Source of the DNA: Deltaproteobacteria bacterium
GTDB lineage: Bacteria > Desulfobacterota > Binatia > DP-6
Assembly: GCA_005888095.1 (NCBI GenBank)
Contig: VBKF01000109.1
Span: 1 to 54,049 of the forward strand
DNA: 54,049 bases
Direction of reading: 5' to 3'
Each line of letters starts with the position of its first letter. The stretch's first letter is position 1. Below the pieces are notes generated by a model. The model was not told the DNA's origin. It was given only the letters and a program-made list of their open reading frames with translations, and ran no database searches. The translations under genes were made by a program, and so were the position numbers. Of this stretch, positions 1-54,049 are shown piece after piece.

Positions 1-465
1 GTCGGCCGCGTGCTTGACCAGCACCCGCGCCGCGGCGAGCGCGAAGTTGCCGCCCGAGCCGATGGCGCAGATGCCGTCCTCCGGCTCGACGACATCGCCG
101 TTGCCCGACACGACGAGCGACGACTCCCGGTCGGCGACGACGAGGAGCGCCTCGAGGCGGCGCAGCAGGCGGTCGGTGCGCCAGTCCTTGGCGAGCTCGA
201 CGGCGGCGCGCCGCAGGTTGCCGCTCACCTGCCCGAGCTTCGCCTCGAAGCGCTCGAAGAGCGCGATGGCGTCCGCACCGGCGCCCGCGAACCCGGCCAG
301 CACCCGGTCCTGGTAGATCTTCCGGACCTTGCGCGCGTTGGCCTTGACGATCGTCTGTCCCATGCTCACCTGTCCGTCGCCCGCGATGACCACGCGGCCG
401 CGGTGGCGGAGCGAGAGGATGGTGGTGGCGCGGATCGCGTCAGGCACGCGGGTGCGCCCGGTCAT
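1..465 (-). CDS. hslV: ATP-dependent protease subunit HslV (3' end cut by window edge)
   Basis: Proteolytic subunit of the cytoplasmic HslUV (ClpQY) protease, a proteasome-like threonine peptidase that works with the HslU ATPase. The first 155 residues are visible. After a 13-residue propeptide the mature N-terminus begins Thr14-Thr15, followed by the family motif [10 protein letters not shown] and then [33 protein letters not shown] and AIGSGG, all typical of HslV. Only about the last 20-25 residues should be missing beyond the left edge. The start overlaps the 3' end of xerC by 26 bp, the xerC/codV-hslV-hslU order known in other bacteria, so hslU probably follows outside the window. Identification is secure from the motifs. 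Confidence 0.94.
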
Positions 466-1336
466 AGGCCTCCATGAGACGGCGGAGGTCGACGTGCGTG
501 TAGCGCTGCGTCGTCGAGAGGCTCGCGTGGCCGAGGAGCTCCTGGATGGCGCGCAGATCGGCCCCGGCGCCGAGCAGGTGGGTGGCGAAGGTGTGGCGGA
601 GGGCGTGCGGCGTCGCCTTGGTCGTCGTCCCGCTCGCCAGCACGTGACGGTCCACGAGGCGCCCGACGCTCCGTGGGGTCAGCCGTCCGCCCCGTGCGTT
701 GCGGAAGACCGCGCCGCGCGCCGCCGGCCATCCCGCGCCTGCTGCCGCCGTCCGGTATGTCTCGAGCGCGCGCAGCGCCGGACGTCCCACCGGCACGACG
801 CGCTCCTTGCGGCCCTTGCCGAGGACGCGCACGAGGCCCGCGTCCGCGTCGAGATGCTCCCAGTCGAGGCCGGTGAGCTCGCTCACGCGGAGGCCCGAGG
901 AGTAGAGCAGCTCGAGGATCGCGCGATCGCGGAGGCCGAGGAGCCGGTCGGCCCGCGGCGTCGCGAGCAGCCGGTCGACGTCGTCGAGCGTCAGGTGGGC
1001 GGGCAGCTTGCGCGCGGTCTTCGGCGTGGCCACGACGGCGGACGGGTCGTGCGCGAGGCGCTGCGTGTCGACCAGGAAGCGGAAGAGGCCGCGCACGGCA
1101 GCGAGCTTGCGCGCGATCGAGTTGCGGTCGGTCCGTCCGTCGAGCGTGCGCAGCCAGTGGCGGATCGTCTCGATGCGCACGGCGGCGGGTCCGCCGGCTC
1201 CAACGAACGCGAGGAACTGGCGGAGGTCTGCGAGGTATCCACGCACCGTATGCGGCGACGCGTGCCGTTCGGCGCGGAGGTGGGCGGCGTAGGCGGCGAG
1301 CGCGTCGGCCGTCGCGCGCTCTGTCCTTGTCGGCAT
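440..1336 (-). CDS. xerC: Tyrosine recombinase XerC
   Basis: Site-specific tyrosine recombinase of 298 residues, the usual XerC/XerD length, which resolves chromosome dimers at dif together with a partner recombinase. The N-terminal SAM-like core-binding domain covers about residues 1-95 and the catalytic domain 105-290. The full catalytic set is visible: Arg150 in SSGLRVSEL, the beta-hairpin Lys in GKGRKER, His244 and Arg247 in [10 protein letters not shown], His270 in [10 protein letters not shown] and nucleophile Tyr279 in RYTHV. This spacing matches E. coli XerC closely. The open frame runs further upstream, but the ATG at 1336 starts the conserved domain. It is upstream of and overlaps hslV. 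XerC rather than XerD is inferred from the hslV linkage. Confidence 0.93.
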
Positions 1337-1345
1337 GGGAGGCCG

Positions 1346-1792
1346 ATGGTAACAACCAGGTCCGGGCGGTACAAGGTGACGGCGACCACGACGCGCGCCG
1401 CGGCGGTCTTCGTGATGCTCTCCGCGCTCCTCTCGGCCTGTCGCGCCGACCCGTCGACGCCGCGCGGGACCGCGGAGCGCTTCCTCGACGCCCACTACGT
1501 GCGCATCGATCTGCCCGCGGCGCTGCCCTACACGACGGACCTCGCGCGCCACAAGGTAGAGGAGGAGATCGGACTCACGCAGGGCCAGGCGATCGACGAG
1601 ACGACGCGCAAGCCCTCGGTGCACTACACCTTCCTCGAGGAGCACCCCGTCGGCGACGACATGGTCAACTACCTCTACCGCGGTACGATCGTGGTCGAGG
1701 ACGCCGACCGCTTCGAGCGGCGCTGGCTCGTCACGGTGCGCCGCGGCGACGGCGGCTGGCGGGTGACGAACTATCAGGAGCTCGGCGAGTGA
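1346..1792 (+). CDS. Predicted lipoprotein, function unknown
   Basis: A protein of 148 residues with a hydrophobic segment (AAAVFVMLSALLSAC) ending in a lipobox L-S-A-C, so probably lipid-anchored in the envelope. The mature part is small and hydrophilic and resembles a compact alpha/beta domain with no motif I recognise. The ATG at 1346 lies only 9 bp from the divergent xerC start and has GGGAGG at 1337-1342, rather close for a ribosome site; GTG at 1376 is an alternative that would still keep the signal sequence. The stop overlaps the GTG start of the next gene (GTGA), so it is translationally coupled to the AsmA-like gene. Confidence 0.75.
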   Translation: MVTTRSGRYKVTATTTRAAAVFVMLSALLSACRADPSTPRGTAERFLDAHYVRIDLPAALPYTTDLARHKVEEEIGLTQGQAIDETTRKPSVHYTFLEEHPVGDDMVNYLYRGTIVVEDADRFERRWLVTVRRGDGGWRVTNYQELGE

Positions 1793-3312
1793 GCCGAGGC
1801 CGGCTCGGGGTGGTCGCGGCGGTGGCTGTCGTCGCCGCGGCGGGCGCGGTCGCCGGCCTGGCGCATCTGGCGAGCCGCCAGCAGGGCCGGCTGCTCCGAG
1901 CGGCGGGGCACGCGCTCGGGCGAGACCTCCGTGCCGAGCGCCTCGGCCTCACCTTCCGCGGCGGTCTCGGCGTCGCCCTCGAGGGCGTCACGATCAGCGA
2001 CGACCCGGCGTTCGACGCGGCAGAGCCCTTCCTCACCGCGCGGCGGCTCGGCATGCGGCTCAGCCTCCTCCCGCTCCTCCGGCGGCGTCTCGTCGTCGAT
2101 CGCGTCGTCGTCGACGAACCCGTCGTGCGTCTCGTGCGCGACCGCGCGGGACGCCTGAACGTCAGCACGCTCGGACACCCCGAGCGGGACTCGGAATCGG
2201 CAGCCGATGCGTCGCGCCGGCACGGGCGGCCCGCCTTCCAGCTCGCGGCCCTCCGCCTGCGACACGGCACCCTCAGCTACACCGACCGCGCCACCGGGCG
2301 CGGCGTCGAGCTGACCGATGTGGCGGTCGACGCGCACGAGCCCCGCTTCGGCGCGCCCATGCCGATCGCGGTGCGGGCGCAGCTCGCGGGCGCCGACCTC
2401 CGCCTCGAAGACATCGTGAGCCAGGGGATGCTCGACCTGGCCGGCGCGCGGCCGGCGTACCAGGGCACGGTGACGGCAGGACGCGGGATGCTGGGATCGC
2501 TGCCGCTGGCCCGCGTACGCGCGACGATCCACGCGAGCCCCCCGGACCTCGCGCTCGATTCGGCCACCATCGAGCTGCTCGGCGGCAGCGCGACCGGAAA
2601 CGCCCGTCTGACCGCGTCGGCGCTCGAGGCGCACATCGCCGGGCGGGGGATCGACCTGGCGCGCGTGCCGGCGCGCCCCGGCGCGCCGCACCCCGCGGGC
2701 GCGCTGGAGCTGGAGGCCGCGCTCGCGGGTCCCGCGCCGGGGACCGAAGGGTTCCGGAGTGCGCTCACCGGCAGCGGCAGATTCCGCGTCGCCGACGGAC
2801 GCGTCGCGGGCGTCGGCGTCGGCCCGGCGATCCTGGAGGTGCTGCGGCCGCTGATGGGGAACGGCGCCGCCGATCGACTCCGGAGCCGCTACCCGGACCT
2901 GCTCGGCAGCGAGGACCTCCGCTTCACGCAGCTCTCCGGGACCGGACGGCTCTCGGGCGGCCGCGTCCACTCGGACGACCTGGTCCTCGCCGGCGCCAGC
3001 TACGACGCGCGCGGCGCCGGGGACCTCGGGCTCGACGGAGACGCCGACGTCTCGGTCCGCGTCGTGGCCTCGCCCGCGCTCACCGACGACCTCCTCGGGC
3101 GCTCCCGCATGCGCCCGGTGCTGGTCGATGACGGCGGCCGCCTCGGCATCCCGCTCCACGTGCGGGGGCCGCTGCACCACCCCCGGGTCACCCCCGAACC
3201 GGCGTTCGCAGCGTCGGTCACGCGGGGGTTGCTCGGCGGGACGGGCCTCGAGGAGAAGGCGGGTTCGCTGGTCGAGCGGCTCTTCGGCGGCAAGCGACGG
3301 CGGGAGCGCTGA
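1789..3312 (+). CDS. AsmA-family envelope protein
   Basis: A 507-residue AsmA/TamB-superfamily protein. Such proteins are anchored by one N-terminal helix and extend through the periplasm, where larger relatives are implicated in phospholipid transport to the outer membrane. Residues about 6-27 form the membrane anchor, followed by GLTFRGGLGVALEGVTISDD and LLPLLRRRLVVDRVVVDEP, the typical AsmA N-terminal beta-strand pattern. The C-terminal half carries repeated amphipathic strands such as SGTGRLSGGRVHSDDLVLAG. GTG at 1789 overlaps the preceding stop and starts right at the anchor. The next gene begins 4 bp after its stop, so the three genes look like one operon. The family is clear; the substrate is unknown. 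Confidence 0.82.
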   Translation: MSRGRLGVVAAVAVVAAAGAVAGLAHLASRQQGRLLRAAGHALGRDLRAERLGLTFRGGLGVALEGVTISDDPAFDAAEPFLTARRLGMRLSLLPLLRRRLVVDRVVVDEPVVRLVRDRAGRLNVSTLGHPERDSESAADASRRHGRPAFQLAALRLRHGTLSYTDRATGRGVELTDVAVDAHEPRFGAPMPIAVRAQLAGADLRLEDIVSQGMLDLAGARPAYQGTVTAGRGMLGSLPLARVRATIHASPPDLALDSATIELLGGSATGNARLTASALEAHIAGRGIDLARVPARPGAPHPAGALELEAALAGPAPGTEGFRSALTGSGRFRVADGRVAGVGVGPAILEVLRPLMGNGAADRLRSRYPDLLGSEDLRFTQLSGTGRLSGGRVHSDDLVLAGASYDARGAGDLGLDGDADVSVRVVASPALTDDLLGRSRMRPVLVDDGGRLGIPLHVRGPLHHPRVTPEPAFAASVTRGLLGGTGLEEKAGSLVERLFGGKRRRER

Positions 3313-3316
3313 CGGC

Positions 3317-4897
3317 GTGCGCCTCCTCCACCTCCTCGCGGGGTCGCTCGTGCTCCGCCCCTACGTCTTCGTCTTCCTCGCCGTCTACCTCTTCGCGGCG
3401 GTGACGCGTCTCGGCGGGCGGCGGGCAGCGGCCTTCACGTTGCTCGCCTGGGCGGTCGCGTACGCCGCCGAGTTCAGCTCCACGCGCACCGGCTTCCCGT
3501 TCGGCTTCTACGTCTACCTCGACGTCACGCGCGACCGCGAGCTCTGGCTGGCCAACGTGCCCTTCTTCGACTCGCTGTCGTTCACCTTCCTGTGCTACCT
3601 GGGTTATGCGCTCGCGCTGTTCCTCTACTCGCCGCTCGCCGTCTCGCCGCGGGACTTCCAGGTGCTCGACACGCCGGACATCCGGGCGAGCCGCCGCGTG
3701 CTGCTGACGGGTGCCTTCTTCGTCATGCTGATCGACGTGGTGATCGACCCGCTCACGTTGCGCGGCGACCGCTGGTTCCTCGGCCGCATCTATTACTATC
3801 CCGGCGGCGGCATCCACTTCGGCGTGCCGCTCAGCAACTACGGCGGCTGGTTCCTCGTCGCGCTGGTGACGATCGGGCTCTACCAGCGGCTCGACCGCCG
3901 CGTCCCGCGGTCGCGCGACGGCCCGCGGCACGTGCGCTATGGTGGGCTCCTCGAGCCGGCGGTCTACCTCGGCATCCTGGTGTTCAACCTGACGCTCACG
4001 TTCTGGATCGGCGAGACCCTGCTTGGCCTGCTCGGCTGCATGCTGTATGCCCCGGTCGTCGTGCTCTTCCTGTCCCACCCGCTGAACCCGATGCGCCGAA
4101 AGGAGACGACCGTGACGTACGCCGTCCTCCTCGTCGCCCTGCTCGCGGCCGGGCCTGCCGCGGCGCTCACCGGCCGCGAGGTGATCGACCGGGCGCAGCA
4201 GCAGAATGGCTTCTCCACCTGGCGCGACCGGCGCAGCGCCGCCACCATGGAGACCTACGACAAGGGGGCGCTCGGGCGGGTGCGCGACGTCGACATCACC
4301 GAGCAGACCGAGCCGCGCGGCGAGCACCGGACCTTCATGGAGTTCACCGCGCCCGCGGACACCAAGGGGACCCGCTTCCTCCACGTCTCGCCGCGCGGGG
4401 AGAAGGACCAGCAGTGGCTGTGGACGCCGTCCACCCGCCGGGTGCGCCGGCTGGGCGACGCGCAGCGCGACGAGAACTTCTTCGGCACCGACCTCAGCTA
4501 TCGCGACCTCGAGCTCATCGTGCGCATCCAGCAGTGGAACGACGACGAGGCGAAGGCGACGCTCGCGTCCGACGAGGAGCTCGACGGCAAGCCGTGCCAC
4601 GTGGTCGAGCTCGTGCCGAAGAACAAGGAGTTCCCGTACTCGCGCTACCGGCTGTGGTTCGCGACCGCCGATTCGCTCCTCTGGCGCGTGGACGTCTACG
4701 ACCTGGAGGATCGGCTCTTCAAGCGCGTGTCGCTCGGCCACTACGAGCGCCTCGGGCGTTACGCCACGGCGATGGAGAGCGACGTCGCGACCGTGCCGTA
4801 CGGCACCCACACGACGTACAAGATGCGCGACGTCCGCTACGACACCGAGGTGCCGGCGAGCGTCTTCGACGTGGCGAACATGGAAGGCGGCCGCTAG
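3317..4897 (+). CDS. Fused CruF-like carotenoid hydratase and LolA-like outer-membrane protein
   Basis: One open frame of 526 residues with two unrelated halves. Residues 1 to about 262 are a polytopic membrane domain of the CruF/DUF422 carotenoid-biosynthesis family, shown by RTGFPFGFYVYLD, FVMLIDVVIDPL and GGIHFGVPLSNYGGW; relatives hydrate acyclic carotenoids. Residues from about 266 form a second module with its own signal-peptide-like start (VTYAVLLVALLAAGPAAAL) followed by a LolA/LppX-like outer-membrane lipoprotein-sorting domain (QQWLWTPSTRRVRRL, NFFGTDLSYRDLE). No stop separates them. An internal GTG at 4112 preceded by GAAAGGAGA suggests the second half may also be translated alone. 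The start is GTG 3317, 4 bp after the AsmA-like gene. Whether the protein stays fused, is processed at the internal signal or is made as two products is open. Confidence 0.82.
   Translation: MRLLHLLAGSLVLRPYVFVFLAVYLFAAVTRLGGRRAAAFTLLAWAVAYAAEFSSTRTGFPFGFYVYLDVTRDRELWLANVPFFDSLSFTFLCYLGYALALFLYSPLAVSPRDFQVLDTPDIRASRRVLLTGAFFVMLIDVVIDPLTLRGDRWFLGRIYYYPGGGIHFGVPLSNYGGWFLVALVTIGLYQRLDRRVPRSRDGPRHVRYGGLLEPAVYLGILVFNLTLTFWIGETLLGLLGCMLYAPVVVLFLSHPLNPMRRKETTVTYAVLLVALLAAGPAAALTGREVIDRAQQQNGFSTWRDRRSAATMETYDKGALGRVRDVDITEQTEPRGEHRTFMEFTAPADTKGTRFLHVSPRGEKDQQWLWTPSTRRVRRLGDAQRDENFFGTDLSYRDLELIVRIQQWNDDEAKATLASDEELDGKPCHVVELVPKNKEFPYSRYRLWFATADSLLWRVDVYDLEDRLFKRVSLGHYERLGRYATAMESDVATVPYGTHTTYKMRDVRYDTEVPASVFDVANMEGGR
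4098..4114 (+). promoter_or_regulatory. Internal Shine-Dalgarno plus GTG start within the CruF/LolA frame
   Basis: GAAAGGAGA at 4098-4106 lies 5 nt before an in-frame GTG at 4112-4114. The residues after the GTG form a standard signal peptide. This is one of the best ribosome-binding sequences in the window, although it sits inside an open reading frame. I infer re-initiation or independent translation of the LolA-like half as a separate 261-residue exported protein. Confidence 0.5.
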
Positions 4898-4899
4898 CC

Positions 4900-4983
4900 A
4901 CCTTCGTGCGACACATCCCGCAGCAGGAGCGGCCCGAGCGCGTCGTGGCGGAGGTCACGCGCTGGGTGGAGGCGCACCCGTGA
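4900..4983 (+). pseudogene. Possible remnant: C-terminal tail of an alpha/beta hydrolase
   Basis: Starting 2 nt after the LolA-like stop, 27 codons in another frame read TFVRHIPQQERPERVVAEVT and then RWVEAHP before a TGA. This looks like the last helix of alpha/beta-hydrolase-fold enzymes (an 'xERPExVxxxVxxWLxxHP' ending). No start codon, catalytic triad or upstream hydrolase sequence is present, so if real it is a deletion scar. The stretch is short and coincidence in GC-rich DNA is possible. Confidence 0.38.
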
Positions 4984-5013
4984 CGCCTGCCCGCTTCGTC
5001 CAGGACTGGCTCT

Positions 5014-5427
5014 TTGGACGTCCGCATCCGTGAAGCGCGGGCCGAGGACGCGTCGGCGCTCCTGGCCCTGTGGGCGGCGAGCGGTCTCCGACCGTCGGTG
5101 ACCGACACGCCCGAGCACCTGCGGCGCCTCGTCGAGCGCGTGCCCGATCTGCTCCTCGTCGCCGAGTCCGACGGCGGTGTCGTCGGCTCGGTGCTCGGCG
5201 GGTGGGACCACTGGCGCGGGCACATCTATCGGCTGGCGGTGCACCCGGCCGCGCGCCGCGGTGGAGTCGGCCGCCGGCTCGCGGCCGAGATCGAGCGGCG
5301 GCTGCGGGCGCGCGGCGCCCGTCGGATCTACGCGCTGGCTTCCAGCCAGGCGGGCCTCGCGTTCTGGGCGTCCGTCGGCTACGAGCGGTCCGGCGACACG
5401 GCGTACGTACGGACCCTTCCCGCCTGA
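5014..5427 (+). CDS. GNAT-family N-acetyltransferase
   Basis: A 137-residue single-domain acetyltransferase that would transfer acetyl from acetyl-CoA to an amine of an unknown substrate. The fold is recognisable: DVRIREARAEDASALLALW (strand 1 and helix 1), LLLVAESDGGVVGSVLGG, then YRLAVHPAARRGGVGRRLA, where RRGGVG is the acetyl-CoA pyrophosphate-binding loop, and the terminal FWASVGYERSG motif. It resembles RimI-like or YpeA-like members. The start appears to be TTG at 5014, since no ATG or GTG fits the domain. It converges with the exporter permease gene, whose stop is 4 bp away. The substrate cannot be told from sequence. Confidence 0.86.
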   Translation: MDVRIREARAEDASALLALWAASGLRPSVTDTPEHLRRLVERVPDLLLVAESDGGVVGSVLGGWDHWRGHIYRLAVHPAARRGGVGRRLAAEIERRLRARGARRIYALASSQAGLAFWASVGYERSGDTAYVRTLPA

Positions 5428-5431
5428 AGCC

Positions 5432-6664
5432 TCACTCGTAGCGGAGCGCGGCGATCGGATCGAGTCGGGCCGCGCGGCGGGCCGGGTAGAAGCCGAAGAA
5501 GATGCCGACGGCGCCCGCCACGAGGAAGGCACCCGCCGCGGCCGGCGCCGAGAGCAGGGTCGGCCACGCCGCGAGGTGGGCGATGAGCCGCGTCGCCCCG
5601 ATGCCGACGACGAGGCCCGCCGCGCCGCCCACCAGGCTGAGCGCCGTCGCCTCGACCAGGAACTGGAGCAGGATGTGCTCGGTCCGCGCGCCGACCGCGA
5701 GGCGGACGCCGATCTCGCGCGTCCGCTCCGTCACCGACACCAGCATGATGTTCATGATGCCGATGCCACCCACCAGGAGCGACACGGACGCGACGCTGAG
5801 GAGCAGGTTCATCATCACCTCGCTCGCGTTCTTCGAGGCCTCGGCAATCTCGTTGAGGTCGCGGACGGTGAAGTCGTCGTCCTGGCCCGGCGGAATGCGG
5901 TGCCGCTCGCGCAGCAGCGTGCGGATCTGCCGTTCGACCTTGGGGAGGGCGTCGGCCGTCGCGGCCGTGACGACGACCATGTCGACCGTGCCCAGGATCT
6001 GCGTGCCGAGGACGCGCCGCTCGGCGGTCAGGAACGGGATCAGGACCACGTCGTCCTGATCCTGGCCCCACGCCGTCTGCCCCTTGCGGGCGAGGACGCC
6101 GATCACCTCGAACGGCACGTTCTTCAGGCGGATGATCGCGCCGATCGGATCCTCGCCCGCGGCGAAGAGCTGATCGACGACCGTCTGCCCGAGGACCGCC
6201 ACCGGCTTGGCGCCCGCGTCCTCCTGCTGGTCGAAGAACCGCCCTGCGCCGACGCGCCAGTCGCGCACCGACAGGTATGACGGCGCCACCCCCTGCGCCG
6301 CCGTGGCCCAGTTCTGGTTGCCGTAGACGACCTGCACCACCTGGCGTTTGGCCCAGGCGACATCGGTGACGGCCGGGCATTCCTTGGTGATCGCCGTGGC
6401 ATCCGCCACCGTGAGCGAGGCGGCCGAGCCCGAGCCCGAGTGCACGCCGTTGGCCGTGGTGGCGCCCGGGATGATCATGACGAGGTTGTTCCCGAGGCTC
6501 TGGATCTCCCGCTGCACGGCGGCGTTCGCGCCGCGCCCGATGCTCACCATGGTCAGCACCGCGGCCACGCCGATGATGACGCCGAGCATGGTGAGCGCCG
6601 AGCGGAGCACGTTCCGCCGGAGCGCGCGGAGCGCGGTGACGACCGTCATCCAGAGCAGGTTCAT
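5432..6664 (-). CDS. MacB-like ABC transporter permease (FtsX family)
   Basis: A 410-residue permease with one N-terminal membrane helix (SALTMLGVIIGVAAVLTMVS), a large periplasmic MacB-type core domain (about residues 45-240) and three C-terminal FtsX helices containing SLLVGGIGIMNIMLVSVTER, REIGVRLAVGA and ATALSLVGGAAGLVVG. This is the mechanotransmission layout of MacB. In E. coli MacB the ATPase and permease are one chain; here they are two genes overlapping by ATGA, the ATPase first. It is the last gene of the tolC-macA-ATPase-permease operon, which should form a tripartite exporter across both membranes. The substrate (antibiotic, peptide or lipid-like) is unknown. Confidence 0.92.
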   Translation of the reverse strand: MNLLWMTVVTALRALRRNVLRSALTMLGVIIGVAAVLTMVSIGRGANAAVQREIQSLGNNLVMIIPGATTANGVHSGSGSAASLTVADATAITKECPAVTDVAWAKRQVVQVVYGNQNWATAAQGVAPSYLSVRDWRVGAGRFFDQQEDAGAKPVAVLGQTVVDQLFAAGEDPIGAIIRLKNVPFEVIGVLARKGQTAWGQDQDDVVLIPFLTAERRVLGTQILGTVDMVVVTAATADALPKVERQIRTLLRERHRIPPGQDDDFTVRDLNEIAEASKNASEVMMNLLLSVASVSLLVGGIGIMNIMLVSVTERTREIGVRLAVGARTEHILLQFLVEATALSLVGGAAGLVVGIGATRLIAHLAAWPTLLSAPAAAGAFLVAGAVGIFFGFYPARRAARLDPIAALRYE

Positions 6665-7395
6665 GCGCGAACGGCCTCCGTGGCATGCCGGGACGGTGCC
6701 TGCGGCTCGTCCGACACGATCCGCCCGTCGCGGAAGGTGACGATGCGCTCGGTGTAGTCGGCGACGTGGGGTTCGTGCGTGACCACGACGATCGTGAGGC
6801 GCCGCTCCCGGCGCAGCCGCAGGAAGAGATCCATGATCTCGGTGCTCGACTGCGTGTCGAGGTTGCCGGTCGGCTCGTCGGCGAGGAGCAGCGAGGGCCC
6901 GTTCGCGAGCGCCCGCGCGATCGCGACGCGCTGCTGCTGCCCGCCGGAGAGCTGGCTCGGCATGTGCTGGTCGCGGCCGCGCAGGCCGACGGCCGCGAGC
7001 AGCTCGCGCGCGCGCCGGCGCTGCTCGGCGAAGGGCACGTTGGCGTAGATCATGGGAAGCGCCACGTTCTCGAGCGCCGTCGACCGCCCGAGCAGGTTGA
7101 AGTTCTGGAAGACGAAGCCGATCCGGTGGCTGCGGATCGCGGCGCGCTCGTTGACGGAGAGCGTGGAGACGTCGGCGTCGCCCAGGCGGTAGGTGCCGCG
7201 CGTCGGCTGGTCGAGGCAGCCGATCAGGTTCATGCACGTCGACTTGCCGGAGCCCGACGCCCCGACGATCGCCACGAACTCGCCCGCCCGGATGTCGAGC
7301 GAGACGCCGCGCAGCGCGCGCACCTCGACGTCGCCGAGGTGGTAGACCTTCCACACGTCGCGGAGCTGGATGAGCGGCCGCATGCCCGGAGCCAT
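6661..7395 (-). CDS. MacB-like ABC transporter ATP-binding protein
   Basis: A 244-residue nucleotide-binding subunit of the LolD/MacB/FtsE class. It has Walker [10 protein letters not shown] at residues 45-53, the Q-loop in [10 protein letters not shown], signature [15 protein letters not shown], Walker [13 protein letters not shown] and the switch His in [12 protein letters not shown]. The GCLDQPTRG segment is typical of the MacB/LolD group. It starts 2 nt after the macA-like stop and overlaps the permease by 4 bp, so the subunits are probably made in equal amounts. ATG at 7383 is a possible alternative start that loses only four residues. It drives the cytoplasmic side of the exporter. Confidence 0.94.
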
Positions 7396-7397
7396 GG

Positions 7398-8663
7398 CTA
7401 GAGCCTCTTCAGCCCGTGGAACCCCGGCAGCCGCGCGGGGGCGGCCTCCGTGCCCTCGCGCCGCAGGCCGACGACGATCCGGTCCCCCTCGTGGAGGTCG
7501 CCGTTCAGCACCTCCACGTGCTGGCCGTCGCGGACGCCGGCTTCCACCGCGACGCGACGGAGTGCGCCGTCCGGCGCGACGACGTAGACGGCGCTCTCCT
7601 CCGCCGCGCTCGCGCCCGCCGGCCCGGATGCGGCCCCGTCCCCGTCCGGATGGAAGCGCAGCGCGCGGACGGGGATGCGCAGAGCCTGGTCGCGCTTCGC
7701 GGTCGTGATCGAGACGTTGGCCGTCATGCCGGGCTTCAGCTCGAGCCCCGGGTTGTCGACCGCCACGACGACGTCGTAGGTCACGACGTTCTGCACGGTG
7801 ATGGGCGCGTTCCGCACCTGCGCAACCCTGCCGTGGAAGGGCTGGCCCGGGTACGCATCGACGGTGAAGGCGGCGGGCTGTCCCTCGCGCACGCGCCCCA
7901 CGTCGGACTCGCTCACGTTGGTGTCGACCTGCATCTTGGTGAGGTCCCCGGCGATGAGGAAGAGGGTCGGGGTCTGGAAGCTCGCGGCCACCGTCTGCCC
8001 GACGGCGACGTTGACCGAGACCACCACGCCGTCGACGGGCGAGAGGATGTCCGTGTAGCGGAGGTTCACCTGGGCCTCCTCGAGGGTCGCCCGCGCCTGC
8101 GCGACGGCGGCCTGGTCGAGGGCGAGCTGTGCCGACGCCTGCGCGTAGACGGTCTCGGCGGTGTCGACGTCGTTCTGCGCAATCAGGTTCCGCCCGAGCA
8201 GCACGCGGTTCCGCTCGAGGAGGAGCTTCTTGAGCTTCACGTCGGCGCGGTCGCCCTCGACCTTCGCCTGCGTGTTCTGGAGGCTGGCCTCGGCCTCGCG
8301 GACCTTCACGGCGAAGGGCGCCGGGTCGATCTTCGCGATGCGCTGGCCCTTCTTGACCAGCGCGTTGAAGTTGACGTCGATCGCCTGAATCGGGCCCGAG
8401 ACGTAGGTCCCCACCTGCACGGTGGTGACCGGGTTCAGAGTGCCCGTGGCGTTGACGCCCTGCTCGATCGGTCCGCGGTCGACGGCGACGGTCACGTAGC
8501 CGGCGGGCACCATTCTCCCCGCCGGCCGGAAGTAGTACGCGGCGGCGCCGGCGAGGACCGCGGCGGCGGCGATGGCCGCGTGCGGGAGGTGCCGTCGCGG
8601 GCGAGCCGCGGGCGGCGCTTGGGGTTCGTCGAGGGGTCCCAGGTCTTCTGCGTGTATGCTCAT
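7398..8663 (-). CDS. MacA/HlyD-family periplasmic adaptor
   Basis: A 421-residue membrane-fusion protein linking the MacB-like transporter to the TolC channel. It has a cytoplasmic N-terminus, a membrane helix at about 27-46, and a biotinyl-lipoyl half-motif (VTTVQVGTYVSGPIQAIDV). A long alpha-hairpin rich in Ala, Glu and Gln follows (about 125-225: EASLQNTQAKVEGDRADVKL onward), then the second lipoyl half (RYTDILSPVDGVVVSVNVAV) and beta-barrel domains (FTVDAYPGQPFHGRVAQVRN). The order matches MacA. The start ATG at 8663 lies 4 bp after the tolC-like stop. The long hairpin fits contact with a TolC tunnel. Confidence 0.93.
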   Translation of the reverse strand: MSIHAEDLGPLDEPQAPPAARPRRHLPHAAIAAAAVLAGAAAYYFRPAGRMVPAGYVTVAVDRGPIEQGVNATGTLNPVTTVQVGTYVSGPIQAIDVNFNALVKKGQRIAKIDPAPFAVKVREAEASLQNTQAKVEGDRADVKLKKLLLERNRVLLGRNLIAQNDVDTAETVYAQASAQLALDQAAVAQARATLEEAQVNLRYTDILSPVDGVVVSVNVAVGQTVAASFQTPTLFLIAGDLTKMQVDTNVSESDVGRVREGQPAAFTVDAYPGQPFHGRVAQVRNAPITVQNVVTYDVVVAVDNPGLELKPGMTANVSITTAKRDQALRIPVRALRFHPDGDGAASGPAGASAAEESAVYVVAPDGALRRVAVEAGVRDGQHVEVLNGDLHEGDRIVVGLRREGTEAAPARLPGFHGLKRL

Positions 8664-8667
8664 GGTG

Positions 8668-9993
8668 TCATTCCGTCCCGAAGCGATGTGCGGTGGAGCG
8701 CTCGAGGGCGGCGAGCGCGGTACGGTAGCCGACCAGTGCCTGCACGCGGCTCGCCTCGGCGGTGGCAAGCGACACCTGCGCGTCCGTCAGCTCGATGATG
8801 TTGCCGACCCCGGTCTTGTAACGGCCCTCGGCGAGCGTGAGGTTCTCGCGCGCCTGTTGCAATCCCTTGTCCGCCACGCCGATGCTCTCGGCGGCCTGGC
8901 GCAGGTTGAGCAGCGCCTGCCGCACCTCGAGCGTCACGTTCTGGCGGGTGGCATCCTCCGTCGCCCGGAGGTTGTCGAGGTTGGCCTTCGCCTCACCCAC
9001 CTGCGCCGTGGTGAGCCCGCCGTTGAAGATCGAGAGGTTGACCAAGCCGCCGAAGTTCCAGGTCTCCTGGAGCGGATAGCGGGAGCCCGACCAGGTGACG
9101 TTGCTGGTGAGCGTCAGCTTCGGCAGGTAGTCCTTCTCGATCGCCTTGATGCGCTCGATGTCCGCGCGCTCCTGGGCGGCGAGGCTCTTGAGCTCCGGGC
9201 GGTTGGCGTAGGCGAGATCGAGCGCCTCGGCGTCGCTGACATCGCTCCGCGGCTGCTCGAGCGAGTCCACGATGTCGAAGTCGAGCGGACCCAGGAGGCC
9301 GAGGGCGTTGCGCAGCGTCTCGCGCCCGAGGGAGACGTTGTTGCGCGCCGTCACCCGGTTGAGCTCCGCCGTGGCGAGCTGCACCTGCGCATTCGTCACG
9401 TCGAAGCGGGGCGCGAGGCCGACGTCGTGGCGGCCCTGCGCCAGGTCGACGTGCTTCTCGTTCTGGGCCACGGTCTCCTCGGCGACGTCGCGCAGGCGGT
9501 AGGCCGCCAGCAGCGCGAAGTATGCCTGCTGGACGTTGAACACCACCGTGTCGTGCTGCGTGTCCGCGTCGGCGGCCAGCGCCTCCGCCGACGCCTGCGC
9601 CGCGTGGATGAGCTCGAGGTTCTGGCCGAAGTCGAAGAGCACCTGCGAGAAGGCCATGCCGGTCGAGTAGAAGGGGAAGGTCTTGGCTCGCCCGGCCGCG
9701 GCGATGCCGATGAGCGAGCCAGAGCTCGCGTGCCGGCGGCTCGCCAGGTAGTTCGCCGAGACCTGCGGGAGATAGGCGGCCGCCGTCTCCCACACGCGCT
9801 CGCGCCCGGCGGCGACCGTCGCGGCGGCCGCCCTGAGCGTCGGCTGCTGGCGCAGCGCGATCTCGATGCACTCCTCGAGCGTCTTGCGCGCCTCGGCCCC
9901 GGCGAGGGAGGGGAGCGTGAGGAGGGTGACGGTGAGCAGCCAGTGCATGAGTGCGCGCCCGGAGACCGGCTCGAGGGTAGAGGAGAGCAACAT
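8668..9993 (-). CDS. TolC-family outer-membrane efflux protein
   Basis: A 441-residue outer-membrane factor with the two-fold TolC repeat. It has an N-terminal signal peptide (MHWLLTVTLLTLPSLAGAEA), then LEECIEIALRQQPTLRAA, the first helical pair, ALDLAYANRPELKSLAAQER at the start of the second repeat and a final GNIIELTDAQVSLATAEASR. It would form the channel of the exporter encoded by the next three genes. The longest frame begins ATG 9993, with a G-rich stretch about 12 nt upstream. ATG at 9948 starts exactly at the signal peptide and is an equally good choice. Confidence 0.92.
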   Translation of the reverse strand: MLLSSTLEPVSGRALMHWLLTVTLLTLPSLAGAEARKTLEECIEIALRQQPTLRAAAATVAAGRERVWETAAAYLPQVSANYLASRRHASSGSLIGIAAAGRAKTFPFYSTGMAFSQVLFDFGQNLELIHAAQASAEALAADADTQHDTVVFNVQQAYFALLAAYRLRDVAEETVAQNEKHVDLAQGRHDVGLAPRFDVTNAQVQLATAELNRVTARNNVSLGRETLRNALGLLGPLDFDIVDSLEQPRSDVSDAEALDLAYANRPELKSLAAQERADIERIKAIEKDYLPKLTLTSNVTWSGSRYPLQETWNFGGLVNLSIFNGGLTTAQVGEAKANLDNLRATEDATRQNVTLEVRQALLNLRQAAESIGVADKGLQQARENLTLAEGRYKTGVGNIIELTDAQVSLATAEASRVQALVGYRTALAALERSTAHRFGTE

Positions 9994-10086
9994 ACAATTG
10001 CATCCCCCCCTGGGCGGAAACTGATCGGCGGACCCCTAGGTGTCAAGGGGGGAAATCCCGTACAGCAAACGCGCTAGGATGTCCCG

Positions 10087-10614
10087 ATGGTCTTCGTCGA
10101 TGTGCTCCGGCAGACGAACCCCACCGCGCGCATCCTGGTCCGGGTCCGTCGTGTCGGCGAGATCGAGGAGCTGGAACGGCTCGGTGCCGACGAGGCGATC
10201 CCGTCGGAGTTCGAGACGTCGATCGAGCTGTTCGTGCGGCTGCTGACCCACCTCGGCGTGCCGCGGCACGTGGTGCGCGTGCAGGAGTCCCTCATCCGCC
10301 TGGACCACTACCACGCGCTGCGCGGCACGGCGCCCACGCCGGAGCTGCTCGCCGAGACGCGGAAGATCGTCATGGGCGGCATCCTCGAGACGGCCCAGGT
10401 GATGAAGGGGAGTCGCGCCGTGGGCCGGACGCTGGCGGAGCTCGACCTGCGACGGCGGACCGGCGCAACGGTGCTGAGCGTCGTGCGGAACGAGCAGCCG
10501 CTGCCGACGCCGGACGGCCCGACGCGGCTCGAGGCGGAGGACCTCGTCGTGCTCTACGGGCCGCACGAGGCGATCGACCGGGCGCTGGCGGTGCTGGAGC
10601 CGGCGGGGAGGTGA
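10087..10614 (+). CDS. Orphan RCK/TrkA regulatory domain (truncated cation antiporter C-terminus)
   Basis: A 175-residue protein that matches the C-terminal part of KefB/KefC/YbaL-type monovalent cation:proton antiporters. Residues 1-70 are the second half of an RCK_N domain (ARILVRVRRVGEIEELERLG, then ADEAIPSEFETSIELFVRLL). Residues 90-175 are an RCK_C/TrkA_C domain (GSRAVGRTLAELDLRRRTG, ending EDLVVLYGPHEAIDRAL). The transmembrane exchanger and the nucleotide-binding GxGxxG first half are absent, and a stop codon lies 9 nt before the ATG. Either this is the preserved tail of a deleted antiporter gene or a free-standing regulatory subunit. TAGGAT just upstream (about 10076) could be a promoter -10. 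Confidence 0.75.
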   Translation: MVFVDVLRQTNPTARILVRVRRVGEIEELERLGADEAIPSEFETSIELFVRLLTHLGVPRHVVRVQESLIRLDHYHALRGTAPTPELLAETRKIVMGGILETAQVMKGSRAVGRTLAELDLRRRTGATVLSVVRNEQPLPTPDGPTRLEAEDLVVLYGPHEAIDRALAVLEPAGR

Positions 10615-10624
10615 GGGTCGGCTC

Positions 10625-11113
10625 CTACCGCGCGCGCAGCCGCCTGACCTCCTCCTCGAGCGCCGAGAGCCTGTCGCGGAGCTGCGCGATCTCCGCCCGC
10701 AGCCGCTCCCCCTCCTCCGCCTGCTGTACGAGCCGGTCGTACTCGGCGGCCGCCTCCCGCACGGCGCCCTCGATCTCCTCGGGCTGCCAGGGTTTGCTCA
10801 GGAAGCGGAAGATTCGCCCCTGGTTGATCGCGGCGATCACCGCCTCCACGTCCGCGTAGCCCGTGAAGAGGATGCGAACGGCGTGTGGATACCTCGCGCG
10901 GACGTTGGTCAGGAGCTCCACGCCGCTGACTTTCGGCATGCGCTGGTCCGTCATGATGATGTGGACCTCGTTCTCCTGCATGAGGCGGTACCCCTCGTCC
11001 GCGCTGCGGGCCTTCAAGACCTCGAACTCGAGGCGCAGCAGATCGTGGACCGAGTCGCAGACGTCCGGCTCGTCGTCCACCACGAGGAGGCAGTGTCTCG
11101 GCAGCCCAGTCAT
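10625..11113 (-). CDS. Response regulator, single receiver domain plus coiled-coil tail
   Basis: A 162-residue protein with a complete receiver domain (residues about 7-125): acidic pair Asp13-Asp14, phospho-acceptor Asp56 in IIMTDQRMP, Thr in ILFTGYAD and Lys in FRFLSKPW. The version resembles the receivers of RpfG-like HD-GYP regulators, but no HD-GYP domain follows. Instead there is a charged heptad-like helix (about 125-162: EEGERLRAEIAQLRDRLSAL) that could dimerise. It overlaps the upstream kinase stop by ATGA, so the two are co-translated and almost certainly partners. With no output domain it may act through protein contacts or in a phosphorelay. Confidence 0.9.
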   Translation of the reverse strand: MTGLPRHCLLVVDDEPDVCDSVHDLLRLEFEVLKARSADEGYRLMQENEVHIIMTDQRMPKVSGVELLTNVRARYPHAVRILFTGYADVEAVIAAINQGRIFRFLSKPWQPEEIEGAVREAAAEYDRLVQQAEEGERLRAEIAQLRDRLSALEEEVRRLRAR

Positions 11114-13173
11114 GATGCACCTCCGGAGCTCAGCGGAAGGAAGACACGGAAGCAGCTCCCCTTGCCGGGCTCGCTCGACACCTCGAGTCGCCCGCCATGC
11201 CCCGCCACGATGCCATGGGTGATCGACAGGCCGAGCCCGGTCCCGTCGCCGACCGCCTTGGTCGTGAAGAAGGGGTCGAAGACGTGGGGCAGGTCCTGCG
11301 GCGCGATGCCGCAGCCGTTGTCGGCCACCTCGATGAGAATCTCCCTGCCGACGGCCCGGCTCGCGATGCGGATGCGTCCGCCCTCCGGCCGTCCCGCGGC
11401 CTCGATGGCCTGCAACGCGTTGACGAGCAGGTTGAGCAAGACCTGAGACACCTGGCTCGTCGCGCAGCGCAGCTTCGGCACGCCCGTGCAGTCGCACTCC
11501 ACCGTGATCCCGCGACGCTGGAGTCGGCTGCGGATCATCTCCAGGCTCATGTCGACGAGATCCGCGAGGCCGATGGTTTCCATCTGAGGCGGCCCGCTGC
11601 GCGCCATGCCACGCATCGCCTGCACGAGCCGGGTCACGCGCTCCACCCCCTCACGCGTGCGGCCGAGGAGTCGATCGAGGTTGCCGCGGACGTACGGCAG
11701 GTCGATCTCCTCGGCCAGCTTGCGCACGCGAGCCGCGGTCGCCGGGTCGGCTGCGGCGAGGCGCTCACGGGCCCCCTCGTACGCGTCGAGGACCGCCATG
11801 ACACCGCGCGTGTCGCGCTCGAGCACGGCCAGGTTGTTGGCGACGTACGCGAGCGGATTGTTGATCTCGTGCGCGACGCCGGCGGTCAGCAGGCCGATCG
11901 AGGCGAGCTTCTCGCTCTGGATCATCGCCGCGTGCATACGGTCCCGCTCGCTCACGTCGCGAATCGTGCCGATGAACTGCACCCGGCCGCCGACCTCGAG
12001 AGCGCCGAGCGAGAGCTCGAGCGGGAACCGGGCCCCGTCCTTGCGGCGGCCGGCCACCTCCACTGTGCGCCCGACGAGACGCGCCACACGGGTCTCCACG
12101 AAGCGCCGGAGGCCTGCCCGGTGAGGCTCGTGGAACTCGGGCGGCATCAGGCAGGTGAGGGGCTCTCCCAGCACCTCGGCGGCCGTGTAGCCGAAGGTCC
12201 GCTCCGCCGCCGGGTTGAAGAGGATGATGCGCCCTTCGTCGTCGGCGACCACGATGCCGTCGAGCGACGCCTCGGTCAGCTGCCGGGCGCGCCGTTCGGA
12301 AGCGGTCAGCGCCTCCTCCACCCGACGGCGGTCGCGGTCCGCGCGGCGCAGCGACCCGGCCGTCCACGCGACCACGGCGACGAGCAGCGCGATGTTGCAG
12401 ACCGCGAACATCGCCAGCCCGCGTTCGGTCCCGTAAAAGCCGGCGTGCTGCCCCGCGAGCCGGAGCCACCCGAGCACCACGGGCGCGGCGATCGCCACGG
12501 GCAGCACACGCCGCGCCATGACGCCGCCGGCGCTGTCGCTGCCGACGACCGCGATGAAGCCCTGGTCCGCCCGCAGCAGAAGGATCCCGGCGCAGAGCAC
12601 GCAGAACGCGAGCCCCGTGGGCAGCGCCATCCGTGGAGGCGCGCCGGAGATCGCCTGGGTTTCATACGCGTAGCCGATCACGGCCAGCAACGCCACGAGG
12701 GTGGCGGCGAGCGCGAGGGCCTGGGCGGGCCGGGGATCGCGGCGACCGTCCGCTTCCCAGAGCAGGGCGAGGCCGACCAGCACGAAATTCAAGGCCGTCG
12801 CGGGCGCCATCCGTACACGGGAGCCACCGGGGAGGAGCTGGTCGATGCCGAGATCCCATCCAGAGGCGTAGTCGAGCAGCGTGAGGAAGCCCATCAGAGC
12901 CGCGGCTCCCGCACAGGCTTCCATGACACGCCGCGCGCCGCGGGACATCACGGAGGCGCCGCTCCCGGCCAGGCACACCGACGCCCCCGCCAGCACGAAC
13001 GTCAACGCCGTGCTGGGCCTCATGCTGGCGGTTCCGGGCAGCATGCTGCCGAGCGCGGCAGTGCCGACGAGCCAGCGGGTCAGCGCTGTCACGCCGGCGA
13101 GGGTGGCGACGACGCCCGCGGCCAGCGCGGGGAGCCGCGCGTTCGTTCGGGTCTTGGCGCGACGTGACGGCAC
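11110..13173 (-). CDS. Membrane sensor histidine kinase with PAS domain
   Basis: A 687-residue kinase. Residues 1 to about 270 hold several membrane helices (for example LPALAAGVVATLAGVTALTR and VLPVAIAAPVVLGWLRLAG) forming an integral-membrane sensor of unknown ligand. A PAS domain follows at about 295-415 (LDGIVVADDEGRIILFNPAA; ERTFGYTAAEVLGEPLTCLM). The HisKA helix has phospho-acceptor His435 in GVAHEINNPLAY, and the ATPase domain (about 560-680) shows the N box LLNLLVNALQAI, G1 DNGCGIAP, F box FDPFFTTK and G2 GTGLGLSI. It resembles NtrB/ZraS-type kinases. It is upstream of and overlaps the receiver gene. Confidence 0.92.
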   Translation of the reverse strand: MPSRRAKTRTNARLPALAAGVVATLAGVTALTRWLVGTAALGSMLPGTASMRPSTALTFVLAGASVCLAGSGASVMSRGARRVMEACAGAAALMGFLTLLDYASGWDLGIDQLLPGGSRVRMAPATALNFVLVGLALLWEADGRRDPRPAQALALAATLVALLAVIGYAYETQAISGAPPRMALPTGLAFCVLCAGILLLRADQGFIAVVGSDSAGGVMARRVLPVAIAAPVVLGWLRLAGQHAGFYGTERGLAMFAVCNIALLVAVVAWTAGSLRRADRDRRRVEEALTASERRARQLTEASLDGIVVADDEGRIILFNPAAERTFGYTAAEVLGEPLTCLMPPEFHEPHRAGLRRFVETRVARLVGRTVEVAGRRKDGARFPLELSLGALEVGGRVQFIGTIRDVSERDRMHAAMIQSEKLASIGLLTAGVAHEINNPLAYVANNLAVLERDTRGVMAVLDAYEGARERLAAADPATAARVRKLAEEIDLPYVRGNLDRLLGRTREGVERVTRLVQAMRGMARSGPPQMETIGLADLVDMSLEMIRSRLQRRGITVECDCTGVPKLRCATSQVSQVLLNLLVNALQAIEAAGRPEGGRIRIASRAVGREILIEVADNGCGIAPQDLPHVFDPFFTTKAVGDGTGLGLSITHGIVAGHGGRLEVSSEPGKGSCFRVFLPLSSGGAS

Positions 13174-13557
13174 GACTCAGCCGCGTGCCGGCCGCGGCAC
13201 TTGCCGGAACAGCGCGACGAGGGTCTTCAGCCGATCTCCTTCCGGTCGATCAGGACCACGTCGATGTCACGGGTGCTTGCCGGGCGCACCGCGACGTCCC
13301 GAAAAGTCCCGCCAATGACCATGAAGCGCACGAGCCGGCGGCGGCCGTACTCCTCGCGCGGATGGCAGAGGACATCCACGCCCGGAGCGTAGCACCGGGA
13401 GCCGCGACGGGCCATTGACCACGGCCCCGGACGGCCACTCAGAATAGAGTAAGGATGCTTTTCTGGCTGGCCGGGTGACGCGGCCCCACGTCAAATTGTG
13501 TATTGCCAGCGACCGCGCGACTGCGATAGCGGATCTCATCGGCCAAGGGGGGTCGCC
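13174..13557. other. Divergent intergenic region between histidine kinase and sulfatase
   Basis: 384 bp separating two divergently transcribed genes, so it should contain both promoters. The stretch around 13436-13505 is richer in A+T than its surroundings and includes AATAGAGTAAGG and TCAAATTGTGTATTG, plausible promoter material, but I see no convincing -35/-10 pair. AAGGGG at 13545-13550 is a good ribosome site for the sulfatase ATG at 13558. A weak minus-strand open frame lies inside. Confidence 0.4.
13227..13415 (-). CDS. Doubtful small hypothetical protein
   Basis: A 62-residue frame upstream of the histidine kinase and on the same strand. It contains RFMVIGGTFRDVAVRPASTR followed by DIDVVLIDRKEIG, which alternates like a small beta-rich domain. 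I do not recognise a family. The ribosome site is poor and the frame could be chance in GC-rich DNA. I list it because nothing else occupies this interval. Confidence 0.2.
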   Translation of the reverse strand: MARRGSRCYAPGVDVLCHPREEYGRRRLVRFMVIGGTFRDVAVRPASTRDIDVVLIDRKEIG

Positions 13558-15585
13558 ATGATCGCGCGTCGGATCGTCGGAAGCGTGGCCATCGCCATCC
13601 TGCTCGGACTTGCCGCCGGAGACGCCCGTGCGGGATGCACGACCAGCACCGACGCGACGGCCGTCAGGCGAAGTCTCGCCCGTCAGGTCCGCTGCAACGA
13701 CAAGGAGTTCCGGCAGGGACCGGGAGCCACGTGCCTGCTGAGCGACCCGCCCGCGTGCGCGGGAACCCTCGTCACCGATGCGGTCGCGCTCGGCTACGGC
13801 CCGAACAACCCGCCGGCGGCGGCCGTGGACACGCGCGCGCTGCGGGCCCAGCTCGGGTGCCAGAAGCGGGTCGGCGCCGCGATCTCCGCCTACGTCGGCG
13901 TGAAGCTCGGCGGCCTCGTGCGCGGCCTGGACCCCGCCACCGTCGACGCGCGGGCGCGGCGCATGCTCGACCGCCTGCCGACGCAGTGCCTGGTGACGGT
14001 CGCCGAAGACGCGGCGACCGAGATCCCAGCGCCCGCCGTCGGCCGCCAGTGCGCCGCCGCCGCCCCGATGGCGGGGAGCACGGTCGACGGCCCGGCTCTC
14101 CGCGACTGCCTGCACACGCTCCTCCAGGTCTGGGTCGACCGCTGGGGCCCGAACCCGCAGCCGCTCCGCCCGAACATCCTCTTCATCCTGAGCGACGACC
14201 AGCGCTGGGACACGACCGACGGCAAGCACGGGCTGTCGGGCGCCGACGTCATGCCGCGCACGCGCGCGGAGCTCGCCGACCAGGGCGTGGAGTTCAACGA
14301 GGCGTTCATGACCACGCCGCTCTGCTGCCCGAGCCGGTCGAGCATCCTGAGCGGCCAGTTCGCGCACCGCACGGGCGTCTACAAGAACGGCGGCAACAAC
14401 GGCGGCGCCGACGACTTCGACGACACCTCGACGCTCGCCATCTGGCTGCAGAACGCCGGCTACCGGACGAGCCTCATCGGGAAGTATCTGAACGGCTACA
14501 ACACGCTCTGGAACACGAACCAGGGCCAGCCGCCCTACGTACCGCCCGGCTGGAGCGAGTGGCACGGCATGAAGAACGTCGCCTACTACAACTACCGGAT
14601 CGTCGAGCCGGACGGCGCCGGCGGCTACGTGGAGAACTTCTACGGGAACACCCCGGCGGACTACTCGACCGACGTGCTGCGCGAGAAGGCGAAGACCTTC
14701 ATCGCGAACGCCGTGGCCGCGGGCGAGCCCTTCTTCCTCTACCTGGCCTTCAAGGCGCCGCACCTGCCGCAGACGGCCGCCCCGCGCCACGACGGCCTGT
14801 TCCAGTCGATCCCGCCGTGGCGGCCGCCGAGCTACAACGAGCCCGACGTGTCCGACAAGCCGACGTGGATGCAGAGCCTCCCGCCGCAGGACTCGACGGA
14901 CCTGGACCAGATCCGCATCGACCAGCTCGAGATGCTGCAGGCGGTGGACGAGGCGATCGGCGGCAGCACGACCTACGGCATCACCGGCATCATGGAGCAC
15001 CTCCGGAACCTCGGCGTCGCGGACAACACGATCGTCGTCTACTTCTCGGACAACGGCTGGCTCTGGGGCGAGCACCGGCTGCGCGCGAAGAACCAGCCCT
15101 ACGAGGAGTCGATCCGCGCGCCGATGTTCGTCCGCTACCCGCCGCTCGCCCCGCTGCCGCGGAAGGAAGGCTGCTTCGCCCTCAACATCGACCTCGCCTC
15201 GACGTTCGCCGAGCTGGCGGGCGCGGGGGTGCCGATCTTCCAGGACGGGCGGAGCCTCGTCCGCGTGATCGACGGGACGCAGCCCGCGGGGACGTGGCGG
15301 ACGGACTTCCTCGCCGAGGCCTGGCCCGGGAGCCACCCGTGGGCGACGGTGCGGGAGGCCCAGTGGAAGTACACGGAGATCGCGCTGACGCCGGGCGATC
15401 CGAACACGCTCTTCGATCGGGAGCTGTACGACCTGATCAGCGACCCGTACGAGGAGAACAACGTGGCGAGCGATCCCGCGAACGCGACCCGCGTGGCGAC
15501 GATGGCGGCACGGCTCAGGCAGCTCAGGCAGAACTGGCCGGTGGATGCGGATCCCAACGGGCCGGACCCGGAGGAGGACGAGTGA
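13558..15585 (+). CDS. Exported sulfatase with extra N-terminal Cys-bearing domain
   Basis: A 675-residue secreted or periplasmic sulfatase of the formylglycine-dependent type. The signal peptide is MIARRIVGSVAIAILLGLAA followed by GDARA. Residues about 27-200 form an additional Cys-containing domain of unknown role (CTTSTDATAVRRSLARQVRC at its start). The catalytic domain begins near residue 204 with RPNILFILSDDQRW, where the Asp pair binds metal. The modification site is Cys256-Cys-Pro-Ser-Arg260, with Cys256 predicted to become formylglycine. FSDNGWLWGEHRL supplies further metal and sulfate ligands. It resembles choline, arylsulfatase A or N-acetylglucosamine-6-sulfatase relatives; the substrate cannot be assigned. 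ATG 13558 is chosen for its AAGGGG site and the signal peptide. No sulfatase-maturase gene is nearby. Confidence 0.93.
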   Translation: MIARRIVGSVAIAILLGLAAGDARAGCTTSTDATAVRRSLARQVRCNDKEFRQGPGATCLLSDPPACAGTLVTDAVALGYGPNNPPAAAVDTRALRAQLGCQKRVGAAISAYVGVKLGGLVRGLDPATVDARARRMLDRLPTQCLVTVAEDAATEIPAPAVGRQCAAAAPMAGSTVDGPALRDCLHTLLQVWVDRWGPNPQPLRPNILFILSDDQRWDTTDGKHGLSGADVMPRTRAELADQGVEFNEAFMTTPLCCPSRSSILSGQFAHRTGVYKNGGNNGGADDFDDTSTLAIWLQNAGYRTSLIGKYLNGYNTLWNTNQGQPPYVPPGWSEWHGMKNVAYYNYRIVEPDGAGGYVENFYGNTPADYSTDVLREKAKTFIANAVAAGEPFFLYLAFKAPHLPQTAAPRHDGLFQSIPPWRPPSYNEPDVSDKPTWMQSLPPQDSTDLDQIRIDQLEMLQAVDEAIGGSTTYGITGIMEHLRNLGVADNTIVVYFSDNGWLWGEHRLRAKNQPYEESIRAPMFVRYPPLAPLPRKEGCFALNIDLASTFAELAGAGVPIFQDGRSLVRVIDGTQPAGTWRTDFLAEAWPGSHPWATVREAQWKYTEIALTPGDPNTLFDRELYDLISDPYEENNVASDPANATRVATMAARLRQLRQNWPVDADPNGPDPEEDE

Positions 15586-15682
15586 GCCGTTGCCGGTAGG
15601 GCAGCCGTCTAGCTAAGCGGCACGCTTTTCAGTCCGGGCGGCGTGGAGTACGATTGCGTGCGCATCGGAGCGGGGAGGCGCC

Positions 15683-18598
15683 GTGGTCGGTCTGCTCTGT
15701 CTCGTGGCTCTCGTGCTCGCAGTCGTCGCCATCCGGCGGTCCGGACCGCGCGGCGCGCTCGCCGAGCGGATCGAGCGGATCGAGCGGCTCGAGCGCGAGG
15801 TGCGGGAGCTGCGCATTCTCCTCGCGGCGTTGCGCCCGGAGGCGGGGGCGGCGCCGGCGGCCGTCGAGCCCGCGCCGATCGCGCCCGCCCCTCCCGCGGC
15901 GCGACCCGTACCCGAGGCAGCGCCGGCACGAGCGGTGGCACCAGCGCCGCCCGCACGCCCGGGGCCGCCACCGCCCGCCGCTGCCGGTGCGCCCTGGGTC
16001 GGCATCGACTGGGAGCGCTGGTTCGGCGTGCGTGCAGCCGCGGTCCTCGGCGGCGTCGCGCTCGCGCTCGCCGGGCTTCTCTTCTTCAAGTACTCGATCG
16101 AGCACGGCCTCATCCCGCCCTGGCTGAGGGTCGTCATCGGCACGCTCGTCGGCGTCGGGTGCATCGCCGGCTCGGAGCGGACGCTCCGGCCGCGCTATGC
16201 CGGCACGGCCAACGCGCTCGCGGGCGCCGGGGTCGTCGTCCTCTACGCCGCTTTCTGGGCGGCGAGCGTCCACTACGGCCTGGTCGGCATCCCGGTGTCG
16301 TTCGTGCTCATGGTCGCCGTGACCGCGGCCTGCTGTGCGCTCTCCTGGCGCCACGCCTCGCAGGTGATCGCGCTCCTCGGCCTGGTGGGCGGCTTCGCGA
16401 CCCCGCTCCTTCTGGCCAGCGGCGCGCACCGGCCGGTCGGGCTGTTCGGCTACGTCCTCCTCCTCGATCTTGGCCTGCTCGTTCTGGCGCGCCAGCGCCG
16501 CTGGCCCCTCCTGACGGTGCTCAGCCTGGCGGCGACGCTCCTCTACGAGGTGCTCTGGATCGGCGGCCGCATGGGTTCCGACCGTCTCTTCCTCGGGCTC
16601 GGCATCCTGGCCGTGTTCGTCTTGCTCTTCGCGCTCGCCCCCGCGCTCGCGCCCGCCGAGGATCGGGCGGAGTGGCTGGCGGCCCGGGCGGCCGCGGTAC
16701 TATTCCCCTTCGCCTTCGCGCTCTACTTCGCGACGAGCGCGCGCTTCGATCCGCACCTGCATCCCGTCGCGCTGCTGCTCCTCCTCCTCTGCACCGCCGC
16801 CGGCTGGATCGGACGGGCGGAGAAGACGTACTGGCTCGGGCTCGGTGCCGCCTCCGCGACGGTCGCCGTGGTCGCCGCGTGGCTGCTCGCGCGCGACCTC
16901 GATGTCGCGCGCGCCCGCGAGGCCGTCATGTGGTGCGTCGTGCTGGCGGCCGCCATGCACGTCTTCGTCGAGTGGGAGCCGGCGCGCGAGGGCGCCGACG
17001 GGCCGGCCCCCGCGGCGCTGGTCGCGAGCGTCGGGCTCCTGGTCGTCCTGATCGGGGGCTCGACGCGCGCCCTTGCCGCGGCGCCGTGGCCGTGGCTGGC
17101 CGCGTTCCTCGGGCTCGGCGCACTCGTGATCCGCCATGCGGTCTTCCCGGGACGGGGGCAGCTGCACGTGGTCGCGGCCGTGGCCGTCGCCATCGGGCTC
17201 GCGACGGTCGAGCGCGTGCACGGACAGCGGCCGGGCTTCCCGCCGCACGCCGTCTACCTCGGCGTCGCGCTCGGCGTCGCGGTCGCGTTCCAGGCCGTTG
17301 CGGTCGCACACCGGTCGCCGAGCGCCCGGCGCTGGGCGGACCACGGCGCCGCGGCGCTCTGCGTGGTGCTCCTCCTCCACCTGATGACCGCACCCGGGAT
17401 CCCGCCGGCGTCGGCATGGCTCTTCCTCGGCGTCACGGGCACGTTCGGTCTCCTGATAGCGCTCGCCGCCACGCGTCTCGGCGCCGGCAGCTGGCTCCTC
17501 GTCGCCGTGCTCGCGACCGCCATCGTGCAGGGCACCTGGACCGTCGACCTGCACGCGCCTGCGGTCGCGACCACGGCCCTCGGGCTCGAGGCGGCGGCCG
17601 TCCTGGTCTTCACCGCCTGGCCGTTCCTGGCCGCGGCGCGCTTCCGGGGCGAGCCCTTCGCGTGGCGGGCGGCCGCGCTCGCGGCTCCGGCCTGGTTCCT
17701 GTCCCTGAGGTCGCTCTTCGTGCTGCGCTTCGGCGACGCGGCGATCGGCCTGCTGCCCGTGTCGCTTGCCGTCGTGTGCTTCGTCGCGGCGCTGCGGGCG
17801 CGCGACCTCTGGCCGGCGTCCGAGCCGCTGCGCACGATGGCGCTCGCCTGGTTCTCCGCCGCCGCCATGGGCTTCGTCACCGTCGCCATCCCGCTCCAGC
17901 TCGAGAAGGAGTGGGTCACGATCGGATGGGCGCTCCAGGGGCTCGCCCTCACCGCGCTCTGGGTGCGGCTCGACCATCCGGGGCTGAAATACTTCGGTCT
18001 CGCCCTGCTGGCGGGGGCGACGGCTCGTCTGCTGAACCCCGCCGTGCTCGGCTACTACCCCCGACCCGCGTTCCGCATCGTCAACTGGCTCATGTACACC
18101 TACCTGGTCCCGGCGGCGGCGCTGCTCGCCACCGCGGCGCTGCTCGAGCCGCGCGAGGCGGCACGCGCGCGTCCGTGGGAACGTGAGCGGTGGTACGCAG
18201 GGGGGTGGCCGATCGCCGCCATCGGGTGCGGCGCGGCCGGCCTGGTCGTGATCTTCGTGTGGATCAACCTCGCCATCGCCGACTGGTTCACCTCCGGCCC
18301 CGTCCTCCGCCTGAGCTTCGAGCGGCTGCCCGCGCGCGATCTCACGACCTCGCTCGCCTGGGCGATCTACGCGCTCGTCCTGCTCGCCGTCGGCATGGGG
18401 CGGGGCCGGATCGGGCTCCGCTGGGCGAGCCTCGGCCTCCTGATGATCACGATCGCGAAGGTCTTCCTGCACGACCTCGGCGAGCTCCGCGATCTCTACC
18501 GCGTGGCGTCGCTGCTCGGGCTCGCGGTCTCGCTCATCGCGGTGTCGCTCGCCTATCAGCGCTTCGTTTTCCGCGACGCGGCGGCGGAGCAGACGTGA
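15683..18598 (+). CDS. DUF2339 polytopic membrane protein
   Basis: A 971-residue integral membrane protein of the DUF2339 family, whose function is unknown. It starts with one hydrophobic segment, a short coiled coil (ERIERIERLEREVRELRILL), an Ala/Pro-rich linker of about 65 residues and then the family hallmark GIDWERWFGVRAAAVLGGVA leading into more than 20 membrane helices. GTG 15683 follows GGAGCGGGGAGG. Its stop overlaps the GTG of the DUF3999 gene (GTGA); I recall these two families as frequent neighbours, which suggests one membrane complex. Possible promoter TACGAT at about 15649. Confidence 0.9.
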   Translation: MVGLLCLVALVLAVVAIRRSGPRGALAERIERIERLEREVRELRILLAALRPEAGAAPAAVEPAPIAPAPPAARPVPEAAPARAVAPAPPARPGPPPPAAAGAPWVGIDWERWFGVRAAAVLGGVALALAGLLFFKYSIEHGLIPPWLRVVIGTLVGVGCIAGSERTLRPRYAGTANALAGAGVVVLYAAFWAASVHYGLVGIPVSFVLMVAVTAACCALSWRHASQVIALLGLVGGFATPLLLASGAHRPVGLFGYVLLLDLGLLVLARQRRWPLLTVLSLAATLLYEVLWIGGRMGSDRLFLGLGILAVFVLLFALAPALAPAEDRAEWLAARAAAVLFPFAFALYFATSARFDPHLHPVALLLLLLCTAAGWIGRAEKTYWLGLGAASATVAVVAAWLLARDLDVARAREAVMWCVVLAAAMHVFVEWEPAREGADGPAPAALVASVGLLVVLIGGSTRALAAAPWPWLAAFLGLGALVIRHAVFPGRGQLHVVAAVAVAIGLATVERVHGQRPGFPPHAVYLGVALGVAVAFQAVAVAHRSPSARRWADHGAAALCVVLLLHLMTAPGIPPASAWLFLGVTGTFGLLIALAATRLGAGSWLLVAVLATAIVQGTWTVDLHAPAVATTALGLEAAAVLVFTAWPFLAAARFRGEPFAWRAAALAAPAWFLSLRSLFVLRFGDAAIGLLPVSLAVVCFVAALRARDLWPASEPLRTMALAWFSAAAMGFVTVAIPLQLEKEWVTIGWALQGLALTALWVRLDHPGLKYFGLALLAGATARLLNPAVLGYYPRPAFRIVNWLMYTYLVPAAALLATAALLEPREAARARPWERERWYAGGWPIAAIGCGAAGLVVIFVWINLAIADWFTSGPVLRLSFERLPARDLTTSLAWAIYALVLLAVGMGRGRIGLRWASLGLLMITIAKVFLHDLGELRDLYRVASLLGLAVSLIAVSLAYQRFVFRDAAAEQT

Positions 18599-20643
18599 CC
18601 CGGCTCGCCGTCGCGCTCGGAACGCTGCTCGCCCTCGCCGCCCATGCCGCCGATCCCGGCGAGGTCGACCTCCGACGCCTCTTCCCCCGCCAGGCCGAGG
18701 TCTACGTCACGCCACCGGGCGGTCTGTCCGAGCTCCGGCTTCCGGCCGAGGTGCTCGCCGCCTGCCGTCCCGACCTTTCCGATCTCCGCCTCTTCGACCG
18801 GCGCGGGCTGGAGATCCCGTACGTCATCGACGCCGGTCCCGAGGCACGGACGCGCGCCGAGGTCGCGGACCGCGTCGAGGCGCAGATTCTGGAGGCGCGC
18901 CGCGAGGAGATCGGCCGGGCCGACGCCCCCGCTCTCCGGCGCGAGGCGTACGTGGTCGTCGCGCCGACCCGGACCACCGAGGTCGGCACGTGGGACCTCG
19001 TCATGGAGACCGACCGGCCGCGCTTCGTGCGCCGGGTGGACGTGCGCGCGGAGGCGGCTGATGGGACCGGCGTGCAGGTGCTCGAGAACGCCTCCGTCTT
19101 CCGTCTCGGCGCGCAGCGCGACAAGACGCGCCTGCCGCTGCCGCCGCTGTCGGGGGCCCGGCTCACCGTGACGGTCGAGGGCGAAGAGGACTTCTACCTC
19201 GAGCCGCGGCTCTTCTTCGAAGGCGCGCACGTCCTCGCGGCGCGCGCCGAGGCGGCGGTCGACCTCGCGGAGGTCGCGCGACAGGACGCCGACGGCCGCA
19301 CGGTTCTCGAGCTCGCCCGGCCGCGAGGTCTGGTGCCCGACGTCCTCCGTCTGCGGACGACGACGGGGAATTTCGACCGCCCGGTCGAGGTGTGGGACGA
19401 AGGGCCGGGGGTCGAGCCCGTTTTGCTCGGTCGCGCCGACGTCTTCCGCGTGCAGGCGCTCGCTCGCGCCGAGGAGCGCGAGGTTTCGCTCCGGGCGGCG
19501 CGGGGCGATCGCCTGCGCGTCGAGATCGTCAACGGAGACAGCGCGGCGCTCGACGCGCTCGAGTTCGAGGCGATCGTGCGCCGGCCATCGTTGATCTTCT
19601 CGCTCGACAGCGACGACGGCGAGGCGCCTGCCGCGACCCTGGCGTTCGGCGGTGGGCGTGCGTACCGCCCGCGATACGACCTGGCCCGCCTTCTCGGCCC
19701 GGCAGGCGCGCGCGCCGGGGCTGCCCTTCGCGACGCCGCGCGAAGCGCGCGGCTCGGCGCCGTCGGCCCGAACCCGATCTTCGACGGGGCACCGGCCCTC
19801 GGCTTCGCGATGCGCGCGGGTGCAGAGGTCGACACGCGTCTCTACGCCCGTCGGCGGCGGATCACGGTCGCGCCGTCGCCCGACGGCCTCTCCCGCCTCT
19901 CGCTCACGGCAGAGGATGTCGCCCACGCGCGCCCGGATCTCGCCGACGTGCGCGTGGTCGACGCGGCGTCGCGGCAGTGGCCGTACCTGCTCGACCGGGA
20001 CGGCGTGGAGCGCTGGGAGAGGGTGTCGGTCGAGGCTCCGATTCGGCGGCAGCGGACCTCTCGCTACCGATTCGGGCTCCGGGCCGCACCCGCGCGTCTC
20101 GATCAGCTCGTGCTCGACGCCGATACGCCCTTCTTCGATCGCGCCTTTCGCCTGGTCGCGACGACGGAGCGTGAGCCCGAGCGCGTGCTCGCCGCGGGCC
20201 GCTTGCGTCAGCCGATCGGCAAGCCCGGTCCGGTGACGATCGCCTTCCCGCCCTCGCGGATCGACGGGCTCGAGCTCGTTGTGGAGGACGGCGACGATGC
20301 GTCGCTCGCATTCCGCGCCGCGCGCGCGCGGCTCCGCCTGCCCGAGGTGTATCTCGCGGCACCGGCGGGCGAGTACTCCCTCCTCGTCGGGGACCCGGAG
20401 GCGACCGCGCCGGATTACGAGCTCGCGCGCATGCGCGACGTCGTCCTCGCGCTGACCAGCGCCCCGGTCGTGACGCAGGCGCCGGGTCCGAATCCCGACT
20501 ACAGCGCGCGTGCCCGCCTGACCAGCGGCGAGCGTCTGCAGGGCACGCTCGCGCAGGCGGTCCTGTGGGCCGTGCTCCTCGCGGCCGTCGCGGTCCTCGT
20601 GCTGCTCACGCTGCGGCTCGCCCGCTCGGGCGACCCCCGCTGA
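18595..20643 (+). CDS. DUF3999 exported, membrane-anchored protein
   Basis: A 682-residue protein with an N-terminal signal sequence (TRLAVALGTLLALAAHAADP), a long beta-rich extracytoplasmic region and one C-terminal membrane helix (AQAVLWAVLLAAVAVLVLL). The repeated pattern LRLPAEVLAACRPDLSDLRL (N-terminal) and SLTAEDVAHARPDLADVRVV (middle) shows two related discoidin-like or carbohydrate-binding-like segments, as in DUF3999 proteins. The function is unknown. GTG 18595 overlaps the upstream DUF2339 stop; the alternative open frame further upstream lies in that gene. Co-translation supports a joint role at the envelope. Confidence 0.86.
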   Translation: MTRLAVALGTLLALAAHAADPGEVDLRRLFPRQAEVYVTPPGGLSELRLPAEVLAACRPDLSDLRLFDRRGLEIPYVIDAGPEARTRAEVADRVEAQILEARREEIGRADAPALRREAYVVVAPTRTTEVGTWDLVMETDRPRFVRRVDVRAEAADGTGVQVLENASVFRLGAQRDKTRLPLPPLSGARLTVTVEGEEDFYLEPRLFFEGAHVLAARAEAAVDLAEVARQDADGRTVLELARPRGLVPDVLRLRTTTGNFDRPVEVWDEGPGVEPVLLGRADVFRVQALARAEEREVSLRAARGDRLRVEIVNGDSAALDALEFEAIVRRPSLIFSLDSDDGEAPAATLAFGGGRAYRPRYDLARLLGPAGARAGAALRDAARSARLGAVGPNPIFDGAPALGFAMRAGAEVDTRLYARRRRITVAPSPDGLSRLSLTAEDVAHARPDLADVRVVDAASRQWPYLLDRDGVERWERVSVEAPIRRQRTSRYRFGLRAAPARLDQLVLDADTPFFDRAFRLVATTEREPERVLAAGRLRQPIGKPGPVTIAFPPSRIDGLELVVEDGDDASLAFRAARARLRLPEVYLAAPAGEYSLLVGDPEATAPDYELARMRDVVLALTSAPVVTQAPGPNPDYSARARLTSGERLQGTLAQAVLWAVLLAAVAVLVLLTLRLARSGDPR

Positions 20644-20705
20644 GAGAGCGCGCGCAGCGGCGCCATCGATCGACCGTCTCCTCGGCCGGGCGCTCGCCCC
20701 CGGCG

Positions 20706-21770
20706 CTAGATGCGCCGGACCCGGAAGACGAGTGTCTCCGAGGCACTCGCGCCGTCGACCGTGCAGGTGACCGAGAAGGTCGCCGTGAACGAGCTGCCGT
20801 CGAAGGGGGAGTAGCGGACGGTGATGGAGCACTCCGGAGAGGCGTAGGCCGCGGCCACCTGCTGGAAGGCGGTGACGACCGCGCGGGCGAAGGCGTGGAT
20901 CCCGAGGTTCGGGAGCGTCGCCAGGGGCGTCTCGGGGATCGACACCACGCCGCTGGCCGCGTAGCTGAGCGCGTAGGTGCCCGTGGGCAGGTTCGCCGGG
21001 AACCCGGGCGGCAGCCCGTTCACCGCCTTCGGACCGTAGTTGAACAGCAGCCGCGTGCTCGACCGCCCGCAGGCCGTGACCGTCACCCGCGCGCCGCCCG
21101 CCTCGTCGCCCATCGTCAGCGCGATGGTGCCGTCCGCGAGTTGGTGCACGGAGCTCAGGTCGACCGCCGTGGCCCCGAACTGGTTCTCGACGACGAGCGT
21201 CGGGGTCTCGGTGCAGGGCGCGCCGTCGGGGCCGAGCACCCGGAAGGTGACCTGATCGCCCGGATGGTGGAAGCCGGCGGTACGGGAGTTCGTCTCGACC
21301 AGGATGGGCTTACCGGCGAGCGCGGCGACGCGCATGCTTCCCGAGTACGCGACCCGCAGGACGCGCATCCTGCGGCTCGCGCGCGTCACCGGACTGTCCA
21401 GCGCCGCCTGAGCGTGCTCGAGGACTCGCTGCAGCGCCCCGAGCCGCCCGGCGAGCCTGCGCGCCAGTGGCCCAAGCTCCTGCGCGGCGGCGGGGTCCCG
21501 GGCGAGCGTCACGAGCTGGGGGAGGAGGCCCCGGGCATCGGCCAGGCTCGCGGAAGCGGCGGCCGTGTCCTGCGAGAGCGCGGCGGCCGACGCCATGCCG
21601 ACCCGCTCGACGAGCGCGTCGAGATCTGCCCGGAGGGTCGATCCGACCTGCGCCCGGGCGGAGGCGACAGCGAAGAGGACCGCCGCCACGAGGGCCGCGA
21701 GCGCTGCCCTCGTCCGTTGACCATTTCGCGCGCACGTCGTGCTTCGTAGCCGTCCCATGGGCTGAAGCAT
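20706..21770 (-). CDS. Exported hypothetical protein
   Basis: A 354-residue secreted protein I do not recognise. The signal peptide runs to about residue 41 (AALAALVAAVLFAVASARAQ). Residues about 45-125 are Ala/Leu-rich helices (a likely helical bundle). The rest is beta-rich, including AGFHHPGDQVTFRVLGPDG, which looks like an immunoglobulin-like or carbohydrate-binding strand set, and a C-terminal domain ending VDGASASETLVFRVRRI. Starts at 21770 or 21758 both keep the signal peptide. It lies downstream of the FtsX-type permease on the same strand with an 87-bp gap. Confidence 0.72.
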   Translation of the reverse strand: MLQPMGRLRSTTCARNGQRTRAALAALVAAVLFAVASARAQVGSTLRADLDALVERVGMASAAALSQDTAAASASLADARGLLPQLVTLARDPAAAQELGPLARRLAGRLGALQRVLEHAQAALDSPVTRASRRMRVLRVAYSGSMRVAALAGKPILVETNSRTAGFHHPGDQVTFRVLGPDGAPCTETPTLVVENQFGATAVDLSSVHQLADGTIALTMGDEAGGARVTVTACGRSSTRLLFNYGPKAVNGLPPGFPANLPTGTYALSYAASGVVSIPETPLATLPNLGIHAFARAVVTAFQQVAAAYASPECSITVRYSPFDGSSFTATFSVTCTVDGASASETLVFRVRRI

Positions 21771-21857
21771 CGGCCGGATCGCCCCTGGACTTGAGTCTCC
21801 GTCCCGGGCGAGCGGTCACGCCGGGACCATGCGAAACGCCCGGCGGCCGATCCGGCA

Positions 21858-24428
21858 TCACCCCTCGCGCAGCGCCTCGACCACCGGCAGCCGTGCGATC
21901 CAGCGCGCCGGCAGCGCCCCCGCCGGGACGCTCACCAGGAAAGCGGCCAGCGCCGCGGCGGGGAGGCTCGCCGCGGCGAAGTGGAAGTCGACGTCCCAGC
22001 CGAGCTGATAGGCGAAGTTGACCCGCACCCAGAGGAGGGCGAGCGCCGCGCCCATGGCGACGCCGCCCGCGAGGCCGAGGAGGCCGACGCCCGCCGCTTC
22101 GGCGACGACGGAACGCGCGACCTGCCCGCGCGTGGCGCCGGCGGCGCGGAGGAGCGCGAGCTCACGGCGGCGGTCGAGCGACACCGCGATCAGGGCCTCG
22201 GCGAGGCCGAGTCCCGCGACGACGAGCGGCAGCACCTCGAGGGCGCGCGTGAAGCGGAAGGCGCGGCGCACGGCGTCCTGGTGGTAGGCGTAGAGCTCGC
22301 GCTGGGTGAGCACCTTGAGGCCCTCCTCGGCGCCGACGCCGCCGGCGATCGCGCGCCGGACGGCCGCGGCGTCGACGCCGGGCCCGAGCGTCACGTGGAA
22401 CCGATTGACGGCGCGGTCCCCCCACCAGCTCTGGTAGGTGGCACGCGAGAGGACGATGCTGCCGCGCGGCGAGACGTAATCGACGACGACGCCGGCAACG
22501 GGCGCGGTGAAGGCACCTGCCGGCGTCGGGACGCGCAGCGTGGACCCCACCCCGACGCGGAACTGGCGAGCGAAGTTCCGCGAGACGAGAGCGGCGGTCC
22601 CGGCGCGCACGGCGGCGAGCGCGGTCGCCGGATCGCCCGCGGCGAACGTGAAGTCGCCGGCGCGCTCCTGCGCGAAGGCGCCGTCGTCGAGCGAGTCGAC
22701 GCTGATGCGGCTGCCGTCGTACTCCTGCTCGGCGAGGCGCAGGCGCTCGACGCGCGCCACCCCGGGCACCGCGAGCAGCCGCGCCGCCAGCGACTCGTCC
22801 ACCGGCGTCTCGATCCACCCCGTGGTCGCCGCCGACGCGACGACGAGGTCGGCGCGCACCTGGTGGCGGATGAAGTCGAGCACCGACTGCTCGAAGCTGC
22901 GCGCGAGGGTGCCGGACATGAGCATCAGCCCGAGGCCCAGCGCCAGGACACCCGCGGCGAGCGCGAGCTGGTCAGGGATACGGAGGAGCCGGTCGACGGC
23001 GAGCCGTCCGGCGAAGCCGAGCCAGCGGCGGAGCGGCGTGAGCAGGGCGGTCGCGATGGAATCCGCCCGTCGCATGAACAGGATGACCAGCGCGAAGTCG
23101 GCCGCGACGGCGGCGAGGTTGCCGCTCCACGGCGAGTCGAGCCACACCTCGCCCGACAATCCCGCGCCGGTGATCGCGAGCGCGGCGGCGAGGCTGCCGG
23201 ACGCGGGCCAGCGGCGGGACGCGAGTGGCGGGTCGCCGCGCCGCACGGCCGCCAGCGGCTCGACGCGCAGCGCTTCGCGAGCGGGAAGCCAGCCGGCGAG
23301 GAGCGCCGCACCGATCCCGCTGGCGAGACCGAGGCCGAGGGTCGCCGGCGACAGGGCGAGGCCGGCGGTGAAGATCTTCATCGAGAAGACGAGCTCTGCC
23401 GATTCACTGACGCTGCGGAGGAGGAGCCGGCCGAGCCCCACCCCGAGCGGTACCCCGACGGCGGCCCCGACCGCCCCCAGGGCGAGCGCCTCGCCGAGGA
23501 CGAGACGCAGCACGTGCCGCCGCACGGCGCCCACGCAGCGGAGGAGGCCGATCTCGCGGCGGCGCGCGGCCACCGAGGTGCCGACCGCGCTGCCGGCGAC
23601 GAACACCGCCGCGAGCAGCGCCAGGCCCGAGATGCCCGAGAGGAGCGTGCGATAGGAGCGCAGGTAGCGCTCGATCTGCTCGCCGCGACGCGCGGGGGGC
23701 ACGGCTTCGAGCCCCGGCCAGGACGCCAGCGCCCTGTTCATCGCCCGCGCCGCGTCCTCGACCGCCACGCCCGGGAGGAGCGTCACGTCGACCTGGTCCA
23801 CGAGCCGGTCTCGGCCGAGCACCACCTGTGCACCCACCACGTCCATCAGGAGGAGGTTGCCGCCGTAGGCGCGCCCGACGCCGCCCGGCGGCAGGATGCC
23901 GCGCACGGTGAAGGTCCGGATGCCGGCGGGCGTGCGCAGCCGGAGGTGCGCCCCGGCGCCGATGCGCAGTCGAGATGCGAAGCCGTCGGTCAGGATCACG
24001 CTGTACGGGTCGACGAGGAAGGAGAGGGGATCGTCGACGACGTGGTCGCCGGCCTTGACGAGGTGCAGCGTCCTGATCGCGTGCCCGTCGGTCACGTCGG
24101 CCGCGAACACGGCGAGCGCCTCGCCGGCCGCGGGCGCGTCGACGGCGTAGAACGTGGCGGTGACGATCGGCACGGCGTGGTCGACGCCGGGCAGCGCCCG
24201 CAGCCGCTCGGCGACGGTCTCGGGAAAGGGTCCGGGCCCCCGCACCTGGAGGGCCGCCGTGCCCGCCAGGTCCTCGATCGCCTCGGTGAAGGCGGCCAGC
24301 GTGCTCGCGTTGATCACCCGGATGGCGACCACGAGCGCGACGCCCAGCCCGACTCCCGCGGCAGTGAGCGCGCCACGCGCGCCGTGGGCCCGGAGCTGGC
24401 GGCGGGCGAGCAGCACGACGGCGCCCAT
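21858..24428 (-). CDS. Large FtsX-type ABC transporter permease without adjacent ATPase
   Basis: An 856-residue permease with two FtsX halves, the architecture of YbbP/AttG-like or LolCE-fused permeases that pull lipids or lipoproteins out of the inner membrane. The first helix is RGALTAAGVGLGVALVVAIR. Periplasmic domains lie at about 45-245 and 535-700. FtsX blocks occur at about 265-395 (AARRREIGLLRCVGAVRRHV) and 745-850 (SLDRRRELALLRAAGATRGQ). Neither the upstream nor the downstream gene encodes a nucleotide-binding subunit, although this family needs one. It may share the ATPase of another locus. It is divergent from the dodecin operon, with 69 bp between starts. Confidence 0.9.
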   Translation of the reverse strand: MGAVVLLARRQLRAHGARGALTAAGVGLGVALVVAIRVINASTLAAFTEAIEDLAGTAALQVRGPGPFPETVAERLRALPGVDHAVPIVTATFYAVDAPAAGEALAVFAADVTDGHAIRTLHLVKAGDHVVDDPLSFLVDPYSVILTDGFASRLRIGAGAHLRLRTPAGIRTFTVRGILPPGGVGRAYGGNLLLMDVVGAQVVLGRDRLVDQVDVTLLPGVAVEDAARAMNRALASWPGLEAVPPARRGEQIERYLRSYRTLLSGISGLALLAAVFVAGSAVGTSVAARRREIGLLRCVGAVRRHVLRLVLGEALALGAVGAAVGVPLGVGLGRLLLRSVSESAELVFSMKIFTAGLALSPATLGLGLASGIGAALLAGWLPAREALRVEPLAAVRRGDPPLASRRWPASGSLAAALAITGAGLSGEVWLDSPWSGNLAAVAADFALVILFMRRADSIATALLTPLRRWLGFAGRLAVDRLLRIPDQLALAAGVLALGLGLMLMSGTLARSFEQSVLDFIRHQVRADLVVASAATTGWIETPVDESLAARLLAVPGVARVERLRLAEQEYDGSRISVDSLDDGAFAQERAGDFTFAAGDPATALAAVRAGTAALVSRNFARQFRVGVGSTLRVPTPAGAFTAPVAGVVVDYVSPRGSIVLSRATYQSWWGDRAVNRFHVTLGPGVDAAAVRRAIAGGVGAEEGLKVLTQRELYAYHQDAVRRAFRFTRALEVLPLVVAGLGLAEALIAVSLDRRRELALLRAAGATRGQVARSVVAEAAGVGLLGLAGGVAMGAALALLWVRVNFAYQLGWDVDFHFAAASLPAAALAAFLVSVPAGALPARWIARLPVVEALREG

Positions 24429-24497
24429 GAGCGGCGCGAGTATGGCGGTGGCGGCTCGGTTGCGCCAGATCGGGAATGTCTGTTAGGCGAGACCCGA

Positions 24498-24698
24498 GTG
24501 GCGGTCGCGCGGGTCACCGAGATCAGGGCCTCCTCGCCCGACGGCTTCCGGGAAGCCGTCGAGGAAGGTGTGGAGCGGGCCGCGCGCACCCTGCGCAACA
24601 TCACCGGGCTCGAGGTGGTGAAGAAGCGGGTCAAGGTCGAGCGCGGGCTGATCGTCGAGTACCGGGTCGACATGAAGGTGGTCTTCGTGCTCGAGTGA
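24498..24698 (+). CDS. Dodecin-family protein (copy 1)
   Basis: A 66-residue beta-alpha-beta-beta protein of the dodecin family, which forms hollow 12-mers that bind flavins or related ligands. Strand 1 is AVARVTEIRASS, the helix is GFREAVEEGVERAARTLRNI, and strands 2 and 3 include KVERGLIVEYRVDMKVVFVL. The flavin-stacking Trp of characterised dodecins (in the 'DWFEV' segment) is Gly here (ITGLEV), so canonical flavin binding is unlikely. GTG 24498 is chosen because it gives the usual MAVARVT start. It is followed 12 bp later by a paralogue; both head the WS/DGAT-hopanoid operon. Confidence 0.86.
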   Translation: MAVARVTEIRASSPDGFREAVEEGVERAARTLRNITGLEVVKKRVKVERGLIVEYRVDMKVVFVLE

Positions 24699-24710
24699 GG
24701 AGCGGTCGAG

Positions 24711-24917
24711 ATGGCAGTCGCACGCATCACGCAGATCATCGGCGCCTCGCCGCACAGCTGGGAGGACGCGGTCCGCAACGCCCTCGAGCGGGCCAACAAG
24801 ACGCTGCGCGGCATCACCGGCATCGAGGTCATCAAGGAGAACGCGGCGGTCGAGAACGGCAAGATCGCCGAGTACCGGGCCACCGTGCAGGTCACGTTCG
24901 TGCTGGAAGGCACCTGA
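24711..24917 (+). CDS. Dodecin-family protein (copy 2)
   Basis: A 68-residue dodecin paralogue of the preceding gene, clearly a tandem duplication (both begin MAVAR and share the TLR-ITG-EV core). The amphipathic helix is SWEDAVRNALERANKTLRGI and the last strand is YRATVQVTFVLEGT. As in copy 1, the flavin-stacking Trp is replaced by Gly (ITGIEV). SD-like GGAGCGG lies 6 bp before the ATG. The two could form mixed dodecamers. It ends 6 bp before the WS/DGAT gene, so co-expression is likely. The role in this operon is unknown. Confidence 0.92.
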   Translation: MAVARITQIIGASPHSWEDAVRNALERANKTLRGITGIEVIKENAAVENGKIAEYRATVQVTFVLEGT

Positions 24918-24923
24918 GCCGCC

Positions 24924-26402
24924 ATGTCCTCCGCTTCGCAGGCTCCCGGCGACCGCCTGAGCGCCCTCGACGCGGCGTTCCTCTACCTCGAGCGGACGGG
25001 GCAGCTGCTGCACGTCGGCGGCCTCTATCCGGTCGCTGGCGCGCTCGACTTCCAGCGCCAGCTCTCCGACCTCGCCGCGCGGCTCCACCTGATCCCGCGC
25101 TACACGCAGCGCGCGGTCAGCGTGCCCCTCGGTCTCGCTCACCCCACCTGGGAGCCGGACCCGCGCTTCGACATCCGCAACCACGTGGTGCGGCACGTGC
25201 TCCGTCCCCCGGGCGACGACGCCCAGCTCGCCAAGCTCGCGAGCCGGCTCTTCGCGCAGCCGCTCGACCGCCGCCGGCCGCTCTGGGAGGTGCACCAGAT
25301 CGACGGGTACCAGGGCGATCGCAGCGTGCTCTTCGCGAAGGTCCACCACTGCATGATCGACGGGGTGAGCGGCGTGCAGCTGCTCGGCGTGATGTTCGAC
25401 CCGAGCCCGAATCCGGCGCCGCCACCGCCGCCGGCCGAAGCCAAGGGGGCGCCGCCCCTGCCGTCGCCGGCCGCCCAGCTCGCGCGGGTCGCGCGCGATA
25501 CGCTCCGCGGGAGCGTCGCCGCGGGACGCGCGCTGCGCGCGCTCGCTCGCCAGCCGCGGCGCGTCCTCGCCGAGCTCGGCGCGGCGGCCGACGCGGCGCT
25601 CGAGCTCGGACGGATCCTGCTCCACCCGCCGCCGCGAACGCCCTTCAACGGTCACGTCGGGACGCTCCGGCAGGTCGCGTGGACGACGTTCTCGCTGAAC
25701 GAGGCGAAGGCCATCAAGAACCGGCTCGGCGGCACGGTGAACGACGTCGTCCTGACGACGATCAGCGCGGCGCTGCGTGCCTACCTCGAGGAGCACGAAC
25801 GGAGTCCCGAGCGCATGGAGCTGCGGGCCATGTGCCCGGTCAACGTGCGTGCGCCGCACGAGCACCTGAAGCTCGGGAACCGCGTGTCGATGATGGTGGC
25901 GCCGCTGCCCGTCGGCATCTTCGATCCGCGCGAGCGATACCGGCAGGTGCGGGCGGCGATGGCGCAGCTCAAGGCGAGCGGACAGTCGGCGCGCATGGCC
26001 CGCATGGTCGAGCTGATCGACCTGCTGCCGCCGCCGCTCCAGATGGTCTTCAGCTGGGTGCAGATGGCCGCCGCGCCGATCAACACGGTCTGCACGAACA
26101 TCCCCGGGCCCCCGGTGTCCCTGTACGTCCAGGGGAAGCGTCTCGAGAGCCTGGTGCCGCTGATACCCCTCGCCCAAGGCGTGGGCCTGGCGTTCGCGAT
26201 CCTCAGCTACGCGGACAGCCTGACCATCGGGATCACGGTCGATCCCGCGCTCGTCCCGGACTCCGACCGTTTCGAACCGCTCCTGCAGGCCGGCTTCGTC
26301 GAGCTGCGCGAGCTCGCCGGGGTGGAGCCGGTCCAGGGAAGCACGGAGCCCGTCCCGCCGGAGCGGCAGCGGAGGCTCTCCCGTGCTTCCCTGGTTGCCT
26401 GA
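24924..26402 (+). CDS. Wax ester synthase / diacylglycerol acyltransferase (WS/DGAT family)
   Basis: A 492-residue bifunctional-type acyltransferase that transfers acyl groups from acyl-CoA to diacylglycerol or long-chain alcohols, forming storage lipids. The catalytic motif HHxxxDG is complete: His141, His142, Asp146, Gly147 in KVHHCMIDGVSG. PLDRRRPLWEVH is the family PLW motif, and GGTVNDVVLTTISAALRAYL carries the conserved Asn-Asp motif. The length is typical. The N-terminal MSSA..DRLSALDAAFLYLE is the family start. A proline-rich loop (APPPPPAEA) follows the catalytic motif. It sits between dodecins and hopanoid genes and overlaps hpnG by 20 bp. Confidence 0.94.
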   Translation: MSSASQAPGDRLSALDAAFLYLERTGQLLHVGGLYPVAGALDFQRQLSDLAARLHLIPRYTQRAVSVPLGLAHPTWEPDPRFDIRNHVVRHVLRPPGDDAQLAKLASRLFAQPLDRRRPLWEVHQIDGYQGDRSVLFAKVHHCMIDGVSGVQLLGVMFDPSPNPAPPPPPAEAKGAPPLPSPAAQLARVARDTLRGSVAAGRALRALARQPRRVLAELGAAADAALELGRILLHPPPRTPFNGHVGTLRQVAWTTFSLNEAKAIKNRLGGTVNDVVLTTISAALRAYLEEHERSPERMELRAMCPVNVRAPHEHLKLGNRVSMMVAPLPVGIFDPRERYRQVRAAMAQLKASGQSARMARMVELIDLLPPPLQMVFSWVQMAAAPINTVCTNIPGPPVSLYVQGKRLESLVPLIPLAQGVGLAFAILSYADSLTIGITVDPALVPDSDRFEPLLQAGFVELRELAGVEPVQGSTEPVPPERQRRLSRASLVA

Positions 26403-27207
26403 CCGATCGGTTTATAGTAGCCGGTCAGGCATAGACACCTACGATATCGCGATCTTCGCCGCGCTCCGATGGGAGCGACAGGCCGTCCTGGGCGCCCTGG
26501 CCGACGTCGGGATCTGCGGACCCGGCCGCTGGGGTGGACGTCTGGGGGACGGGCGCGCCTGCCTCGTCATCGAGACGGGCATCGGTGCCGAGCGGGCGAG
26601 CCGCGCCGCCGCCGCTGCGCCGGTGGCGGGCTGCTTCATGACGTCCGGGTGCGCCGGCGCGCTCGTGCCGTGGCTCCATGCGGGCGACCTGGTGGCCGCC
26701 GACCGCGTGATCCCCTTCGACGCCGCCGGCCGCCCCGGCGGGGCGCTCGCCGCCGAAGCCGGGGGGCTGAGCGCCTGGGCGGCCGCGCGCGGCTTCCGCC
26801 TCCACATCGGTCCCCTCGCGGTGAGCCAGGAGATCGTCTGGACGCCGTCGGCGAAGGCCGCTGCCGCCGCGATCGGTGCGCTCGCCGTGGACATGGAGAG
26901 CGCGGCGGTGGCCGCGGCAGCGCGCGCGCGGGGCATCTCGTTCGTCGGTCTACGGGTCGTGCTCGACGAGCTGGGCGAGGACCTCCGCTTCGTCACCGAC
27001 TTCGTGGATCCCGCGACCGGCGAGGCGCGGGTCGGCCGGGCCGTCGCGACGCTCGCGCCGAGGCCCTGGCTCTGGCCCCGCACCGTCCGGCTCGCGCGGC
27101 AGCGCCGCACGGCCGAGCGCCGTCTCGGCGCCTTCCTCGCGGCCTTCCTGGGGCCCGACCGGCCCGCACTCGGGCTCGACGCGCCGGCCGCGGCGGCTCT
27201 ATCCTGA
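26383..27207 (+). CDS. hpnG: Hopanoid-associated phosphorylase HpnG
   Basis: A 274-residue nucleoside phosphorylase/nucleosidase-fold enzyme. HpnG releases adenine from adenosylhopane, giving the ribosylhopane route to bacteriohopanetetrol. The fold begins at about residue 20 (DIAIFAALRWERQAV). It contains GCAGALVPWLHAGDLVAADR and the substrate-binding LAVDMESAAVAAAA, the phosphorylase-family Met-Glu motif. Direct linkage to hpnH supports the name. GTG 26383 has GGAGG at 26371-26375 with good spacing and lies inside the WS/DGAT end; no other ATG, GTG or TTG closer to the domain fits except TTG 26395. The first 19 residues fall outside the usual domain. Confidence 0.86.
   Translation: MLPWLPDRSVYSSRSGIDTYDIAIFAALRWERQAVLGALADVGICGPGRWGGRLGDGRACLVIETGIGAERASRAAAAAPVAGCFMTSGCAGALVPWLHAGDLVAADRVIPFDAAGRPGGALAAEAGGLSAWAAARGFRLHIGPLAVSQEIVWTPSAKAAAAAIGALAVDMESAAVAAAARARGISFVGLRVVLDELGEDLRFVTDFVDPATGEARVGRAVATLAPRPWLWPRTVRLARQRRTAERRLGAFLAAFLGPDRPALGLDAPAAAALS
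26397..26430. repeat. 9-bp perfect inverted repeat at the WS/DGAT-hpnG junction
   Basis: GCCTGACCG (26397-26405) and CGGTCAGGC (26422-26430) are perfect reverse complements with a 16-nt loop. The left arm contains the WS/DGAT stop. The loop holds TTTATAGT, whose TATAGT (26413-26418) resembles a -10 box. It could be an operator, an attenuating hairpin or an internal promoter for hpnG-hpnH. There is no T-run, so a simple terminator is unlikely. Confidence 0.55.
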
Positions 27208-27214
27208 GGTGCCC

Positions 27215-28252
27215 ATGCGCTTCCCGCTCCACGTCGCGACCGACATGATCGGCTGGCAGCTCCGGAACTGGTGGGCCGGCAACAAGCGCGTGCCGGTCGT
27301 GCTCATGCTCGAGCCGCTGCACACCTGCAACCTCGCCTGCATCGGCTGCTCGCCGGAGCGCTACACGGGGGACCTGAAGGACCGCCTGCCGCTCGAGAAG
27401 TGCTTCGCGGCGATCGAGGAGTGCGGCGCCCCGATGGTCTCCATCTGCGGCGGCGAGCCGACGATCTATCCGGAGCTCGTGGAGCTGATCGAGGGGATCA
27501 TCGAGCGGCGGAAGCACGCCATCATGTGCACCAACGGCATCCTCCTCGACCGCTTCTACCGGAAGGCGAGGCCGCACAAGCGGCTCACCATCAACGTGCA
27601 CGTGGACGGCATGCGCGAGACGCACGACTTCGTCGTCGACCGCGAGGGCGTCTGGGACAAGGCCGTCGAGGGCATCAAGGAAGGCAAGCGCCTCGGCTAC
27701 TACGTGTGCACGAACACCACGGTCTTCCGCGAGACCAGCGTCGACGAGATCGAGGAGATGGTCGCCTTCCTGAGCGCGCTCGACGTCGACGGCATCCTGC
27801 TCTCGCCCGGCTACCACTACGAGAAGCTCGCCGGGCAGGACCACTTCCTCTTCCGCGACGAGATCCACGAGAAGTTCAAGCGCATCCTCGAACTGTCGCG
27901 GCGCTATCCGAAGATCTCCTCGACGCCGCTCTTCCTCGAGTTCGCCGCCGGGCTGCGCGACTACCCCTGCACGCCGTGGGGCAACCCGACGTACACGCCG
28001 AAGGGCTGGAAGGGTCCCTGCTACCTGATCGAGGGCAAGTACTACGGCTCGTGGAAGGAGTTCTTCGGCGGCGTCGACTGGGACTACTGGGAGAGCCGGC
28101 AGGACCCGCGGTGCCACAACTGCAAGATGCACTCGGGCTTCGAGCCCTCGGTCGTGCGCAAGCTCGGCGGGAGCCCGCGCGACATGCTGACGATGGCCAG
28201 GTGGCAGCTCACGGACGTGCGGAACAGCGCGTCGCGGCTGGCGAAGGCGTGA
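27215..28252 (+). CDS. hpnH: Adenosyl-hopene transferase HpnH (radical SAM)
   Basis: A 345-residue radical-SAM enzyme that adds the 5'-deoxyadenosyl radical to diploptene, making adenosylhopane, the first step of extended-hopanoid side-chain synthesis. The cluster motif CX3CX2C is Cys38, Cys42, Cys45 in HTCNLACIGCSPER. The SAM-binding GGE motif is ICGGEPTIYPE. The start VATDMIGWQLRNWW and the segments ILLSPGYHYEKLAGQDHFLF and PCTPWGNPTYTPKGWKGPCY are HpnH hallmarks. Length and start match the family. It follows hpnG by 7 bp; together they give ribosylhopane. The squalene-hopene cyclase is not in the window. Confidence 0.97.
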   Translation: MRFPLHVATDMIGWQLRNWWAGNKRVPVVLMLEPLHTCNLACIGCSPERYTGDLKDRLPLEKCFAAIEECGAPMVSICGGEPTIYPELVELIEGIIERRKHAIMCTNGILLDRFYRKARPHKRLTINVHVDGMRETHDFVVDREGVWDKAVEGIKEGKRLGYYVCTNTTVFRETSVDEIEEMVAFLSALDVDGILLSPGYHYEKLAGQDHFLFRDEIHEKFKRILELSRRYPKISSTPLFLEFAAGLRDYPCTPWGNPTYTPKGWKGPCYLIEGKYYGSWKEFFGGVDWDYWESRQDPRCHNCKMHSGFEPSVVRKLGGSPRDMLTMARWQLTDVRNSASRLAKA

Positions 28253-28272
28253 GTTGCCGTATGTGAGAGGCC

Positions 28273-28962
28273 ATGATCGACCTCTACACGGCACCCACAC
28301 CCAACGGGCACAAGGTCTCGATCACCCTCGAAGAGCTCGGGCTCCCGTACGACGTGCATGTCGTGAACCTGCTCGCCGGCGAGCAGAAGCAGCCCGAGTA
28401 TCTGAGGATCAACCCGAACGGCCGCATCCCGACGATCGTCGACCGAGAGGCCGGAAACTTCGCGGTCTTCGAGTCGGGCGCGATCATGATCTACCTGGCA
28501 GAGAAGACCGGCCGCCTGCTGCCGGCCGAGCCGAAGGCTCGGTCCCTCGTCATCCAGTGGCTGATGTTCCAGATGGGCGGTGTGGGCCCGATGATGGGGC
28601 AGGCGAACGCGTTCTTCCGCTACTTCCCCGAGAAGTTCCAGCCCGCCATCGATCGCTACCAGCACGAGAGCCGCCGCCTGTTCGAGGTGTTGAACGGGCG
28701 GCTCGCCGAGTATGAATGGCTCGCCGGGGACTACTCCATCGCCGACATCGCAAACTGGTCCTGGGTGAGGACGCACAAGTGGTCGGGCGTGTCGGTCGAC
28801 GGGCTCGACCACCTGCAGCGCTGGATGGGGCAGATGACGGCCCGGCCGGCCTGTCAGCGAGGCGTCGACGTGCCCTTCCCGCTCCCCGACCTCACCAGCA
28901 TCGCGGAGAGCGACGCGGCCGCGGACTTCGCCAAGGGCGCGCAGACCCTGCTGCAGCGCTAG
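28273..28962 (+). CDS. Glutathione S-transferase (nu/Ure2p-like class)
   Basis: A 229-residue cytosolic GST. The thioredoxin-like N-domain (1-80) starts [20 protein letters not shown] and has the cis-Pro segment [11 protein letters not shown] and the glutathione-binding [12 protein letters not shown], as in YfcG/YghU/Ure2p-like nu-class enzymes, which act as disulfide-bond reductases or peroxidases. The helical C-domain has [19 protein letters not shown], the conserved N-capping box. It lies 20 bp after hpnH on the same strand, so it may be co-transcribed. A role in hopanoid synthesis is not implied by sequence. Confidence 0.94.
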
Positions 28963-29366
28963 GAAGCCGACCGGGGCTCCGTCTCGGGTCGGTGCCGCAA
29001 GCGAGCGGGTGGCGGTCGGAGGATCGTGTGCGGAGTAGAGCGCGCCGTCATCGCTCTTACGGAAGTCGCGATGGTACAGGTGATCCTGAGGGCCGTTTCA
29101 CGGCTGACGAAGGCCTGATCCGCACGCCGTGGCGCCTACGCATCGACGCCGCGGATGCTCACCAAGCCCACGCGAGGGCATGCCGTGTTGCTGGTACCCT
29201 GGCTCTTCTCGCCCCGGCGAGCTCCGCGTCCACGACCACATGACCCATCGCGCTTCGATGCTAGCAAGGCTCCGAGCCCGTGGCTACGTGAGGGCCGCCT
29301 CGTGGGCCGCGCCGGGCCCGTGCCGGCGGCAGCGGACCCGGCGCGGCCGCTAGCGGCCCGAAGGGG
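28963..29366. other. Intergenic region with no recognisable gene
   Basis: About 400 bp between the GST gene and a small convergent gene. Short open frames on both strands have no family resemblance, ribosome sites or codon pattern that persuades me. The right end carries a 10-bp inverted repeat, listed separately. I see no tRNA-like or other structured RNA by eye. Confidence 0.5.
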
Positions 29367-29376
29367 CTAGCGGCCG
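29344..29376 (-). terminator. Hairpin at the end of the small minus-strand gene
   Basis: CGGCCGCTAG (29344-29353) and CTAGCGGCCG (29367-29376) are perfect reverse complements with a 13-nt loop. The right arm includes the TAG stop of the gene at 29367-29609. A GC-rich hairpin right at a stop, without a T-run, fits a terminator or 3'-end stabiliser in this GC-rich genome. Confidence 0.5.
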
Positions 29377-29609
29377 GCTTCGGCGACGGGGACGACCGCG
29401 GCCAGCGGCACGAAGCCGTCCCAGGGAAGCGCCTGCTGATCGACCAGGTGGTCGCGCAGCCGCCGGGCACCCTCCTGCGCCTGGTACGTGACTGCATCCA
29501 CGAGCCAGGCCGGCCAGCGCGGGTCGCGGGTGTTCACCTCGATCGTGGTGGACACCGCGACCTCGTCGGCGTCCGGGTCTCCGGTAGAGATCAAGAGCTG
29601 GATCACCAT
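29367..29609 (-). CDS. Conserved-looking small hypothetical protein
   Basis: An 80-residue acidic protein I do not recognise. It begins MVIQLLISTGDPDADEVAVS, continues with an RWPAWLVDAVTYQAQEGARR helix and ends DGFVPLAAVVPVAEAGR. It has no signal peptide or membrane segment. GAAGGGG lies 8 nt before ATG 29609, a credible ribosome site, and a hairpin covers the stop. It is divergent from the topoisomerase operon. A longer frame upstream is read only because GC-rich antisense DNA lacks stops. Confidence 0.6.
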   Translation of the reverse strand: MVIQLLISTGDPDADEVAVSTTIEVNTRDPRWPAWLVDAVTYQAQEGARRLRDHLVDQQALPWDGFVPLAAVVPVAEAGR

Positions 29610-29813
29610 GCGCTGGGCCCCTTCTGCACGAGCGGTGAAGGCGAGCAAGGACGGTGCCAGCGCGCACCTCCCGTTCCGCGTGGATGGCGCAGCGCGGCGA
29701 TCGTTGCACGCGTGAGGGGCCGCGCACGGGTCGTGCGGGAACGCCGGACGCCGGCTCGCCTTCCCCGCCCGGGCTGCTAAGATGCCGCCGGCTGCGGGGC
29801 CGGGAGGAGGACG

Positions 29814-32083
<2,270 letters not shown>

Positions 32084-32084
<1 letters not shown>

Positions 32085-33985
32085 TGGCGACCAGCTACAC
32101 GGCAAAGGACATCCTGGTGCTGGAGGGCCTCGAGCCCGTGCGCCGGCGTCCGGGCATGTACATCGGCGGCGTCGATACGACCGGGCTCCATCACCTCCTG
32201 TGGGAGATCGTCGACAACTCGGTCGACGAGGCGATGAACGGGCACGCCGACCGGATCACGGTGGTGCTGCACAAGGACGGGGCCTCCGCGACGGTGACCG
32301 ACAACGGGCGCGGCATCCCCGTCGACCGGCACGCGCAGTACAAGAAGCCGGCGCTCGAGCTGATCCTCACGACGCTCCACGCGGGGGGCAAGTTCGAGGC
32401 GAAGAACTACTACCACTCGGGCGGGCTGCACGGCGTCGGCGCCTCGGTGGTGACCGCGCTCTCCGAGAAGCTCACGGCGCGCGTCAAGCGCGACGGCTTC
32501 GAGTGGGAGCAGACGTTCTCGCGCGGCAAGGCGACGAGCCCGCTCAAGAAGCTCGGCGCGGCGCGCGGCAGCGGCACGATCATCTCCTTCCGGCCCGATC
32601 CCAAGATCTTCCCCGAGGTCCGCTTCGACGCGAAGGTCGTCGCCGAGCGCCTCGAGGCCAAGGCCTACCTGCACGGTGGTCTGACCCTCGTCTTCCGCGA
32701 CGAGGGGGCGGGCGCCGAGGCCGTCTATCACTACGAGGACGGGCTCAAGGCGTTCCTCGCCAGGATCGTCGGTGACGGGGCGGTCGGGGGCGAGCTGTTC
32801 ACGCTCGCCAAGCAGCAGGACGGGCTCCACCTCGAGTGCGCGCTCGCCTGGACGGAGGAGACGACGGAGCGGGTCCAGTCCTATGTCAACAGCATCCCGA
32901 CCACCGCCGGCGGCGCGCACGAGAACGGCCTCAAGAGCGGGATCGTGAAGGCGGTGCGGAACTACCTGACCGTCCACAACCTTGTGCCGCGTGGCGTGGC
33001 GCTGACCGCCGATGACGTGCGCGAGGGCCTCGTGGCGCTGCTCGCCGTCAAGATCCCGCAGCCGCAGTTCCAGGGGCAGACGAAGGAGCGTCTCAACAAC
33101 TCCGAGGTGACGCCGGTCATCGACGCGATCGTGCGGAGCGCGCTCGAGAACGCGCTCAACGCCAACCGCACCGCGGGCGACGCGATCGCCGCGCGCGTCG
33201 TGCTGGCGTCGCGCGCGCGGAGCGCGTCCCGCGCCGCCGCGCAGCAGGTGCAGCGCAAGGGGGCCGTGTCCCACCGGCTCAACCTCCCCGGCAAGCTCGC
33301 GGACTGCAGCTCGACCGATCCCAGCGAGTGTGAGCTCTTCATCGTCGAGGGCGACTCCGCCGGCGGCTCGGCCAAGCAGGGCCGGGACCGCGCCTTCCAG
33401 GCGATCCTCCCGCTGCGCGGCAAGGTGCTGAACACCGAGCAGGCGCCGACGGCGAAGGTGCTCACCAACAAGGAGCTCTCGGACCTGGTCTCCGCGCTCG
33501 GCTGCGGCACCGGCAAGAGCTTCGATGCGGCCAAGCTCCGTTACCACAAGGTCTGCCTGTTGACCGACGCCGACTCCGACGGCAACCACATCTGCACGCT
33601 GCTCCTCACCTTCTTCTATCGCCACCTCCCCGAGCTGATCCGCGGGGGTTACGTCTACATCGCGCAGCCGCCGCTCTACCGGGTCGACGCCGGCAAGGAG
33701 GTCCACTGGTTGCGCGACGACGCCGAGAAGGACCGGTTGCTGGGGCGCCTCAACGGCAAGCGCGAGCGCGTGCAGGTGACCCGGTTCAAGGGGCTCGGCG
33801 AGATGAACCCCGGGACGCTCAAGGAGACGACGCTCGACCCCGCGCGGCGTGCCCTCCTGCGGGTTGCGATCGCCGACGAAGCGGGCACGGATCAGGCGAT
33901 CCAGACGCTCATGGGTCGCGACGTCGCGCCGCGCTTCGCGTTCATCATGGAGCGCGCGGCGAAGGTGGAGGAAGTGGATATCTGA
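32084..33985 (+). CDS. parE: Type IIA topoisomerase subunit B (ParE/GyrB class)
   Basis: The 633-residue ATPase subunit partnering the preceding gene. The GHKL ATPase domain shows EIVDNSVDEAMNG (N box with the Mg-binding Asn), VTDNGRGIPVD and GGLHGVGASVVTALS. The transducer domain has a QTKERLNNSEV Lys-loop equivalent. The TOPRIM domain has IVEGDSAGGSAKQGRD (Glu), PLRGKVLNTE and TDADSDGNHICTLLL (DxDxDG metal motif). The length fits ParE or short GyrB. The start ATG shares its A with the parC stop (TGATG), so translation is coupled. A DUF1329 gene follows after 94 bp. Confidence 0.95.
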
Positions 33986-34079
33986 CGGCGCGGGCGACCA
34001 TCTTCTCCCGGTGCGGGGTAGTCTGCTAAACACTCGTTGGCGCCCGAGCAATCCGCTTTGGCCGGGGGGAGGGCGACCC

Positions 34080-35375
34080 ATGCCGCTGCTTCACAGGCTT
34101 CCGGTCCTGCTGACCGGTATCGCGGCCGTTGTTCTGACCGTCGCGCCGGGCCCGCGGGCCGGCGTGAGTCCGGGCGAGACGATCGACAAGAGTCGCCTCG
34201 CCGAGGTTCGGCCGCTGATCTCGCCGTCGATCGAATGGATACTGGACCGCGGCGCGACGATGAAGGTCGTCGAGGCGAAGCCGGTCGGGTGGCCGCAGGC
34301 ATTCCGGGAGGCGACCGAGCGATACGCGGGTCAGGTCCGTCTCGCTCCGGACGGCCTAACGCTCGAGAACTACATTGCGGGGCAACCGTTCCCGACCTTG
34401 GATCCGAACGATCCCGCGATGGCGGTCAAGGTCATGTGGAACTACGAGTACCGCCCCTATCCGGGCACGGACGACTTCGTCGAATACGATTTTCCGGCGT
34501 GGGACGGGTCGCTCAACCGGGAGGCGCCGATGTCGGTCGAGCGCCTGTTCCGGATCGGCGAGTCGCGGCGGTTGTACTACAACGGGCGACTCGTGGTGGA
34601 CCCCAAGCCCGAGATGCCGAACGCTTCGGGCTATCGGTTCCAGGAGTTCGTGGGACCGATCCTGGCGCCGTATGATCTGAAGGGGGTCGGCCTCCTCACC
34701 TATCGTTACATCGACCCGGCGAAGCCGGACGCCAGCTTTCTCTACCTGCCGGTCCTGCGGCGCGTACGTCGCCTTTCGACGGCGCAGCGCTCCGATGCGA
34801 TCCTCGGGACCGACGCCGACCCGGACTCCTTCTGGGGCTACGCCGGCCACATCGCCTGGATGGCGTGGCGCTTCCTCGGCGAGAAGGAGATGCTCGGCGT
34901 CATGCACGGGGAGCACTATCCGATCCAGCAGTGTCCCGGCGCCGCGGACTTCATGTTCTGCGACGCGTGGGAGAAGCGCCGCGTCTACGTCATCGAGGGG
35001 CGCTCGAGGCTGTCCCAGTACGCCTACGGGAAGCGCATTCTCTACATCGACAAGCAGGCCTGGGTGGTGACGTACGAGGACATCTACGACCAGGCGGGCG
35101 AGCTGTGGAAGGTGTGGATCGACGACCACCAGTTCCGTGATCGGGCGTTCCCCGGGGCGACCACGTATCCCGAGGAGCAGGACTTCTACGCCGGGCTCCT
35201 GATGCTCGACATGCAGCTCGAGCACGCGACGTACGTGCCCCACCCGGGAGCGGACCCGCCGGGGCACGAGGGCTGGCACTTCAACCGGGGACCCAACGCG
35301 AGGACCGACGCCAGCCCGTCCGGCAGCATCCCGGAGATGTTCTCGATCGCCTCGCTCGTCGCGCGCGGGAACTGA
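34080..35375 (+). CDS. DUF1329 exported protein (LolA-like outer-membrane sorting superfamily)
   Basis: A 431-residue periplasmic protein of the DUF1329 family, a beta-rich fold related to LolA/LolB. Members are often near RND lipid transporters and are thought to handle lipids or lipoproteins, but the reaction is unknown. The signal peptide is about residues 1-26 (RLPVLLTGIAAVVLTVAPG). Family blocks include WNYEYRPYPGTDDFVEYDF, SFLYLPVLRRVRRLSTAQRS, and DSFWGYAGHIAWMAWRFLGE. YDLKGVGLLTYRYIDP is also typical. The ATG at 34080 follows GGGGGGAGGG. TGCTAAACA at about 34023 could be an extended -10. It sits 94 bp after parE; a functional link to topoisomerase is not expected. Confidence 0.9.
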   Translation: MPLLHRLPVLLTGIAAVVLTVAPGPRAGVSPGETIDKSRLAEVRPLISPSIEWILDRGATMKVVEAKPVGWPQAFREATERYAGQVRLAPDGLTLENYIAGQPFPTLDPNDPAMAVKVMWNYEYRPYPGTDDFVEYDFPAWDGSLNREAPMSVERLFRIGESRRLYYNGRLVVDPKPEMPNASGYRFQEFVGPILAPYDLKGVGLLTYRYIDPAKPDASFLYLPVLRRVRRLSTAQRSDAILGTDADPDSFWGYAGHIAWMAWRFLGEKEMLGVMHGEHYPIQQCPGAADFMFCDAWEKRRVYVIEGRSRLSQYAYGKRILYIDKQAWVVTYEDIYDQAGELWKVWIDDHQFRDRAFPGATTYPEEQDFYAGLLMLDMQLEHATYVPHPGADPPGHEGWHFNRGPNARTDASPSGSIPEMFSIASLVARGN

Positions 35376-35386
35376 CCCGAGGTCTC

Positions 35387-35474
35387 GCGCGGCATTCGGA
35401 GACGGGTGGCTGCGCCCGTCGTCTGTCCCCCCTCCCGGCAAGCCGCCCGTGTGGAGTCACTCCGAATGCCGCGC
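35387..35474. repeat. 15-bp perfect inverted repeat with 58-nt loop
   Basis: GCGCGGCATTCGGAG (35387-35401) and CTCCGAATGCCGCGC (35460-35474) are exact reverse complements. It starts 12 bp after the DUF1329 stop. The loop is long for a simple terminator and contains a C-rich run. A partial copy, GGCATTCGG, occurs again near 35557. It could be a 3'-end structure, a REP/BIME-like element or a recombination scar. Confidence 0.6.
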
Positions 35475-35640
35475 ATGCCGGGGCCCGCTCACCGCCTTCG
35501 CGACGCCGCGCAGCATGCGGCGCAGCACCGCATCGTTGGCTGATCTGCCGCAGGCAGGCATTCGGCGTGCACCACCCGCGAGGCGGAGAGGGGCTGGGGC
35601 CTACGGTCGGAAGGAACTCACGTGCGACGCGGGCTGTCAT

Positions 35641-35712
35641 TGCACAGTCCATATAATGTGCGCCATCTGGAGATTTAGTGTGATTGACAACTGTTCTCAC
35701 GCCGAGTTAAGG
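35641..35712 (+). promoter_or_regulatory. Candidate promoter island for the small exported-protein genes
   Basis: This 72-bp stretch is conspicuously AT-rich. It contains a perfect TATAAT (35652-35657) without a good -35, and a perfect TTGACA (35684-35689) without a good -10 at 16-18 bp. Either may contribute to transcription of the gene at 35824. The exact start site cannot be called. Confidence 0.35.
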
Positions 35713-35823
35713 CGACCACGAAGTGGGATCGACCCCAAAGATCGGCGCGCTGACGTGCCACGCGCTCCTCCCCGGGGGATCACTCGAGGTCGAGACAAGA
35801 AGAGCACGACGGAGGAAGAGAGC

Positions 35824-35985
35824 ATGAAAGAACTTCACTTGGATGTCGAGGAGCTGGAAGAGCGCATCGCGCCAAGCCTGGTCGGCGTGAACCCACCCGG
35901 CCAGCTCGGTGCGGGCAAGCCAGGCCCGCCGCCCGGGCAGCTCGGTCAGGGCCAACCGGGTCCGCCGCCCGGCCACAGAGGGTGA
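35824..35985 (+). CDS. Small LEERIAP-leader peptide with collagen-like repeats
   Basis: A 53-residue protein. The N-terminus MKELHLDVEELEERIAPSLV resembles the 'VExLExRxaPS/LLS' leader found on surface proteins of some planctomycete-like and other large-genome bacteria; this comparison is from memory. After it come two 12-residue units, GQLGAGKPGPPP and GQLGQGQPGPPP, then GHRG, giving a Pro/Gly-rich collagen-like tail. The ribosome site GGAGGAAG is strong and starts 5 nt upstream of the AGC before ATG 35824. Two Cys-rich exported protein genes follow on the same strand after 45 bp, and they are probably co-transcribed. The function is unknown; a matrix or surface role is inference. Confidence 0.7.
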   Translation: MKELHLDVEELEERIAPSLVGVNPPGQLGAGKPGPPPGQLGQGQPGPPPGHRG

Positions 35986-36030
35986 GGTCTCCTCGGTAGG
36001 CATGTTGCACGACCCGCACGAGGAGGAGCC

Positions 36031-36342
36031 ATGAGATTCGTGCAGAGAGTGGTTTACGTCCTGGCATGCGCCGCATCGATCGGCGGGATCGTCGTCCCGG
36101 TCCGAAACGCCGGCGCCCAGACCCTCCCGCCCTCCGCAGCCTGTGTTGCGGCCTGCGCCCAAGGAATCGGGAGCTGCGTCACCGCGGCGGCGGCGACGCT
36201 CCACGGGTGCGTTGCGGCCTGTACGACGAATCGCCCTGCCTGCGTGCAAGCGTGCGCCGCGGCGCAGACCGCCGCAGTGTCCGCGTGCAGGGCGGCCTTC
36301 GACAGCTGCGCGGCGGCCTGCCCTTCGATGGAGGAGTCATGA
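36031..36342 (+). CDS. Exported 10-cysteine helical-hairpin protein (copy 1)
   Basis: A 103-residue secreted protein with a signal peptide of about 29 residues ending in RNAGAQ. The mature part has ten cysteines with spacing 3-6-10-3-6-3-10-6-3 (residues between successive Cys), an exact mirror pattern around the centre. Taking the first Cys as 0, they lie at 0, 4, 11, 22, 26 and 33, 37, 48, 55, 59, so each outer pair sums to 59. The rest is mostly Ala, Ser, Val and Thr, favouring helices. I infer an antiparallel hairpin with five stacked disulfides. The ribosome site GAGGAGG is excellent. The stop overlaps the paralogue start (ATGA). The function is unknown. Confidence 0.82.
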   Translation: MRFVQRVVYVLACAASIGGIVVPVRNAGAQTLPPSAACVAACAQGIGSCVTAAAATLHGCVAACTTNRPACVQACAAAQTAAVSACRAAFDSCAAACPSMEES

Positions 36343-36647
36343 GATCCCTGAAGCGATTGCTGTGTGTTCTGACGTGCGCCGCATCGATCGGCGGGACGGT
36401 CGTCCTCGCCCGAGACGCCGGCGCGCAGACCCCCCCCGGGGCCTGTGTTGCGGCTTGCGCCCACGGAATCGGGAGCTGCGTCAGCACGGCCGCGGACGCG
36501 CTCCACGACTGTATGGCGGGCTGTAAGATCAATCATGGGACCAAGCGCGCCACCTGCGTGCAGGCTTGCGCCGCGGCGCACAAGGCGGCGGTATCCGCGT
36601 GCACCGCAGCCTTCAAGAGCTGCGTGGCGGCCTGCCCCACGACCTGA
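36339..36647 (+). CDS. Exported 10-cysteine helical-hairpin protein (copy 2)
   Basis: A 102-residue tandem paralogue of the preceding gene, with the same signal sequence pattern (LTCAASIGGTVVLARDAGAQ). Its cysteine spacing is 3-6-10-3-10-3-10-6-3, again exactly symmetric. Only the central turn is four residues longer (KINHGTKRAT). All other spacings are conserved, including Ala at the two positions where an eleven-residue repeat would place a sixth pair. DNA similarity across the signal region is high, so the duplication looks recent. SD GGAGG lies inside the end of copy 1. A terminator hairpin follows 28 bp after the stop. Confidence 0.82.
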   Translation: MRSLKRLLCVLTCAASIGGTVVLARDAGAQTPPGACVAACAHGIGSCVSTAADALHDCMAGCKINHGTKRATCVQACAAAHKAAVSACTAAFKSCVAACPTT

Positions 36648-36675
36648 CCAGGCCACCGTCGCGATCGAGTAGCTG

Positions 36676-36706
36676 GGCAAGGGCCGGCTCGAAGCCGGCC
36701 CTTGCC
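36676..36706 (+). terminator. Strong hairpin terminator after the Cys-rich gene pair
   Basis: GGCAAGGGCCGGCT (36676-36689) pairs perfectly with AGCCGGCCCTTGCC (36693-36706) around a CGA loop: a 14-bp stem with a 3-nt loop. It is followed by GTCTCTG rather than a clean T-run. It is the best terminator-like hairpin I see in the window and separates the three small exported-protein genes from the next transcription unit. Confidence 0.75.
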
Positions 36707-36830
36707 GTCTCTGCGTAACCCGCTACGCCTCTCCGCCACTCGCGGCGCCCCGCATCATCTTTAGCAGAGCCCTTCGGCAGACCGCATCATACCTAGCGTA
36801 ACATCTCAACGTTGATTACGACGATTGTGC

Positions 36831-36845
36831 TTGACGGCTTGTCAA
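36831..36845. promoter_or_regulatory. TTGAC-N5-GTCAA palindrome in an AT-rich upstream region
   Basis: TTGACGGCTTGTCAA is a 5-bp inverted repeat in an AT-rich tract (about 36770-36850), about 80 bp upstream of the duplicated-domain gene. TTGACG could be a -35 box, though no good -10 is evident at 16-18 bp. A regulator-binding palindrome is also possible. This tract holds no gene. Confidence 0.35.
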
Positions 36846-36926
36846 TCACTGAGGTAGCGACCCCGCCCGAAGAGCTCCGAGTCTGTGAGACTCGCGAAGC
36901 ACAACAACCAACAAGGGAGGGTCCTC

Positions 36927-37700
36927 ATGTACAGAAGGCTGTGTGAGATCGCAGGCGCGGCTACGGTCGTCGCCATGGTCGCCGGATCGGCCAGCGGCGC
37001 GGCGAGCGTCAGCACGACCGTGACCATTCCGGCGTCGGTCGCCGCGTCGGTCACGGCGGACGGGTGCACGAACAACCCCGGGCCGTTCATCACGCTCTCC
37101 GGAGAGCTGGCGCTCGGGGGAATCACCGCGCGGCTGACCTTCCAGAACAACGTCAAGGGAACCCATACCCACACCGAAGACGTGACCACGGACGTCGTCA
37201 TCATCCCTGCGGGCGAGAAGATCACCTTTGCGAAGCAGCCGCCGCAGGGCGGCGTCGGCGGCAACCCGTTCATCTCCATCCAGTTCACCGATGGAGCGGG
37301 AAACCCCATCTCCGACGAGACCTTCCTCGGCCGGTGCGTGCAGGGCCTCGAGCCTGCCTCCGCCGCCATCTCGCTGCCCGCGGAGGCGAGCGTCGACGTC
37401 ACGACGGGCTCGTGCGACAACAGCCCGGGCCCCTTCATCACGCTCTCGGGAGAGATCGCGCTCGCGGGCATCAACGCGCGGCTGATCTTCCGGAACAACG
37501 TGAAGGGGACCCACACGCACACCGAGGACGTGACGGCGGATGTCGTCATCCTCCCCGAGGGCGAGACCATCCGGTTTGCGAAGCAGCCGCCCCTGGGCGG
37601 GGTCGGAGGCAACCCGCGCATCTCCATCCAGTTCCTCGACGGGAGCGGGAACCCGCTGGGCGCTCCGATCTTCCTCGGCCGGTGCGTCCAGCTGAATTAG
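36927..37700 (+). CDS. Exported protein made of two tandem ~100-residue modules, unknown family
   Basis: A 257-residue secreted protein. The signal peptide is about residues 1-25 (IAGAATVVAMVAGSASGAAS). Two copies of one module follow, about 40-143 and 147-257. Each contains NPGPFITLSGE or SPGPFITLSGE, an NNVKGTHTHTEDVT block, FAKQPP-GGVGGNP, ISIQF and FLGRCVQ, with one Cys near the start and one near the end that could close each module. The strands look beta-rich. I know no family with the HTHTED block; the His and Asp/Glu could bind metal. The ribosome site AAGGGAGG is strong. It stands alone between the terminator hairpin and a short lipoprotein gene. Confidence 0.85.
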   Translation: MYRRLCEIAGAATVVAMVAGSASGAASVSTTVTIPASVAASVTADGCTNNPGPFITLSGELALGGITARLTFQNNVKGTHTHTEDVTTDVVIIPAGEKITFAKQPPQGGVGGNPFISIQFTDGAGNPISDETFLGRCVQGLEPASAAISLPAEASVDVTTGSCDNSPGPFITLSGEIALAGINARLIFRNNVKGTHTHTEDVTADVVILPEGETIRFAKQPPLGGVGGNPRISIQFLDGSGNPLGAPIFLGRCVQLN

Positions 37701-37869
37701 CTCGGTGACGCGAAGACGCGCCGCCGCCGCGGCTGCGGCGGCCGGCGCGTCGCCGCGCCGCCCGGGACGAGAACGTGATCGGGTGACTCCGCGGGGCCGG
37801 CGCACGGGATGGAGGGTTCGCGGGCGGGGTCGCTAGCATGGTTGCAAGCCCTCACCGAGGAGGATCTCG

Positions 37870-38100
37870 ATGACGTTTGCTCGTCCTCTTGGAATCGCCC
37901 TGCTGGCATGCTGCCTGAGCGGGTGCGTCCTGACGAAGTTCGTCACGACGCCGATGCGACTCGGCGGCGCGACGCTCTGCCTGGGCGGTGCCGTGGTCAG
38001 CATCGCGCCGGTCGTTGGCAACCCGGCGAATGCCGCCCTCCGGAAGGCGGACTCGGCGGTCAACACCGCCGCCGACGAGATTGACGAGGTGCCGCTCTAG
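37870..38100 (+). CDS. Short lipoprotein (DUF6726-like)
   Basis: A 76-residue protein with a lipoprotein signal (GIALLACCLSGCVLTKFVTT) and lipobox L-S-G-C. The mature part, with GAVVSIAPVVGNPANAALRK and a terminal DEIDEVPL, resembles the short DUF6726 lipoproteins as I remember them. GAGGAGG lies upstream of the ATG; TAGCAT near 37834 could be a -10. Its TAG stop and the metH stop on the other strand use the same CTAG. The function is unknown. Confidence 0.75.
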   Translation: MTFARPLGIALLACCLSGCVLTKFVTTPMRLGGATLCLGGAVVSIAPVVGNPANAALRKADSAVNTAADEIDEVPL

Positions 38101-41100
38101 CCGCCGGCGGCGAGCCGCCGCTCGAAGGCCTCGAGGTCGCCCGGCGGGATCACGAAGTACCGGGCCTCGGGGTGGTGGAAGACGAGCGCCGAGACCGACG
38201 CCTCCGGATCCATCATGTAGCCCTCGGTCAGCCGGACGCCGATCGTTCCCTCGACGTCGAGCACGCGGAAGAGCTTCTCCTGGTCCTCGAGCCGCGGGCA
38301 GGCCGGGTAGCCGAAGCTCACCCGCACGCCGCGGTAGCGGGCCTTGAAGCGCTCGCTCATCGTCATCTCGGGCGGGTCGGGGAAGCCCCACATCTCGCGC
38401 AGCCGCCGATGGAGCAGCTCCGCGAACGCCTCGGCGCCCTCGATCGCGAGCGCCTGGACGATGTGCGAGTCGAGGAAACGGCCCTCGGCCTTCCAGCGCT
38501 CGGCGACGTCGCGCACGCCCGCACCGCAGCTGACGGCGAAGAGCGCCGCGTAGTCGGTGAGACCGGTGCCGCGCGGCGCCACGAAGTCGGCCAGGCAGAG
38601 CCCTTCGCCCGTCGACTGGCGGGGGAAGGTGAACGACTCGACCACGCGACGGTCCGGGCCGTAGAGGAAGATCGTCTCGCCCTCGGACTGCGCCGGGAAG
38701 AACTTGTAGACGGCCCGCGCTTCCATCGCTCCCGTGGCGAGGAGCTCGTTCTCGACCGCGGCGACGCGCTCGCGGAGGCGCCTCGCCTTCTCGTCGCCGG
38801 CCGCGAGCAGCGCCTCGAGGTTGCCGCGCAGCCCGAGGTGCTTGCCGTAGAGCATGGCCGGATTGAGATAGGGGAAGATCTCCTCGAGCGGGAAGCGGTC
38901 GAGGACGTGGCGCTTCAGATCGGGCGGGGTGGGAATGGGTTGGTCATGGCGGATGAGGGACGCCACCGCCGGCGCGGCCCTCTTCGCGGCGGGCGCCGGC
39001 GCCTCGCGCAGGCGGGCCTGCGCGGCCTGCACCTCGGCCGCCGCCGCCTCGCGGGTGCGCCCGTCGACGAGCTTGTTGGCGAGGTCGAGCCCCTGCATGG
39101 CGTCGTTCGCGTAGCAGACGAGCTCCCCGTAGGCGGGGGCGATCTTGGCCGCCGTGAACTTGGCCGAGAGCGCCGCGCCGCCAACCAGCACGGGACAGCG
39201 GACCCCGGCGGCGCGCAGGTCCTCCGCCGTGACGACCATCTGCTGTGCCGACTTGACGAGCAGCCCCGAGAGCCCGATCAGGTCCGGGCGATGCGTCCGG
39301 AAGGCGGCGATCAGGTCCTCGGGCGGCACCTTGATGCCGAGGTTCACCACCCGGAAGCCGTTGTTGGCGAGGATGATCTCGACCAGGTTCTTCCCGATGT
39401 CGTGCACGTCGCCCTTGACGGTCGCCAGGATCACCTTGCCCTTGGTCGCGCTCTCCGTCTTCTCCATGAAGGGCTCGAGGTAGGCGACGGCCGCCTTCAT
39501 GGCCTCGGCGCTCTGCAGGACCTCGGCCACGATCAGCTCGTTGTCGTTGAACAGCCGGCCGACCTCGTCCATGCCCGCCATCAGCGGCCCGTTGATGATC
39601 TCGAGCGGCTTCGCTTGCGTGCGTTTCTCGGCGAGGTCCTCGACGAGGCCGTCCTTGGAGCCCTCGATGATGTAGCGGGCCAGGCGCTCGTCCAGGGGAA
39701 GCGCGCTCCGGTCCGATCGCTTGGCGACCGCCGTCTTCCCGCGAAAATGGGCGGCGAAGGCGGCGACCGGATCGTCCCCGCGCCAGTGGATGAGGTCCTC
39801 GGCCAGGCGGCGCTCCTCCTCGGGGATCGACGGATAGCGCTCGAGCTTCTCCGCGTTGACGATCGCGAGGTCGAGCCCCGCCTTCACGCAGTGGTAGAGG
39901 AAGACGGAGTTCAGGATCTCGCGGCCCGCCGCCGGGAGCCCGAAGGAGACGTTGCTGATGCCGAGGATCGTCTTGGTGCGCGGCAGCGCTTCCTTGATGA
40001 GCCGCACGCCCTCGACCGTCTCCGCGCCCGCGCCGACGTAGTTCTGATCGCCGGTGCCGACCGGGAAGACGAGCGCGTCGAAGATGATGTCCTCCTCGGC
40101 GACGCCGTACTTCTCGGTGAGGAGCCGGTAGCTCCGCTCGGCGATCTGGAGCTTCCGCTCACGGGTGACGGCCATGCCGCGCGCCTTGTCCTCGTCGATG
40201 CAGCCGACGACCACCGCCGCGCCGTAGCGGTGGATGAGGGGCACGACCTTCTCGAAGCGCTCCTCGCCGTCCTCGAGGTTGATGGAGTTGATGATCGCCT
40301 TGCCCTGGCAGCGCTCGAGCGACTGCTCGAGGACCCGGTGGTCCGTCGAGTCGAGCATGAGCGGCACCTTCACCTTGCGCGTCAGCACATCGAGGAAGGC
40401 CGTCATGTCGGCCAGCTCGTCGCGGTCGGGGTTGGCGAGGCAGACGTCCAGGACCTGCGCCCCGCCGCGCACCTGTCGCCGTCCGATCTCGGCCGCCTGG
40501 TCGAGGTCGCCGCCGACGACCAGCTCCTTGAACTTGCGGCTGCCGATGACGTTCGTGCGCTCGCCGACGATGACCGGCCGGCGGTCGTCCTCGATGGGCA
40601 GGACCTCGATGCCGGAGACGACGGTGCGTCGGACCGGCGCCGCCGTGCGCGGCCGGTACCGGCTCGCGAGCTCCACCAGCGCGCGGACGTGCTCGGCCGT
40701 CGTGCCGCAGCACCCCCCGATGATGTTCACCCAGCCCTCGGCGAGAAAACGCTCGACCTTGCGGACGAAGAGCTCGGGCGTCTCGTTGTAGCACCCTTCC
40801 TCGTCCGGAAGGCCGGCGTTCGGGAAGCACGACACGGGGAAGCGGGAGATCTGCGCGAGCGTGCGCAGGTGATCGGTCATGAAGTCGGGGCCGGTGGCGC
40901 AGTTCATCCCCATGGCGAGGAGGTCACGGTGGGCGACCGACACGTAGGCCGCCTCGATCGACTGGCCGGCGAGCATCGTGCCCATGGACTCGATCGAGAC
41001 CGAGAGGACGATGGGGAGCACACGCCCCGCGTCGGCGAACCCCCGGTCGATGCCGAGGAGCGCGGCCTTCACGTTGAGCGTGTCCTGCTGCGTCTCGAGG

Positions 41101-41573
41101 AAGAGGACGTCGGCGCCGCCCTCGACGAGCCCGACGGTCTGCTCCGCGAACGCCGCGGCGACCTCGTCGAAGGTGATGCCCCCGGTAACCGAGATGGTCT
41201 TGGTGCCCGGACCCATCGAGCCGGCGACAAAGCGAGGGCGATCGGGCGTCTCGAACTTCGCGCACGCCTCGCGGGCGAGGCGAGCGGCGGTGGCGTTGAT
41301 CTCGCGCACCTTGTCCGCGAGCCCGTATTCGGCGAGCGGGATGCGCGTGCCGCCGAAGGTGTTGGTCTCGACGATGTCGGCGCCGGCGGCGAGGTAGCCC
41401 TCGTGCATGTCGCGCACGACGTCGGGCCGGGTGAGGACGAGGTGCTCGTTGCAGCCCTCGTAGGCCTCGCCGCCGAAGTCCGCCGGGCCGAGGTCGCGGC
41501 CCTGGAGGTAGGTCCCCGTCGCCCCGTCCAGGACGAGGATGCGCTCGGCCAGGAGGGCGCGCAGGCGGGTCAT
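38097..41573 (-). CDS. metH: Cobalamin-dependent methionine synthase
   Basis: Full-length MetH of 1158 residues, which methylates homocysteine using methyl-tetrahydrofolate through bound cobalamin. All four modules are present. The homocysteine domain starts LDGATGTYLQ and has zinc ligands Cys225, Cys288 and Cys289 (GGCCGTT). The pterin domain begins near VIVGERTNVIGSRKF. The B12 domain has Asp722-X-His724-X-X-Gly727 in KGDVHDIGKN, with His724 the cobalt ligand. The C-terminal AdoMet activation domain has VSFGYPACPRLEDQEKL. ATG 41573 is preferred over an upstream TTG (41582). No cobalamin or SAM riboswitch is evident in the 107 bp upstream. It is divergent from yihY. Confidence 0.97.
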   Translation of the reverse strand: MTRLRALLAERILVLDGATGTYLQGRDLGPADFGGEAYEGCNEHLVLTRPDVVRDMHEGYLAAGADIVETNTFGGTRIPLAEYGLADKVREINATAARLAREACAKFETPDRPRFVAGSMGPGTKTISVTGGITFDEVAAAFAEQTVGLVEGGADVLFLETQQDTLNVKAALLGIDRGFADAGRVLPIVLSVSIESMGTMLAGQSIEAAYVSVAHRDLLAMGMNCATGPDFMTDHLRTLAQISRFPVSCFPNAGLPDEEGCYNETPELFVRKVERFLAEGWVNIIGGCCGTTAEHVRALVELASRYRPRTAAPVRRTVVSGIEVLPIEDDRRPVIVGERTNVIGSRKFKELVVGGDLDQAAEIGRRQVRGGAQVLDVCLANPDRDELADMTAFLDVLTRKVKVPLMLDSTDHRVLEQSLERCQGKAIINSINLEDGEERFEKVVPLIHRYGAAVVVGCIDEDKARGMAVTRERKLQIAERSYRLLTEKYGVAEEDIIFDALVFPVGTGDQNYVGAGAETVEGVRLIKEALPRTKTILGISNVSFGLPAAGREILNSVFLYHCVKAGLDLAIVNAEKLERYPSIPEEERRLAEDLIHWRGDDPVAAFAAHFRGKTAVAKRSDRSALPLDERLARYIIEGSKDGLVEDLAEKRTQAKPLEIINGPLMAGMDEVGRLFNDNELIVAEVLQSAEAMKAAVAYLEPFMEKTESATKGKVILATVKGDVHDIGKNLVEIILANNGFRVVNLGIKVPPEDLIAAFRTHRPDLIGLSGLLVKSAQQMVVTAEDLRAAGVRCPVLVGGAALSAKFTAAKIAPAYGELVCYANDAMQGLDLANKLVDGRTREAAAAEVQAAQARLREAPAPAAKRAAPAVASLIRHDQPIPTPPDLKRHVLDRFPLEEIFPYLNPAMLYGKHLGLRGNLEALLAAGDEKARRLRERVAAVENELLATGAMEARAVYKFFPAQSEGETIFLYGPDRRVVESFTFPRQSTGEGLCLADFVAPRGTGLTDYAALFAVSCGAGVRDVAERWKAEGRFLDSHIVQALAIEGAEAFAELLHRRLREMWGFPDPPEMTMSERFKARYRGVRVSFGYPACPRLEDQEKLFRVLDVEGTIGVRLTEGYMMDPEASVSALVFHHPEARYFVIPPGDLEAFERRLAAGG

Positions 41574-41680
41574 CGCGCGCAATCATAACGGCGGCCGCTC
41601 GCGGTGCAAAGGTGCGGCCGCAACGGCGGGCGCTCCTGCCGGGGGTTTGCCCCTGTCGACGTGCGTGCAATGCTGCCAGC

Positions 41681-42649
41681 ATGGCGAGCCGATACGCGGT
41701 CGCCCGGCCCAGGCTCGCGGGCCCGCGCTGGTCGGTCCTCCTCGCCGGGCTCCGCCGTCCCCGCCGCTTCTTCGCCGACCTGCTCGAGCGCATCCGGGAC
41801 GACAATATCCTCACCGTCGCAGCGGCGCTGTCGTACTACTTCTTCTTCGCGTTCTTCCCGTTCCTCCTCTTCCTGCTCGCGCTGGTGAGCCTGCTCCCGG
41901 TTCACGGCCTCGAGGACTGGCTGCTCGCGCAGGGCGGCCAGGTCATTCCCGGTGAGGCGTACGGCATGCTCGAAAGGACCGTGCGCGGCCTCCTCCGCCA
42001 GCCGCGCAGTGGGCTCGTCTCGGTCGGTGCGGCGCTCGCGCTCTGGAGCGCCTCGGCCGGCTTCGCCGGCGTCATGGAAGGGCTCAACCGCGCCTATCGC
42101 GTGCGGGAGTCGCGCCCGTGGTGGCGCGTCCGCCTGGAGGCGGTCGGCCTGACGGTGGGGCTCTCGCTCTTCATGATCGTGGCCTTCGTGCTGGCCGTCT
42201 TCGGCGGCCAGCTCGCCAAGCTGGTCGGCCAGACGCTCGGTCCGGCGGGTGTCGTCGCCGCCCTGGTGGCCCGCTGGGTCGTCGCGCTCGGCCTGATCGC
42301 CTTCGTGGTCGCGACGATCTACTACGTCTGTCCCGACGTCGAGCAGCAATGGGTCTGGGTGACGCCCGGCTCGTTTCTCTTCACGATCGGCTTCGCCGCC
42401 GCCTCCGCCGGCTTCTCTTACTACGTGGGGCATTTCGGCTCGTACCAGAAGACCTACGGCTCGCTCGGTGCCGTGATCGTCCTGCTCTTCTGGCTCTACC
42501 TCCTCGCCTTCTTCCTGCTCCTCGGGGGCGAGGTGAACGCGCTCCTCGAGCACTTGTCCCCGGCGGGCAAGATGGCGGGCGAGCGGGCGGCGGCGCCGGT
42601 CGAGGTGCAGGCCGAGCGGATCGCCCGCGCGGGCGGGAGCCCGCGCTAG
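41681..42649 (+). CDS. YihY/BrkB-family inner-membrane protein
   Basis: A 322-residue polytopic membrane protein of the YihY/virulence-factor BrkB family (formerly mis-called ribonuclease BN), function uncertain. Hallmarks are the N-terminal DDNILTVAAALSYYFFFAFF, the second motif LWSASAGFAGVMEGLNRAYR, VCPDVEQQWVWVTPGS, and the final helix YGSLGAVIVLLFWLYLLAFF followed by GGEVNA. About six membrane helices. ATG 41681 is chosen close to the domain; a longer frame upstream adds no conserved sequence. It converges on the J-like gene, and the two stops share one CTAG. Confidence 0.9.
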   Translation: MASRYAVARPRLAGPRWSVLLAGLRRPRRFFADLLERIRDDNILTVAAALSYYFFFAFFPFLLFLLALVSLLPVHGLEDWLLAQGGQVIPGEAYGMLERTVRGLLRQPRSGLVSVGAALALWSASAGFAGVMEGLNRAYRVRESRPWWRVRLEAVGLTVGLSLFMIVAFVLAVFGGQLAKLVGQTLGPAGVVAALVARWVVALGLIAFVVATIYYVCPDVEQQWVWVTPGSFLFTIGFAAASAGFSYYVGHFGSYQKTYGSLGAVIVLLFWLYLLAFFLLLGGEVNALLEHLSPAGKMAGERAAAPVEVQAERIARAGGSPR

Positions 42650-43170
42650 CGCCGCCAGAGCCCGACGGCCTCCGCGAACCGCCGCCGCTCCTCCGGCGTC
42701 TGATCGGGGTTCACGTCGGGATGGTTCGACTTGACGAAACGGCGCCACGCGGTCAGGAAGCGTTGCTCGGTGCAGTCGAGCGGGAGGGCGAGCATGCGGA
42801 GGAGGCGCTTCGGCTGATTGGCGAGCGGCTCCCTCACGCGCCGCGACCGCGGGGGGCGGGGCAGGGGCGCGGACCAGCGCTCGGCGACGCCGAGCCACCA
42901 GCGAAAATCGGCGAGCACCTCGGCGTAGGTCGGGTCTTTCCGCCACGTCGGCGGAAACCACTCGCGGTAGAGCCGCCCGAGGAAACCCTCGAGCCGCAAC
43001 CTCAGCTCGGGCGAGATGCGGCCGCCGTCGTGCGTCTGGAGGGCCATGATGAGCGCGTCCACCTCGCGCTGGTAGAACGCCCGGCGGACGGTCCAGCGCG
43101 TGTGCACCGCCTTCCCGAGCCACGGGTGGAGGCGCTTCAGGAACGCACTTGCTGTGTTGGCCTTCTCCAT
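42646..43170 (-). CDS. J-domain-like protein with C-terminal HPD motif
   Basis: A 174-residue basic protein. Residues about 1-120 are Arg/Trp-rich, with no family I recognise (FLKRLHPWLGKAVHTRWTV; RLYREWFPPTWRKDP). The C-terminal 50 residues look like a DnaJ J-domain: LLRMLALPLDCTEQRFLTAW as helices I/II, then RFVKSNHPDVNPDQTPEERR, where HPD is the Hsp70-stimulating motif, and a short helix III ending at the last residue. J-domains are usually N-terminal and longer, so this is an unusual placement and a possible DnaK co-chaperone. ATG 43170 is the first start close to a plausible N-terminus. Confidence 0.72.
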   Translation of the reverse strand: MEKANTASAFLKRLHPWLGKAVHTRWTVRRAFYQREVDALIMALQTHDGGRISPELRLRLEGFLGRLYREWFPPTWRKDPTYAEVLADFRWWLGVAERWSAPLPRPPRSRRVREPLANQPKRLLRMLALPLDCTEQRFLTAWRRFVKSNHPDVNPDQTPEERRRFAEAVGLWRR

Positions 43171-43338
43171 CGTTCGTTCGCCGACGGCAAACCTTAGCAA
43201 ATGGCGTCCCGCTCTGTTCTTGTCAACGGGAATCGGGCCGCCACGTTTTTGACCGCTCCCGAGCCGGCTCGTGTCGGTGCAGTTTCCTGCTCTCAAGTGC
43301 GTGGCCGGGCGAGTCGATACCAGTCACGGGCGATTGGC

Positions 43339-45180
43339 ATGCTCGACGGCGGAGCAGCCGCATCAAGCGGGAAGACACTACGTATCCTCCTGGTCGACGA
43401 CAGCCCAGCTGACCGGGAGCTCGTGAAGCGCGCGTTCCGGGAGCCCGCGCCCCCGACCGGCCCGCTGGACCTCGAGGTCGTGACCGACGCCGAGGCGGCC
43501 CTGACGGCGGTGCGGAAAGCGACGTTCGCGGTCATCCTGACCGATTACTCGCTCCCGGGACGCAACGGCCTCGAGCTTCTCCGTGCGCTCCGCGAGACGG
43601 GGGACAAGACGCCGGTCGTGATGATGACGGGGTTGGGAGATGAGTCGGTGGCCGTCGCGGCACTCCAGCACGGGGCCGCGGACTACGTCATCAAGGAGAT
43701 CGGGTTCGAGCGCGCGTTGCCCGTCGTGATCGATCGCGTGCTCGGCAAGCGCACCCTCGCGTTGGAAGTCGAGCGCAGGCAGCGGCAGGTCGCGCAGTAT
43801 GCCAAGCAGTCCGAGCGTCAGGTGGAGGACCAGACCGTCGCGCTGCGGCGGGCCCTGCAGGAGTCCGAGGCACTCCGGCGCGTCAGCCGGGCGCTGGCCG
43901 CGGCGCGTGAGCTGAAGCCGGCCCTGGACCTGGTGACCCAGGCGACGGCCCAGCTCCTGCGAGCCCGGGCGGCCGCGGTGATCATCCGCGCCGAGGCGGA
44001 GCGCGTGCTGGTGAGCGTGTGGGGCGCTCTCAAGGAGGCCCCCGGTCTCAAGAGCGCCGACCTCCTCGCCGCGCTCGGCACCGACTTCCCGGAAACGGCC
44101 ACGGGTGTGCTGCGAGGAGAGGGCGGCGCCGAGATCGGTCTCCTGTGGGCCGGACGCTCGGCGGCCCAGGCGTTCTCGCCGCACGACCTCGAGCTCCTCG
44201 AGGTGCTGGCCGATCTGGCCACGCTCAGCATCGCCAATGTGCGCGCCCACCAACAGCTGCGGCGGCGGGCCGAACGCGATCGCATCCGCGGCGGGACGGC
44301 GGAGGCGGCCGGCCGACCCGGCGCGGGTCCGCCGCCCGCGCGCCTCGTGTCGCCCGAGCCGGTCGACACGAGCGCCCTCGTCGTCCCCCCGTTCCCCGCC
44401 GCACTGGGCCGCCTGCTCGCACTGGCGGAGGGTGACGACGCGACCCCGGACGAGGTCGCGAAGGCCTTGGGTCTCGACCCTGCGCTGGCTACCCGCGCCA
44501 TCGTGCTCGCTGGCGCGCCGGGCCTGGGGCGTGCCCGGCCGGTGTCGTCGCTCCGCGAGGCGGTCATGGTGCTCGGCCTGCGCGGGATTCGCAACCTCGC
44601 CATCGCACAGTTCACGCGCCGGCTCCTCGTGCGCTCGGGGGTCATTGACCAGTTGCCCTGGGAGCGGTCCGTGGCCACGGCCGTCGGCACGCAGCTCACG
44701 GTCGAGACCCGTGAACGGGCGGTGGCCGACGAGGCCTACCTCTGCGGCCTCCTCCACAACGTGGGCGCCGTGGCACTCAACAACGCTCACCCCGAGCGCT
44801 ACGCGAGAGCAATCGGGCGGGCGATCGCCGAGGAGCGGCCCTTTGGCGATGCGGAGCGGGAAGAGTTCGGCTTTGACGGCGCGACCGCCACCGAACGGGT
44901 CGTTTCCAGCTGGAGCCTGCCCGCGCGTGTGGTGGAGACCCTCAGGAATCGGCCGTGGAGCGCCGGGCCCATCGATGTCCCCCTCAAGTGGGCCTCGACC
45001 GCGGCGTTGCAGATGAGCCCGACGTGGCACCGCCTGCTCGGGGACCGGCCCGAACCGAGCTGGGTCAGGCGCGAGCTGGAGGCTGCTGAGAGCGCGCTCG
45101 CTCTGCTACCGGCGGCACTCGAAGAGCTGCGCCGGCAGACCGTCGCCCGCTGCGAGGTGCTGCGCAACCTGGTCGGCTGA
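43339..45180 (+). CDS. Response regulator with GAF-like and HDOD output domains
   Basis: A 613-residue cytoplasmic signalling protein. The receiver domain (13-135) has Asp20-Asp21, phospho-acceptor Asp69 in VILTDYSLPG, Thr in VVMMTGLGD and Lys in YVIKEIG. A coiled coil follows (about 140-180), then a GAF-like domain (about 185-320; LKPALDLVTQATAQLLRARA, FSPHDLELLEVLADLATLSI) and an HDOD domain (about 350-560; LREAVMVLGLRGIRNLAIAQ, CGLLHNVGAVALNNAHPERY). HDOD proteins are non-enzymatic HD relatives used in signalling. ATG 43339 starts just before the receiver; frames to 43201 are possible. It opens the kinase cluster on the same strand. Confidence 0.9.
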   Translation: MLDGGAAASSGKTLRILLVDDSPADRELVKRAFREPAPPTGPLDLEVVTDAEAALTAVRKATFAVILTDYSLPGRNGLELLRALRETGDKTPVVMMTGLGDESVAVAALQHGAADYVIKEIGFERALPVVIDRVLGKRTLALEVERRQRQVAQYAKQSERQVEDQTVALRRALQESEALRRVSRALAAARELKPALDLVTQATAQLLRARAAAVIIRAEAERVLVSVWGALKEAPGLKSADLLAALGTDFPETATGVLRGEGGAEIGLLWAGRSAAQAFSPHDLELLEVLADLATLSIANVRAHQQLRRRAERDRIRGGTAEAAGRPGAGPPPARLVSPEPVDTSALVVPPFPAALGRLLALAEGDDATPDEVAKALGLDPALATRAIVLAGAPGLGRARPVSSLREAVMVLGLRGIRNLAIAQFTRRLLVRSGVIDQLPWERSVATAVGTQLTVETRERAVADEAYLCGLLHNVGAVALNNAHPERYARAIGRAIAEERPFGDAEREEFGFDGATATERVVSSWSLPARVVETLRNRPWSAGPIDVPLKWASTAALQMSPTWHRLLGDRPEPSWVRRELEAAESALALLPAALEELRRQTVARCEVLRNLVG

Positions 45181-45428
45181 CGCGAGCCGGCGGCTTCGAC
45201 CTCCTGCTCCTCGACTACCACCTGCCCGGCCTCACCGGGCTCGGCGTTCTCCGGGAGCTCCGGGGAGGCGCCCACCCGCCGGTCATCATGATGACGGGGC
45301 AGGGACGATACACAGCACTCCTCCAGGGTGCGCTCCGCCTGGAGAACGCGCCCGGCCAGGGCACGACGGTCGTCGTGGAGCTGCCCGGGCCGCGGCGGGC
45401 GCGGGACGCGGCGACGGGGCCCGGATAA
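45180..45428 (+). pseudogene. Chimeric remnant: receiver-domain piece joined to a histidine-kinase tail
   Basis: In one frame, with no usable start codon, 82 codons read GGFDLLLLDYHLPGLTGLGV, then LRELRGGAHPPVIMMTGQG, the middle of a receiver domain with its phospho-acceptor Asp and Thr. The frame continues directly into LRLENAPGQGTTVVVELPGP, the last strand of a histidine-kinase ATPase domain, before TAA at 45426. Everything between (receiver end, HisKA, most of the ATPase) is missing. This is most simply a deletion scar of a former regulator/kinase gene or gene pair. It lies between the HDOD protein and the first hybrid kinase. Confidence 0.72.
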
Positions 45429-45503
45429 CAAGGCCACACCCGCGCCGGAGCTCAAGTCTTCTGCCCGAGCGGCCGACATTCAGAAGCGCATTCCTGTGGG
45501 CCA

Positions 45504-48437
45504 ATGAGAAAGCGCATATCGCTCCTGGTCGCGGTCGGCTTCGCGTTCCTCCTCGGCCTCGGGGTGCTGACCAGCCTCGCCATGATCGCGGGCCTCCGCG
45601 AGACCATGAGCCGGGCGCAGGCGTCGCAGGTCTCGGCGCTCGAGGTCCGGGCCTCGGTGCGCAGCCTGCGCGCCGATTACCTGGCGAGCGGCGATGCCGT
45701 GAGCCGACTCATGCTCGAGCCAGGCCTGGTCGACGCGTGGACGGCCAAGCGGCAGGCGGACGATTCCGCCGCCGAGCACCTCGCCGCGGCGGCGCGTGCG
45801 ACGCGGCATGGCGAGCTCAGGACTCTGCTCGAAGAGCTCGATACGCATGACCGCGAGGTCACCAATCGGATCGAGGACGAGCTCCTCGGCCTGGTCGAGA
45901 CGGATCCGGTCAGCGCGAAGCGCATCTACTTCGAGGAGTACCTGCGCGCTCGCTCGTTCAATCTGGAGCTCGTCGATCGGGCGCTCCGGCTCGCGACGGC
46001 GGAGGTGGCGGAGGCGTCTCAGTACGCCGAGGCGAAGGCAAGGCAGACGATCGCCCTCGCCTGGTTGGCCCTCGCCCTCTTCGTGGTCGTCGGCACGACC
46101 AGCGGTATCCGCTTGAGCGGCTCCGTCCGGAAGGTCGCCCAGGACTTCGAGGACGCGGCCGCCAAGGTCGGCGAGCAGCGCGATCGGCTGCGGACCGTGA
46201 TGACCGCGATGCACGATGCGCTGGTGGTCATCGATGCCCGTGGCGGCATCAGCATGGCCAATGACGCGGCCTGCGCGCTCCTCGGGTACGGCGAGACGGA
46301 GCTCATCGGGAGCCCCGTCGGACGGTACGTCGAAGCTGGCAGCACCGCGCTGCCCGACGCTGCGGAGCTGCGCAACGAGCGGATCACGTTCCTCGCGCGG
46401 AACGGGACCCGCATCCCGATGTCGCTGTCGGCGGCGCTGCTCCGCGGACCCGGTGGCGAGGCGATCGGCAGCGTGTGGGTCGCCCACGACATGCGCGACC
46501 AGCTCCGCATGCTGGAGGAGATGGAGGCGGCGCGGGACACGGCGCTCGAGGCGAGCCGCCTCAAGTCCGAGTTCCTCGCCAACATGAGTCACGAGATCCG
46601 GACGCCGATGAATGCGATCATCGGGTTCACGGACCTCGTCCTGGAGACGGCCCTCGGTGCGGAACAGAGCGAGTACCTCGGGCACGTTCGGCAGTCCTCC
46701 GAGGCCCTGCTGGCCATCATCAACGAGGTGCTCGACCTCTCGAAGATCGAGGCCGGGCGGCTGAGGCTCGATCCCGCGCCCTTCAGCTTGCGCCGTGCGC
46801 TCGGCGCCGTCCTGAGCGGCATGGCGATCCGGGCGGACGAGAAGAAGCTCGAGCTGGCCGTCGATGTCCGCGCTCACGTGCCCGATGCGGTGGTGGGGGA
46901 CGTGAGCCGGCTGCGCCAGGTACTCGTCAACCTGGTCGGCAACGCGATCAAGTTCACGGAGCGGGGACAGGTGGTCGTCCAGGTCACGACGGAATCCTAC
47001 GTGGGCGACGAGGAAGCCGTCCTGCACTTCTCGGTCGCCGACACCGGCATCGGAATACCGCCCGACAAACATCGACTCGTCTTCCAGGCGTTCACCCAGG
47101 GGGACGGATCGATGACGCGGCGGTATGAAGGCACGGGGCTGGGGCTCGCCATCGCCTCGCAGCTCGTGGAGATGATGGGCGGGCGCATCTGGCTCGAGAG
47201 CGCGGTGGGCGAGGGAAGCACCTTTCACTTCACCGCCCGGCTCGCCTTGCAGCAAGACGTCGCGCGCCTCCCAGCGAACCTCTCGACGCTGGCGGGACTT
47301 CGGGTGCTCGTCGTCGACGACAGTGCGACGGTCCGGAGCATCCTCGTGGACATGCTGAAGACGTGGTCCGTGAGCGCCGTGGCGGCCGATGGCGGCGCGG
47401 CCGGGCTGGCCGCCCTGCGCGAGGCCCACGAGGCAGGGCACCCGTTCGCGCTCGCCCTGGTCGACGCCAAGCTACCCGAGATGGACGGCTTCGAGGTCGC
47501 TCGCCGGGTGCTCGACGAGGCGGGCCTCGGGCAGACGAATGTGATCCTCCTCACCGCGTTGAACAGACCCGATGAGGCCGCGCGGTGTCGGGCCATGGGC
47601 GTCTCGGGCTGTTTGACGAAGCCCGTGTCGGCGTCGGCCTTGTTGGAGGCGATCCAGACCGTCCTCCGCACGGGGCCGGGTGAGACATCCGTCGAAGGAG
47701 TCGCGGGGCGGGAGCCGACGCGAAAGCCGCTCCGGGTGCTCGTCGTCGAGGACAACCCCACGAACCGGCGCATGTTGACGGTCCTGCTCGAAACGCGCGG
47801 ACACACGGCCGTGCCGGTGGAGGATGGTCTCCAGGCCATCGCGGCGCTCCAGGTCGCGTCCTTCGACATGGTGCTCATGGATGTCCAGATGCCACGGATG
47901 GACGGGCTCACCGCGACGGCCGGCATCCGCGCCTGGGAGAAGGGCACCGGCAGCCGCCTGCCGATCATCGCCCTGACGGCCCATGCCATGAAGGGAGACC
48001 GCGAGCGATGCATCGCCGCGGGCATGGACGCGTACGTGTCGAAGCCGGTCGATGCGGAGGAGCTCTTCAGCGTGATCGCGTCCGTCGTCGACGGCGCTCG
48101 CGGCGCGCCGTCCGACGACACGGGCATGTCGCCGGACGCCGCGCTGGACAAGATCTTCTGGGAGGACAGGGCGCGGATGGTCGAGACGTTGAGGTCCGCG
48201 CTGGCAACGAGAGATGGAAGTGCACTCGAGAGCGCGGCCCATCGCTTGCGGGGCGCCCTCATGGCGATGGCTGCGCCCGGTGCTGCGGCCGCGGCACTGT
48301 GTCTCGAAGAGATCGGACGCGAGCAGGACTTCCGTTCCGTGGCCGAGGCGTGGGCGCGCCTGACGAACGAGCTCGATCGCCTCGAACCCCGGCTCGCTGC
48401 GCTCAGCGAGCGGGCGGAAGAGGAGACAACGAGTTGA
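45504..48437 (+). CDS. Membrane hybrid histidine kinase (PAS-HisKA-ATPase-REC-REC-Hpt)
   Basis: A 977-residue phosphorelay kinase. Two membrane helices (about 6-29 and 182-203) flank a periplasmic four-helix-type sensor (about 30-180). A PAS domain follows at about 230-340 (DALVVIDARGGISMANDAAC). HisKA has His363 in NMSHEIRTPMNA; the ATPase (about 465-580) has LVGNAIKFTERG, DTGIGIPPD and GTGLGLAI. Receiver 1 has Asp654 (ALVDAKLPEMDG), receiver 2 Asp793 (VLMDVQMPRMDG), and a C-terminal Hpt-like domain has His913 in AAHRLRGAL. All relay residues are present, so an intramolecular relay is possible. Its TGA overlaps the TTG start of the next kinase. Confidence 0.93.
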   Translation: MRKRISLLVAVGFAFLLGLGVLTSLAMIAGLRETMSRAQASQVSALEVRASVRSLRADYLASGDAVSRLMLEPGLVDAWTAKRQADDSAAEHLAAAARATRHGELRTLLEELDTHDREVTNRIEDELLGLVETDPVSAKRIYFEEYLRARSFNLELVDRALRLATAEVAEASQYAEAKARQTIALAWLALALFVVVGTTSGIRLSGSVRKVAQDFEDAAAKVGEQRDRLRTVMTAMHDALVVIDARGGISMANDAACALLGYGETELIGSPVGRYVEAGSTALPDAAELRNERITFLARNGTRIPMSLSAALLRGPGGEAIGSVWVAHDMRDQLRMLEEMEAARDTALEASRLKSEFLANMSHEIRTPMNAIIGFTDLVLETALGAEQSEYLGHVRQSSEALLAIINEVLDLSKIEAGRLRLDPAPFSLRRALGAVLSGMAIRADEKKLELAVDVRAHVPDAVVGDVSRLRQVLVNLVGNAIKFTERGQVVVQVTTESYVGDEEAVLHFSVADTGIGIPPDKHRLVFQAFTQGDGSMTRRYEGTGLGLAIASQLVEMMGGRIWLESAVGEGSTFHFTARLALQQDVARLPANLSTLAGLRVLVVDDSATVRSILVDMLKTWSVSAVAADGGAAGLAALREAHEAGHPFALALVDAKLPEMDGFEVARRVLDEAGLGQTNVILLTALNRPDEAARCRAMGVSGCLTKPVSASALLEAIQTVLRTGPGETSVEGVAGREPTRKPLRVLVVEDNPTNRRMLTVLLETRGHTAVPVEDGLQAIAALQVASFDMVLMDVQMPRMDGLTATAGIRAWEKGTGSRLPIIALTAHAMKGDRERCIAAGMDAYVSKPVDAEELFSVIASVVDGARGAPSDDTGMSPDAALDKIFWEDRARMVETLRSALATRDGSALESAAHRLRGALMAMAAPGAAAAALCLEEIGREQDFRSVAEAWARLTNELDRLEPRLAALSERAEEETTS

Positions 48438-49651
48438 GCGAGCCGATCCGCACGCGCGTGCCCGGCAACCCGTGTGCCGAGGCGGCGCTCCGCCAGGCGA
48501 GGCACGCCATGCTGGAGGCGGCGCGCGCGAAGGCGGAGTTCGTGGCCAACGTGAGCCATGAAGTCCGCACGCCGATGACCGCGATCCTCGGCATGACCGA
48601 CCTCGCGCTCGAGACGGAGCTGACGGCCGAGCAGCGCGAGTACCTGACGGCCGTCCGGTCGGCGGCCGACGAGCTGCTCGCCCTGCTGGAAGACCTGCTC
48701 GACTTCTCGGCCCTCGATGCCTGCCGGCTGGCGGTGCAGCGTGTGCCCTTCAGCCTGCGCGAGAGCGTCGGGGACTCCGTCCGCACCCACGAACCCCGGG
48801 CGCAGGACAGGGACCTCGCGCTCACCTGCGAGATCGCGCCGTCCGTTCCCGACGCGGTGGTGGGCGACCCGAGACGCCTGCGCCAGGTGATCGAGAAGCT
48901 CGTCGACAACGCGATCAAGTTCACCGCGCAGGGCGGGGTGGCCGTGCGGGTGGACGCCGAGGTGGCGGCGGACGAGGTGCTCCTCCACTGCAGCGTGGCG
49001 GATACGGGCATCGGGATCCCGCGCGAGCAGCAGGAGACGATCTTCGAGCCTTTCGTCCAGGGCGACGGTTCCGCCACCCGGCGCTATGGCGGCACCGGCC
49101 TCGGGCTCGCCATCGCCTCGGACGTCGTCCAGCTGATGGGCGGCAACATCTGGGTGGAGAGCGAGGCGGGCCGAGGAAGCACCTTTCACTTCACGGCGCG
49201 CCTGGCGCAGGAGCCGCTCTCGCCGCCGGCACCGGACCGCAGACCGGCTCCGCTCCGCGGCGGCGCCGGCGGCCTTCACGTCCTCCTCGCCGAGGACAAC
49301 GCCGTGAATCGCAAGGTGGCCGTCCGGCTGCTCGAGAAGCGCGGCCACACGGTGGTCGCGGTGGAGGACGGCCGGCAGGCGCTGCGCGCGCTCGATGGCG
49401 AGCGGTTCGACATCGCCCTGATGGACGTGCAGATGCCCGAGATGGACGGGTTCGAGGCGACGGCCGCGGTGCGGGCGCGCGAACGCGTCGAGGGCGGCCA
49501 CCTGCCGATCGTCGCCCTCACCGCCTATGCGATGAAGGGCGATCGCGAGCGCTGCCTCGAAGCCGGCATGGATGCGTACGTCGCCAAGCCGGTGAACGCA
49601 GATGAGCTGTTCGCCACGCTCGAGCGGCTCGTCCCCGGGGCCGGGCGATGA
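48434..49651 (+). CDS. Soluble hybrid histidine kinase (HisKA-ATPase-REC), no sensor domain
   Basis: A 405-residue cytoplasmic kinase with almost no N-terminal sensor: the HisKA helix begins near residue 30, with His42 in NVSHEVRTPMTA. The ATPase domain (about 135-260) has LVDNAIKFTAQG, DTGIGIPRE and GTGLGLAI. The receiver (about 280-400) has Asp331 in ALMDVQMPEMDG. TTG 48434 overlaps the upstream stop (TTGA) and follows AGAGGAGA. It probably takes its input by association with the preceding membrane kinase. Its receiver is nearly identical to receiver 2 of the kinase at 50251. It overlaps the next gene by ATGA. Confidence 0.9.
   Translation: MSEPIRTRVPGNPCAEAALRQARHAMLEAARAKAEFVANVSHEVRTPMTAILGMTDLALETELTAEQREYLTAVRSAADELLALLEDLLDFSALDACRLAVQRVPFSLRESVGDSVRTHEPRAQDRDLALTCEIAPSVPDAVVGDPRRLRQVIEKLVDNAIKFTAQGGVAVRVDAEVAADEVLLHCSVADTGIGIPREQQETIFEPFVQGDGSATRRYGGTGLGLAIASDVVQLMGGNIWVESEAGRGSTFHFTARLAQEPLSPPAPDRRPAPLRGGAGGLHVLLAEDNAVNRKVAVRLLEKRGHTVVAVEDGRQALRALDGERFDIALMDVQMPEMDGFEATAAVRARERVEGGHLPIVALTAYAMKGDRERCLEAGMDAYVAKPVNADELFATLERLVPGAGR
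49274..49639 (+). repeat. Receiver-module repeat, copy A
   Basis: This 366-bp segment encodes the receiver of the soluble kinase. It aligns without gaps to 52990-53355 in the third kinase. By eye, 107 of 122 residues are identical, and long stretches are identical in DNA, including third codon positions (for example around 49421-49475). This suggests recent duplication or gene conversion. Confidence 0.85.
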
Positions 49652-50247
49652 GACACGGCCGTCTGGTCGGTGCCGTGGCCGGCATCTCGTGGCTGGTCGC
49701 CGTGGCCGCCGGCCTCGCCGTCCTCTGGAGCTACGAGAACGCTCCGGGCATCCCCGCCACACCTCCCGACCATTGGCCCGCCGCCAGCAGTCTCCGCCGC
49801 CTCCCCGGGGTCGCGACGCTGGTGATGCTCGTGCATCCGCGCTGCCCGTGCTCGCGCGCGAGCCTCGAGGAGCTCGACCGGCTGATGGCACACATCCCCG
49901 GCGTGCTCCTCGCGCATGTGGTCTTCGTGAAGCCGGCCGGGCTGCCGGAGGACTGGGAGCAGACGGACCTGTGGCGCCGGGCCGCCGCGATCCCGGGCAT
50001 TTCTCTCACGCGTGACGACGGCGGCGCCGAAGCGCGGCTGTTCGGCGCCGCGACCTCCGGCCAGACCGTGGTCTATGACGGCGACGGGCGCCTGCTCTTC
50101 GGCGGCGGCATCACGGCCGCGCGCGGACACGAAGGTGACAACGCGGGGCGCAGCGCCATCGTCTCGCTGCTCGCCAGCAGAGAGGCGGCGCCGACGAGCA
50201 CGCCGGTCTTCGGCTGCTCTCTGCTCGGGACTCAGGGGGACGGCTGA
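49648..50247 (+). CDS. RedB-like membrane-anchored thioredoxin-fold protein
   Basis: A 199-residue protein with an N-terminal membrane helix (about 6-28, LVGAVAGISWLVAVAAGLAV) and a periplasmic thioredoxin-like domain. It begins ATLVMLVHPRCPCSRASLEE, where a Cys-Pro-Cys motif sits at the redox position instead of CxxC, and continues with GQTVVYDGDGRLLFGGGITA, near the usual cis-Pro region. This matches what I remember of RedB-type proteins. ATG 49648 overlaps the kinase stop (ATGA), and another kinase follows 3 bp after its stop. It may sense or relay periplasmic redox state to the kinases; that role is inference. Confidence 0.78.
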   Translation: MRHGRLVGAVAGISWLVAVAAGLAVLWSYENAPGIPATPPDHWPAASSLRRLPGVATLVMLVHPRCPCSRASLEELDRLMAHIPGVLLAHVVFVKPAGLPEDWEQTDLWRRAAAIPGISLTRDDGGAEARLFGAATSGQTVVYDGDGRLLFGGGITAARGHEGDNAGRSAIVSLLASREAAPTSTPVFGCSLLGTQGDG

Positions 50248-50250
50248 ACC

Positions 50251-53757
<3,507 letters not shown>

Positions 53758-53770
53758 GCGCCTCCCGCAA

Positions 53771-53790
53771 CGCCGGCTTCTCGCCCGGCG
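53771..53790 (+). terminator. Possible hairpin after the kinase operon
   Basis: CGCCGG (53771-53776) pairs with CCGGCG (53785-53790) around an 8-nt loop, 14 bp after the kinase stop. There is no T-run, so it is a weak terminator candidate only. Confidence 0.35.
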
Positions 53791-53846
53791 GGAACACGCT
53801 TGGCGTGCGCGGGCCACTTCGACGCGCGGCTTCCCGACCGGCCTTT

Positions 53847-53868
53847 GATGCTCTAGCATCTGATGCAT
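53847..53868 (+). promoter_or_regulatory. Palindromic operator/promoter of the antitoxin gene
   Basis: GATGCT-CT-AGCATC (53847-53860) is a 6-bp-arm palindrome. It is followed at once by a third half-site, GATGCAT (53862-53868), that runs into the start codon. TAGCAT inside the palindrome could also act as a -10 box. Clustered half-sites at the start fit autoregulation by a ribbon-helix-helix antitoxin. Confidence 0.55.
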
Positions 53869-54049
53869 GCGCACCACATTGGACATCGATGAGGACGTGC
53901 TCCGAGCCGCCAAAGAGCTGGCCCGGCGGGAAAAGAAGACCGCCGGCGTGGTGATCTCCGAGCTGACACGCCGCGCCCTCACCACGCCGCCGGCAGCTCG
54001 CGCGCGCGAGCCCAAGGCACTGCACGGCGTCCGGCCATTCCCGAAGCGC
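53867..54049 (+). CDS. VapB-type ribbon-helix-helix antitoxin (3' end cut by window edge)
   Basis: Sixty-one codons without a stop to the window end. MRTTLDIDEDVLRAAKELAR followed by REKKTAGVVISELTRRAL is the ribbon-helix-helix DNA-binding fold of VapB/CopG-like antitoxins: beta-strand TTLDID, helix EDVLRAAKELARREKK, turn, helix VVISELTRRAL. The region after residue 45 (Pro/Arg-rich, ending GVRPFPKR) would be the toxin-binding tail. Antitoxins of this type are usually followed by a PIN-domain VapC ribonuclease gene, here outside the window. The spaced palindrome over its start suggests autoregulation. The gene should end within about 20 codons. Confidence 0.82.
   Translation, partial: MRTTLDIDEDVLRAAKELARREKKTAGVVISELTRRALTTPPAARAREPKALHGVRPFPKR

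Follow-up and report, generated by a model that had tools for sequence, protein, structure and literature searches.

A tandem pair of exported proteins with palindromic cysteines points to a modular family of predicted disulfide-ladder helical hairpins

Why would two adjacent bacterial genes encode small exported proteins whose ten cysteines are arranged as an exact mirror image? The genes lie in the window (the whole 54,049-nucleotide stretch of deltaproteobacterial contig VBKF01000109.1 analyzed here), where they are called copy 1 and copy 2 (Table 1). The answer that we favor, and hold to be reasonably probable as a whole, is that the products are modular exported hairpins of two helices, each held by a ladder of disulfides and acting as a structural or spacer element; the disulfides are deduced, and the role is suggested more faintly.

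Table 1. Positions in the window of the tandem genes, their arms and turns, and adjoining features.
Feature	Position	Strand	Basis
Shine-Dalgarno-like GAGGAGGAG, ahead of copy 1	36020..36028	+	direct reading
Copy 1, 103-aa exported protein	36031..36342	+	ORF; signal peptide by eye
Copy 1 signal peptide; mature part	~36031-36120; ~36121-36339	+	by eye
Copy 1 arm 1: Cys slots 0, 4, 11, 22, 26; slot 15 Ala	36142..36222	+	predicted helix 4-32 (mature numbering)
Copy 1 turn, 6 residues	36223..36240	+	Cys spacing and structure prediction
Copy 1 arm 2: Cys slots 0, 4, 15, 22, 26; slot 11 Ala	36241..36321	+	predicted helix 38-65 (mature numbering)
Shine-Dalgarno-like GGAGGAG for copy 2, within 3' end of copy 1	36330..36336	+	direct reading
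Copy 2, 102-aa exported paralogue of copy 1	36339..36647	+	ORF; sequence comparison
Copy 2 arm 1	36444..36524	+	Cys spacing
Copy 2 turn, 10 residues (copy 1 turn + 4)	36525..36554	+	Cys spacing, alignment
Copy 2 arm 2	36555..36635	+	Cys spacing
Neighbor gene, 271 aa, outside ladder	36885..37700	+	adjoins pair also in same-genus genome

Both copies are well supported as genuine coding genes. They overlap by ATGA, each is preceded by a purine-rich ribosome-binding sequence, and copy 2 matches residues 1-99 of copy 1 at 69% identity. The third codon position is richest in GC in the two forward frames (0.82, 0.83) and not in the antisense frame. The tandem pair is present in a same-genus genome (G002), where copy 1 is 76% identical and retains 10/10 Cys; across the same-genus pairs, 24-36% of residues differ with all ten Cys unchanged. 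Copy 1 and its same-genus counterpart are separated by a dN of 0.16 and a dS of 0.36, and dN is below dS in 6/6 pairs of the four sequences (the window copies and the G002 copies). Gene order is kept in G002: a DUF1329 protein (33 matching residues), copy 1, copy 2, the 271-aa gene (83% identical) and MetH (56 residues). The two halves of the 271-aa protein resemble each other, and its six weak Pfam rows include none above the cut-off. A small frame upstream of copy 1 (35824-35985) reads LDVEELEERIAPSL followed by a Pro/Gly-rich repeat tail; it has no Pfam match and is absent at E≤1e-3 around the pair in G002. By eye, the copy 1 signal peptide has a basic start, a hydrophobic stretch and an AGA-Q end; the signal peptides carry one Cys in copy 1 and two in copy 2, all outside the mirror pattern. 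Lipoprotein export was considered and rejected, the sole lipobox-like Cys, judged by eye, being residue 13, near the start of the hydrophobic stretch.

Numbered from the first mature Cys as 0, the cysteines of copy 1 fall at 0, 4, 11, 22, 26/33, 37, 48, 55, 59, each outer-to-inner pair summing to 59, and those of copy 2 at 0, 4, 11, 22, 26/37, 41, 52, 59, 63, with a mirror sum of 63; four central residues are the sole length change of copy 2 relative to copy 1 in the Cys region. The sequence-only reading had reported these positions and sums, the central insertion as the only change and the 11-residue register of the arm slots; re-reading of the translations bears out the first exactly in both copies, the second within the Cys region, and the third. 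Its statement that the vacant slot is Ala holds for the window, where each copy has Ala at both slot 15 and slot 11', but only in part for relatives, which often have Val at slot 15 (A 24, V 12 in 48 modules) and Gly or Ser at slot 11' (A 18, G 10, S 9). An internal direct duplication of the arms was rejected because Cys occupies slot 11 in arm 1 and slot 15 in arm 2, and a direct repeat would not yield a palindrome. The window contains a six-Cys part of the copy 1 pattern once, and 0/100 shuffles contain it; when a protein's own gaps are reordered, an equally good palindrome arises in 2/300 shuffles of copy 1 and in 0/300 of the frame holding copy 2. Taken in one protein alone, the palindrome is thus only mildly improbable (about p 0.01), and the weight of the mirror rule consequently rests on relatives.

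Relatives were sought with a profile of 16 ten-Cys modules and a second profile of 12 aligned twelve-Cys modules, matches being accepted at E≤1e-4. A search across bacterial genomes had been proposed as a check, and the pattern does recur: the ten-Cys profile matches 33/148 genomes of the window's class, the twelve-Cys profile 30/148, and the two together 43/148 (our own count, in which near-threshold matches were not all inspected). The window's own genome has one further member, on another contig. Sampling 395 genomes of the phylum gives 7 matching ones, each from the window's class, and sampling 282 from the phylum to which a Polyangium genome belongs gives 4. Among the latter, L196 carries a long hairpin of inexact symmetry followed by an exact ten-Cys module, L198 resembles it with an offset of one, and L199 has an exact 8-Cys hairpin. 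A 616-aa frame of the same sample (L197) holds about eight acidic six-Cys mirror hairpins, mostly 4,11,14,11,4, which may be a distant form of the family or have arisen by convergence. Thirteen other genomes give 0/13 matches, and a tblastn search of plasmids with one relative's module gives none. Samples from two other phyla, centered on a Blastocatellia locus (0/297) and a Paraburkholderia locus (0/299), had at most 21 candidates scored per genome, so these absences are weak. A scan of genome contigs for an 8-Cys pattern returned at least 118 stretches and is no measure of family spread; many stretches that failed its filter (at most 15 Cys, no stop) are of poly-Cys low complexity. Among the stretches listed, seven matches in seven loci passed: L063, L139 and L163 are family members, apparently the same as profile-search contigs G080:C24, G012:C180 and G002:C456, and L055, L072, L111 and L127 are Cys-rich frames unrelated to the family.

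Most relatives are longer and contain several modules, Thr-rich stretches occurring in some, and a hairpin carries from 6 to about 20 Cys. In L048, L182 and L045 an 8-Cys hairpin, in which the 11/15' pair is absent, comes first, ahead of five, four and three 12-Cys hairpins, respectively; these proteins are natural ladder concatemers. Ten multi-module relatives (L008, L014, L027, L032, L034, L035, L038, L040, L163, L175) share a C-terminal tail, GSxSxAF(L/V/I/F), preceded in some by a Gly-rich stretch; the tail is possibly a sorting or attachment signal and is absent from both window copies. Other Cys-rich frames of the window's genus, in L004 and on the minus strand of L163, contain six-Cys mirror units (4,11,7,11,4), which fall below the eight-Cys limit of the palindrome count given next.

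Across the family, 634/809 Cys in 35 proteins lie within exact palindromes of at least 8 Cys, with 35.9 expected from gap shuffles; the 35 remain from 41 frames, not each confirmed as a gene, after removal of repeated gap lists and of proteins with more than 60 Cys (L048 is thereby missing). The commonest gap patterns are 4,7,11,4|n|4,11,7,4, with a middle gap n of 7 to 14, and 4,7,11,4,11|9|11,4,11,7,4; others are 4,18,4|9|4,18,4, 4,7,11|18 or 21|11,7,4, and long forms, e.g., 4,7,15,7,4,7,4,7,4|9| and its mirror. All fit one 11-residue register. In 19 twelve-Cys modules each arm is longer by one 11-residue step, and in L033 and L042 a four-residue stutter has the same placement in both arms. 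The aligned modules, 16 with ten and 12 with twelve Cys, have no invariant position other than Cys. Hairpins of other lengths mostly keep the symmetry, with exceptions: about a dozen relatives are off by one or asymmetric (e.g., L028, L036, L037, L040, L044, L172, L181, L183, L184 and L190, and in the other phylum L196 and L198), and L034 and L035 have an insert in one arm only. Under a looser rule, whose counts include non-coding frames, 1036/2470 Cys are palindromic in family loci (shuffles 58.7) vs 104/1898 in non-family loci (shuffles 31.4). Unrelated Cys-rich frames therefore also beat their own shuffles, but far less than family loci do; among the 25 of 125 control regions listed, two score (52/104 Cys), and these are strictly periodic or near-periodic repeats. 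A lenient hairpin count, made on frames not each confirmed as genes with repeated gap lists or more than 70 Cys removed, pairs 1052/1186 Cys and leaves 17 unpaired inside hairpins, with 615 paired by shuffling; it is weaker than the exact count and is not relied on.

If the cysteines are bonded across the mirror, they would be expected to be lost in pairs. After removal of duplicates and of matches gapped at a Cys column (150 reduced to 95), all ten Cys are present in 81/95 full-length unique matches to the ten-Cys profile, which, being built from ten-Cys modules, is biased toward complete ones. In the other 14/95 there are 24 missing cells, and for 18/24 the mirror partner is missing too. Independent variation of cysteines in homologues had been named beforehand as a result that would refute the predicted ladder; instead, 9/14 deviating modules have lost exact mirror pairs, nine in all, compared to a mean of 0.49 and a maximum of 4 in column shuffles (n=1000), and five show unpaired loss. 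Rung 3 is lost in L048, L168, L182, L045 and L199, rung 4 in L043 and L167, and rung 5 in L032 and L017. The five unpaired cases (L170, L171, L177, L180, L029) appear to be longer hairpins matched in the wrong register. A rerun with more loci (143 matches reduced to 91) again gives 9 co-lost pairs, vs 0.43 by shuffling (maximum 3); L170 and L177 account for two more unpaired cells. The twelve-Cys model (97 reduced to 52) gives 2 co-lost pairs vs 0.16 by shuffling (maximum 2), and 4 further unpaired missing cells in three of its five deviating matches (L231, L236, L024); the L024 match is in the wrong register, spanning the signal peptide. Most unpaired losses may be such wrong-register matches. 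Since some co-losses sit in related proteins, they perhaps represent about five independent events, not eleven.

The two-helix hairpin proposed from the sequence agrees with structure prediction. For mature copy 1, AlphaFold2 (an alignment of 5 rows) predicts the two helices listed in Table 1, at a mean pLDDT of 88.8; for the L163 protein, with a ten-Cys and a twelve-Cys module and no alignment beyond its own row, it predicts two hairpins (pLDDT 82; helices 2-29, 35-62, 68-106 and 112-153). With alignments this shallow, the predicted turn centers (35, 32 and 109) lie near the Cys mirror centers (37.5, 32.5 and 110.5), the offsets being 2.5 residues in copy 1 and 0.5 and 1.5 in the two L163 hairpins. 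The geometry of the Cys pairs was taken from ideal helices, not from AlphaFold2 coordinates: all five mirror pairs reach Cb-Cb distances of 3.3-4.6 Å and Ca-Ca distances of 4.4-6.8 Å simultaneously, at axis separations of 7.0-9.5 Å. Disulfide geometry is lost in the same ideal helices when a heptad twist is imposed or the pairing is moved along by one Cys; an unmirrored control pairing meets the Cb limit and fails solely by a Ca-Ca distance of 3.0 Å at the middle pair. The shape as such is common. Foldseek against the PDB gives a best match of E 2.8, and a VIA structural search returns generic tight hairpins, e.g., ATP synthase c-subunits with Z up to 8.6, which may reflect only a common arrangement; absence from the VIA lists does not exclude a family. 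Antifreeze-like Ala helices, represented by 4ke2 in the structure list, were rejected since no Thr is seen every 11 residues.

The mirror rule, the pairwise conservation, the hairpin prediction, the ideal-helix fit and an oxidase gene in the same genome are the observations from which we infer cross-helix disulfides. Each mature protein would form one antiparallel, Ala-rich two-helix hairpin whose cysteines, set on an 11-residue register, face inward along both helices, Cys i of helix 1 standing opposite Cys S-i of helix 2. Oxidation after export would then give five cross-helix disulfides, in copy 1 expected as 0-59, 4-55, 11-48, 22-37 and 26-33, and this ladder would take the place of a hydrophobic core. 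The window's genome encodes a VKOR domain scoring over the cut-off, in one 415-aa frame shared with a CPHC part that looks DsbA-like by eye; the product could be a fitting oxidase for the ladder. The family would have diversified by repetition of hairpins and by gain or removal of rungs in both arms together. A scaffold is favored over a catalyst because the 16 + 12 aligned modules have no fixed non-Cys position, and a structural role is favored because, in addition, the neighbor genes of eight family loci, inspected by eye, have nothing obvious in common that would point to a role. The proteins may thus serve as very stable, protease-resistant structural elements, modular rods or spacers, of the cell surface or matrix. 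A bolder version, a long shot in our estimate, is that a palindromic code of 11-residue steps sets hairpin length and rungs and that the stacked cystines form a redox or metal reservoir at the surface.

The proposed fold takes known disulfide-stapled helical hairpins further, with ladders that range from three to about ten rungs in modular bacterial proteins; the family itself is apparently undescribed. Among the open-access papers listed, covered by titles and abstract openings with subscription papers mostly outside, none describes a bacterial family of this kind. The assertion that no described family has this pattern holds insofar as Pfam, NCBIfam and the PDB offer no convincing match, but disulfide arrays along a helix-helix interface are described for the vanabin of sea squirts (PMC13348028), the nearest known architecture. 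The likeness is that of a Cys-rich helical protein, and the window family is bacterial. Copies 1 and 2 have one Pfam row each, both far below the cut-off. Vanabin-2 (PF11437) is the row of copy 2, with 8.1 bits and E=4 vs a 25-bit cut-off; it is absent from the rows of copy 1 at E≤10 and of the 16 modules at E≤1. In structural alignment, Vanabin2 (1vfi) ranks 46 among generic hairpins (Z 5.4, rmsd 5.1, 69 aligned). The 16 modules hit five Pfam families with one member each (best E 0.0034, GA_3) and the 12 twelve-Cys modules three, again with one member each (best E 0.0056, Lipoprotein_15), none convincing; three relatives have no Pfam row at E≤1, and the 16 modules have no NCBIfam match. Profile searches of the PDB give only weak matches, for the ten-Cys profile kappa-KTx (E 0.077), Tim (0.45) and a salivary protein (3.3), and for the twelve-Cys profile one chain at E 7.8.

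Other hairpin and Cys-lined proteins share single elements with the modules. Alpha-hairpinins and kappa-KTx peptides have a helix-loop-helix motif with CX3C-Xn-CX3C, and the inner four Cys of the module, in a predicted hairpin, have the same form. These peptides are eukaryotic and have two disulfides. Their Cys number four, as described for alpha-hairpinins (PMC11591084), whereas the mature window chains have ten Cys. The kappa-KTx match spans profile positions 21-42 and is not significant as a sequence relationship. We know of no 11-residue ladder or multi-module bacterial form among these peptides. In CHCH proteins, disulfides between Cys motifs are described as linking two helices (PMC12114033), a likeness to the window hairpin. 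The small Tim proteins share this arrangement. These twin CX3C or CX9C hairpins are mitochondrial, with two disulfides, and the window module has five Cys per arm in an 11-residue register. Copper storage proteins (Csp), some of which are exported, likewise have helices lined with Cys. Csp1/Csp3, however, are described as four-helix bundles whose thiols bind Cu(I) (PMC9484137), unlike the predicted two-helix hairpin, and no such Pfam row is found for copies 1-2 (E≤10) or for the 16 + 12 modules (E≤1).

How far do these resemblances favor another reading? That the oxidized disulfides are a redox-active store or a metal-reducing surface in the manner of vanabins, not a passive scaffold, is unlikely in our view: the known helix-interface arrays, PF11437 as the sole Pfam row of copy 2 and the alignment of 1vfi speak for it, yet both matches are at noise level, the aligned modules have no conserved non-Cys cluster, and no redox partner was noticed by eye beside the eight family loci. 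If the cysteines stayed reduced, the helix interface might instead be a site for soft metals (Cu(I), Hg, Ag), with the mirror reflecting paired ligands. Many helix-borne Cys in an exported protein, and the Cu(I) chemistry of Csp bundles, would fit; pairwise presence and loss, however, would follow from disulfides but need not hold for ligands, a VKOR domain beside a DsbA-like part is encoded in the genome, and Csp-type rows are missing from the Pfam results, so that we regard this reading as improbable.

Small proteins in tandem, with an inner CX3C-loop-CX3C that gives the best PDB profile match, could also be secreted antimicrobial or toxin-like hairpins in the manner of alpha-hairpinins and kappa-KTx peptides, but ten Cys in place of four, window copies that by eye are weakly charged and Ala-rich, relatives that are mostly longer and multi-module, some with Thr-rich stretches, and the lack of any immunity-like neighbor noticed at the loci looked over make this quite improbable. 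As for a chance or compositional artefact of Ala/Cys-rich frames in GC-rich DNA, long spurious frames do occur, e.g., a 208-aa antisense frame over both genes; this explanation, to which practically no weight can be given, is already contradicted by the ten Cys kept in the diverged same-genus pair, by the dN/dS and codon-position-3 data, and by the mirror rule across genera and in the sample from another phylum.

Under the disulfide-ladder reading, it is the covalent rungs that appear to fix the hairpin's register, in place of a hydrophobic core, and evolution appears to edit it symmetrically. If so, disulfide pairing would be predictable from sequence alone, and small proteins of great stability could readily be built on the hairpin unit. 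The two window copies would then belong to an as yet unnamed exported family of uncultured bacteria, testable with one recombinant protein.
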